A DNA stretch of 41,541 nt. Origin: Nitrosopumilus sp. LS_AOA. GTDB taxonomy: Archaea > Thermoproteota > Nitrososphaeria > Nitrososphaerales > Nitrosopumilaceae. The stretch is from positions 1 through 41,541 of the forward strand of contig LFLC01000022.1 of the NCBI GenBank assembly GCA_001543015.1, in the 5' to 3' direction. Positions 1-41,541 of this stretch are shown here, in pieces. The first letter of the stretch is position 1. Each line of letters begins with the position of its first letter. The translations under genes were made by a program, and so were the position numbers. Under the pieces are notes generated by a model. That model was not told the DNA's origin. It did no database searches and saw nothing but the letters and a program-made list of their open reading frames with translations.

Positions 1-161
1 ATCTGATCTAATTCATAATTTTTTAAAAAATATCTATATTTATTGAAATTTTTTAGAATTATTGTTTTTTGAGGCACAAAAAAATTTACACACATCTAGT
101 CTATAGTTAAATAATTTTCACAGCTTCTGCCTAAATACAATCAAATTTGATTAATTTCAGA

Positions 162-314
162 ATGGTTACAGCATATTGCGTAAAATGCAGAGAAAAAAGG
201 GATATCAAAGATCCTGAAGAAACTAAATTAAAGAATGGACGTCCTGCCGTAAAAGGTACATGTCCTACCTGTGGAACTAAAGTATTCCGTATTGGTGCAA
301 TGCCAAAAGAATAA
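162..314 (+). CDS. Small zinc-ribbon protein (DUF5679-like), 50 aa
   Basis: Fifty-residue protein with two CxxC knuckles (CVKC near residue 6 and CPTC near residue 34), which should bind one zinc ion. The middle segment, with KNGRPAVKG before the second knuckle, matches small archaeal zinc ribbons of the DUF5679 type and resembles the zinc ribbons of topoisomerase I C-termini. A TATA-like element (ctaaatac, about 131-138) is centred about 27 nt upstream of the ATG, so the mRNA is probably leaderless. It sits just before the aIF2-beta gene on the same strand. A nucleic-acid-binding role is an inference from the fold; no specific function is known to me. Confidence 0.8.
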   Translation: MVTAYCVKCREKRDIKDPEETKLKNGRPAVKGTCPTCGTKVFRIGAMPKE

Positions 315-367
315 TTTAAAACAACTCCACATGGCTCTTCTTTTTCAAAACCCATATAGGGTCAACT

Positions 368-805
368 ATGCACTATTTTTCAGTGACTAAAACAGAATAT
401 GAACACTTGCTCAAACGTATTCAAGATAAACTAGGCGACACCAATAAAGAAACTTCAACCAGATTTGAATTACCTATAGTTGATATAATGTGGGAAGGGC
501 AAAAAACTTTCTTGCGTAACTTTTCAGATTTTCCAAAGATTCTTCGTAGAGATCCTCAAAAAGTTTTACAATATCTCTCAAAAGAATTTGCAGTTCCAGC
601 AGAAATGCAGGGAGATAAGGCAATGTTTGTTGGACGAAGGGCACCTGATGACTTTACAAGATTATTCAAAATTTATGTTAAGGATTACCTTGAATGTCAT
701 ACATGCAAAAGTCCTGATACAAAAATTCTAAAAGAAAATCGTATTTCATTTCTAGTTTGTGAAGCATGTGGTGCAAAATCAACTTTAAAAGGTAAATACG
801 CGTAA
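368..805 (+). CDS. eif2b: Translation initiation factor aIF2 subunit beta
   Basis: Beta subunit of the heterotrimeric GTPase aIF2, which brings initiator Met-tRNA to the small ribosomal subunit. The 145-residue length is normal for the archaeal protein. The central alpha/beta domain has the typical RDPQKVLQYLSKEF segment near residue 61, and the C-terminal zinc ribbon has C110, C113, C131 and C134. The stop codon overlaps the ATG of the DUF424 gene by one base (TAATG), so the two should be translationally coupled. This is the head of a plus-strand run of translation and ribosome-biogenesis genes. No good Shine-Dalgarno is visible before this ATG. Confidence 0.96.
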   Translation: MHYFSVTKTEYEHLLKRIQDKLGDTNKETSTRFELPIVDIMWEGQKTFLRNFSDFPKILRRDPQKVLQYLSKEFAVPAEMQGDKAMFVGRRAPDDFTRLFKIYVKDYLECHTCKSPDTKILKENRISFLVCEACGAKSTLKGKYA

Positions 806-1101
806 TGCAATTCGCAGTACGAGTTAGTGACTATCAAAAGAAAAGAATGCTCAATATTTGTGATGCTGATTTGTTAGGCAAAAAAATTACTGAAAATGAA
901 TTAACTATGAATATTAGTGAAAGCTATTATGGTGACAGATTTGTTGAAGAGCAAGAAGCAGAAACTCTATTAAAAAATTCATCAATAATTAATATGGCTG
1001 GACCAGAAACTATTTCTTTATCAATTAAACTTGGAGTCGGTTCTGAAAATGGAATTAAAAAAGTTTCTGGAGTTCCTTTCTTAATAATTTTTAATGTGTA
1101 G
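805..1101 (+). CDS. DUF424 family protein
   Basis: Ninety-eight-residue protein of the archaeal DUF424 family, recognised by its N-terminal strand-helix start, the central ISESYYGDRF segment and the C-terminal VSGVPFLIIF. The family is widespread in archaea and commonly sits beside aIF2-beta, as here, where the start overlaps the preceding stop by one base. That linkage suggests a role in translation, but no activity has been established to my knowledge. It is followed by an 80-nt gap with a fresh promoter for the RIO kinase. Confidence 0.85.
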   Translation: MQFAVRVSDYQKKRMLNICDADLLGKKITENELTMNISESYYGDRFVEEQEAETLLKNSSIINMAGPETISLSIKLGVGSENGIKKVSGVPFLIIFNV

Positions 1102-1181
1102 ATGTTATTTGGTTTTTATTTTAGATTCATTTTTTTATTAAAACAGGAATCTCTTTTATCTAGTGGGAGTATTGTTATTTC

Positions 1182-1961
1182 ATGACTGATATAATTAGTA
1201 AAAAATTAGAATCTAAAATTGATAATATATTAAATTCAAAACGAAAACGAAAACATTTGGAAGATGGTTTTAAAAAAGGCAAAACAATCAATGAAGTCTT
1301 AGACAAACGTACTGTGATGACTCTTTACAAAATGATCACAGATCATATTATTGCATATGTCAATGGAACTGTGAGTGCTGGAAAAGAATCTGTTCTTTTT
1401 TGGGCTGTTGATGAAGATGATCAAAATGTTGCATTGAAAATTTATTTGATTAGCACATCAAATTTTAAAAAACGTGAACCATACATTTTGGGTGATCCTA
1501 GATTTTTACATTTAAAAAAAGGCACAAAAAATCTTGTTTATTTATGGGCAAGAAAGGAACATCGAAATTTAACACAATGTTATAATGCTGGAATTCCGGT
1601 TCCTAGACCTCGATATGTCACAAATAACGTACTTGCAATGGATTTTGTGGGTGAAAATGGTGCTCCTGCCAGACAATTACTAACTTCTGATGTGGATGAA
1701 AATGATTACAGCCAAGCAATTATCCTTCTAAAAGATCTTTATCAAAAAGCCAAATTAGTTCATGGTGATTTTTCAGAATACAATATTTTCAAAACTGAGA
1801 ATGGTTTAGTTGTTTTTGATCTTGCCTCTGCAGTTGATCTTAGACATCCAAATTCTGATGATTTTCTTAAAAGAGATATTAATAACATTGTAAGATTCTT
1901 CACTAAAAGGAGAATTCCTGTTGAAGATTCAGAAAAACTATTTGAGGAAATTACAAAATGA
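1182..1961 (+). CDS. rio1: RIO-type serine protein kinase (Rio1)
   Basis: Atypical protein kinase/ATPase of the RIO1 family, which acts in maturation of the small ribosomal subunit. Visible motifs are a RIO-type nucleotide loop (GTVSAGKES, residues 62-70), the ATP lysine in ALKIY (K86), the catalytic loop HGDFSEYN (D196, N201) and the metal-binding aspartate in VFDLA (D213). The 259-residue length is normal for the archaeal form. A TATA-like element (cttttatc, about 1152-1159) lies about 26 nt upstream of the ATG, so it probably starts its own leaderless transcript. Its last codons overlap the KH-protein gene by 4 nt (ATGA). Pairing with a Krr1/Pno1-like KH protein fits ribosome biogenesis. 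Confidence 0.95.
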   Translation: MTDIISKKLESKIDNILNSKRKRKHLEDGFKKGKTINEVLDKRTVMTLYKMITDHIIAYVNGTVSAGKESVLFWAVDEDDQNVALKIYLISTSNFKKREPYILGDPRFLHLKKGTKNLVYLWARKEHRNLTQCYNAGIPVPRPRYVTNNVLAMDFVGENGAPARQLLTSDVDENDYSQAIILLKDLYQKAKLVHGDFSEYNIFKTENGLVVFDLASAVDLRHPNSDDFLKRDINNIVRFFTKRRIPVEDSEKLFEEITK

Positions 1962-2530
1962 GCTTTGAGAAAATAATCCGTATTCCAAATGATCGAATTG
2001 CAGTTTTAATTGGAAAATCAGGTACTGTAAAATCCAAAATTGAACAGTTATGTTTTGTTTATCTAGATATTGATGGTGAAACTGGTGAAGTTTTAATAAA
2101 ATCTGTTGGTGATGTTGAAAAAATGCAACCCTTCAAAGCAATGGAAATTGTTACAGCAATTGGACGAGGCTTTTCACCTGAAAATGCTATGACTTTGTTA
2201 AAAGGTGAAAATACATTGCATGTAATTGATCTAAGAGAGTTTGCTGGAAAATCTAGTGCAAATATTGAAAGGATAAAAGGGAGAATTATTGGAGAAGGTG
2301 GGAGAGCTAGACGAAATATGGAAAATCTTAGTAGTACACATATCTCAGTCTATGGCCGAACAGTTTCAATTATTGGTGATGCAACTAAATTACGATTAAC
2401 AGTTGATGCTATATCTGCAATTTCTAGTGGGGGTATGCATGGTGCAGTTTATGATAAATTAGAAGCTGCAAATAGACGAACAAAAAAAGAAAAAATGCAA
2501 TTATGGGAAGATCAAGATGTCTTCTATTAA
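1958..2530 (+). CDS. KH-domain RNA-binding protein (Pno1/Krr1-like)
   Basis: A 190-residue protein with two KH domains. The first has the GxxG loop in IGKSGTVKSKIE (about 18-29). The second has the run GRIIGEGGRARRNMENLS (about 107-124), which is typical of Dim2/Pno1 and Krr1-like proteins. Such proteins bind pre-rRNA during small-subunit assembly, often with Rio1, which is encoded directly upstream with a 4-nt overlap. The 3' end overlaps the topo VI B gene by 14 nt. The family is clear; the exact rRNA target is inferred. Confidence 0.93.
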   Translation: MSFEKIIRIPNDRIAVLIGKSGTVKSKIEQLCFVYLDIDGETGEVLIKSVGDVEKMQPFKAMEIVTAIGRGFSPENAMTLLKGENTLHVIDLREFAGKSSANIERIKGRIIGEGGRARRNMENLSSTHISVYGRTVSIIGDATKLRLTVDAISAISSGGMHGAVYDKLEAANRRTKKEKMQLWEDQDVFY

Positions 2531-4388
2531 AGAAAAATTTAATCAAATTTCACCTAGTGAATTCTTTTACAGTAATCGTGATTTAGCTGGTTTTAGTAAT
2601 CCTACACGTTCTCTTTATACTGCAGTTAGAGAATTTGTTGAAAATGCATTAGATGCATGTGATCAAAAAGGAATTCTTCCAGACGTTCATTTAACAATAA
2701 AGGCTGTAGATCCTGAAAAATCTGATCCTAAACCATACATTTTGACTGTAAAAGATAATGGCCCTGGAATTGATGCAGAGCATATTCCACCTGCATTTGG
2801 AACTGTACTTTATGGTTCAAAATTTGGACTCAAACAAGCAAGAGGAATGTTTGGTCTTGGTGCAACTATGGCAATTTTGTATGGACAAATTACAACAAAT
2901 AAACCAGTTACTGTAAAGAGTTGTGCAGATGGAAAAATCCAAAACCAATTTGAAATATTACTAGACATTCAAAAAAATAAACCAGTAATTGTTAAACACA
3001 CAACAAAAGAAGTTTCAAAAACAGGACTCTCTGTTAGTATTTGTTTGGAGGGTGATTACTCAAAAGCTGGTATTAAAATTAGAGACTATGTGTATCAAAC
3101 TTCTCTGATTACCCCTTATGCTTCAATTACTTTTGATGATCCTAAAGGACAAAAATTTAGTCATCCTAGATTTGTAAAAAATATACCTTCACCCCCAACA
3201 ATAATTCGACCACATCCACATGGAGTTGATGTAGAAAGAATACGAAGAATGATAGTTGAATCTCAATTTGAAATTCCAATTATTGATGATGCAATGATTG
3301 AAAAAGTGAGAACAGATTTAGGGCTATCCAAGAAAAATCTTAGTTTTACTTCAATCATGGAGAAAGCAGAGAAAAAATGGAAAAATCTTTCACGTCAAGT
3401 TAGAGTAGTAATTGCGTTAATGTCTTTTCTAAAAATGGACTTTGAAAAATTAAACAAAATCAGAATTGAAGATCTTGATATTCCAAACAAAAAATTATCT
3501 TATTGGGATTTTGGTGATTCTCAATCAAAAACAATTGATATGGATCCAGAAAGCCAATATTACAAACAATTAACCAATACTGTTCAAGGTGAACCTCTTA
3601 CTACATTTTTAACAAAACGATTTCAACGAATTGGTCCTACTACTGCAGTCAAATTTGCAGCATTTGTAAAATTCAAACCTGAAAGACGAATGGGTACCCT
3701 ATCTAATCAAGAATTAGTTACCCTAAGTGATGGTCTTCAAAAATTTGAAGACTTTATGGCACCTGATTCGAGTTGTTTGGCTCCCTTGGGTGCTGAACCA
3801 TTAGAAAAAGGCATCAAAAAATTCTTCAATCCTGACTTTACTGCTGTAGTTCAACGCCCAGCTTCTGCATATTCTGGATTCCCTTTCATAGTTGAGATGG
3901 GAATTGCATATGGTGGTGATATAAAATCTGGGGGACCACATGTTTATCGTTATGCAAATCGTATTCCTTTACTTTATGATGAGGGAAGTGATGTAGTTCT
4001 TAAAGTTGTACATGATACTGATTGGGGTAGATACAAAATAAAAGGTGAACCTCCTTTCATAATTGTATCTCATATTTGCTCAACTAGAATTCCATACAAA
4101 ACTGCAGGAAAAGAAAATGTTGCAGACAGAGAAGAAATAGAGAGAGAATTAAGATTGGCATTACAATTCTTGTCACGAAAACTAGCATCATTTATGTCTA
4201 AAAGAGGTCAAGCTGAAATGGCAAAAAAGAGAGCTAATCTTTATGCAAAATATATTCCAATGATTGCAGAATTTTGTACAGAACTTGCTGGAAAGAAAAA
4301 AGAACCAAATTACCAAAAAATATTAGATGCTGAAAAAGCTTCTCAACCAAAATTAATACCGGAGGAAAATAAAATTGAAAACAAGTGA
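2517..4388 (+). CDS. top6B: DNA topoisomerase VI subunit B
   Basis: ATPase subunit of the type IIB topoisomerase. The GHKL (Bergerat) nucleotide fold is clear: N-box REFVENALDACD (38-49), DNGPGI (80-85) and the glycine-rich lid ARGMFGLGATM (108-118). A helix-two-turn-helix and transducer region follow, including the ATP-contacting lysine stretch of the transducer. The 623-residue length is somewhat longer than the ~530 aa of the Sulfolobus protein because of added C-terminal sequence. The start overlaps the KH gene by 14 nt and the 3' end overlaps top6A by 14 nt, so both subunits should be made from one mRNA. Confidence 0.97.
   Translation: MSSIKEKFNQISPSEFFYSNRDLAGFSNPTRSLYTAVREFVENALDACDQKGILPDVHLTIKAVDPEKSDPKPYILTVKDNGPGIDAEHIPPAFGTVLYGSKFGLKQARGMFGLGATMAILYGQITTNKPVTVKSCADGKIQNQFEILLDIQKNKPVIVKHTTKEVSKTGLSVSICLEGDYSKAGIKIRDYVYQTSLITPYASITFDDPKGQKFSHPRFVKNIPSPPTIIRPHPHGVDVERIRRMIVESQFEIPIIDDAMIEKVRTDLGLSKKNLSFTSIMEKAEKKWKNLSRQVRVVIALMSFLKMDFEKLNKIRIEDLDIPNKKLSYWDFGDSQSKTIDMDPESQYYKQLTNTVQGEPLTTFLTKRFQRIGPTTAVKFAAFVKFKPERRMGTLSNQELVTLSDGLQKFEDFMAPDSSCLAPLGAEPLEKGIKKFFNPDFTAVVQRPASAYSGFPFIVEMGIAYGGDIKSGGPHVYRYANRIPLLYDEGSDVVLKVVHDTDWGRYKIKGEPPFIIVSHICSTRIPYKTAGKENVADREEIERELRLALQFLSRKLASFMSKRGQAEMAKKRANLYAKYIPMIAEFCTELAGKKKEPNYQKILDAEKASQPKLIPEENKIENK
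4361..4365 (+). promoter_or_regulatory. Shine-Dalgarno GGAGG for top6A
   Basis: GGAGG inside the end of top6B lies nine bases before a TTG codon at 4375. The spacing is ideal for ribosome binding and decides TTG as the top6A start, even though no ATG is nearby. Such a strong site contrasts with the leaderless genes that surround it and fits internal re-initiation within an operon. Confidence 0.75.
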
Positions 4389-5499
4389 ATCAAAAAAACA
4401 AAATAGAATTAAAGAACTAAGCAAGAAAGCTGATGAAAAACAAAAAAAAGTTCTTACGATGCTTAAAGAACATGGTGCAAAAATATATGATGAATTAGAT
4501 AATGGACAATTTCCAAAATTTACTATTCCTAGTAGATCTGTAAGTAACATTGTTTATGATAAAAAATTACGACAATACATCTTAGGTAGTAATGCAGCTT
4601 TGAGAAGTTCTAGAAATTCTGCTCAATTAAGATCATTTACCCAATTAATGTGGTTAGCATTTTTTGCAAATAGATTAACAAAAGAAAAAAAATCATCTAC
4701 ACTAAGAGATGTTTATTATTCTTCTCAGGCATTTGGTGTAGAATTTGAAGACCAAGGTGAATCTGATAACATTATTGTAGATTTAGAAGCAGTAACTTCA
4801 AGAGCTAGAGAAGATTTTCATATATTTCCTGAAGAGCGAAGTTCTATTTTTGGTGATTTGAATATAGAGTATACAATTCCTGGATATGAGGGTAAGACGA
4901 TGAATTTGTCAAACCATCCTGATGGATATTCAATTGGTCCAAGTTTGACTACTGCAGAATTAGTTGATACCACTGCAGAAATTGTAATTGCTATTGAAAA
5001 AGGTGGTCTCTTTACAAGATTTGTTGAAGAACAAGTTGACAAAAAATTCAAATCCATAATTATCAATACTGGGGGACAAGCTCCACGTTCAACTAGAACT
5101 TTGTTAAAAAGACTTCATGATGAAATGAAATTACCTGTAATTGTTCTTACAGATGGTGATGTGTATGGTGAACATATTGCAATGGTAATAAAATCAGGTT
5201 CTGCAAATGCTGCACATCTCAGAGAATTAACTGTCCCTGATGCCAAATGGGTTGGAGTTTGGGCAACTGATATTGAAAAATACAAATTACCTACAATCCC
5301 TATGACTGAATCTGATATCAAGAGGTGTTATGATCTTAAAAAAGATCCTCGATATCAGGATGGAGTTTGGAAAAAAGAACTAGATGTCTTTTTAAAAATT
5401 AAACGTAAAGCAGAATTAGAGGCTTTCTCAAAATACGGTCTCACTAACATTACTGAAAAATATTTGCCACAAAAACTAGAACTAGCAAAAAGTCTTTAA
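4375..5499 (+). CDS. top6A: DNA topoisomerase VI subunit A (Spo11-like)
   Basis: DNA-cleaving subunit of topoisomerase VI, the archaeal relative of Spo11. The 5Y-CAP domain contains RDVYYSSQ, where Y115 aligns with the catalytic tyrosine of Spo11 (RDIFYSN). The TOPRIM domain shows the metal residues E207 (in IVIAIEKGG) and D259/D261 (DGDVYGEH). The length of 374 aa is normal. It starts at TTG, set by a GGAGG site nine bases upstream, and overlaps top6B by 14 nt. An N-terminal lysine-rich helix of about 30 residues precedes the conserved core. Confidence 0.97.
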   Translation: MKTSESKKQNRIKELSKKADEKQKKVLTMLKEHGAKIYDELDNGQFPKFTIPSRSVSNIVYDKKLRQYILGSNAALRSSRNSAQLRSFTQLMWLAFFANRLTKEKKSSTLRDVYYSSQAFGVEFEDQGESDNIIVDLEAVTSRAREDFHIFPEERSSIFGDLNIEYTIPGYEGKTMNLSNHPDGYSIGPSLTTAELVDTTAEIVIAIEKGGLFTRFVEEQVDKKFKSIIINTGGQAPRSTRTLLKRLHDEMKLPVIVLTDGDVYGEHIAMVIKSGSANAAHLRELTVPDAKWVGVWATDIEKYKLPTIPMTESDIKRCYDLKKDPRYQDGVWKKELDVFLKIKRKAELEAFSKYGLTNITEKYLPQKLELAKSL

Positions 5500-5958
5500 T
5501 TATTTTATTCTTAGTGTCAAGACACCATTTCTATATTTAAAATCAAATATTTGCATACTCTTGGCATTTTCTATTGGAACTTCTTTTGAAAACCCCATAG
5601 TTCCACGAATGTATAACATTCCCTCAACTAGTCGAACTGCAATTTTATCTTCAGGACCAGGTACATCAGCTACAAACACATATTCATTTTCTCCTTTGAT
5701 TAAATCATATACCCAATTTTTTGTCTCTTGTTCTCGTGCTTGAGTGTATAGTGGTTTATGATCTTTAGTCATTTTCTTTAAAACTCTAACCCAAAAAATC
5801 ATTGTAATTGCTGCACCACCAATTAAAATAAAACTTGCATAACCTGAATCTGCTCGTTGTGTCATCATGTAGATGATACCTAAAAATAAAATTACAATTA
5901 TGGGTATTACAAAATTTAATGATTGTTCATTTGAATATGCTCCTTTGTAACTTGACAA
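5500..5958 (-). CDS. Membrane-anchored Hsp20/alpha-crystallin-like protein
   Basis: Two hydrophobic segments (NFVIPIIVILFLGIIY and the following FILIGGAAITMIFWV) precede a C-terminal domain of about 65 residues that looks like an alpha-crystallin fold. It has EYVFVADVPGPEDKIAVRL, a central LYIRG strand and the typical ending YRNGVLTLRI. Small heat-shock proteins are usually soluble, so this would be a membrane-tethered holdase; that role is inferred. The longest frame opens at TTG 5982. I prefer TTG 5958 because the TATA-like cttTATATtt (5981-5990) is centred about 28 nt upstream of it. It is convergent with top6A, with no gap between the stops. Confidence 0.7.
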   Translation of the reverse strand: MSSYKGAYSNEQSLNFVIPIIVILFLGIIYMMTQRADSGYASFILIGGAAITMIFWVRVLKKMTKDHKPLYTQAREQETKNWVYDLIKGENEYVFVADVPGPEDKIAVRLVEGMLYIRGTMGFSKEVPIENAKSMQIFDFKYRNGVLTLRIK

Positions 5959-6042
5959 GCAGTAAAAATTTAGTTTTACCAAATATAAAGTATCTTTGAA
6001 AATTCCTTTTATCTTGATGATTAACTCCTTGAAAATTTCTCA

Positions 6043-6065
6043 ATAACTATGAAAATAGTAGTTAT
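6043..6065. promoter_or_regulatory. Inverted repeat upstream of HTH gene (candidate operator)
   Basis: Perfect 7-bp inverted repeat ATAACTA...TAGTTAT with a 9-nt spacer, lying between the divergent Hsp20-like and HTH genes. It is just upstream of the presumed TATA box of the HTH gene (tttta near 6076, about 26 nt before ATG 6102). Position and symmetry suit binding of a dimeric regulator, perhaps the HTH protein itself. In DNA this AT-rich, a 7-bp palindrome can arise by chance. Confidence 0.35.
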
Positions 6066-6101
6066 AGATCATGTTTTATTCAATTAGAATTTATTTTAAA
6101 A

Positions 6102-6458
6102 ATGATGGAATCCTCTAAACTTGAAAATGATCTTGTTTCTGAACTCAAATTATCTCCTTTACAGGCTAAAGTGTACCTACTTGTTACATGCTATGGAAAA
6201 ATGTCCTCTGAAATAATTTCTCAGAAACTAAAGATTTCGTTAGATGATGCAGAAAACTCATCAAAAGATCTTATGACTTTGGGTGCTTTCATAGATATTT
6301 CTGAAACTGAATTTGAGGCAATGCATCCTAGATTTACTGCAGTTAACATGTATAGACGAATGTGCGAGCGAGAAAATATTGAATTTAAACGAAACAAAAT
6401 TGTAGATAGTATCGGAGTAATTTTAGAAAAACCATATGAGGATGCAAGAACTAAATAA
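6102..6458 (+). CDS. Small TrmB-like winged-helix regulator
   Basis: A 118-residue protein whose first 75 residues match the N-terminal winged helix of TrmB-type archaeal regulators. LSPLQAKVYLLVTCYGKMSS corresponds to the usual 'L..LEAKVYLALLKLG..T' helix, followed by EIISQKLKISLDDAENSSKDL as the recognition helix and a wing. It lacks the sugar-binding C-terminal domain of full TrmB. A leaderless start at ATG 6102 is supported by a T-rich TATA element about 26 nt upstream. The two following genes may be co-transcribed with it. The ligand and targets cannot be read from the sequence. Confidence 0.65.
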   Translation: MMESSKLENDLVSELKLSPLQAKVYLLVTCYGKMSSEIISQKLKISLDDAENSSKDLMTLGAFIDISETEFEAMHPRFTAVNMYRRMCERENIEFKRNKIVDSIGVILEKPYEDARTK

Positions 6459-6479
6459 TGCTAAAATTGGTGAACAGCA

Positions 6480-6878
6480 TTGAATATTGATCCTGAAACA
6501 TGTAAACATCAACCTGTCTATTTTGGTGTGATAAACATTAACATCGATGAAAAAACAATTGGTTCAGTTGATGTGTGGCGATGTGGTGCGTGCAAGAAAC
6601 GTTTCTGTGAAGAAAAGCAACTTGGAATTGAAGAGATAGCTGATTTAGTGGGAATGCCAAAAATTGATGCTGATGCAAAATGGGCTGTAACTGTATGTAA
6701 ATTACAAAAAGGAAAATACAAATGGAAATTAGTCAAACTCAAAGAAAATGGAGACATCAAACATGAATGCTTGGATGAACAAGTAATTCCATTAAAAATA
6801 AATGATTACAAAATAGATGATGATAAACATTGGAGCTTTTTGATTGATGATAATGTTAACAAGGCTGTAGAAATTTAA
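6480..6878 (+). CDS. Unrecognised 132-aa protein with possible zinc knuckle
   Basis: I do not recognise a family. The N-terminal part has C8 and H10 in ETCKHQPVYF, then CGACKKRFC (CxxC plus a third cysteine), a spacing that could hold a zinc ion. The rest is mixed alpha/beta with a basic GKYKWKLVKLKE stretch and an acidic tail. The start is TTG 6480, preceded by GGTGA at 6469-6473 as a plausible ribosome site. It lies 21 nt after the HTH gene and 8 nt before the next small gene, so the three may form one transcript. It is probably a lineage-specific thaumarchaeal protein. Confidence 0.6.
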   Translation: MNIDPETCKHQPVYFGVININIDEKTIGSVDVWRCGACKKRFCEEKQLGIEEIADLVGMPKIDADAKWAVTVCKLQKGKYKWKLVKLKENGDIKHECLDEQVIPLKINDYKIDDDKHWSFLIDDNVNKAVEI

Positions 6879-6886
6879 TCTTAAAA

Positions 6887-7171
6887 ATGGATCTTAAAGT
6901 TCACATTAATAATATTCATGGAAGCCAAATGGCTGCAAAAATTACTGGTAAATTTACTATTGATAATAATGATTTTCGTTTTACTGCCATTGCATTTGGT
7001 CGAATAGGTGGTCAAAATATTGGTGCAAAACTTTCTAAAACAACTGAAACAGAATTAAAAAAATTAGGCTATGATATTGATGAGGTTATAATTACTCTTC
7101 AAAATAATTTAATTCAAGGAGATTTGACTCTTCCTGAAGGTCTCAAAAAAGAATCCTTTGTTGATGACTAG
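6887..7171 (+). CDS. Conserved hypothetical protein, 94 aa
   Basis: Small soluble protein of 94 residues with no cysteines or membrane segment. It reads as a beta-rich N-terminal half ([20 protein letters not shown]) and a helical C-terminal half. I do not recognise the family. It follows the preceding gene by 8 nt and its stop overlaps the convergent mtnP stop by 4 nt, so the two transcripts meet tail to tail. Confidence 0.6.
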
Positions 7172-7959
7172 AATTGGGCTTCTGCTAGTGCTTTTGCACA
7201 AGAACAATTTCTATTTTTAGGAATACTATCAATTAATTCTGTCAGAATTTTTTTTGTTATTTCTACATTTTTTGATAATGTTTCTAAAACTTGTTTAGCT
7301 GTAACTGGTTTGTCTGCCCATACATCATAATCTGTGACTGTTGAAATTGATGCATAACACATTTGTGCTTCTCTTGCTAGTTGACATTCTGGAACAAGTG
7401 TCATTCCAATAATATCTGCACCCGTTGTTCTGTAAAATTTTGACTCTGCTTTAGTTGAAAATCGTGGACCTTCAATGCAGACATATGTACAATCTTTATG
7501 AATTTTTATTCCCAGATTGTCTGTTACTTGTATAATTGATGATTGTAATTCTGGACAAAAAGGATCAGCTACTGAAATATGAATTACTTTGCCTTTTTCT
7601 GAAAACGAACCATCTCTTGATTTTGTAAAATCTAAAAATTGTGATGGTAATACAAAATGACCTGGTGCTAATTCTTCTTTTAGACTTCCAACTGCTGATG
7701 GTGCAATGATTCTTGTAACTCCCAATTCTTTGAATGCCCAAATATTTGCTTTAAAATTAATCATATGTGGTGGAATTGTATGTTTTTTACCATGTCTTGG
7801 AAGAAAAGCAATTTTTCTTCCTTTGAATGTTCCAACAGTTATTGTATCTGATGGTTTTCCATATGGTGTATCAATATCTACTTCTTGTGAATTTTCAAGT
7901 AATCCTGAATCATAAATTCCTGTTCCTCCAAAAATTCCAATTTCGACATCATTTTCCAT
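7168..7959 (-). CDS. mtnP: S-methyl-5'-thioadenosine phosphorylase
   Basis: Cleaves methylthioadenosine with phosphate to adenine and 5-methylthioribose-1-phosphate. It shows the family-1 nucleoside phosphorylase start [12 protein letters not shown], the phosphate-binding PRHG and the central [18 protein letters not shown] substrate-binding segment [13 protein letters not shown] and a GMTLVPE loop follow. The 263-aa length is normal. The C-terminus carries CSC, a motif known from hyperthermophilic archaeal MTAP II, where it aids disulfide stability, which is notable if this organism is a mesophile. The gene overlaps apt by one base (TAATG); the product adenine is the substrate of Apt, so the pair completes MTA-to-AMP salvage. 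Confidence 0.94.
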
Positions 7960-8471
7960 TAGTATTTCACCAATGATTTACAATCATATTTGCTAATTCC
8001 TTTCATCCCGTTCAATTCTGTCAATTCAATTAGGAATGCAAAACCTGTGATTTTTCCTCCTACTTTTTCAATTAATTTTGCAGATGCTTTTGCCGTGCCT
8101 CCCGTTGCAAGTAAATCATCACAAATGAGAATTTTTTGCCCTTCTTTGATGATGTCTTTTTGAATTTCTAGTGTATCTTTTCCATATTCAATTGTGTATG
8201 ATATTTTTGTTGTTTTTCCTGGTAATTTCCCTGCTTTTCTGATCATTATCATTCCTTTATTGTACCTTGTAGCTAAAACACTAGCCAGAATGAATCCTCT
8301 TGATTCTATTCCTGCAAAAACGTCGATATCTTTTGGATGAAATTTTTTTGAAAATTCATCTGCAATGAAAGACAATGATGATGGATCTTTCAAAATTGGA
8401 CTAAAATCTCTAAATAAAATTCCTTTTTTAGGAAAATTTGGATATTCTGCAATTTTTTCTTTAAGATTCAT
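7959..8471 (-). CDS. apt: Adenine phosphoribosyltransferase
   Basis: Converts adenine and PRPP to AMP. The 170-residue protein has the opening [18 protein letters not shown] typical of Apt, the [10 protein letters not shown] hood region and the PRPP-binding loop [16 protein letters not shown]. It is the first gene of a two-gene unit with mtnP. A TATA-like ttttattta (8490-8498) lies about 24 nt upstream of the ATG, suggesting a leaderless transcript. Confidence 0.95.
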
Positions 8472-8509
8472 GAATACTAAAATTATTTAGTAAATAAAAT
8501 TGTTTAAAA

Positions 8510-10651
8510 TTATTCTAATGTAAAAGTACCATTTACGGAATGAAATGCATCTGTTGCAGAAATTGTATATGTTCCAGGTTCTGTGTCTTTAGGAATTATC
8601 CATGGTAAACTAATATCTCCTTGATCTGATGCTACAAATGATAATGTTTCAATAATTTCTCCATCCGATGCAATGATTTCAAATGCTACTGTTTGTTTGG
8701 CACCAATCACTTTGATTAAAATTGTTTTTCCAACTCCTGCCACCTCAAATCCTTCTTCAATAGATACTATCATTCCTTCTTCTAATGTAGATAAAACTTC
8801 AATTTCTATAGTATGGAAATTAGAACCACTTTTTGCATTAAATTTCCATATGCCATGTATTGCATCAGATGGAATTCTAAAAGAACTTTCTGAAATTTTT
8901 CCATTTTTATCTGAAAATGTTTCTTTTTCCTTAATGATATTTCCATCTGAATCCATTAAGGTAACTGTTAGCAAAACATTCTCTGCTGTATCGCCCAAAA
9001 GCAAAATTGAATCACCTGATAGATATGCCTCTTTTGTAGTGTTGATTTTAATTTCTCCTGAACCAGTTTGTAATCCTACTGTGAATACTTTAGTACTTTG
9101 AGAACTACCTTTGCTAATAACTGCAGCATACACTCCAGATGGATAACCCGTCAAATCTAGTTCATAACTTCCTCTACCGTCGGGTTGTATAGTGATGGAT
9201 ATGGTGTCTCCTTTTGGTTTATCTGATGGGTCAATTATCAATAAACTAACAATGTCAGATGCCTTACCTGATAATGTAATAATTGCAATATCTCCTGCTT
9301 TGTAATTCAAACTATCAAATTCTAAATTAACTGGAATTGTTGGTAGTTGACCTATTCCTGTAAAAATAAACTCTTTTTCTTTTTCTTGAGTTGCAATAAT
9401 TGTGTATGTTCCTTTAAGGGCAATTTGTTCTGTTTGATATTCAAAATTTACAAATCCATCTTCACCAACTTGAAATATGTCTGCAAAAATTTCTTTTCCT
9501 ACTGGATTTTCTATGATGATTTCTATTGGTTTATTTGGTAATGCTGTTCCATTAAACTTCATTATTTCTCCCTGATTAAATTTTAAACTAGCAGGTGTTA
9601 TGACAATAATTTTATCTGATTCTACTGTCCATTGTTTTAGAATGTTTTGCCTTCCATCTGTAATTGTTGTACTATATTTCCCAAATTGCATATCTGCTGG
9701 AACAATGATTGGTTCTGCTAATTTCCAATTACCTTTACTGTCTATTTCTCCGGTTCTTGTTACAAAAATATCTCCATCTTCATTTGTAACAGTTGATGTA
9801 ATTGCACTACCCGGATCACCTGTTCCAAATATTTCTAAAAAGTCCCCTCTGTGAACAATATTTGGAATACCTTGAATTGTTAGCTTTATAATTTCTGAAT
9901 CTGGAATTCTATCTTCAATTTTTTCAATTCTAATACTGATTTTTTCTTCTTTTCCTTCTTTGTCTTTTATTTTAAAATCTACTCTTCCTTCATTTTGTCC
10001 TTCAGGAATTTTCATTGTAGTCATAAAGTGACCATTTTTGTCTGTTACAAAACTACCAATTTTTTTAGATTCCACGTAAAAATCAAATTCTTGTGAACCT
10101 CCAAATTTATCACCTGTTACTCTAATTGATGAGCCTACATTTGGTTTCTCTGGAACAATTCGAAATGTTGATTCAGAATTTATTCCATCTTGTGATTTTT
10201 CTGATTCTTCATTTACATTTGGAATTGTAACAACATTAGATATTTCTGAGGATAGCACAACTCCTGTATCTGTTACCTCCTCTTTGTCATCTATTACCTT
10301 CCAATTTATCCCTGGATTTGGTTTATCTGTTTTAACTCCAAACTTTACAGATTCTCCTGGTTTAATTGAATCTGATGATGTAAAAATTACAACTCCTAGT
10401 GGAGTTTTTTCTCCAACCCAACCTTTTTCTGTTTTAAAAGATTCAAAATTAAAATCACTTCCCAACCAAATTCTAAAAGTATTGATATCTTTATTTGAAT
10501 TATTTTCTACTTGAATAATTGTTGTTTCATCTAATGAAAAACTTTTGACATTTACTTCTTCAGCATATGAGTTTATAGGAATTGTAATTAGAACTAGTGA
10601 AAATAATAATACAATTGAAAGAAACATTCCATTGGTAGTATATTTATTCAT
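8510..10651 (-). CDS. Secreted multi-domain Ig-like surface protein
   Basis: A 713-residue protein with a clear Sec signal peptide (hydrophobic SIVLLFSLVLITIPI, cleavage after a site like NSYA-EE). The rest is nearly all beta-rich repeats of about 90-100 residues resembling bacterial Ig-like or MG2/IPT modules, with recurring patterns such as YKAGDIAIITLSG, YLSGDSILLLGDT and 'G.Y.L.....PSGVYAAVI'. No C-terminal anchor is visible. It is probably a cell-surface or S-layer-associated adhesin; that role is inferred. The ATG at 10651 is preceded by AGGAG about 11 nt upstream, so this gene uses a leadered mRNA. It follows the OLD gene by 92 nt on the same strand. Confidence 0.8.
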   Translation of the reverse strand: MNKYTTNGMFLSIVLLFSLVLITIPINSYAEEVNVKSFSLDETTIIQVENNSNKDINTFRIWLGSDFNFESFKTEKGWVGEKTPLGVVIFTSSDSIKPGESVKFGVKTDKPNPGINWKVIDDKEEVTDTGVVLSSEISNVVTIPNVNEESEKSQDGINSESTFRIVPEKPNVGSSIRVTGDKFGGSQEFDFYVESKKIGSFVTDKNGHFMTTMKIPEGQNEGRVDFKIKDKEGKEEKISIRIEKIEDRIPDSEIIKLTIQGIPNIVHRGDFLEIFGTGDPGSAITSTVTNEDGDIFVTRTGEIDSKGNWKLAEPIIVPADMQFGKYSTTITDGRQNILKQWTVESDKIIVITPASLKFNQGEIMKFNGTALPNKPIEIIIENPVGKEIFADIFQVGEDGFVNFEYQTEQIALKGTYTIIATQEKEKEFIFTGIGQLPTIPVNLEFDSLNYKAGDIAIITLSGKASDIVSLLIIDPSDKPKGDTISITIQPDGRGSYELDLTGYPSGVYAAVISKGSSQSTKVFTVGLQTGSGEIKINTTKEAYLSGDSILLLGDTAENVLLTVTLMDSDGNIIKEKETFSDKNGKISESSFRIPSDAIHGIWKFNAKSGSNFHTIEIEVLSTLEEGMIVSIEEGFEVAGVGKTILIKVIGAKQTVAFEIIASDGEIIETLSFVASDQGDISLPWIIPKDTEPGTYTISATDAFHSVNGTFTLE

Positions 10652-10743
10652 AATATCTTGACTCCTAATCCTTCACTTGTAATTATTTTTGAAATTTTTC
10701 TATTTTTTAGTTTAGTGTTATTCATGAGAAGCCTTCTTTAATC

Positions 10744-12837
10744 CTAAATTTTGGCCTTTTGAAATTTATCTAAATTAGGTTTTGTGTTTACATTTTGATA
10801 CTGTCTAATTCTTTCAGCAATTAATCTATACAATGATCTAAATTGGTCTTTAGTTTTATCTGATAGAAAATCAGTTTCTTCAAGTGTGATTTTTTCACAA
10901 ATATATCTAGTAATTTCCTCATTATCAAATTCTCCCCAATCATCATCACTGTGCTCTTGCCATATTTTTTTTAATTTCTCAAGATTTCCTTTTCCTTCTT
11001 TAGATGCCATATCTTGAGGTGTAATGTTTGAAAATCCTTCTTGTCTTAATTTTATTTCATAAGTTTGGTTTACTGGATGTAAATAATCCTCAAGAACGAT
11101 ATAATCCTCAATTGATTCTAATTTTTTACCTTCTCTTTCAAAGAATATGGTTTGAATGGATGAAAAGTCATTTGAGACTAATTGGGCTGATATTTGCTTG
11201 GATTCATCCGTATTATCTAGTAAAACGAATGTCCTGTATCCATGATTTCTATAAAAAATAGCTAAAGGCAACACTGAATTTTTGTTATATGCTGCAATGA
11301 TGTTTAATGGATTCATTGAGATATTTGGATCTTTTAAGAATTTATCAAAAGCATTAAGATACATTGCATCTGATATTGTTTCCACAATTATTATTGGTCT
11401 AGAATTTGTACCAATTTCTCTATCTACAATTGATTCTATTTGACCTCTGGCTAACCCATACAAGATCGGAGTTAATGTTTTATCATCTGCATTCCAATAA
11501 TCATAAAATATTCGACTAAGATGTTTTCTCTTGTCTAATTCTACAACAAGCAAATTACCTGGTGTATAATCAAATATCATAAATGGTGAATGAGTTGCAT
11601 ACAAAACTTGATTAGAACCTGCCAAGTTTTTCAACAAATCTGAAATTCCCATTTGTTGAGTTGGATGAAGATTTCTTGCAGGTTCATCTAAAAGTAATAT
11701 TGCCTCTTTTAATTCAGATCTTTGAGTTTCAGCTGCAAAGTTTACAATAAAAGAAAATGTCCATTTAAATCCCTCAGCTCTTCTATTTAACAATCCTGTG
11801 TTTGTAATTGTTCCATCTCTGTGAACATCAGAAATTACAACACTCAAAATATTTCCAGGATTGTATCTCAAATCTACATGGATTGGATCACCTTTCCATG
11901 CTGGATTTAATTTACTAGTTAATCTATTACTTGCTGCATTGAGAAGTTTAATACATTTTGAAGGACTAGTTTTTACCTCATCTAATTCCTTCATGTCTAA
12001 TTCAGCTAAATAAAATAGATTTCTTACAGTCTCTGCCTTGTCAAACTCTTCCACGTATTCAATTGAATCTGTTCTTTCTCCTTTTTCTTCTCTAAGGTAT
12101 TCGTTGAGATTTATGTTACCATAAATTTTTTTGTAATCTGAAAAATAAACAAATCTTGGATGTAATTCAGATGCAATAAAATTCTCTAGCGCTGATTTTT
12201 CACTTTCACCACTTAGAAGATTTGTAAATTGATTTTCTGGTTTTTCATAGATTTTTTCCCATTCTTCAATTACACTAGATTCTTGGATGGCAATAACATG
12301 AAATTGGTTACTAAATTCAGCCATTTCACTATCAAAGATTTCTTGATTTTTTGGAACTACATCATCAAAGAATTTTGTGTCCACCTGAATTCTAAGATGA
12401 TTTGGTATTGTATCTAAAAATTCAATTATTTGTTTTGAAAAATTTTCCCATGAGTTAAGTCCTTTATTTTTTTCTTCACCTAGTTCAATATCTTCAAATT
12501 CATACTGAACCTTTTGATTACGATTTGTTCTAAATAATTTGATTTTTTTTATATCTGGTAAACTTGGAAATTTTTCTTTTAAAATTTCTCTTTCATGTTG
12601 ATTAAAATCAAAATCTCCTTCTGCTATTCTAATCTCATCTTTGAGCTCTTCATGCATTTCATCACAAAGATCTAGATCTGAGACTTGTTCATCTTTATTC
12701 AACAATGTCAATGCTTGAAGGATAGTTGTTTTTCCACTTTCATTTCTTCCAACAAAAGCTGCTAAATCCCCCACTGTAATCTCTCCAGAATCATGAATGC
12801 ATCGATATGCTCTAACTCTGAATTTTCTAAGTCGCAT
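10744..12837 (-). CDS. OLD-family AAA ATPase with TOPRIM-like nuclease domain
   Basis: A 697-residue protein of the RecF/SMC-like OLD family. Walker A is GRNESGKTT (30-38), Walker B is ILLLDEPARNLHP (about 380), and the H-loop is YATHSPFM (about 410). The C-terminal part looks like an OLD TOPRIM domain, with VETISD (the ExxxD motif, about 485) and LLDNTDE (about 545). The second acidic motif reads DxxD rather than the usual DxD. OLD proteins include phage-exclusion nucleases and GajA of Gabija, but no GajB-like helicase is adjacent, so defence is only a possibility; a repair role is equally open. A TATA-like ttaaat about 26 nt upstream suggests an autonomous leaderless promoter. Confidence 0.82.
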   Translation of the reverse strand: MRLRKFRVRAYRCIHDSGEITVGDLAAFVGRNESGKTTILQALTLLNKDEQVSDLDLCDEMHEELKDEIRIAEGDFDFNQHEREILKEKFPSLPDIKKIKLFRTNRNQKVQYEFEDIELGEEKNKGLNSWENFSKQIIEFLDTIPNHLRIQVDTKFFDDVVPKNQEIFDSEMAEFSNQFHVIAIQESSVIEEWEKIYEKPENQFTNLLSGESEKSALENFIASELHPRFVYFSDYKKIYGNINLNEYLREEKGERTDSIEYVEEFDKAETVRNLFYLAELDMKELDEVKTSPSKCIKLLNAASNRLTSKLNPAWKGDPIHVDLRYNPGNILSVVISDVHRDGTITNTGLLNRRAEGFKWTFSFIVNFAAETQRSELKEAILLLDEPARNLHPTQQMGISDLLKNLAGSNQVLYATHSPFMIFDYTPGNLLVVELDKRKHLSRIFYDYWNADDKTLTPILYGLARGQIESIVDREIGTNSRPIIIVETISDAMYLNAFDKFLKDPNISMNPLNIIAAYNKNSVLPLAIFYRNHGYRTFVLLDNTDESKQISAQLVSNDFSSIQTIFFEREGKKLESIEDYIVLEDYLHPVNQTYEIKLRQEGFSNITPQDMASKEGKGNLEKLKKIWQEHSDDDWGEFDNEEITRYICEKITLEETDFLSDKTKDQFRSLYRLIAERIRQYQNVNTKPNLDKFQKAKI

Positions 12838-12941
12838 CTAGCGATATTTAGTTGGCTACGATTTAACTTATTCGTCAGATTGATCTCGTGTTTGCAAATT
12901 TTGCTAAATAGATATAAGGGAATTGAGGATTTTAAAACAAA

Positions 12942-13400
12942 ATGGTTACCCGGAAAGTTTTTCTTGTATTTGGCTTGCCAGTAATTTTTTCAATAATTTT
13001 TGGTTCTGTAGTATTGAATGACATCCTTCAACAACCAAATCGTGAATTAAATATGTGGCCCATGTCTTTTTCTGAGACTTCTTCTCATGATGCTATAATT
13101 GAAATAATTGGATTATCAAATCAATACTCTACATCTGAACCAGTAGAAATCAAAATCAACGTAAATGATAGTTCTTTTGATTGTGGAGATCTTTATGTCA
13201 CGATTTACTCTTCTGAAAAAAATGTAATTACTCAAGGTGGATATTTTGAGCAATGTTTTGAAGAAGGAAATTATTTACTTCCAATTGGGGACTCTTTTTC
13301 AGAAATTGTTGATATTCCTGGTTCTTATGAAATTGTAGTAGAAATGGTTTCAAAAGAATTAAAGAACATATCAATAAGGGGAATATTTACTGTTAAATAG
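12942..13400 (+). CDS. Small exported/membrane-anchored protein of unknown function
   Basis: The first 25 residues (KVFLVFGLPVIFSIIFGSVVL) form a signal anchor or signal peptide. The remaining 125 residues are beta-rich with two cysteines (SFDCGDLYV and EQCFEEG) that could form a disulfide outside the cell. The C-terminal pattern, IPGSYEIVVEMVSKE, resembles single Ig-like domains of other thaumarchaeal secreted proteins. I do not recognise a named family. A TATA box (gatataag, 12911-12918) is centred 26-27 nt before the ATG, indicating a leaderless transcript. Confidence 0.7.
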   Translation: MVTRKVFLVFGLPVIFSIIFGSVVLNDILQQPNRELNMWPMSFSETSSHDAIIEIIGLSNQYSTSEPVEIKINVNDSSFDCGDLYVTIYSSEKNVITQGGYFEQCFEEGNYLLPIGDSFSEIVDIPGSYEIVVEMVSKELKNISIRGIFTVK

Positions 13401-13455
13401 GAATGAATTGTTGTATGATAAATAAGAAACTAGTTTTAAAAAATGAGGTGATTTG

Positions 13456-14154
13456 ATGGCAAAGAAAAAAGATACTATAATTGATGAAGCAAAAAAAATT
13501 AAGTCAGAATTAGATGAATTAAAAAATAAAAAGAAAAAATTAGATTCTTCAAAGAAAGCTGAAGGCAAACCAGTAAAGAAAACAGCAAAAAAAGCTGAAG
13601 CCAAACCTGCAAAAAAAGCTGAAGCCAAACCTGCAAAAAAAGCTGAAGCCAAACCAAAACCTGTGAAAGTAAAAAAATTAACTAAAAAAGAATTAGAAGA
13701 AATTAAAAGAATTGAAGAATTAACTCTTGAAGAAGAATTAGAGGAAGAACTATCTGATCAAGAAATTGAAAATTTTAAAATTGAAAAAGTTGACATGGAG
13801 AGACTTACAAACAAAGTTTGTGATATTTTAGCAGAACGTGAATCAGATGGAATGTTTCAAAGTGAATTATGGAAAAAACTTAAACTTACAAGTCGTGATG
13901 GTTCTCGTTTAGCATTAAAGCTTGAAAGAACTGGTTTTATTACAAGAGAAAAACTCCTTGAAAATAATCGTTGGACATACAAATTAATCTTAAAGAAAAC
14001 GCCCATCAGTACTGAATCAATTGTGAATGCACCTTGTTTGACTTGTACTGTTGAACAGAAATGTTCTCTTGAAGGAGAGATAAGTCCTGAAAACTGTCAA
14101 TTCATTGAAGATTGGGTAATTATTGAATTAAAAAAATCTGCGAAGTCTAAATGA
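13456..14154 (+). CDS. Transcription factor TFE-beta-like (RPC34/RPC39 homologue)
   Basis: The N-terminal 90 residues are a lysine/alanine/proline-rich tail with a repeated KKAEAKPA unit, then an acidic helix. A winged helix follows (about 110-170, including GMFQSELWKKLKLTSRDGSR). The C-terminus has C194, C197, C203 and C214 in the arrangement CLTC-x5-C-x4-GEISPENC followed by W. That is the Fe-S signature of archaeal TFE-beta and the eukaryotic Pol III subunit RPC39. TFE-beta acts with TFE-alpha to open promoters for RNA polymerase. I prefer ATG 13456 over TTG 13453 because GAGGTG (13445-13450) is better spaced for it. It overlaps rlmE by 4 nt. The basic tail is unusual. Confidence 0.8.
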   Translation: MAKKKDTIIDEAKKIKSELDELKNKKKKLDSSKKAEGKPVKKTAKKAEAKPAKKAEAKPAKKAEAKPKPVKVKKLTKKELEEIKRIEELTLEEELEEELSDQEIENFKIEKVDMERLTNKVCDILAERESDGMFQSELWKKLKLTSRDGSRLALKLERTGFITREKLLENNRWTYKLILKKTPISTESIVNAPCLTCTVEQKCSLEGEISPENCQFIEDWVIIELKKSAKSK

Positions 14155-14744
14155 AATTAATAGATGCTCGAAAAGATTATTATCGAAAGTTAGCACATGA
14201 CCAAGGTTTTAGAAGTAGGTCTGCATTCAAACTCAAAGAACTAAATCAATCCTATCGTCTTATTGGTCCTGGTTTTTATGTTCTGGATCTTGGGTGTGCC
14301 CCTGGTGGTTGGACCCAAATGGCTGTAAAATTGACTGGAAATCAAGGACGAGTTATGGGTGTTGATTTATCATTTGTTGAAGAGATTCCTCATGCCTATC
14401 TAATTCGAGAAAATATTGAAAATGAGCATGTAATTGATGAGGTAATGTCTTATTTTGGGCGTAAAGTCAACGCTGTAATCTGTGATCTATCTCCTAAGGT
14501 TAGTGGAAATTGGTCAGTTGATCATGCTAAACAAATTTCTTTGAATTATGATTGTGTCAAAATTATGGATAAAGTTTTGGCAAATAAAGGAAATGCAGTA
14601 TTCAAAATTTTTGATGGTGAATACTCTATGGAGTTTAAAGACTATGTCAAGAAAAAATTTGCAAGAATAAATCTTACAAAACCTAAAGCAAGTAGAAAAC
14701 AAAGTAGTGAATTATACTGTGTTTGTCTAGGGTTTATTGGATAG
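14151..14744 (+). CDS. rlmE: Ribosomal RNA 2'-O-methyltransferase RlmE/FtsJ family
   Basis: SAM-dependent 2'-O-methyltransferase of the RrmJ/FtsJ family, expected to act on 23S rRNA. The fold is seen in RSRSAFKLKEL (first catalytic Lys, about K27), the SAM loop VLDLGCAPGGWTQMA (44-58), the catalytic aspartate in VICDLSPKVSG, the second lysine in VFKIFDGE and the glutamate in SSELYCV. The length of 197 aa is normal for archaea. The start overlaps the TFE-beta-like gene (ATGA), and the 3' end overlaps convergent trm1 by 11 nt. Confidence 0.93.
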   Translation: MKLIDARKDYYRKLAHDQGFRSRSAFKLKELNQSYRLIGPGFYVLDLGCAPGGWTQMAVKLTGNQGRVMGVDLSFVEEIPHAYLIRENIENEHVIDEVMSYFGRKVNAVICDLSPKVSGNWSVDHAKQISLNYDCVKIMDKVLANKGNAVFKIFDGEYSMEFKDYVKKKFARINLTKPKASRKQSSELYCVCLGFIG

Positions 14745-15882
14745 TCTGAAATATTTTAATAATTTCATTTATTTTTGCATTTGTTCTAAATCCAGTTGGA
14801 CTAAATGATGTTACACTAGCTTCAAAATTATTTTTTTGTAGATTTATTATTGCATTTTCTAATTTTGGTGGAGATGATTTCATTCTTGATGCAATTTCAT
14901 CTAGGGTGAAATATGTTCCAGGCATTTCTGATTCTGCAAGACATTTACCAAGAATTTTTTCACAAGTTTTATCTACTGTTGAATTTGGAATTTCTAATAA
15001 CATATCTTCAACAAATCCTTTATCAAAAATTTTTCCAATCCATAATGGTCCTGCAATACTTGTTTTTAATTCACATAATTCACATTTTAATTCTTGCTCA
15101 ATTGTAATTTTTCTATGACCACAATTTTTACAATGTATGATATATCCAATATTTTTTTCTTGATCTGGTCTATTTTTTACTTTAACATATGTTCTGTAAT
15201 AATGCATTTCACTTTCCACAAACATTGGAATTATTTCTACTCCTAATCTTGCTGCAACAACTCTAAGACATCCAAGTACCAATCTAATTGCCATCTCATT
15301 TCCATATTCTACTCTTACTGGAATCCCACCATATTTCCTCTGACATGCATCCTGAAATAATCCATTTAGAACTTGAAGATCTGTGGCTGCAGTAGAGAGA
15401 ATACCTCCATGCATTGTGGCCCTAATTCCACAGTCAAAAAATGCTGCAGGCGAGCCAAATGGGTCAATATCGATAATTGAACCTCTTTCTCCTTTTTTTG
15501 AATGATCACTCAAAAATCTACATACTTCTTTTTCAGAAAACTCGATATTTTCTAATTTATTTAACCCTGCTGAGTATTCAGCCATTTTTAGTGCACTTGG
15601 GTTTAGATCATTGATTATCAAATTATCAATTTCTAATTCATTTGCAACTCGTAATCCTCTAGCCCCAATTCCTGCTAATCCTTCTAAGAAAATTTTTGGA
15701 CCTTGAAATTTTTTTAAAAATGCTGCGTATGCTAAAATTGAAAAATCTCTATTTAATTTTGCTTTTGGATTAAAAAATGCTGGTTCTTTTGGTGGAACTT
15801 TATCTGTCATTGATTTTTTTGGAACTAGTAGTTTTGTATCTCCTTCAACAATTTCTTGTAAAGCTTCATTTGGAATTTCCAC
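14734..15882 (-). CDS. trm1: tRNA (guanine-26 N2,N2)-dimethyltransferase Trm1
   Basis: Dimethylates G26 of tRNA. It has the conserved N-terminus ('VPKKS...KEPAFFNPKAKLNRD'), the SAM-binding LEGLAGIGARGLR, IDIDPFGSPAAF with the catalytic DPFG, and the zinc site CKNC...CELC. The 382-residue length is normal. The GTG start at 15882 is supported by a TATA-like gttatag (complement of 15903-15909) about 25 nt upstream, back to back with the RNase HII promoter. Confidence 0.95.
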   Translation of the reverse strand: MEIPNEALQEIVEGDTKLLVPKKSMTDKVPPKEPAFFNPKAKLNRDFSILAYAAFLKKFQGPKIFLEGLAGIGARGLRVANELEIDNLIINDLNPSALKMAEYSAGLNKLENIEFSEKEVCRFLSDHSKKGERGSIIDIDPFGSPAAFFDCGIRATMHGGILSTAATDLQVLNGLFQDACQRKYGGIPVRVEYGNEMAIRLVLGCLRVVAARLGVEIIPMFVESEMHYYRTYVKVKNRPDQEKNIGYIIHCKNCGHRKITIEQELKCELCELKTSIAGPLWIGKIFDKGFVEDMLLEIPNSTVDKTCEKILGKCLAESEMPGTYFTLDEIASRMKSSPPKLENAIINLQKNNFEASVTSFSPTGFRTNAKINEIIKIFQTIQ

Positions 15883-15902
15883 TTGTTTTCTATTTTTCTA
15901 AC

Positions 15903-15920
15903 CCTATAACGGTTTAATAC
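15903..15920. promoter_or_regulatory. Back-to-back promoters for trm1 and rnhB
   Basis: Two TATA-like elements lie within 18 bases: ctataac, read on the minus strand, about 25 nt from the trm1 GTG, and tttaata on the plus strand, about 26 nt from ATG 15942. The spacing of each to its start codon is that of an archaeal box A to a leaderless start. The two pre-initiation complexes could not both be bound, so the genes may compete for initiation. Confidence 0.5.
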
Positions 15921-15941
15921 TTGCGCATTTTCACAAAATTT

Positions 15942-16562
15942 ATGCAAATTTGTGGGATTGATGATGCTGGACGCGGTCCTATGTTGGGGCCTCTTGTAAT
16001 AGCTGGAATTTCTTTGGATAAAAAAAAATTGAAAAAATTAACATTATTGGGAGTTAAAGATTCAAAAAAACTTTCTCCAAAATTACGTGAATCTCTTTAC
16101 AAAAAAATCATTGAAATTGTTGATGACTATTATGTTGCAAAAATTTCTCCAAAATCTATTGATGCGAGTGTAAAGAAACACTGTCTAAATGGATTAGAGG
16201 CAAAATATATGGCAAAAGTTGTCTCAAAACTAAATCCTGATATCTCGTATGTTGATTCCTGTGATGTAAATCCAAAAAGATTCGGTAAAGAAATTTCCCG
16301 ACTATCTGATAACCATAAAATAAAATCATATCATCGTGCTGATAGTAGATTTGTGGTAGTATCTGCTGCGTCAATTCTTGCTAAAGTGACTAGAGATAGG
16401 GCAATTGCTAGATTAAGAAAAGAACATGATTTGGGTAGTGGCTATCCATCTGATTCTGTAACTGTGAAATTTGTGACTAAATATTATAAAAAAAATCATA
16501 AAATGCCTAGTTTTGTGCGTAAAAGTTGGAAGCCTGTTCAGCGAATAATAGAAAATAACTAG
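15942..16562 (+). CDS. rnhB: Ribonuclease HII
   Basis: Cleaves the RNA strand of RNA-DNA hybrids and starts removal of misincorporated ribonucleotides. The frame opens at TTG 15921, but ATG 15942 gives the normal N-terminus (MQICGIDDAGRG) and sits about 26 nt after a TATA element. Other motifs are YVDSCDVNPKRF, and HRADSRFVVVSAASILAKVTRD containing the last catalytic aspartate, then GSGYPSD. An oddity is that the active-site pair reads GIDDAGRG where most RNases HII have GIDEAGRG, a Glu-to-Asp change at a metal ligand. The 206-aa length is normal. Confidence 0.95.
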   Translation: MQICGIDDAGRGPMLGPLVIAGISLDKKKLKKLTLLGVKDSKKLSPKLRESLYKKIIEIVDDYYVAKISPKSIDASVKKHCLNGLEAKYMAKVVSKLNPDISYVDSCDVNPKRFGKEISRLSDNHKIKSYHRADSRFVVVSAASILAKVTRDRAIARLRKEHDLGSGYPSDSVTVKFVTKYYKKNHKMPSFVRKSWKPVQRIIENN

Positions 16563-16564
16563 TC

Positions 16565-17269
16565 TTAATATTTTGCAATTACCATTGCATGGTCTTTGTC
16601 ATATGGATGCAAATCTATGGTTTGTAAAACATCAAATTTTTCTCTTAATTTTTCAACTTCTTCATCAACAATTCTTTTTGGAGCTTTTGTTACATCAATA
16701 CTTCTTGTTTTGATAACTAGAAAAAAATATCCTCCTTTTTTTAGATACATTTCACAATTACGAATTGCTATTTCTGTTTGATCAGGTTGAGCAATATCCA
16801 CATACACTACATCAACTTTTCCAAACATTGAAAAATACTCTTTTGGTTTTCTTGCATCTTGTAAAATTGGAATAACATTTTTTCTAAATCCTGCCACTCT
16901 ATCTAAAAAATCTCTTGCAACTCTACTTGCATGTTCTACTGCAAAAATTATTCCACTTGGACCTACTATGTCTGAAATATGACTAACTGTAGTTCCAGTT
17001 GATGCTCCCAAGTACAATACTTTGGTTTTATTTTTAAACGGAAAATCTTCTAAACCATTCATTATTGATGCTGCTAATTTACTTCTAAACGCATCCCATA
17101 ATCTATACTCTATACTTTTTTTGATAATTAATTTTTCTTTGTAAACTTGGTTTCCTGGTACAAAATTCTCAGTTGCTAAATTTTCTCTTCCTTCAAACTT
17201 AATCCAAAAATATGATTGATTATCTTCTTCCAAACTTCTTTCTCTTTTTATTTGAATCAGATCTTTCAT
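16565..17269 (-). CDS. flpA: Fibrillarin-like rRNA/tRNA 2'-O-methyltransferase
   Basis: Catalytic subunit of the C/D-box guide RNP. The SAM-binding fold shows VLYLGASTGTTVSHISDIVG, AVEHASR, VYVDIAQPDQTEIAI and KTRSIDVTKAP. Starting at ATG 17269 gives 234 residues, the usual archaeal length, beginning MKDLIQIKRE. The same frame stays open upstream to 17815, but that extension is a low-complexity translation of the Nop5 repeats (EEEKVAVE/KVDDLMIDE) and is probably not real. The start lies inside the last 50 bases of nop5, so the two partners of the same RNP are translationally coupled. Confidence 0.93.
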   Translation of the reverse strand: MKDLIQIKRERSLEEDNQSYFWIKFEGRENLATENFVPGNQVYKEKLIIKKSIEYRLWDAFRSKLAASIMNGLEDFPFKNKTKVLYLGASTGTTVSHISDIVGPSGIIFAVEHASRVARDFLDRVAGFRKNVIPILQDARKPKEYFSMFGKVDVVYVDIAQPDQTEIAIRNCEMYLKKGGYFFLVIKTRSIDVTKAPKRIVDEEVEKLREKFDVLQTIDLHPYDKDHAMVIAKY

Positions 17270-18863
17270 AATTACTTCGTCCACCTTCGCTTCTTCCACT
17301 GCCACCTTCTCGTCTATCATTAAATCGTCCACCTTCGCTTCTTCCACTGCCACCTTCTCGTCTATCATTAAATCGTCCACCTTCGCTTCTTCCACTGCCA
17401 CCTTCTCGTCTATCATTAAATCGTCCACCTTCGCTTCTTCCACTGCCACCTTCTCGTCTATCATTAAATCGTCCACCTTCTCTTCTTCCACTGCCACCTT
17501 CTCGTCTATCATTAAATCGTCCACCTTCTCTTCTTCCACTGCCACCTTCTCTTCTTCCACTGCCACCTTCTCTTCTTCCACTGCCACCTTCTCGTCTATC
17601 ATTAAATCGTCCACCTTCTCTTCTTCCACTGCCACCTTCTCTTCTTCCACTGCCACCTTCTCTTCTTCCACTGCCACCTTCTCTTCTTCCTCCTCCGAAG
17701 TTTCCTCCATCACGCTCAAATGATTGAGGTCTTCTGATATCTTTTTCAGTTGGATTTTCATATTTTTTGCCAATCTCTCCAACTCTGATGTTGAGTTTTT
17801 CAAGTAAAGTTTCATTCAATCCTTCTCCATAGACATCTACTCTTGCAGCTATGACAGCTTTTGCAGCTACTGCGCGAGCGATTTTTCCTCTTTGCCATCT
17901 TGGAGCTGAATGAACCATTGCATGTTGGAATAATAATCCGTGTTTTGGTGGTTGAGAACCTGTCTTCAATGCTCTAAACAATGCTTTTTCTGCACCTAAA
18001 ACTTGAATCGTACTTGCAGGCATTGATGCCATTTTCTTGAGACTTCCAGCTCGTCCTAAAAGTCGTGCACCAACTGCAGTTCCAAGAATTGCTGAAATAT
18101 TTGGAGCAATTAATTGCATTTCAGATTCAACATGGTCTTCTAATTTTTTACGTAATTCATGAAAATCTAAAATTTGTTTTGCAATTGATTGAACTATGGA
18201 TAAATTAAGTTCAGAGATATCCCCTCCTCTACTTTTTGATGAAATTAATGATAACATGTCTACTTTAGATTCTGGAAATCCTGCATCCTCAAAAATTTGT
18301 TTGGTAAATGATTCTCGTTTTCCTGCAAGTACAATTTGTGCATATCCGTTAATACTATCAATGATGTTATCTAATTCTGGAAAATGTAATCCATACCATT
18401 CTCTTAATCTTGAACTCAATGCGTTAGCTATTTTATCAATTTCGTCTAGTGAGTTAATTGCTTGAATAATATGTAAATCTGGACTTTCTGAAACTTTGGT
18501 AACAATTGATGATGATAATCCTAAAGCAAATTCTCTAAGTTTTCCTAACGCATCTTCAGGATTTGAAGCAAAACCTGAATCAACAATTATTTGAGGTTTT
18601 GTTGCTTGAACAATTTCTAATTTTGACTCATCCATAATTTGACAATCAACATTATTTTTTTTCAAAATTGCTAGTAGTGATTCATCACTAATTGCAAATC
18701 CTCTTTGAATCGAAAATAGATAATTTACCAATTCATTTAATTTTGCTTCTTTATTTTTTATTGAAAGATATTCTTTAACATTATTTGAGAATGAAAATGC
18801 TCTTTCTAGTTTCTCTTCATTGAAAACTGCGATTCCCAACTCTGTTAAAATTACAGAATACAT
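17220..18863 (-). CDS. nop5: Nop5 (Nop56/58-like) C/D-box RNP core protein with Gly/Arg tail
   Basis: Scaffold of the box C/D methylation RNP that joins fibrillarin to L7Ae and guide RNA. The N-terminal domain, a long coiled-coil stretch and the Nop domain are visible; the signature GARLLGRAGSLKKMASMPAS lies near 280-300. Residues from about 390 onward are a tail of GRREGGS and GRFNDRREGGSGRSEG units ending in a lysine/arginine patch (KKRKKFGRR). Archaeal Nop5 is usually about 370-420 aa, so this tail is a large addition resembling eukaryotic GAR domains. The ATG at 18863 is leaderless: a TATA-like tttaaa sits about 26 nt upstream. Confidence 0.95.
   Translation of the reverse strand: MYSVILTELGIAVFNEEKLERAFSFSNNVKEYLSIKNKEAKLNELVNYLFSIQRGFAISDESLLAILKKNNVDCQIMDESKLEIVQATKPQIIVDSGFASNPEDALGKLREFALGLSSSIVTKVSESPDLHIIQAINSLDEIDKIANALSSRLREWYGLHFPELDNIIDSINGYAQIVLAGKRESFTKQIFEDAGFPESKVDMLSLISSKSRGGDISELNLSIVQSIAKQILDFHELRKKLEDHVESEMQLIAPNISAILGTAVGARLLGRAGSLKKMASMPASTIQVLGAEKALFRALKTGSQPPKHGLLFQHAMVHSAPRWQRGKIARAVAAKAVIAARVDVYGEGLNETLLEKLNIRVGEIGKKYENPTEKDIRRPQSFERDGGNFGGGRREGGSGRREGGSGRREGGSGRREGGRFNDRREGGSGRREGGSGRREGGSGRREGGRFNDRREGGSGRREGGRFNDRREGGSGRSEGGRFNDRREGGSGRSEGGRFNDRREGGSGRSEGGRFNDRREGGSGRSEGGRSNYERSDSNKKRKKFGRR
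17278..17694. repeat. 48-bp and 21-bp tandem repeats encoding the Nop5 tail
   Basis: Two interleaved units are visible on the plus strand: a 48-bp unit combining tcgtctatcattaaatcgtc with the cttccactgccacc block, and a 21-bp unit (tcttcttccactgccacctt plus c). Both are multiples of three, so copy-number change keeps the Nop5 frame. They encode the 16-residue GRFNDRREGGSGR[RS]EG and the 7-residue GRREGGS. Near-identity of the copies points to recent slippage or unequal exchange. A second minus-strand frame is also open throughout. Confidence 0.9.
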
Positions 18864-18946
18864 GAATAGTTCAGTCTAAATCACCTTTAAAAAAGGTACC
18901 AGAACTATGAATCAACTATTATATTCGAAACTAAGTTCATTAATCA

Positions 18947-19858
18947 GTGGAACCCAGTCTTGCAACTTCCATAGGTCAAATCCAATTAGAACGACCTGTA
19001 ATGCTTGCATCTGGAATTTTGGGAATTTCTTTGGATGTTTTTAATCGTCTTTATCGCTCAGGTGCTGGAGCCGTAGTAACAAAATCCCTTAGTACTGAAC
19101 CTTGGGATGGATATCCAAACCCGACTATTTTTAGTGTTAATGGCGGTGGATGGATGAATGCTGTAGGGCTGTCTAATCCCGGAGCACCTAATTTTGCCAA
19201 AATGATAGAATCTAATCAAGATGTTCCAATTATTGTAAGTTTGGTAGGTTCAATTCCTGCTGACTTTGAATTGATGATAAAACAATTTGAAAATTGTAAG
19301 GTAACTGCATATGAATTGAATCTTTCATGTCCACATGTTGCTAAAGTTGGATTGGAGGTTGGTGATGATCCTGAATTAGTCAAACAGATTGTTACTACTG
19401 TTAAAAATTCTACCAAAGTCCCAGTAATTGCTAAAGTCGGTTTGGGTACTACTCATTATCTAAAAACAGTTGGAACTGCAATTGAATCTGGAATTGATGC
19501 AATTACTGCAATCAATACTGTTCGAGCCATGGCAATTGATGTGGAAACACAACGACCTATACTTAGTAATAAATTTGGAGGATTGTCTGGTACTCCAATT
19601 AAACCAATTGCATTAAGATGTGTTTATGAAATTTCTTCAAAATATGACATTCCAATTATTGGATGTGGCGGAATTTCTAACTGGGAAGATGCTATTGAAT
19701 TTTTCTTAGCAGGTGCTTCTGCAATTCAACTTGGAAGTGCTGTAGGTGATAATTGGATTAGTATTTTTGATGATATCAATAAAGGAATATTACAGTATAT
19801 GAAAAAGAAAAATTTTTCTACATTACAGGAGATGGTAGGTCTTGCAAAGAAATCATAA
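18947..19858 (+). CDS. pyrD: Dihydroorotate dehydrogenase B, catalytic subunit
   Basis: FMN enzyme oxidising dihydroorotate to orotate in pyrimidine synthesis. It shows the class 1 start (LERPVMLASGILG), the NAVGLSNPG flavin loop, ELNLSCPHVAKVG with the catalytic cysteine region, and the C-terminal phosphate-binding GCGGISNWEDAIEFFLAGASA. The length is 303 aa. The start codon is GTG 18947, about 27 nt after a TATA-like tattatat, so it is probably leaderless. It overlaps pyrK by 17 nt; that partner marks it as the NAD-linked class 1B enzyme. Confidence 0.95.
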   Translation: MEPSLATSIGQIQLERPVMLASGILGISLDVFNRLYRSGAGAVVTKSLSTEPWDGYPNPTIFSVNGGGWMNAVGLSNPGAPNFAKMIESNQDVPIIVSLVGSIPADFELMIKQFENCKVTAYELNLSCPHVAKVGLEVGDDPELVKQIVTTVKNSTKVPVIAKVGLGTTHYLKTVGTAIESGIDAITAINTVRAMAIDVETQRPILSNKFGGLSGTPIKPIALRCVYEISSKYDIPIIGCGGISNWEDAIEFFLAGASAIQLGSAVGDNWISIFDDINKGILQYMKKKNFSTLQEMVGLAKKS

Positions 19859-20654
19859 CCATACAAAAATTATCACAATTGAAAAAGTGATTGATGAAAC
19901 ACCTACTGTTAGAACTCTAGTTTTCTCAGATGAGATCATGGCAAATGTTCTTCCTGGCCAATTCGCAATGGTTTGGATTCCTGGAATAAATGAATTACCA
20001 ATGAGTGTAATGATTTCACAAGAATCTGGAAAAGCTGCTTTCACTGTACGGAAGCATGGGGATGCATCAACTGGTTTATTCAATATTAAAGTCGGTGGAC
20101 AAATTGGAATTCGAGGCCCTTATGGCAATTCTTTTGATCTCAAAGAAGGAAAATTATTGTTAGTTGGTGGTGGAACTGGTCTTGTTCCAATGATGAGATT
20201 ACTTACATTTGTAAAACCTACTGATGATGTCACTGTTCTTATTGGTGCAAAATCAAAAGATGAGGTATTTTTTGAAGATTTATCAAATACTCTTTTAGAA
20301 AAAAACACTCACAAAGTCCTTGTTTCTACTGATGATGGGAGTTATGGAGAAAAAGGCTTTGTTACTGATTTAGTTGAAAAACTTGTTAGTGAAAATCAAT
20401 TTGATGGTGTGTACGTTTGTGGCCCTGAAATTATGATGTATAAAACAGTACAATCTGCTCATTCTAGGAAAATTTTTGTCCAAGCTAGTCTTGAACGAAT
20501 GATGAAATGTGGAGTTGGAATTTGTGGAAGTTGCTGTGTAGGTGAAGATCTTGTTTGTAAGGATGGCACTGTATTTGATGGTGATCATTTATCCACGAAT
20601 AAAGAATTTGGTATTTCTCACAGGAATAAGGCGGGAATTTTAGAAAATTACTAA
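19842..20654 (+). CDS. pyrK: Dihydroorotate dehydrogenase B, electron-transfer subunit PyrK
   Basis: FAD and [2Fe-2S] subunit that passes electrons from PyrD to NAD+. It has the ferredoxin-reductase-like FAD domain (PGQFAMVWIPG, IRGPYGNSF), the NAD-binding GGGTGLVPMMRLL and YVCGPEIMM, and the C-terminal iron-sulfur cysteines in CGVGICGSCCVGEDLVC. The length of 270 aa fits the family. The TTG start at 19842 lies within the end of pyrD and no ATG lies between it and the conserved core, so expression is probably coupled. Confidence 0.94.
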   Translation: MQRNHNHTKIITIEKVIDETPTVRTLVFSDEIMANVLPGQFAMVWIPGINELPMSVMISQESGKAAFTVRKHGDASTGLFNIKVGGQIGIRGPYGNSFDLKEGKLLLVGGGTGLVPMMRLLTFVKPTDDVTVLIGAKSKDEVFFEDLSNTLLEKNTHKVLVSTDDGSYGEKGFVTDLVEKLVSENQFDGVYVCGPEIMMYKTVQSAHSRKIFVQASLERMMKCGVGICGSCCVGEDLVCKDGTVFDGDHLSTNKEFGISHRNKAGILENY

Positions 20655-20696
20655 TTTTGGCTAGCAAGGTTTAAAATAAATCATAAAAGCATTTCC

Positions 20697-22430
20697 GTGA
20701 AGAGAATGGGCACTCCAAAGATCGTTTTAACTGCTGATCGTACTTTGATGTCTCCTTATCGTGGTTTATCTTTAGCAACATTTTTTGGATGTGCACCAGC
20801 ACTTGATCCTAATAGAGATAAGAATAGTTTTTGGTACAAGATTCTTGGAAATCAAGTAACTCCAAAGATTTTATTTGATTTTATTTGTAATTATATTCCT
20901 CATACTAATGGTGTTGCAAATTATGCTCCATATGGATTAAGAAAATTAGAGGCTGGATTATTACGAGATGGATTTACCCGAGATGAGGTTGTAGTTGCAC
21001 ATCCAAACTTTATTGAACAATTCATTGGGCCTGAAACTGAAGTAATTGGAACCTATGAGATGGATCCTCTTGGAATGGGTCCTGTAACTATGACATTTAC
21101 TTATGGACGAAAACAAACGTCTTATGATGAATTTTACAATGCTGAATTACATCACAGAATCAAAGCTGCTAAACTAAAAACTGGAAGTAAAGCCAAAGTA
21201 ATTTCTGGAGCTTCTGGAACTTGGCAATATAATTATGATCCTGAGAAAATTGAAGAATTTGGAATCTATGCAATTTTAGAGGGAGAACTTGGTGGAATTG
21301 CTCCTGAGATTGATGGACATGCAGGACGATTTTTCAATTATCTGATAAACGGTGATTTTGAAAATATGGATCCATTCAGAAAGAGAAGTGATTTTAAAGT
21401 AAACATAAAAGAATTTGAAACAAATAATAAAAAAATTCATGCACGATTTGTTAATTTCTGGGACAGACCTACTATAGATGAAATTCCTGATATTATAGAA
21501 CCCAGTATGCATGGAATGGTTGAGGTAATGCGTGGTTGTGGTAGAGGTTGTAAATTTTGTGATGTAACATTACGATCTTTGAGATATTATCCACCAGAAA
21601 AAGTTGTAAAAGAAATTGAAGTTAATATGAAAAAAGGTGGTGCAAAATCTGCATGGATTCACAGTGATGATATTTTTGTTTATGGTATGGATCCAAGAAC
21701 TGCAAAAGGAATGGAACCAAACAGAGAAGCATTAGAAGAATTATTCACTGCAATTATGGCTACTGGAGTTGAACATACAAATCCAACACATGGAACATTG
21801 GCTGGTGCAATTGCTGATGAAAAACTTTTACCAAATCTTTCAAGAATAATTAAAGCTGGCCCTAGTAACTTGATTGGTGTTCAAGCCGGTCTTGAGACTG
21901 GAAGTTTAAGATTAATTGGAAAGTATGCCGATAGAAAGCTTGCACCATATGATCCATCCGAATGGCACTGGGTAGTTAAAGAAGGAGTAAAGGCAATGAA
22001 TGAAAATTATTGGGTTCCTGCATTTACATTAATTATGGGTCTTGATAATGATGAAACCCCTGAGGATTCATGGGATACAATTCGATTAATTAGTGAGTTA
22101 GAACATGAACAACCCGATTCTATGTTTACTGCAACTGCATTAACATTTGTTCCAATTGGATTGTTAGAGCAATCCAAATTCTTTAACATTGGACAAGAAA
22201 TGACTCCTGCCCAACTTGGTGTACTTTACAAAACATGGCAACACAATTTCAAATATGCTATACAAAAATTCATGACTAAAACTGGTTCAAAAGGTCCTCA
22301 AAGATATCTCTTTAATGCACTTGCAAGATCTCTTGGAGGTGTTCCACTTAGTGCAATGGAAAAATATGCACGCAGGAAGAGTAAGGAACATGAAAGAGTC
22401 ATTGATGTAATTAAAAACAAGTACTGGTAG
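20697..22430 (+). CDS. B12-binding-type radical SAM protein
   Basis: A 577-residue radical SAM enzyme. The 4Fe-4S motif is RGCGRGCKFCD (CxxxCxxC, about residue 280). Before it is a domain of roughly 200 residues with DPLGMGPVTMTFT, which resembles the cobalamin-binding-like N-terminus of archaeal B12-type radical SAM proteins. The GTG start at 20697 sits about 26 nt after tttaaaat (20670-20677); ATG 20706 is the alternative. Such proteins modify unreactive carbons. From memory the opening VLTADRTLMSPYRG and overall size recall the GDGT ring synthases (GrsA/GrsB), which thaumarchaea need for crenarchaeol, but I cannot confirm this without alignment. It stands alone after pyrK. Confidence 0.85.
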   Translation: MKRMGTPKIVLTADRTLMSPYRGLSLATFFGCAPALDPNRDKNSFWYKILGNQVTPKILFDFICNYIPHTNGVANYAPYGLRKLEAGLLRDGFTRDEVVVAHPNFIEQFIGPETEVIGTYEMDPLGMGPVTMTFTYGRKQTSYDEFYNAELHHRIKAAKLKTGSKAKVISGASGTWQYNYDPEKIEEFGIYAILEGELGGIAPEIDGHAGRFFNYLINGDFENMDPFRKRSDFKVNIKEFETNNKKIHARFVNFWDRPTIDEIPDIIEPSMHGMVEVMRGCGRGCKFCDVTLRSLRYYPPEKVVKEIEVNMKKGGAKSAWIHSDDIFVYGMDPRTAKGMEPNREALEELFTAIMATGVEHTNPTHGTLAGAIADEKLLPNLSRIIKAGPSNLIGVQAGLETGSLRLIGKYADRKLAPYDPSEWHWVVKEGVKAMNENYWVPAFTLIMGLDNDETPEDSWDTIRLISELEHEQPDSMFTATALTFVPIGLLEQSKFFNIGQEMTPAQLGVLYKTWQHNFKYAIQKFMTKTGSKGPQRYLFNALARSLGGVPLSAMEKYARRKSKEHERVIDVIKNKYW

Positions 22431-22470
22431 TCATACAAATACATAAATTCACTATTCTGTGGTGTTATTC

Positions 22471-22653
22471 ATGGCAACACACGGTTCACTTACTAAAGCA
22501 GGTAAAGTACGAGGACAAACTCCAAAAGTTGAAGGACGAAAAATTGTAGGCGATAGTTCTAGTGTTGCAAATAAAAGTAATTTCAAAAAACGATTTGCTT
22601 TAGGTAGATATCCTGGTCAAAACAAACCTGGCCAAAGAAGAAAACGACGATAG
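22471..22653 (+). CDS. rps30e: Ribosomal protein S30e
   Basis: Small-subunit ribosomal protein of 60 residues, recognised by the start MATHGSLTKAGKVRGQTPK and the basic end PGQNKPGQRRKRR. S30e is found in eukaryotes and in Thaumarchaeota, Crenarchaeota and relatives but not in most Euryarchaeota, which supports the taxonomic assignment. The frame is open upstream to 22459, but ATG 22471 fits the family and lies about 26 nt after a TATA-like cataaat (22442-22448). Confidence 0.95.
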   Translation: MATHGSLTKAGKVRGQTPKVEGRKIVGDSSSVANKSNFKKRFALGRYPGQNKPGQRRKRR

Positions 22654-22702
22654 TTGTTTTGTTAAAATTTTCTAGTTTTACGATCTTTTGTAAAACAATA
22701 CT

Positions 22703-22734
22703 CTTATAAAGTACTGGTACCGTACTATACGGTA
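22703..22734 (+). promoter_or_regulatory. radA promoter with overlapping palindromes
   Basis: TATA-like cttataaa (22703-22710) is centred about 26 nt before ATG 22734. Between it and the start lie the palindromes AGTACT (22710-22715) and GGTACC (22716-22721) and a 7-bp inverted repeat TACCGTA/TACGGTA (22718-22724 and 22728-22734) that ends on the first base of the start codon. A dimeric repressor bound here would block initiation, or the RNA could fold at the very 5' end of a leaderless message. Confidence 0.5.
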
Positions 22735-24002
22735 TGGTAGAAGATTTAAGATTAGATAGTTTAGAGGGCGTAGGTCCTGTAACTACAAGAAAATTATCCG
22801 ATGCAGGTATCCACAACGTCATGGATCTCATCGTCAGAGGTCCTGTAGATATTGCAGCCATAACTGGAATGGAAAAGGATACTGCTGAAAAAATTGTCAA
22901 TAAAGCCCGTCAACATTTAGTTGAAGGGGGATTAATTGCCAAAGATTTTGTTAGTGCAACTGAGATTTACAAACACAGACAAAGTATTGGTAAAATTTCA
23001 ACTGGTACAAATTGTCTTGACACATTGTTTGATGGAGGTATTGAGACTCAAGCATTGACTGAAGTTTATGGCGAATTTGGTTGTGGTAAAACACAATTTG
23101 CTCATACATTATCTGTTATGGTGCAAAAACCAAAAGAAGAAGGAGGTCTTGATGGAGGTGTTCTATACATTGATACCGAAAATACTTTCAGACCTGAAAG
23201 AATTGTAACTATTGCTAAATGCCATGATATGGATCCAGAAAAAGTTTTAGACAGAATCATTGTTGCTCGTGCATATAACAGTGCACATCAAATATTAATT
23301 CTTGAAGAAGCTGGTGCAATAATTGAAGAAAACAACATCAAACTAATTGTTGCAGATTCTGCAGTTGGATTATTCCGTGCTGAATATCTTGGACGTGGAA
23401 CATTATCTGTAAGACAGCAAAAACTAAATCACTTTGTTCATTTGTTATCAAGAATTGCAGAGACATACAACTGTGCTGCACTTGCAACTAACCAAGTTAT
23501 GGCATCCCCTGATGTCTTCTTTGGAGATCCGATTCGTCCAGTTGGTGGTAATGTAGTTGCACATACCAGTACCTATAGAATATACTTTAAGAAATCAGGC
23601 AAGAAACGAATTGCAAGAATGGTGGATAGCCCTCATCATCCTGAAGAGGAAGTAATCTTTGCTTTAGGTGCAGCAGGTGTTGTAGATCCTGAAGAAGTCG
23701 ACAAAAAGACAAAAAAGACTACTAAAAAAGCAACTACTAAAAAAGTAAAAACACCAAAAATAGAGCTTACAGTAGAAACACCAGAAATTGCAACTACAGA
23801 GGAACCAACAGTAGAAACACCTGAAGTAGAGGCTACAGTGGAACCAACAGTAGAAACACCTGAAATTGCAACCATTGAAGAACCTCTAGTAAAAGAAATT
23901 GAATCTGATGATTCAGAATCAACAGAAGCATCTGAAGTAGAGGCTACAGTAGAACCTACAGTAGAAATCAAATCTGATGATTTAGAACCAACAGAAGAAT
24001 AA
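22734..24002 (+). CDS. radA: DNA repair and recombination protein RadA with repetitive C-terminal tail
   Basis: Archaeal RecA/Rad51 recombinase forming filaments on single-stranded DNA. It has the N-terminal helix-hairpin-helix domain (LEGVGPVTTRKLSDAGI), the polymerisation linker, Walker A GEFGCGKTQ (about 110), Walker B KLIVADS (about 205), and the loop with ALATNQVMASPD. The catalytic core ends near residue 320 with GAAGVVDPEE. It is followed by about 100 extra residues: a lysine/threonine-rich stretch, then acidic repeats built on PTVETPE and EVEATVE. Typical RadA is about 320-350 aa, so the tail is unusual. A leaderless start at ATG 22734 fits the TATA spacing. Confidence 0.96.
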   Translation: MVEDLRLDSLEGVGPVTTRKLSDAGIHNVMDLIVRGPVDIAAITGMEKDTAEKIVNKARQHLVEGGLIAKDFVSATEIYKHRQSIGKISTGTNCLDTLFDGGIETQALTEVYGEFGCGKTQFAHTLSVMVQKPKEEGGLDGGVLYIDTENTFRPERIVTIAKCHDMDPEKVLDRIIVARAYNSAHQILILEEAGAIIEENNIKLIVADSAVGLFRAEYLGRGTLSVRQQKLNHFVHLLSRIAETYNCAALATNQVMASPDVFFGDPIRPVGGNVVAHTSTYRIYFKKSGKKRIARMVDSPHHPEEEVIFALGAAGVVDPEEVDKKTKKTTKKATTKKVKTPKIELTVETPEIATTEEPTVETPEVEATVEPTVETPEIATIEEPLVKEIESDDSESTEASEVEATVEPTVEIKSDDLEPTEE

Positions 24003-24033
24003 TCTCTTCTCTTTTCTCTAATTTTCTTTTTTG
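24003..24033 (+). terminator. Pyrimidine-rich candidate terminator after radA
   Basis: Immediately after the radA stop the plus strand is almost all C and T, with runs of T ending in six T residues. There is no hairpin. U-rich tracts of this kind act as intrinsic terminators for archaeal RNA polymerase. It separates radA from the rlmN promoter. Confidence 0.45.
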
Positions 24034-24079
24034 GTACTATTGATTAAATTATAATATCATTTGAAATCAGTACTATATC

Positions 24080-25144
24080 ATGACTGATCTTTATCGTTTA
24101 CTGCCCGAAGAAATGGAACAACTAGTAATGGATATGGGATATCCTAGATATAGGGCAGATCAAATCCTTCTTCCACTATATTATCAGTTCCCAAAAAGTT
24201 TTGATGATATTCCGCAACTTCCAAAAAAACTGAGAGAAGACTTAATCAAATCTGGTTATACAATAGGCTCTGCAAAAGAAACCCATCGTATTGTAAGTGA
24301 TGATGGTGATACAACTAAATTATTATTACAACTTGCTGAAACTTCTGTTGAAACTGTTCTAATGCAATACGATTCATCAAAAATTGGCGGTCATCCAAGA
24401 TCAACGATATGTGTTTCAACACAAATTGGATGTGCTATGGGGTGTGTATTTTGTGCAACAGGACAAATGGGATTTGAAACAAATCTTGCAGCTGAGGATA
24501 TTATTTCTCAAGTAATTCATTTTGCAGAAATTTTACAAAAACGAGGTGAACATGTAACAAATTTAGTTTTTATGGGAATGGGTGAACCAATGGCAAATTA
24601 TGATGAAATGATTCGTGCTGTAAAAATTTTGACACATGATAGAGGTTTTGGATTAGGTCAACGACACATTACTATATCGACTATAGGTATAACTTCTGGA
24701 ATAGACAAACTAGCTGATGAAAATCTACAGATAGGTCTTGCAATATCACTTCATGCCCCAAATAATGAGTTACGAAAAAAATTAGTACCAACAGCAGGAC
24801 CTAATTCAGTTGAAGAAATTATTGATGCTGGACAAAGATATTTCAAAAAAACTGGACGTCGTGTTACTTTTGAATATGCTTTGATGGGTGGAATTAATGA
24901 TTCTCCTGAAATTGCAAAAGAACTATCTGTACTTTTAGAAGGAAATGGATCTCATGTGAATTTAATTCCAATCAATCCTACTGCTGGTAATTTTAAACGA
25001 CCATCAGAAGATCGTGTCAGTGAATTTGAACAAATTTTATCAAATGCTGGGATAAATTGTACCGTTCGTATAGAGAAAGGAACTGAGATCTCAGCTGCTT
25101 GTGGTCAATTAAGAACTGATATTATTGATTCTACAAAAAATTAG
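24080..25144 (+). CDS. rlmN: RlmN/Cfr-family radical SAM RNA methyltransferase
   Basis: In bacteria RlmN makes 2-methyladenosine at A2503 of 23S rRNA and A37 of some tRNAs. The protein has STQIGCAMGCVFCATGQ (CxxxCxxC cluster motif, about 115-125), MGMGEPMANYDE, the GINDS segment and the C-terminal SAACGQL whose cysteine carries the methyl intermediate. It is 354 aa, normal for the family. RlmN is mainly bacterial, so an ancient transfer into this lineage is plausible. The ATG is about 27 nt after attataatat (24047-24056), suggesting a leaderless transcript. Confidence 0.94.
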   Translation: MTDLYRLLPEEMEQLVMDMGYPRYRADQILLPLYYQFPKSFDDIPQLPKKLREDLIKSGYTIGSAKETHRIVSDDGDTTKLLLQLAETSVETVLMQYDSSKIGGHPRSTICVSTQIGCAMGCVFCATGQMGFETNLAAEDIISQVIHFAEILQKRGEHVTNLVFMGMGEPMANYDEMIRAVKILTHDRGFGLGQRHITISTIGITSGIDKLADENLQIGLAISLHAPNNELRKKLVPTAGPNSVEEIIDAGQRYFKKTGRRVTFEYALMGGINDSPEIAKELSVLLEGNGSHVNLIPINPTAGNFKRPSEDRVSEFEQILSNAGINCTVRIEKGTEISAACGQLRTDIIDSTKN

Positions 25145-25184
25145 TCCTAAGTGTTAAAATAGGGCTTTCGGAGATTTCACACAA

Positions 25185-25484
25185 ATGGCAACTAAGAAAA
25201 CTTCTGGTCGTTCACATGGATTTAAACACAAATCACGTAATGTAATGAAGAAAAAGGCACCAAGAGGTGTATCGTTTTTGTTACGTGAATACAAAGAAGG
25301 TCAACAAGCTCTAGTCATTATTGATCCTCGACAGCATAAAGGACTACCACATAGACGATATCATGGTAAAGTTGGTGTTGTAACTAATGTTGGTAGACGT
25401 TCTGTCACATTAACTGTGAAATTAGGAAATAAACCAAAAACCTTAATCACTAGATTAGATCACATAAAACCATTCGGTGTATAA
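25185..25484 (+). CDS. rpl21e: Ribosomal protein L21e
   Basis: Large-subunit protein of 99 residues with the conserved start (SHGFKHKSRNVMKKKAPRGV), then IDPRQHKGLPHRRYHGKVG and GNKPKTLITRLDHIKPF. It leads the conserved archaeal string L21e-Rpo4-DUF655-KsgA-HemK, an arrangement that supports every assignment in it. A TATA-like tgttaaaat (about 25151-25160) lies roughly 28 nt upstream of the ATG. It ends 2 nt before rpo4. Confidence 0.97.
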   Translation: MATKKTSGRSHGFKHKSRNVMKKKAPRGVSFLLREYKEGQQALVIIDPRQHKGLPHRRYHGKVGVVTNVGRRSVTLTVKLGNKPKTLITRLDHIKPFGV

Positions 25485-25486
25485 TT

Positions 25487-25813
25487 ATGGAAGAAATACA
25501 AAAAAGACAAGCTGTTTCATTAGCTGAAGTTAAAGAAATTTTGGGTAAAGTTGATGTTGAAGAAATGGATCAAATTCAACGATGGACATATGATTATGTT
25601 TCAAAATTTGTAACAACTGATGCTAAAGAAGCAAAGAATATGAAAAAATTATTGATTAAAGAATGTGAACTAACAGAAGATGAAGCTGTTGAAATTGTAA
25701 ATATTCGACCAACAAGTTTGGCTGAACTACGTTCTTTTACATTTGGTTGGAAAAAACTAATTCTTGCTGAAACCCTAGAAAAAATGCTCAAGATAATCAA
25801 GGAGCATTCGTAA
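25487..25813 (+). CDS. rpo4: DNA-directed RNA polymerase subunit Rpo4 (F)
   Basis: Stalk subunit of RNA polymerase, partner of Rpo7 and equivalent of eukaryotic Rpb4. The 108-residue protein is helical; the HRDC-like C-terminal half reads ELTEDEAVEIVNIRPTSLAE, which is typical. It lies between L21e and DUF655 in the standard archaeal order, with tight spacing on both sides, so it is almost certainly co-transcribed with them. Confidence 0.93.
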   Translation: MEEIQKRQAVSLAEVKEILGKVDVEEMDQIQRWTYDYVSKFVTTDAKEAKNMKKLLIKECELTEDEAVEIVNIRPTSLAELRSFTFGWKKLILAETLEKMLKIIKEHS

Positions 25814-25835
25814 GTTTTTAGGAGAGCATTTCATT

Positions 25836-26402
25836 TTGCATCGGGCACAATTCCCACCTAGAAAATATGAGGAACACGCATTTGTTTTGGATTTTAACCC
25901 TAGAGGAAAATCATCTACTGTACGTGGTAGAGATGGAATAATTGTAACAGGTATTGGAGAAGACCGTCTAACTCTATTGGAAATTCTTGGAGTTCCAAAT
26001 TCTGAATTTGAGATTGGTGAGAAAATCTATATCGGAAAAGAAGGAAGAACTAAAGTTTTATCTGTTTTAGGAAAATTAGATTATGAAAAAATTTCATCTT
26101 CTGCACAAAGTGAATTAGAAACAATTGTGGAAACAATTGTAACTGTTAATGAATCAAAATTTATAGAATATCTAAATAAAGCACAACCACTAACTCCTAG
26201 AATTCATGCACTAGAATTGATTCCAGGAATCGGAAAGACCTACATGAAATTAATGTTAGAAGAAAGAGAGAAGAAATTTTTTGAAAGCTATCAAGATTTA
26301 CAAGAACGAGTTGGATTAAAAGAACCAGTTAAACATATTTCAGAACGAATCATGGATGAAATAACTGGTCAAAGTAGAATGAATATTTTCGTTAAGAGAT
26401 GA
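25836..26402 (+). CDS. DUF655 RNA/DNA-binding protein
   Basis: A 188-residue protein with an N-terminal OB-like part and a helix-hairpin-helix segment (ALELIPGIGKTYMKLMLEER, about 127-146), the hallmark of DUF655. Members are predicted nucleic-acid-binding proteins always found near Rpo4 and KsgA; no activity is assigned to my knowledge. The TTG start at 25836 is supported by AGGAGAG (25820-25826) about nine bases upstream. It overlaps the next gene by 4 nt. Confidence 0.9.
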   Translation: MHRAQFPPRKYEEHAFVLDFNPRGKSSTVRGRDGIIVTGIGEDRLTLLEILGVPNSEFEIGEKIYIGKEGRTKVLSVLGKLDYEKISSSAQSELETIVETIVTVNESKFIEYLNKAQPLTPRIHALELIPGIGKTYMKLMLEEREKKFFESYQDLQERVGLKEPVKHISERIMDEITGQSRMNIFVKR

Positions 26403-27106
26403 TAAAACGAAAATTACTCGGACAACATTTTCTCAATTCACAAACTATCGCAAAATCCATAATTAGTGAGGCTAAAATCACAAAAAAAGATATTGTGTTT
26501 GAATTAGGAACTGGATTGGGTATTCTAACTCCATTATTATGTGAAAAAGCCCATAAAGTGATTTCAGTTGACGCTGATGAAAAACTGATTAGATCTGCAA
26601 AATCTAAATTTTCTGATATTGACAATCTTGTTTTAAAATCAGGTGATGGTTTTAAGGAACAAGATACATTCTCTATCTTTGTCTCAAATTTACCATATTC
26701 TAGGAGTAGAGATGCAATAGAATGGTTAGCACAGTCTTCTTTTTCTCATGGTGTGATAATGGTTCAAAAAGAATTTGCTGAAAAACTACTAGTAAAATCC
26801 TCAAAGAAAAGAAAAGCAATCACCATTACTGCAAATTATGCATTTGAGATATCTACTGTTTTAAAAGTTGGAAAAAATAATTTTTCTCCACCACCAGAAA
26901 TTGATTCTGTGATTCTAAAGATAATTAAAAAAAATACCATGAGCAAAGAACTAGTTCAAACAATTAATAAAATTTTTTCCTATCGACGAAAAACTGTTAA
27001 AAATATTTTAAAACAATTCCATAAAGAAACTTTAATGGATAAACGAGTAGATGATCTTTCGGGGGATGAAATAATTAATCTTGCAAACCAAATTCTTGAA
27101 AAATGA
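26399..27106 (+). CDS. rsmA: 16S rRNA dimethyladenosine transferase KsgA/Dim1
   Basis: Dimethylates two adjacent adenines near the 3' end of 16S rRNA. The N-terminus LGQHFLNSQTIAKSI, the SAM loop FELGTGLGILTPLL and the catalytic NLPYSRS are all present. At 235 residues it is shorter than the ~270 of many homologues, with a compact C-terminal domain. It overlaps both neighbours (4 nt and 26 nt) in the conserved operon. Confidence 0.95.
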   Translation: MIKRKLLGQHFLNSQTIAKSIISEAKITKKDIVFELGTGLGILTPLLCEKAHKVISVDADEKLIRSAKSKFSDIDNLVLKSGDGFKEQDTFSIFVSNLPYSRSRDAIEWLAQSSFSHGVIMVQKEFAEKLLVKSSKKRKAITITANYAFEISTVLKVGKNNFSPPPEIDSVILKIIKKNTMSKELVQTINKIFSYRRKTVKNILKQFHKETLMDKRVDDLSGDEIINLANQILEK

Positions 27107-27617
27107 AGAATATCCTCCATCTGAGGATACTTTTTTCATAGCAAATAATATTGAAAATGAAAAAGGAGAATATGCTTTAGATATTGGTAGTGGTTCTGGG
27201 TATCTTACAAAGTTATTATCTGAAAATTTTTCACTAGTTATTGGAACTGATATTAATTATAAAGTGTTACAACATCAAACTTCTTACAAAACAAAGAATT
27301 TGATCTGCTGTAATGGCTCAGATGCATTACAAATAAAATTTGATTTCATTGTTTGTAATTTACCTTATCTTGCAACTGATGAAATTTTAGATGTTGCAAC
27401 TGATGGTGGTGCAGAAGGATTTGAGATTCCAAAAAAAATCTTTGATTCTATGTGTCAAAATATTAAAGAAAATGGCAAATTTATTTTTGTTACATCTTCA
27501 TTATCAAACTATCAAAAATTAATTGATTATATTCAAAAACTAGGCTTGAAACCACGTATTATTGCTAAAAAGAAACTTTTCTTTGAAGAATTAATTCTTG
27601 TAGAAGCTAAAAACTAG
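27081..27617 (+). CDS. HemK/Mtq2-like protein glutamine methyltransferase
   Basis: A 178-residue class I methyltransferase beginning with the Mtq2 hallmark YPPSEDTFFIANN, then LDIGSGSGYLTKLL and GTDINY. Family members methylate the glutamine of the GGQ motif in release factor 1. The catalytic motif normally reads NPPY but here it is NLPY (in FIVCNLPYLATDE), the version usually seen in adenine methyltransferases such as the neighbouring KsgA. The start may be TTG 27081 or TTG 27096; both lie inside ksgA. The position after KsgA is typical for archaea. Confidence 0.85.
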   Translation: MQTKFLKNEEYPPSEDTFFIANNIENEKGEYALDIGSGSGYLTKLLSENFSLVIGTDINYKVLQHQTSYKTKNLICCNGSDALQIKFDFIVCNLPYLATDEILDVATDGGAEGFEIPKKIFDSMCQNIKENGKFIFVTSSLSNYQKLIDYIQKLGLKPRIIAKKKLFFEELILVEAKN

Positions 27618-28670
27618 TTATTTTCTTAATCTATCTTTTGCGTAAGTGATTATTGCATCTGTCATTTGTGTAGTTGATGCACTTCCACCAATATCCCACG
27701 TAACTGTATTTCCCTCATTGATTACTTGTTCTGTAGCAGAAAAGATTGCATCTCTAATTTCTTTTTCACCAAGATATTCTGCCATCCATGCACCTGATAA
27801 TACAGTAGCAGTTGGATTTACTTTATTTTGTCCTGCAAATTGTGGTGCACTTCCATGTGCTGCCTCAAACATTGCAAAATTGTCTCCCATATTTGCAGAA
27901 TAAATTAATCCAATTGAACCAACCAACCCTGATGCCAATTCAGAAATTATATCCATAAACAAATTCGTACTTACAAGAACTGCTCCATTGAATTGTTCTG
28001 GTGCCACAACCATTTGTTGTGCCATGTTATCAATGTAAATTTCTGATAATTCTACGTTTGTTCCTTCAACTGCCCTTTGAGCTGAATTCCAAAATATTCC
28101 ATCTGTCATTTTTAGAATATTTCGTTTAGTTATTGCAACCATTTTTTTCATATCGTTTTGTTTTGCCCAACTCATTGCAGAATTTAGGAATCTATCACAT
28201 CCTTGTCTTGTAATTTTTCTTATTGCGATTGCTGCATCTTCTGTGATTTGTGTTTCAATTCCTGTGTACAATCCTTCAGTTGCCTCTCTAAAACAAACAC
28301 AATCAAGTTTCCTATCTGGAGTTAATCTGTCATAGGTTTTTGTTGGTCTAATGTTTGCGTATAATTCAAATTTTTGACGTAGCGTTACTGCTACACTTCT
28401 TGGAGCATCTGGAACGGGAATTGTTGTAGTTGGTCCCTTGAAACAACAGTCAGCATCTTCTAAATTTTTCATAGTTGAATCAGGAATGTATGTTGCATCT
28501 TTTCTTCCATTTTTTTCCCACTGTTCTGAGCCTACATCACATAGAATAATCTCTGATTGAAAATTACACTCTTTCAAAACTCTAAGCATTGAATCAACGA
28601 CTTCAGGCCCTATACCATCACCTTTCATAACTGTAGCTTTTTTACTCAAAACTGTAATCATTTGAGGCAT
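27618..28670 (-). CDS. Isocitrate dehydrogenase (beta-decarboxylating family)
   Basis: A 350-aa member of the isocitrate/isopropylmalate dehydrogenase family. It shows GDGIGPEVV near the start, FREATEGLYTGIE (the TEG-Y-x-GIE form found in isocitrate and homoisocitrate rather than isopropylmalate enzymes), the YIDNMAQQMV metal-binding aspartate region, and AAHGSAPQFAGQNKVNPTA of the cofactor site. Isocitrate dehydrogenase, feeding 2-oxoglutarate to glutamate synthesis, is the most likely activity; the cofactor cannot be decided by eye. ATG 28670 or ATG 28661 could be the start. It stands alone, convergent with the HemK-like gene. Confidence 0.88.
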   Translation of the reverse strand: MPQMITVLSKKATVMKGDGIGPEVVDSMLRVLKECNFQSEIILCDVGSEQWEKNGRKDATYIPDSTMKNLEDADCCFKGPTTTIPVPDAPRSVAVTLRQKFELYANIRPTKTYDRLTPDRKLDCVCFREATEGLYTGIETQITEDAAIAIRKITRQGCDRFLNSAMSWAKQNDMKKMVAITKRNILKMTDGIFWNSAQRAVEGTNVELSEIYIDNMAQQMVVAPEQFNGAVLVSTNLFMDIISELASGLVGSIGLIYSANMGDNFAMFEAAHGSAPQFAGQNKVNPTATVLSGAWMAEYLGEKEIRDAIFSATEQVINEGNTVTWDIGGSASTTQMTDAIITYAKDRLRK

Positions 28671-28745
28671 TTATTATTTAATTCTACCTTTGAAATTTTT
28701 TCTATAGTGATGATTTAATAGCTATTTTTTTTCAAATAAACCTAA

Positions 28746-29492
28746 ATGAAAATAGTCCAAATTTCTGATTTACATGTTGGCTCTCAATTTTTACAAGAAA
28801 AATTTGATATTCTAGTTGATGAAGTCAATGAAATAAATCCTGATGTAATTGTCATTACAGGCGATTTAACAAATGAGGGTTTGATGAGTGAATACAAAGA
28901 ATGTAAATCATTATTGACACAATTTAACACAAAAAAAATGATTATCATTAGCGGAAATCATGATTATAGAAATACTGGATATTTATTATTCAAAAAATTT
29001 TTCCCATTTGACACTGTAAATGAGTTAGATGATGATGTTGTACTAGTAACTGTTGGAACTGCAAGACCTGATAGAAATGTAGGTGAAGTTGGATATAGAC
29101 AAAATTTATGGTTAGAGCGAACTATGAAAAAATACAAAGATAAAGTAAAGATTGTAGCAATGCATCACCATCTAATTGCTATCCCTGATACTGGTTCTGA
29201 TCAACTAACTGTTGTTGATGCAGGTGATGTACTTCGAATTGTTTTAGATACTAAAGTTGATGTGGTTTTATGTGGACATAAACACAGACCATGGGCTTGG
29301 AATTTTGGAAAATTAACTGTAGTTAATGCTGGCACTGCAACTTCTGAACGTGTTCGTGGACTCTTTGAAAATACATACAATATTCTTACCATTTCTGAGA
29401 AAAAGGTTCACGTTGAACTCAAAATCGTAGGTGGAAAAAGACTCCCAATTAATGAAATTGTAAGTAATTATGGTCAATTTGAGGACGAGTGA
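28746..29492 (+). CDS. Calcineurin-like metallophosphoesterase
   Basis: A 248-residue two-metal phosphoesterase of the Icc/CpdA type. All ligands are visible in order: SDLHVGS, TGDLTNEG, SGNHDYR, MHHHL and CGHKHRPWAW. Substrates in the family include cyclic nucleotides and phosphodiesters; which one applies here is unknown. The ATG is 25-30 nt after a TATA-like tttaata (28713-28719). It is divergent from isocitrate dehydrogenase and precedes tRNA-Ser. Confidence 0.9.
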   Translation: MKIVQISDLHVGSQFLQEKFDILVDEVNEINPDVIVITGDLTNEGLMSEYKECKSLLTQFNTKKMIIISGNHDYRNTGYLLFKKFFPFDTVNELDDDVVLVTVGTARPDRNVGEVGYRQNLWLERTMKKYKDKVKIVAMHHHLIAIPDTGSDQLTVVDAGDVLRIVLDTKVDVVLCGHKHRPWAWNFGKLTVVNAGTATSERVRGLFENTYNILTISEKKVHVELKIVGGKRLPINEIVSNYGQFEDE

Positions 29493-29524
29493 ATTTATTT
29501 ACAGATTCATTCTAGGCATAATAT

Positions 29525-29611
29525 GCGGGGGTCGCCTAGCCCGGTAGGGCGTGAGATTGCTAATTTCATGTTCGCAAGAACTCGTGGGTTCGAATCCCTC
29601 TCCCCGCGCCA
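29525..29611 (+). tRNA. tRNA-Ser (anticodon GCU)
   Basis: It folds by hand into a tRNA. The acceptor stem is gcggggg (29525-29531) with tccccgc (29601-29607), discriminator G608 and an encoded CCA. The D-arm spans 29534-29550. The anticodon stem tgaga/tttca has the loop ttGCTaa (anticodon 29559-29561). A long variable arm gttc-gcaa-gaac (29570-29581), typical of class II serine tRNA, precedes the TTCGAAT loop. The T-stem has one U-U mismatch. No intron is present. Confidence 0.95.
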
Positions 29612-29647
29612 TTAAAACTTAATAGACGGATTTACGAAGTTTTAGTT

Positions 29648-29809
29648 ATGGGACGAAGAAAAACTCAAAAAATTATTCGAACTGGCCCAAAAAATGCAAC
29701 TACTGGAATGTGTCCACTATGCAAAACAATTGGTAAAATATTCGTTCTTGGCTCACCTGGAGAAGAACGTGCAAAGTGTGAAAAATGTCGTCAAGAATTT
29801 GAATTATAG
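29648..29809 (+). CDS. Elf1-like zinc-ribbon protein, 53 aa
   Basis: A short protein with a basic start (MGRRKTQKIIRTGPK) and one zinc ribbon formed by CPLC (22-25) and CEKC (44-47). This arrangement, with an N-terminal MGRRK-type tail, matches archaeal relatives of the eukaryotic transcription elongation factor Elf1. A generic zinc-ribbon protein is the alternative. The ATG is 26 nt after a TATA-like cttaatag (29618-29625), supporting expression as a leaderless message just downstream of the tRNA. Confidence 0.7.
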   Translation: MGRRKTQKIIRTGPKNATTGMCPLCKTIGKIFVLGSPGEERAKCEKCRQEFEL

Positions 29810-29881
29810 CTCAAAAACTTACCTTCTCATCAACATCTTTACCCATAACTTTTTAAGACAATTTTTTGCTGATAAATAATT

Positions 29882-30052
29882 ATGAGTTCAGAAGCTGAAA
29901 CCATCTATGAGCGTGTAGCAAAACTTGAAGATGAGATTGCATTACTTAGAAGTGAAGTTGATATCATCAAAGGTGCATTAAGAAATAAAATTGCTCGTCA
30001 TGAAATAGATTTGATCAAAAAAGGATCAGAAATTGATTCTATAATAGATTAA
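29882..30052 (+). CDS. Small coiled-coil protein, 56 aa
   Basis: A 56-residue protein with heptad-like spacing (ERVAKLEDEIALLRSEVDII), predicted to form one continuous helix and dimerise. It has no membrane segment or cysteine. A T/A-rich TATA-like tttttaag (29849-29856) lies about 29 nt upstream of the ATG, and its stop overlaps the convergent stop of the next gene by 4 nt. The function is unknown. Confidence 0.65.
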   Translation: MSSEAETIYERVAKLEDEIALLRSEVDIIKGALRNKIARHEIDLIKKGSEIDSIID

Positions 30053-30867
30053 TTTTTTGACTTTATACTTCTAATCAATTCTAAAATAAAATCCACGTCT
30101 TCTGCATTTGGATTTATTTCTAAATATTTATTCAAATATTTCAACGCAACTTCTGGATGAAGTAAACGGTCTTCTAGAATTCCTTTATCTCTAATATCAT
30201 CTGGTGATTCTGGATGAATTGCTAAAACCATATTTACACAACGTAATGCTTTCTCATACACAAATGATTGTATGTAGGAATTCTTCAAGTTTCGAGACAT
30301 TCTTAATAAAATTTGTTCAGGATTCACCTCATCGAGGAATTCTGGTTTAAACTCTATTTGATCACCATAATTTCTATCAAGAATTTCTTGCAAATCATCT
30401 ACATCTAATAATATTCCATCATAAAATGGATCTAAAATCATCTCTTCGTTATACTTTACCAAAACATGTCCTGGAAATCCAACTATTTTTAATTCCAATC
30501 CAATAAATTTTGCAATCTCAACATAGAGAATTGAAATTGTAATTGGCAATCCTACTTTTTTATCAATTACCTCATTTAGAAAATTATTTTTTGGATTATA
30601 GTAGTCATTATCATCTCCACTAAATCCTAAATTTTCAAAAAGATGTTCATTAAGCATTGAAATAAGATATGTTGGATTTTTAACATCACTAACTGATTCT
30701 TTAAGAGATTTACCAATTATGATAATTTTTTTAATATATTCATCTACATCCAACTCTGGATATTCTAATAGCTGAGCAAATTTTAGACATTTTTCAACCA
30801 GATTAAAATTTGGATTTTTTACAAATGACATCCATTCTGCAACAAATGGATCAAATTTTTCTTCCAA
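30049..30867 (-). CDS. SirB1/transglutaminase-like protein with TPR-type tail
   Basis: A 272-residue protein whose centre matches the SirB1 (YchA) family. It has NNFLNEVIDKKVGLPITISI (the conserved 'N.F.eVl..r.GiPitls' block), FPGHVLVKY and LDPFYDG. The C-terminal about 70 residues (YEKALRCVNMVLAIHPESPD ... ALKYLNKYLEINPNAED) are tetratricopeptide-like, as in bacterial SirB1. The fold is papain/transglutaminase-like, but the activity is unknown. The family is mainly bacterial, so past transfer is plausible. The TTG start at 30867 lies 3 nt after the stop of the upstream gene, so the two form an operon. Confidence 0.8.
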   Translation of the reverse strand: MEEKFDPFVAEWMSFVKNPNFNLVEKCLKFAQLLEYPELDVDEYIKKIIIIGKSLKESVSDVKNPTYLISMLNEHLFENLGFSGDDNDYYNPKNNFLNEVIDKKVGLPITISILYVEIAKFIGLELKIVGFPGHVLVKYNEEMILDPFYDGILLDVDDLQEILDRNYGDQIEFKPEFLDEVNPEQILLRMSRNLKNSYIQSFVYEKALRCVNMVLAIHPESPDDIRDKGILEDRLLHPEVALKYLNKYLEINPNAEDVDFILELIRSIKSKN

Positions 30868-30870
30868 TTA

Positions 30871-32067
30871 TTACTGGCTCAATTTTTTAAGATATAGTTG
30901 AGGATCTTTTAGTTCTCGAGTATTAGGAGGAATATCTATCATTTTCTTGAATGTATCTTTGCCTAGTTTTTCATATAGTATTTTTGTAAAGTCTTTACCC
31001 ATACTCTTTCTTACTTGGTACGATGAGAAATCAGTTCCCATGAATGTGGAGAGATAATTTTGGAAATCTTTGTCGTCTTTTAGAATATTCTCAATTGCAA
31101 AACCTGCCATCCCCTCCATTGCAGTAAATGCTGCATGGTGCTGCTGAATTGGAACTAACCATTTTTTGTAAATTCCTAATAATTCTGGTATTAATTCACC
31201 TATTTTTGGGTCCATCTCAACGTGTGTAAATGTCATGACGTCAGGTCCTATCTGCTCAATTAGAAAATGATCTGGATTCAAAAAGAAAAATAGATTTGCT
31301 TTTTTTGCATATGGGAAACCATCAGGGACTGCTTGTAACTGACAATACTCTGATAGTTCATTTACAATTTTTGTATCAAGTGATAGAATGATTCCAGCCA
31401 ATTCTTCATTAATTTTATTTACCTCTTTTGCTGCACTCTTGTTTACTTTTTGTAGATTCTCTTGTGCAGAATGAATGAGTTCTTCTAGTACTGTCATTTT
31501 TACTGCACCAATGTATCCTGAATTCACATCCTCAAAGTTTGATTCGTATGGCTCACCTTTCTTGTGTAGGATGATTTCAGGATATCGTGATAAAATAAAT
31601 TTATTTAGATAAATTTCTCCATTCAGATAATCACCATACGTTGTAGTAAGTTTTGAGATGTATTGGATAGCATATGTGGAATATACAAAATATTTTTTTG
31701 TATCTTGTTGCATCAATTCTGCAATTTTTTTGTAATTCTCTTTTGCTACTGCATTAAATAATTCTGTGACAAATTCATTTGATTTATCATCTGAAAATAC
31801 TTTTCTACCCTTTATTCTCTTTAATTCTTCTAGCTCTGGAAATTTTAATTGGAGATTTTCTGGAACACTAATTCCTAAAAATTTCTCGACTTTACTTTTT
31901 AAAATTGGAAATACCTCATTTGCAATATCCTCTAGTCCTCTAAATTCTACCTTACCTGCAATGTTATCTCGTGCTTTAACTGCAAGTTCTATGATCTCTT
32001 TTTCCTCATCAATTTCAACTGATAATTGACCAAATAGCGCCTCTGCAAATTCTTGATATTCACCCAA
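30871..32067 (-). CDS. Unrecognised 398-aa protein with degenerate zincin-like motif
   Basis: I do not recognise a named family. It is soluble and mostly helical. Near residues 150-200 the order 'GEIYLNKFIL' then 'MTVLEELIHSAQENL' resembles the strand plus active-site helix of gluzincin peptidases, but HExxH is replaced by EELIH, so the first histidine is missing. Further on, FTAMEGMAGF could supply a third ligand-like glutamate. It may be an inactive or altered metallopeptidase; this is inference. The TTG start is the most upstream possibility. It is first in a two-gene unit with the SirB1-like gene. Confidence 0.65.
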   Translation of the reverse strand: MGEYQEFAEALFGQLSVEIDEEKEIIELAVKARDNIAGKVEFRGLEDIANEVFPILKSKVEKFLGISVPENLQLKFPELEELKRIKGRKVFSDDKSNEFVTELFNAVAKENYKKIAELMQQDTKKYFVYSTYAIQYISKLTTTYGDYLNGEIYLNKFILSRYPEIILHKKGEPYESNFEDVNSGYIGAVKMTVLEELIHSAQENLQKVNKSAAKEVNKINEELAGIILSLDTKIVNELSEYCQLQAVPDGFPYAKKANLFFFLNPDHFLIEQIGPDVMTFTHVEMDPKIGELIPELLGIYKKWLVPIQQHHAAFTAMEGMAGFAIENILKDDKDFQNYLSTFMGTDFSSYQVRKSMGKDFTKILYEKLGKDTFKKMIDIPPNTRELKDPQLYLKKLSQ

Positions 32068-32094
32068 GTTGCATAAAATTAAAAAATACTACAT

Positions 32095-32331
32095 TTATTT
32101 TTTCATATCTTGTTGTTGTTTTGAAAGATTAGATACTTGGTTACAACTACCACATCCATTCTTTCTTGTTCCAAACCAGATTAATGCTGATGGCATCAAA
32201 GCATAAAGTAACATAGCGTTTGGAAATCCAAGCAATGAATCATTTTCAGTAATAATTCCTGATAAAATTATGATAAATGTGGTAATTGCTATAATTCCTG
32301 AAATTCTATTTAGCCAGTCTTTGTTATTCAT
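32095..32331 (-). CDS. Small two-TM membrane protein
   Basis: A 78-residue protein with two hydrophobic helices (ISGIIAITTFIIILSGII and AMLLYALMPSALIWFG), followed by a tail with CGSC and a glutamine/lysine end. The CxxC could be a redox or metal site at the membrane face. It begins 3 nt after the stop of the zinc-finger gene, so the two are co-transcribed. The function is unknown. Confidence 0.65.
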   Translation of the reverse strand: MNNKDWLNRISGIIAITTFIIILSGIITENDSLLGFPNAMLLYALMPSALIWFGTRKNGCGSCNQVSNLSKQQQDMKK

Positions 32332-32334
32332 TTT

Positions 32335-32526
32335 TTATCCACATGAATTACATTCAAACTTTTTTTTAGATTTGTGAGCTTTTTCCATATGGCGTAATGT
32401 TCTCTGGGAATCAGAAAATTCCATGTCACATTTTGGACAAATATTTCCTACGACTATCTCTTTTTTTCGTGAAAACAATCCCATAAAACCACTAAAAAAA
32501 GTCCCAATAAAACTATTTTCCCACAT
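32335..32526 (-). CDS. Short C2H2-like zinc-finger protein
   Basis: The frame is open back to 32640, but that would overlap the divergent reductase gene. ATG 32526 gives 63 residues starting MWENSFIGTFFSGFMGLF, an amphipathic segment that might touch the membrane. A zinc finger follows: CPKCDMEFSDSQRTLRHMEKAH (CxxC plus H and H), then a second half-knuckle CNSCG at the end. It is upstream of, and 3 nt from, a small two-TM protein gene. Confidence 0.65.
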   Translation of the reverse strand: MWENSFIGTFFSGFMGLFSRKKEIVVGNICPKCDMEFSDSQRTLRHMEKAHKSKKKFECNSCG

Positions 32527-32578
32527 TGATTTTGGAAAAACCTTAAGAAATAGTTTTTTTAAAAATTTTTGATTAACT

Positions 32579-33145
32579 GTGAATATTGCAATAATTTTGG
32601 GTTCAGTTCGAAGTGATAGAAATGGCGAAAAAGTTGGCAAGTGGGTTGCAAAAAAGCTTGAGAGTAGAGGTCATACCACAATGATTGTTGATCCTATGGA
32701 ATTGGATTTACCTATTTTAGATAGAATGTATAAGGAAATGAAAAACCCTGAACCTAAATTTCAAAAATTACGCGACATGGTTTTATCAGCTGATGGATAT
32801 GTTCCAATAACTCCTGAATACAATCATACAATTTCTGCTGCACTAAAAAATACTCTTGATTATTGTTTAGAAGAATATTTTTTCAAACCATCAGCTATTG
32901 TATCATACTCTGTTGGTTCTTTTGGTGGGATTAATGCAGCACAACATTTGAGACAAATCTTTGCAGAATTAGGCTCACCCTCAATCCCTTCATCTCTTCA
33001 AATCTCAAAAGTTCATGAAACCTTTGATGAAGAAGGTAATTTGTTATCCCCTGAATTTGATAAAAGAATAGACAGGTTTCTTGATGAGTTTGATTGGTAT
33101 CTTGAAGCTTTTAAAACTCAAAGAAAGAATGGAACACCTTACTAA
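32579..33145 (+). CDS. NADPH-dependent FMN reductase family protein
   Basis: A 188-residue flavodoxin-like reductase. The FMN phosphate loop is LGSVRSDRNGEKVGKW near the start. PEYNHTISAALKNTLDY is the characteristic family signature, and SVGSFGGINAAQHLRQI forms the second flavin contact. Relatives reduce FMN or quinones with NAD(P)H. The GTG start at 32579 gives the conserved MNIAIILGS. It is divergent from the zinc-finger gene. Confidence 0.92.
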   Translation: MNIAIILGSVRSDRNGEKVGKWVAKKLESRGHTTMIVDPMELDLPILDRMYKEMKNPEPKFQKLRDMVLSADGYVPITPEYNHTISAALKNTLDYCLEEYFFKPSAIVSYSVGSFGGINAAQHLRQIFAELGSPSIPSSLQISKVHETFDEEGNLLSPEFDKRIDRFLDEFDWYLEAFKTQRKNGTPY

Positions 33146-33206
33146 TTTAATGAATTTTTCCACATAGTAGCTTGGTATAATAGTCCCAATTCTCAACAAT
33201 TGATAC

Positions 33207-34070
33207 TTGTCTAAATATCAAAATCCTCAAATGAAAGCACCAGGCGGTCTTGTAAAGGGGGTTATGATTGGAATTATTGTTTTAATATTAATTGGTGTAA
33301 TTGCAGCATCCGCTGTTCAAATTGTAGATGCAGGAAATAGAGGTGTTCTATTAAATTGGAACGCAGTTAATTTAGACAATGCACCATTATCTGAAGGGTT
33401 ACACTTTGTAACACCATTTGCAGACTCTGTAGTTCAATTAGAAGTTAGAACATTGAAATTTGTAAAAGCAACATCTGCAGCATCAAAAGACCTTCAGACA
33501 GTATCAACTGAAATTACAGTAAACTATAATCCTACCCCTGAAAGAGTTCACTATTTGTATAAGGAAATAGGATTGGATTATGAAAATAGAGTAATTTCAC
33601 CAACTGTAGAGGAGGTTGTAAAACAAGTCACTGCAAACTATAATGCAGAAGAATTAATCACAAAAAGACCTCAAGTAAAACAAGACATTACAGAACAGAT
33701 TAGCGAACGTTTGAATGCTTTTAATATTGACACTCAAATCGTATCAATCACTGACTTTCAATTTTCAGCATTATTTGCTCAAGCAATCGAACAAAAAGTA
33801 GAAGCAGAACAAAAAGCATTCAAAGCAGAAAATGATTTGAAAAGAATTGAAGTCGAAGCAAGACAACACGAAGCACAAGCAGTAGGTATTGCTGCAGCAA
33901 ACATTGCACAAGCAAATGGTGAGGCAGAAGCAATTACAATTATCAATCAAGCATTATCAAATAATCCACACTACTTAGAGTGGCTCAAAACTCAAGCATG
34001 GGATGGTAAATTACCTCTAGTCGTCGGTGAAGGCGGAACACCATTCATTTCAATCCCAGTAGCACCTTAA
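33207..34070 (+). CDS. SPFH/prohibitin-family membrane protein
   Basis: A 287-residue protein with one N-terminal membrane helix (MIGIIVLILIGVIAASAVQI), then an SPFH domain (IVDAGNRGVLLNWNAV, GLHFVTPFADSVVQLEVRTLKF) and a C-terminal coiled coil rich in EAEQKAFKAEND, as in prohibitins. Such proteins form ring-shaped membrane scaffolds. The TTG start at 33207 lies about 28 nt after TATA-like tataata (33176-33182), supporting a leaderless start; ATG 33231 is the alternative. The last codons are caught in the 62-bp repeat; the downstream copy encodes VAPK-stop whereas this gene ends VAP-stop. Confidence 0.93.
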   Translation: MSKYQNPQMKAPGGLVKGVMIGIIVLILIGVIAASAVQIVDAGNRGVLLNWNAVNLDNAPLSEGLHFVTPFADSVVQLEVRTLKFVKATSAASKDLQTVSTEITVNYNPTPERVHYLYKEIGLDYENRVISPTVEEVVKQVTANYNAEELITKRPQVKQDITEQISERLNAFNIDTQIVSITDFQFSALFAQAIEQKVEAEQKAFKAENDLKRIEVEARQHEAQAVGIAAANIAQANGEAEAITIINQALSNNPHYLEWLKTQAWDGKLPLVVGEGGTPFISIPVAP

Positions 34071-34252
34071 GCAAATTATCTAGTCATTAGAAAGGCGGAA
34101 CACCATTCATTTCAATCCCAGTAGCACCTTAAGCAAATTATCTAGTCATTAGAAAGGCGGAACACCATTCATTTCAATCCCAGTAGCACCTTAAGCAAAT
34201 TATCTAGTCATTAGAAAGGCGGAACACCATTCATTTCAATCCCAGTAGCACC
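34031..34252 (+). repeat. 62-bp tandem repeat, about 3.6 copies, at the end of the prohibitin gene
   Basis: Units begin at 34031, 34093, 34155 and 34217, with a 62-bp period. Each has an invariant 36-base part (aggcggaacaccattcattt and 16 more bases), which is the coding end of the prohibitin gene. A 26-base linker (ttaagcaaattatctagtca plus ttagaa) separates the copies, and the last unit lacks it. The linker itself resembles the gene sequence just before the first unit (taaattacctctagtcgtcg) with small indels. The period is not a multiple of three. After the last unit the sequence continues aaagtaa. Confidence 0.95.
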
Positions 34253-34268
34253 AAAGTAACTTATTTTT

Positions 34269-34574
34269 TTATTCTTTGTCTTTATTTTTGGTATTATCTC
34301 TTACTGCATCATACATTGAAAGGAATCGTTCTGGCTCTTTTTGTCTCATGTTTTTCTCCATATTTTGAATATCTTTTTGTGAAATTTCTTCACCTTTATC
34401 ATCGAAATATTCTTTAATTATTTGAGCGGGTGTTTTTTTAATATTATATTCTCGAAGTGTTTGCTTTACTGATCTTTTACACATGAAATCATGCAAGGCA
34501 TATCTATACACCAAATATCCTGTCAATCCTATAATTGCAACAATGAATATTGGAATTATTAATGCTGACACCAT
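34269..34574 (-). CDS. Single-TM protein with helical cytoplasmic tail
   Basis: A 101-residue protein beginning with one hydrophobic helix (SALIIPIFIVAIIGLTGYLVY), followed by about 75 charged residues predicted to be helical (TPAQIIKEYFDDKGEEISQK). No family is recognised. It faces the prohibitin-like gene tail to tail across the 62-bp repeat, so its message ends next to the repeat. The function is unknown. Confidence 0.65.
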   Translation of the reverse strand: MVSALIIPIFIVAIIGLTGYLVYRYALHDFMCKRSVKQTLREYNIKKTPAQIIKEYFDDKGEEISQKDIQNMEKNMRQKEPERFLSMYDAVRDNTKNKDKE

Positions 34575-34875
34575 AACTATATCCTTGATTTTTTCCTATT
34601 TCATTGTTGTTTTTATCTTATTTTGACTAAAATAGAATATTCCCAAATACTTGTGCGAGAATTGCGATAATTATGACAATTACAATTTTAACTCCTAACT
34701 TCATGTGGAAAAACTCTAGTTGTATTGTATAAATATTTCAAATTATTTATGCCCAAATCATTTCAAAAATTGTTATTATTTTCCAAAAAATTATGATCGT
34801 AAAATGCTATTTTCATAAAGTGATTCTATTTTATTCTACGAAACTCATAAATATTGTTCTCAGATTTGGGAATGT
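34575..34875. other. Intergenic region between membrane-protein gene and S-layer-like gene
   Basis: About 300 bases. It holds the candidate micropeptide with its TATA box (34627-34736) and, at the right end, the TATA-like cataaatat (34846-34854) that probably drives the S-layer-like gene. Nothing else is recognised. Confidence 0.5.
34627..34704 (-). CDS. Candidate 25-aa membrane micropeptide
   Basis: The minus-strand ATG at 34704 opens a 25-codon frame beginning MKLGVKIVIVIIIAILAQVF, a basic start and a single hydrophobic helix. A strong TATA-like atatttatac (complement of 34727-34736) is centred about 27 nt upstream, exactly the distance for leaderless transcription. It lies 52 nt upstream of the 101-aa membrane protein on the same strand, so it could lead a small operon. 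It is too short to be sure from sequence alone. Confidence 0.4.
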   Translation of the reverse strand: MKLGVKIVIVIIIAILAQVFGNILF

Positions 34876-36888
34876 CTGAATAAAAATAAATTTAATTCGT
34901 TATTGATTTTTGCAACATTATCCATTGGTTTAATTGCTATTTCTGGTGTGATGCCCGCAGCAAATGCCGCAAACGCTAATCTCTTTGTATCTGCAGAAAA
35001 CTCACAGTTTGATAACTACATGTCAGGACCTCAAGTAATCGAGGTGGTCGTTGTTGATTCTGATATCAATGACACTGATGAAGCAAAAGGTGAGCCAGAT
35101 GTTATAATCAATGGTAAGATCCTAAGAATGGTTCAAGGTGTAGATGGTAATTGGTATGGCTACTTTGCAGATAGAAATCAAGCACAGATTGCCGATAGCA
35201 CTGCAATTAGTGAAAATGGAATAGGTTTGGATTATGGTGATTTTTGTAGTAATGATGATGGTAATACAATTTTAGGATTTGATTTGTCAGAAACTGTAGG
35301 GTATGCAGTAAGTAATACTGGTGAGATTACAGGAGTAATTGGTTCTTCTTTTGGTGGCAGTATTGATAATACTTGTGTCTATATTTCTGGAACTACTGCA
35401 AACACAATGAATGTACTTCGAGAATTTAAAGATGTAAATCCTGGAAATGATGAAGTGTCAATTGGCCAAATTGGTTTAAACAGTATTGATAACTGGCCTT
35501 TCATTCAATTATACAATTTGAATCCAACTGGCAATGTATACGTGCAGTATAACATAGGTGCTGGTGTTCAAACAACAGTACTTACTTTTGATACTGTTGA
35601 AAATTATGCTGGTCTAGAAATAGATAGTAATTATTATTTTATTGATTCTCAAGTTTATCCAACAATTACTGATGTGTGGTTAAACATTGACCCAACTGAT
35701 GAGGATTCTTGGACATTTGGAACGTATGATACTATCAGTTCTAATTATCAAGTATTTGATAAGAATGGAATTGCAGTAGGTGATACACCTGAAAATACTG
35801 ATGACAATCTTTTGACTGGTAAACTTAATGAATTAATGTGTGAAGATAATTGTAGATTACTAATTAATCCTAATGCTCAAAGTGCACTTAATCCTGTACT
35901 CACATTACAGGACAATGATGATACTGGAATAGTTGGTACTGATGCTAATGATGCTACTAGTTTTCAAACCCTTGGTGGAAATCTAAATGGAAAAATTCCT
36001 ATCACTATAACTGAATCCTCTAGTAACAGTGGTGTGTTTGTAATGCATGATGAATCTGATTTATCTATTCTAAAAATCACTGATAATGCTGCAATAGGAA
36101 CGTCTGGTACTATTGATTACAATGAAGAACCAAAAACAATTCTTGTAGTGCTTCCTCCAATCCTTCCACTAAATATCGGTGATGCTTCAGTAAATGAAGA
36201 TGAGGGAACTGTTCTAATTCCAGTCACATGGAATCCTACTGATCCAGCATTTGGAGGTCTTCCAACTTTTCAATTTGGTTATGCAACCTCTGATGGAACA
36301 GCTACTGCAGGAAGTGATTATACTGCGTTTAATATTGTCATAACTCATTCTACTACAAGTGGAATTATCACACTTAGTTTCCCAATCATTGATGATGTGG
36401 AGATAGAATCAGATGAAACATTCACAGTCACCTTAACTGATCCTAATCTCAATAATGAAATAATTGGAACTTCAGTTGTTACAATTATTGATAATGATGT
36501 TGTACCTGTTGCAACTTTCTGTAATGATATGACTATTGACGAACTAATCTCCAGTGGACTATACAATGTAATTGATAACCGAGATGGACATCTTGATGGT
36601 GCTAGTATCACTGGAACAAATGGTGATGATCTAATTTTAGCATCAGACGCTGGAAATGATATCCGTGCAAAGAAAGGTAATGATTGTGTCATTGGCGGTG
36701 CAGGAAATGATAACTTACGAGGTGATAGTGGTAATGACATGCTATTTGGCTTATCTGGAAATGATAAACTCAATGGAGGATCAGGTGATGATGCACTATC
36801 ATGTGGTGATGGAGTAGATAAAGCAAATGGCGGAAAGGGAACTGACACTGCAACTGCAGATTGTGAAACCGTAAAGAAAGTTCCTTGA
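34876..36888 (+). CDS. S-layer-like secreted protein with Calx-beta and RTX repeats
   Basis: The N-terminal signal peptide (ending VMPAANA) leads into ANLFVSAENSQFDNYMSGPQ, which resembles, from memory, thaumarchaeal S-layer proteins. A Calx-beta domain lies near 425-540 (DASVNEDEGT, DGTATAGSDYTAF, DDVEIESDETFTV). The C-terminal 80 residues are RTX calcium-binding repeats (GGAGNDNLRG, GLSGNDKLNGG). The first ordinary start codon is TTG 34903, but that removes the basic n-region. Starting at CTG 34876 restores NKNKFNSLLIFATLS, a normal signal peptide, and lies 26 nt after cataaatat. An ATG at 34872 is out of frame. Acts outside the cell; probably Ca-dependent. Confidence 0.8.
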   Translation: MNKNKFNSLLIFATLSIGLIAISGVMPAANAANANLFVSAENSQFDNYMSGPQVIEVVVVDSDINDTDEAKGEPDVIINGKILRMVQGVDGNWYGYFADRNQAQIADSTAISENGIGLDYGDFCSNDDGNTILGFDLSETVGYAVSNTGEITGVIGSSFGGSIDNTCVYISGTTANTMNVLREFKDVNPGNDEVSIGQIGLNSIDNWPFIQLYNLNPTGNVYVQYNIGAGVQTTVLTFDTVENYAGLEIDSNYYFIDSQVYPTITDVWLNIDPTDEDSWTFGTYDTISSNYQVFDKNGIAVGDTPENTDDNLLTGKLNELMCEDNCRLLINPNAQSALNPVLTLQDNDDTGIVGTDANDATSFQTLGGNLNGKIPITITESSSNSGVFVMHDESDLSILKITDNAAIGTSGTIDYNEEPKTILVVLPPILPLNIGDASVNEDEGTVLIPVTWNPTDPAFGGLPTFQFGYATSDGTATAGSDYTAFNIVITHSTTSGIITLSFPIIDDVEIESDETFTVTLTDPNLNNEIIGTSVVTIIDNDVVPVATFCNDMTIDELISSGLYNVIDNRDGHLDGASITGTNGDDLILASDAGNDIRAKKGNDCVIGGAGNDNLRGDSGNDMLFGLSGNDKLNGGSGDDALSCGDGVDKANGGKGTDTATADCETVKKVP

Positions 36889-37153
36889 TTTTATAAAATT
36901 GATAAATTCCTGTGAATTAATTAATTTTTTAAATTAGAGTTTTAATTTTTAGCAATTATTATGTAAATGTAATCTAGTTCTGTATAGTTATGAGCATGAA
37001 TATTTTGTGATTTTAGATTAATGTGTGTCTGGGGTGGGTTTGTTAACTCAGTTAGATACATTTCTTGGTATTGCTCAAATATGGTTTATTTCTTTCGAGG
37101 AACGTATCAATGATTAGAATACTTTATGAGTATCCTAAGAAAAAATCAGGATT

Positions 37154-39691
37154 GTGAGGCTAATTTGGATAATAATCCCATTGATAATTTTTAGTATTAT
37201 TGGAGTTTCAGAATCATTTGCAGAAGGATCACTATACTATGTAAACTCTGTAGATACTGATGGTGTAAATCTCTTACGTGGAATAAGTGCAATTGCTGCA
37301 TCAGGAGATTATGTTTATGCCGTAGCGTATCAAGATAATAGAATTGTAATTGTTGATGTATCTAATCCTGCCAACCCAATCATCACTGCTTCATTTTTTG
37401 ATAATGATGAAACAACACTAAATATTGTAACTGGCATAACTGCAGTTGGAAATTATATCTATGTTACATCCCAATTTAATGAAAATGGCGTTTCCATAAT
37501 TGATGTATCTGATCCTACTAATCCAACACATGTTGGAACTATAATTGATGATGATTCCACATTACTTGTAGGTGCAAGTGGAATTGATGTACAAGGAGAT
37601 TATGCATACGTCACTTCTGGTCTGGATAATACAGTAACAATACTTGATGTATCTGATCCTACTAATCCAACACAGATAGGTTTCATAACAGATGATGACA
37701 CAATTGCACTAAATCATCCAAGAGACATAACTGTAGTTGGAAATCTTGCATATGTAACTTCAATTTTTGATCATGGTGTTTCCATACTTGATGTATCTGA
37801 TCCCGCCAATCCTAAACATCTTGGTTCCATAACTGATGATGATACAACTTTTCTTGTTCAATCTGACACAATTACTGTAGTTGGAGATTATGCATATGTT
37901 GGCTCTATTTTTGATCATACAGTAACAATACTTGATGTATCTGATCCCACCAATCCTAAACATCTTGGTTCAATAACTGATGATGATGAAACTGCTCTAA
38001 AAGGAACAACTGACATTATAGTAGATGGTATCTACGCATATGTTGGTGCGTATCAGGATGGAGGAGTTGAGGTATTAGATATTTCAAATCCCTCAAATCC
38101 AATCCATGTCAGTTCTATAACTAAATCTGATAAAAAATCACTTTTTGGTGCTGGACCATTGGCAATGACTAATGATTATCTCTATGTTGGAACTGCTAGT
38201 GGTTTTGATATTCTTACCACCAACATAGAACTAATCTCTACATCTACTGATAATTTTTCACCAACACCTGACTCTGAACCTATAATTGTTAATGACTTGG
38301 AATCCACTCAAACTAAATCGAATTCTCAAACCAGTGATATTTCTACAAGTGAATGGATTGCTGTATCTGATGATTTAGCAAACAATTCAGTTGCCCAAGA
38401 TATTTTACGAAAGATAGAGCAGACAAAAAAATGGATTGAAGAACTAGAGCAGCGAAATTATGAAAATCTAGAAAAACAAAAGGAGTTAGAAGAAAAAAGA
38501 AAACAGTCTCTTGTAAGACTAAATCAAGATCTGATAGATTGGGAAAACCTTTGGAATTATTATTCTCCACATAATTCTTTTGAACGATTTGTTGATAAAG
38601 TCAAAAACTCTCAAGTACAAGATGTATTCTGGGATCAATTCGAATTCAAAGAACAAAAAGTCAAATCTGGGCGAGATGCATTCAAACAAGTACTTGCAGA
38701 CGGCGGTTCAAGACGTGCTGCATTACAGGCATATCTTGCAGCTGCTGAAACAAAAAGAATTGAACTAATCGAGGCAAATTCTCAGTTTAATGTGAGACAC
38801 AACCTAGCATATTATTCTCAACAGATTCTTTTTGATAAGGATGGACAATTTGTAGATTCACCGGCATCTGGAGAACAATTGCGTGAATACTATGAAGATT
38901 ATAAAACAAATCCTTCATACCTGAATGCAAATCCAAATGATGCTGTATCTTGGTATGATATTGGAAAAACAAATCCAAATACTGAATGTAGAGAAGGACA
39001 AACTGTAGTACATCGTTTTCAATCAGATGATTATGTCTGTGTGACTGTATCTACTGCAGAGATGTGGGTACGATATGGTATGGGTGAAATCACGGGTGAT
39101 TCAGGAGTTAACACACGTGATGAATATTCTGTTACACCTCTTACAAAATGTGATGATGGATTTAGTGTGATATTTAATACAAATACTAAAAAATATTCTT
39201 GTGTTCTTGATGACACTGCAAATGATTGGATAGTACAAGGAATTGCAGAACTTCATACATCTGAAGATTACATCATAAAAAGTATCAAACTCAAGGATTC
39301 TTTTTTGAAAATTAATGAAATTAATCATCAAATTAAAGAAATGAAAAATAACTTAGAGATAGAACAAATAGAATTAAAAAAAATGTATGATAAAAAATAT
39401 GATGAGATATTAGTACAATTACAAATCAATAAAAAGAATATAATTAAAAATTATAACGAAGGTTCAGATATGTCAAAAGAAGAATTCACTATCAAGATTT
39501 CTGAACTTAGGAAACAATACAAATTAGAAAAACAAAGTATTCTTGATGATAAAATTAAAAATTCTAATGAATTAAAAAAAGAATATGATTTGAAAATGGA
39601 AAAATTTGTAACAAGTTATGAGGATGATCCTTACGTTAAGATAGTGTTTAACTCTGGTAATAATGCATATGAGGCAGTTGTAAGATACTGA
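37154..39691 (+). CDS. Secreted LVIVD beta-propeller protein with coiled coils and two Cys modules
   Basis: An 845-residue secreted protein. A signal peptide (IWIIIPLIIFSIIGVSESFA) is followed by about seven repeats of some 46 residues (GDYAYVTS...VTILDVSDPTNP), the LVIVD type that forms a seven-bladed propeller (about 25-355). A linker and coiled coil (about 410-460) come next. A helical region then leads to two 31-residue modules, each with two cysteines (C612 and C666 start them), and the C-terminus has long coiled coils (about 700-830). The GTG start at 37154 is about 28 nt after TATA-like ctttatga. The neighbour downstream carries the same module near its N-terminus. A surface structural or binding role is inferred. 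Confidence 0.8.
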   Translation: MRLIWIIIPLIIFSIIGVSESFAEGSLYYVNSVDTDGVNLLRGISAIAASGDYVYAVAYQDNRIVIVDVSNPANPIITASFFDNDETTLNIVTGITAVGNYIYVTSQFNENGVSIIDVSDPTNPTHVGTIIDDDSTLLVGASGIDVQGDYAYVTSGLDNTVTILDVSDPTNPTQIGFITDDDTIALNHPRDITVVGNLAYVTSIFDHGVSILDVSDPANPKHLGSITDDDTTFLVQSDTITVVGDYAYVGSIFDHTVTILDVSDPTNPKHLGSITDDDETALKGTTDIIVDGIYAYVGAYQDGGVEVLDISNPSNPIHVSSITKSDKKSLFGAGPLAMTNDYLYVGTASGFDILTTNIELISTSTDNFSPTPDSEPIIVNDLESTQTKSNSQTSDISTSEWIAVSDDLANNSVAQDILRKIEQTKKWIEELEQRNYENLEKQKELEEKRKQSLVRLNQDLIDWENLWNYYSPHNSFERFVDKVKNSQVQDVFWDQFEFKEQKVKSGRDAFKQVLADGGSRRAALQAYLAAAETKRIELIEANSQFNVRHNLAYYSQQILFDKDGQFVDSPASGEQLREYYEDYKTNPSYLNANPNDAVSWYDIGKTNPNTECREGQTVVHRFQSDDYVCVTVSTAEMWVRYGMGEITGDSGVNTRDEYSVTPLTKCDDGFSVIFNTNTKKYSCVLDDTANDWIVQGIAELHTSEDYIIKSIKLKDSFLKINEINHQIKEMKNNLEIEQIELKKMYDKKYDEILVQLQINKKNIIKNYNEGSDMSKEEFTIKISELRKQYKLEKQSILDDKIKNSNELKKEYDLKMEKFVTSYEDDPYVKIVFNSGNNAYEAVVRY

Positions 39692-39895
39692 TCTTAATTG
39701 TAATTAATTGATAAAATTTGTATTAAATTAGAAAATAAAAATCAAATTCATTTGTGGTGTTGAATTTTTAGTTTGATGCCCTAAAAATGGTATAGTTTTG
39801 CATAGTTTAGAGTAGGCATGGGTGGAAAAATTTAGTTCGAAAGTGATTCCGAAATAGGCATAACATTTTTCTTTACAATTCCAAATGTAATGTGA

Positions 39896-41541
39896 ATGAA
39901 AGAAAAATATGTGCTCTCTTTGAGTTTTTTGATATTTTTTGCAGTTTTAACATCCCTTGATATCTCAGCTAATGGTGATTTACATGAGGACGTGACATGT
40001 TCGGAAGGCTCTGAGATCGTTTTCAAACCCTCAACTGGACTACCAATATGTGTAAAATCATCAAGCGTTGAGAATTTCATTAATAGAGGATATACCGTTC
40101 CTACTCCAACGCAAGAACCTCTACGTATTGGATTATTGTTTTCAACGACTGGAGATTATTCAACATATGGAAAAGAAAGCAATTTTGCAGCACTACAAGC
40201 TATAGATGATTTCAATGAATATCTAAAGTCAATTGACAAAGAAGAATTTAGTTTGATTCCAGAAATTGTTAAACTCTCAACTGATCCTGAATTTACTTTA
40301 TTACATTTAAAAAAATTACATGCAGATGGAATAGATGTTTTCATTGGACCAGAAACAAGTGCAGAGCTTGAAATGATAAAACCATTTGTTGATTCTGAAC
40401 AAATACTAGTAATCAGTCCATCATCTACTGCTCCTTCTTTGGCAGTTGCAGACAGCATTTACAGACTTGTTCCTGATGATACCCATCAAGCAAAATTAAT
40501 TACTACACTTTTGGAAGATAACGACATTACTACTGTATTTCTTTTGGTTCGTGATGATATTTGGGGAAACGGACTTGCTGATGCAATTAAAGAATCATAC
40601 TCTGGGGAGATTTTACAAATTAGTTATGATCCCGAAGACCATTTGTATGAGGAAAAATTACAGGAATTATTTGAACTTGTTGCAGCCGAGGAATCCCTAC
40701 AAAATACTGTAATAGGTATAATCAGCTTTGGTGAAGTTGCTGAGTTTTTATTGCATGCTACAGACTATGACCTTCTTGATGAAGTAATGTGGTTTGGAAC
40801 AGATTCTAATGCAAATGAGAATAAGATAATTCAAGATAACAAAATTTCTGCATTTGCAGAAAAAGTTTCATTCAGAGCAATTCAATTTGCAAGTGATTAT
40901 GATAGCACTATCCATAAAAATATCGAGTCAAAACTTTATTTAGAATTGGGATATTTGCCAAGCACTTATGCATTTGGTGCATATGATGCAGTATGGCTTG
41001 TAGGTCTAAGTATGTTGGAGGCAGACAGTACAGATTCAATTGCTATAGAATCAACAATTCTTGATACATCCAAATCTTACAAGGGAGCATTGGGAGATTT
41101 GTATTTTAATGATGCAGGAGATTTAGTGTCAGATAATTATGATATTTGGTCTGTTGTAGAAGGTAAATGGTACAAAGGTAATTTTAGAGAAAATAGTGAG
41201 ACTGGTATAATAGAAAAAGTTGAAGATGTTGTTGTTGCACAAGAACAATCACCATCTACTGAAACTGAGATTACTCCTACAGAACAATCACCATCTACTG
41301 AAACTGAGATTACTCCTACAGAACAATTACCATTTACTGAGGGTGATATCCCTGTTCTTGCAATTGCATTGATTGCTGGTATTTCATTTATTATTTTATT
41401 ATTAGTATGGAGATTTAAAAAATCTCAAACCCGTTTAAAAGATTCAGACCACATTGATAAGATTGAACCAACTCCAGAACCAACTCCAGAACCAACTCCA
41501 GAACCAACTCCAGAACCAACTCCAGAACCAACTCCAGAACC
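39896..41541 (+). CDS. PBP1-type receptor-like membrane protein (3' truncated)
   Basis: Starts at ATG 39896 and runs off the window. The signal peptide (KEKYVLSLSFLIFFAVLTSL) is followed by one two-cysteine module (C35), then a periplasmic-binding-protein type 1 domain of about 380 residues. That domain has IGLLFSTTGDYSTYGKESNF, VFIGPETSAELEMIKPFV, ISPSSTAPSLAVAD and FGAYDAVWLVGLSML, as in branched-chain amino-acid receptors (LivJ). A repeated threonine/glutamate linker, one TM helix (IPVLAIALIAGISFIILLLV, about 485-505), a basic stop-transfer and an EPTP repeat follow. This is a tethered receptor rather than a free binding protein. No transporter subunits are seen in the window. Confidence 0.8.
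   Translation, partial: MKEKYVLSLSFLIFFAVLTSLDISANGDLHEDVTCSEGSEIVFKPSTGLPICVKSSSVENFINRGYTVPTPTQEPLRIGLLFSTTGDYSTYGKESNFAALQAIDDFNEYLKSIDKEEFSLIPEIVKLSTDPEFTLLHLKKLHADGIDVFIGPETSAELEMIKPFVDSEQILVISPSSTAPSLAVADSIYRLVPDDTHQAKLITTLLEDNDITTVFLLVRDDIWGNGLADAIKESYSGEILQISYDPEDHLYEEKLQELFELVAAEESLQNTVIGIISFGEVAEFLLHATDYDLLDEVMWFGTDSNANENKIIQDNKISAFAEKVSFRAIQFASDYDSTIHKNIESKLYLELGYLPSTYAFGAYDAVWLVGLSMLEADSTDSIAIESTILDTSKSYKGALGDLYFNDAGDLVSDNYDIWSVVEGKWYKGNFRENSETGIIEKVEDVVVAQEQSPSTETEITPTEQSPSTETEITPTEQLPFTEGDIPVLAIALIAGISFIILLLVWRFKKSQTRLKDSDHIDKIEPTPEPTPEPTPEPTPEPTPEPTPE
41242..41340 (+). repeat. 39-bp tandem repeat in receptor linker
   Basis: A 39-bp unit beginning agaacaatcaccatctactg occurs twice exactly (41242-41280 and 41281-41319), followed by a partial diverged copy. 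It encodes EQSPSTETEITPT, a hydrophilic linker between the ligand-binding domain and the membrane helix. In frame, so it changes only linker length. Confidence 0.9.
41465..41541 (+). repeat. 12-bp tandem repeat encoding EPTP
   Basis: Six full copies of gaaccaactcca and part of a seventh run to the window edge, encoding EPTP units after the membrane helix. Total length cannot be seen. Copies are identical, indicating a recent expansion by slippage. Confidence 0.95.

Follow-up and report, generated by a model that had tools for sequence, protein, structure and literature searches.

By profile match, the three two-cysteine modules encoded in the window (the whole analysed stretch of 41,541 nucleotides from Nitrosopumilus sp. 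LS_AOA) are divergent members of WING-49, a domain that is already listed and functionally unexplained. What is new here is the invariance of its cysteines, its host range, its placement within host proteins, the clustering of its genes, its predicted fold, the fusion found in one window protein and the reading of the other as a sensor kinase. Our explanation, which we hold tentatively and to which we give a chance just short of even, is that WING-49 is an autonomous domain, attached to exported proteins of these ammonia-oxidising archaea and docking them to a common partner at the cell surface. The window is one entire contig of a 1.93 Mb genome.

Three copies of the module in the window

The preliminary description reported three copies of a 31-residue module in two adjacent exported proteins. 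Translation confirmed all three in frame on the forward strand: copy 1 (core, 38987..39079) reads CREGQTVVHRFQSDDYVCVTVSTAEMWVRYG; copy 2 (39149..39241), in tandem and 54 residues after copy 1, reads CDDGFSVIFNTNTKKYSCVLDDTANDWIVQG; and copy 3 (core, 39998..40090) reads CSEGSEIVFKPSTGLPICVKSSSVENFINRG. Each of them matches the pattern C-x2-G-x13-C-V-x3-[ST]-[AV]-x2-[WF]-[IV]-x2-G, and the cysteines stand at i and i+17 in all three, as had been described. Profile matches, which extend over 38984-39085 for copy 1 and 39983-40096 for copy 3, bear out the same observation.

The preliminary description knew of no named family for the module and suggested that it may be undescribed. However, NCBIfam (release 20.0) already holds it, without a function, as NF058652, "WING-49 domain-containing protein," a profile of 49 positions with a curated whole-protein cut-off of 22 bits. 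The protein with the tandem copies scored 32.4 bits against this profile, over two stretches, and the protein with copy 3 scored 43.7 bits; the E-values of the two proteins were 7.7e-8 and 2.3e-11. Searched singly, copy 1 reached 21.3 bits, slightly below the cut-off. A genome-wide search recovered copy 3 at 2.9e-12 and copy 1 at 6.7e-4, and a profile built from the family recovered copy 2 (26.7 bits, E 6e-7). A chance match is ruled out by these NF058652, whole-genome and family-profile matches.

The consensus of the family is [SP]-P-L-K-Q-x3-G-x5-V-x-C-x-E-G-L-x-L-V-x-K-x3-G-x-P-A-C-V-K-x2-T-x2-K-L-I-E-R-G-W. The window copies share with NF058652 the core profile, the cysteine pair, exported hosts and the organisms in which they occur, and both proteins lie above the cut-off. 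They diverge in that they match only profile positions from about 11 or 15 to 48, are without the N-terminal PLKQ-x3-G arm that is common in the family, and carry Y, M or I close to where the C-terminal W usually stands: where WING-49 often ends in RGW, they have RGY, RYG and VQG. Both the arm and the terminal RGW are frequent rather than defining, and the arm is missing from other members that score above the cut-off.

The preliminary description had taken a hit to an existing Pfam family as evidence against a new module. Pfam-A returned nothing for either module region at E-values up to 10, and on this point its expectation held. Single-sequence and profile searches of PDB sequences found no relative of the module, and the searched literature made no mention of a WING-49 domain or of a system by which these archaea attach exported proteins.

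The two host genes in the window

Copies 1 and 2 lie in an exported protein of 845 residues (37154..39691, forward strand) that had been described as a propeller protein. The tandem copies are present there, but the protein proved to be a fusion, with its modules in a separately conserved part. Six LVIVD-repeat stretches, the propeller, are joined to a conserved helical protein of about 450 residues (38327..39688, forward strand), which carries both modules and which other genomes encode as a secreted protein of its own. Conservation as a unit is confined to residues 392-845, where both modules lie; the relatives that match there are about 480-490 residues long, are 44-66% identical and have signal peptides of their own. 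Two of these relatives (L123 and L124) cleanly lack the second module, with both of its cysteines absent. The fusion of propeller and helical protein was found in none of the 80 other genomes of the family that were searched.

In the neighboring gene product (39896..41539, forward strand), the signal peptide leads straight into copy 3, which is followed by an ANF/Peripla_BP ligand domain, a transmembrane helix and PTPEP repeats. In the closest relative (L078, 59% identical), the chain past the transmembrane helix continues through a (PTPEPE)n linker into a HATPase_c domain. The window stops inside a repeat of the same kind as this linker. Because the relative reaches HATPase_c and the window ends in a repeat of the same type, we read the receptor as a sensor kinase. 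The gene, described earlier as encoding a "PBP-type receptor," runs off the end of the contig, and what it encodes there is probably the front part of a sensor histidine kinase whose outer end carries WING-49.

The cysteine pair

To describe the family, we assembled from fetched loci a set of 196 distinct copies on 185 exported open frames. Exactly two cysteines are present in 194 of the 196 copies; the exceptions are one truncated piece and one copy with an extra cysteine. Every full-length copy has the pair. The profile search favours cysteine-bearing copies, yet most copies score far enough above the threshold that a single loss would be revealed. The spacing of the two cysteines is 17 in 165 copies, 16 in 24, 15 in 4 and 18 in 1. 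In the window's two proteins, cysteines occur only inside the modules (4 and 2). Outside the module, no cysteine is present in 41 of 165 hosts, which belong to 19 of the 56 host families. Since these hosts have no other cysteine to offer, the module cysteines must pair with each other or between molecules.

Pairing between molecules would make the cysteines intermolecular cross-links among exported proteins, and a related proposal would make them a redox switch. The invariance of both cysteines and the lack of any other in the window proteins would suit either idea. However, the spacing is near fixed, there are always two cysteines, and the changes in hairpin length (15-18) fit a structural disulfide within the module. 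The alignment also contains no CxxC-type motif and no conserved His or other metal ligand, and we regard a redox or cross-linking role as very improbable. The cysteine pattern, with no cysteine outside the modules of the window proteins, favours a disulfide within the module, which we consider very likely on this indirect evidence.

Predicted fold

In an AlphaFold2 model of copy 3 (58 sequences; mean pLDDT of 72, about 85 in the core), a strand at residues 20-24 and a strand at 31-35 are followed by a helix at 36-44. C16 lies four residues ahead of the first strand, and C33 lies within the second strand of the hairpin. Modelled with AlphaFold2 (17 sequences; pLDDT of 70), the helical part of the fusion protein showed the same strand-strand-helix order in each tandem copy (225-230, 235-240 and 241-249 in the first; 279-284, 289-294 and 295-303 in the second), and both units sit between long helices. 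In these models, WING-49 is predicted to be a beta-hairpin plus a helix.

Foldseek found no match at E <= 0.001 for the single module or for the tandem model. A known fold for the single module was rejected, the best Foldseek match being a BRK domain at E 1.5. The tandem model gave repeated weak matches to follistatin and to complement C6/C7 modules (E 0.7-3.5). With the N-terminal hairpin of follistatin and the factor-I-like modules of C6 and C7, WING-49 shares the pattern C-x2-G...P-x-C-V and would share a disulfide-bearing beta-hairpin; it has one probable disulfide and a C-terminal helix, whereas those modules have several disulfides. Three hosts carry a Kazal-type segment right after WING-49 (one identified by Pfam, two by eye), an arrangement like that in follistatin. 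Homology to follistatin was not supported (hhalign probability of 6.7 against a follistatin sequence entered by hand), and WING-49 has only two cysteines.

Distribution of WING-49

This genome contains 29 copies of WING-49, on many unrelated exported proteins. In a class-level scan, 130 of 250 genomes had a match; nearly all belong to the window's own family, and a few belong to other families of the same order. A phylum scan of 300 genomes found no WING-49 outside the order, and 14 controls had none. When 84,980 species were scanned, matches came only from Nitrososphaerota, one contig labelled Alphaproteobacteria apart, and the named genomes among them were Nitrosopumilus, Nitrosarchaeum, Nitrosotenuis and Nitrosotalea, together with unnamed Nitrososphaerota. 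The "Alphaproteobacteria" contig (L194) bears archaeal-looking CofC/CofD-like genes (named by eye), and is probably a mis-binned archaeal contig. A mobile-element or viral origin was dropped because viral contigs, phages and plasmids contained no copy.

The 29 copies in the genome, the 56 host families and the lineage-restricted scans agree with the earlier proposal of a recurrent two-cysteine module in exported Nitrososphaeria proteins of varied architecture. The "C.eG....K......C" stretches that had been noted in other thaumarchaeal exported proteins belong to the same family.

Several genomes of the window's family in the class-level scan have no copy at all. Therefore, WING-49 is not part of a universal surface. 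Within the window's genus, copy number follows genome size (Spearman 0.78, n=62): the mean is 2.0 copies in genomes of <=1.3 Mb versus at least 14.3 in genomes of >=1.6 Mb, where per-genome counts near 26 are lower bounds (at least 26). This steep fall in small genomes suggests a link to lifestyle. Among the one-copy genomes examined in the genus, most have retained the module on an Ig protein that is a relative of the N. maritimus S-layer protein (8c8k; E 8.6e-9).

Host proteins and placement of the module

After the module was masked, complete host genes were grouped into the 56 families. A hydrophobic signal-like stretch precedes the module in 171 of the 176 hosts with a known start, and both window proteins begin with one. 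WING-49 lies at a protein end in 75% of host families, compared with 29% expected (0/20,000 simulations), and C-terminal copies end 1-15 residues ahead of the stop. This strong terminal preference, along with the invariant cysteine pair, would suit a folding or stability cap, that is, a disulfide-stapled end piece that protects against exoproteases or aids export and has no partner. However, internal copies occur in 18 of the 56 families, the tandem pair of the window sits inside a helical protein, and the conserved RGW at the helix end would be needless in a cap. We consider this explanation improbable.

The hosts include dienelactone hydrolase (DLH), glucose/sorbosone dehydrogenase (GSDH), sulfatase, alkylsulfatase and other metallo-beta-lactamase-fold proteins. 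Further hosts are DUF1254/1214, subtilase, VWA, Ig, Ice_binding-like, Hint-like and Kazal proteins and the PBP kinase. The main rival to docking is ligand binding, in which WING-49 would be an accessory module (CBM-like) that binds a ligand or polymer and carries its enzyme and sensor hosts to one substrate, e.g., exopolysaccharide, rather than to the cell's own surface. Many hosts are indeed hydrolases, sulfatases, sugar dehydrogenases or binding proteins with the module at their ends, and the steep rise of copy number with genome size would be expected of a niche-related function. The hosts also include sensors, a protease, Ig proteins and ice-binding-like proteins, which have no common substrate, and WING-49 has no set of conserved surface aromatics beyond one W/Y/M position. 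On balance, ligand binding seems to us unlikely.

WING-49 genes lie close to one another: in five genomes, 22 gaps between neighbors were below 5 kb, compared with 6.0 expected. A common neighbor gene was also considered as the docking partner and rejected, as the largest cluster of neighbors was a mixed set of exported proteins with no relationship beyond the repeats that joined them.

A possible role in docking at the cell surface

Because the hosts are exported and have no common catalytic theme, the module is placed at their ends and its genes cluster, we favour the view that WING-49 is a docking tag whose hosts have a single partner in common. In the mechanism that we propose, a domain of about 49 residues would form a beta-hairpin, which a Cys-Cys disulfide would close close to the base, and then an alpha-helix and a short strand. 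As an interchangeable add-on, it would dock exported proteins of Nitrosopumilaceae-type archaea to a shared surface partner, which may be the S-layer, S-layer glycans or the matrix of the surface. In the window, the propeller/helical protein and the outer end of the PBP sensor kinase would be kept at the surface layer in this way. We infer both the docking activity and the partner, and the term "surface or assembly module" used in the preliminary description is a best guess.

Two observations point weakly to the surface layer. One is the Ig host related to the S-layer protein. The other is charge: the module is less acidic than its own host in 52 of 53 families, opposite an S-layer that is strongly acidic in N. 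maritimus (PMC11153153). The window copies, with net charges of -3, -3 and -4, do not suit docking by simple electrostatics. Other findings also stand against docking, among them the genomes of the family that have no copy. The PBP sensor would not need an anchor, since it has a transmembrane helix of its own. Furthermore, S-layer paralogues are not closer to WING-49 genes than chance; in five complete relatives, 1 of 13 was near such a gene, compared with 1.8 expected.

SLH domains, dockerins and the thaumarchaeal PEFG-CTERM sorting tail resemble WING-49 in that each is attached, within one lineage, at the termini of numerous unrelated exported proteins. WING-49 has no sequence match to any of them. 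It differs from CTERM signals in having neither a transmembrane helix nor a basic tail, and from dockerins in having no calcium loops; it can be N-terminal, C-terminal or internal. A more specific form of the docking proposal is possible, though we think it somewhat doubtful: WING-49 may be a lineage-specific plug-in that seats tens of unrelated proteins (enzymes, sensors and Ig proteins) on one common surface receptor in Nitrosopumilaceae-type ammonia oxidisers, as an archaeal counterpart of SLH domains or dockerins with a fold absent from solved structures.

WING-49 marks a large set of exported proteins, with up to about 29 copies per genome, in archaea of the nitrogen cycle. Should it prove to be a docking tag, it would single out the surface-organised proteins of these cells and give a handle for labelling or pull-down on a surface that is hard to study.

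The upstream neighbor of the fusion gene in the window encodes an S-layer paralogue (34903..36888, forward strand). Its N-terminal residues, about 400 in number, are like 8c8k (E 6.3e-130), and Calx-beta and RTX repeats follow. Although the five complete relatives show no enrichment, the linkage of S-layer paralogues to WING-49 genes is suggestive in this genome, both in the window and on a second contig (C10 in L043).

WING-49 and associated domains in the window

The window gene at 37154-39691 (+; 845 aa) encodes a conserved helical protein with WING-49, a two-cysteine module of exported proteins (NCBIfam NF058652), joined to an LVIVD propeller as a fusion. This fusion was found in 0 of the 80 other genomes in the family sample. 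We also observed that the C-terminal residues of the propeller protein (window about 39635-39682), YVKIVFNSGNNAYEAVVRY, are predicted to form a beta-hairpin. As modeled, this terminal hairpin looks like the WING-49 hairpin without its cysteines.

The receptor gene (39896-41541, +) is interrupted by the contig end within PTPEP repeats. Its relative at locus L078 extends into a histidine-kinase ATPase domain. In a relative's genome, G132, several PBP-type domains lie in tandem within very long frames (e.g., C1:2018223-2023067). The gene at 34903-36888 encodes an S-layer paralogue whose N-terminal ~400 residues resemble the Nitrosopumilus maritimus S-layer protein (PDB 8c8k); after these come Calx-beta and RTX calcium-binding repeats, replacing the further Ig domains.

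WING-49 hosts at other loci

Three WING-49 paralogues of 1,122 to 1,211 aa carry the module internally (L031 73-3471, L038 9552-12917, and L045 6916-10548). Two of the three gave weak, sub-threshold matches to T4 tail-tube gp19, a likeness unsupported by PHROGs. At L031 3480-11827 (contig C6) we found a row of exported enzymes, two of metallo-beta-lactamase fold, one alkylsulfatase, and DUF1254/1214, that have in common a shortened WING-49 and very similar signal peptides. Other WING-49 proteins end in a Hint-like domain: L150 9309-10925 has a sub-threshold Hint_2 match (E 6e-5), and L050 991-2295 shares the Hint-like segment with it, as judged by eye. Finally, WING-49 is present beside archaeal-looking genes on a contig (L194) that is assigned, probably by mis-binning, to an Alphaproteobacteria MAG.
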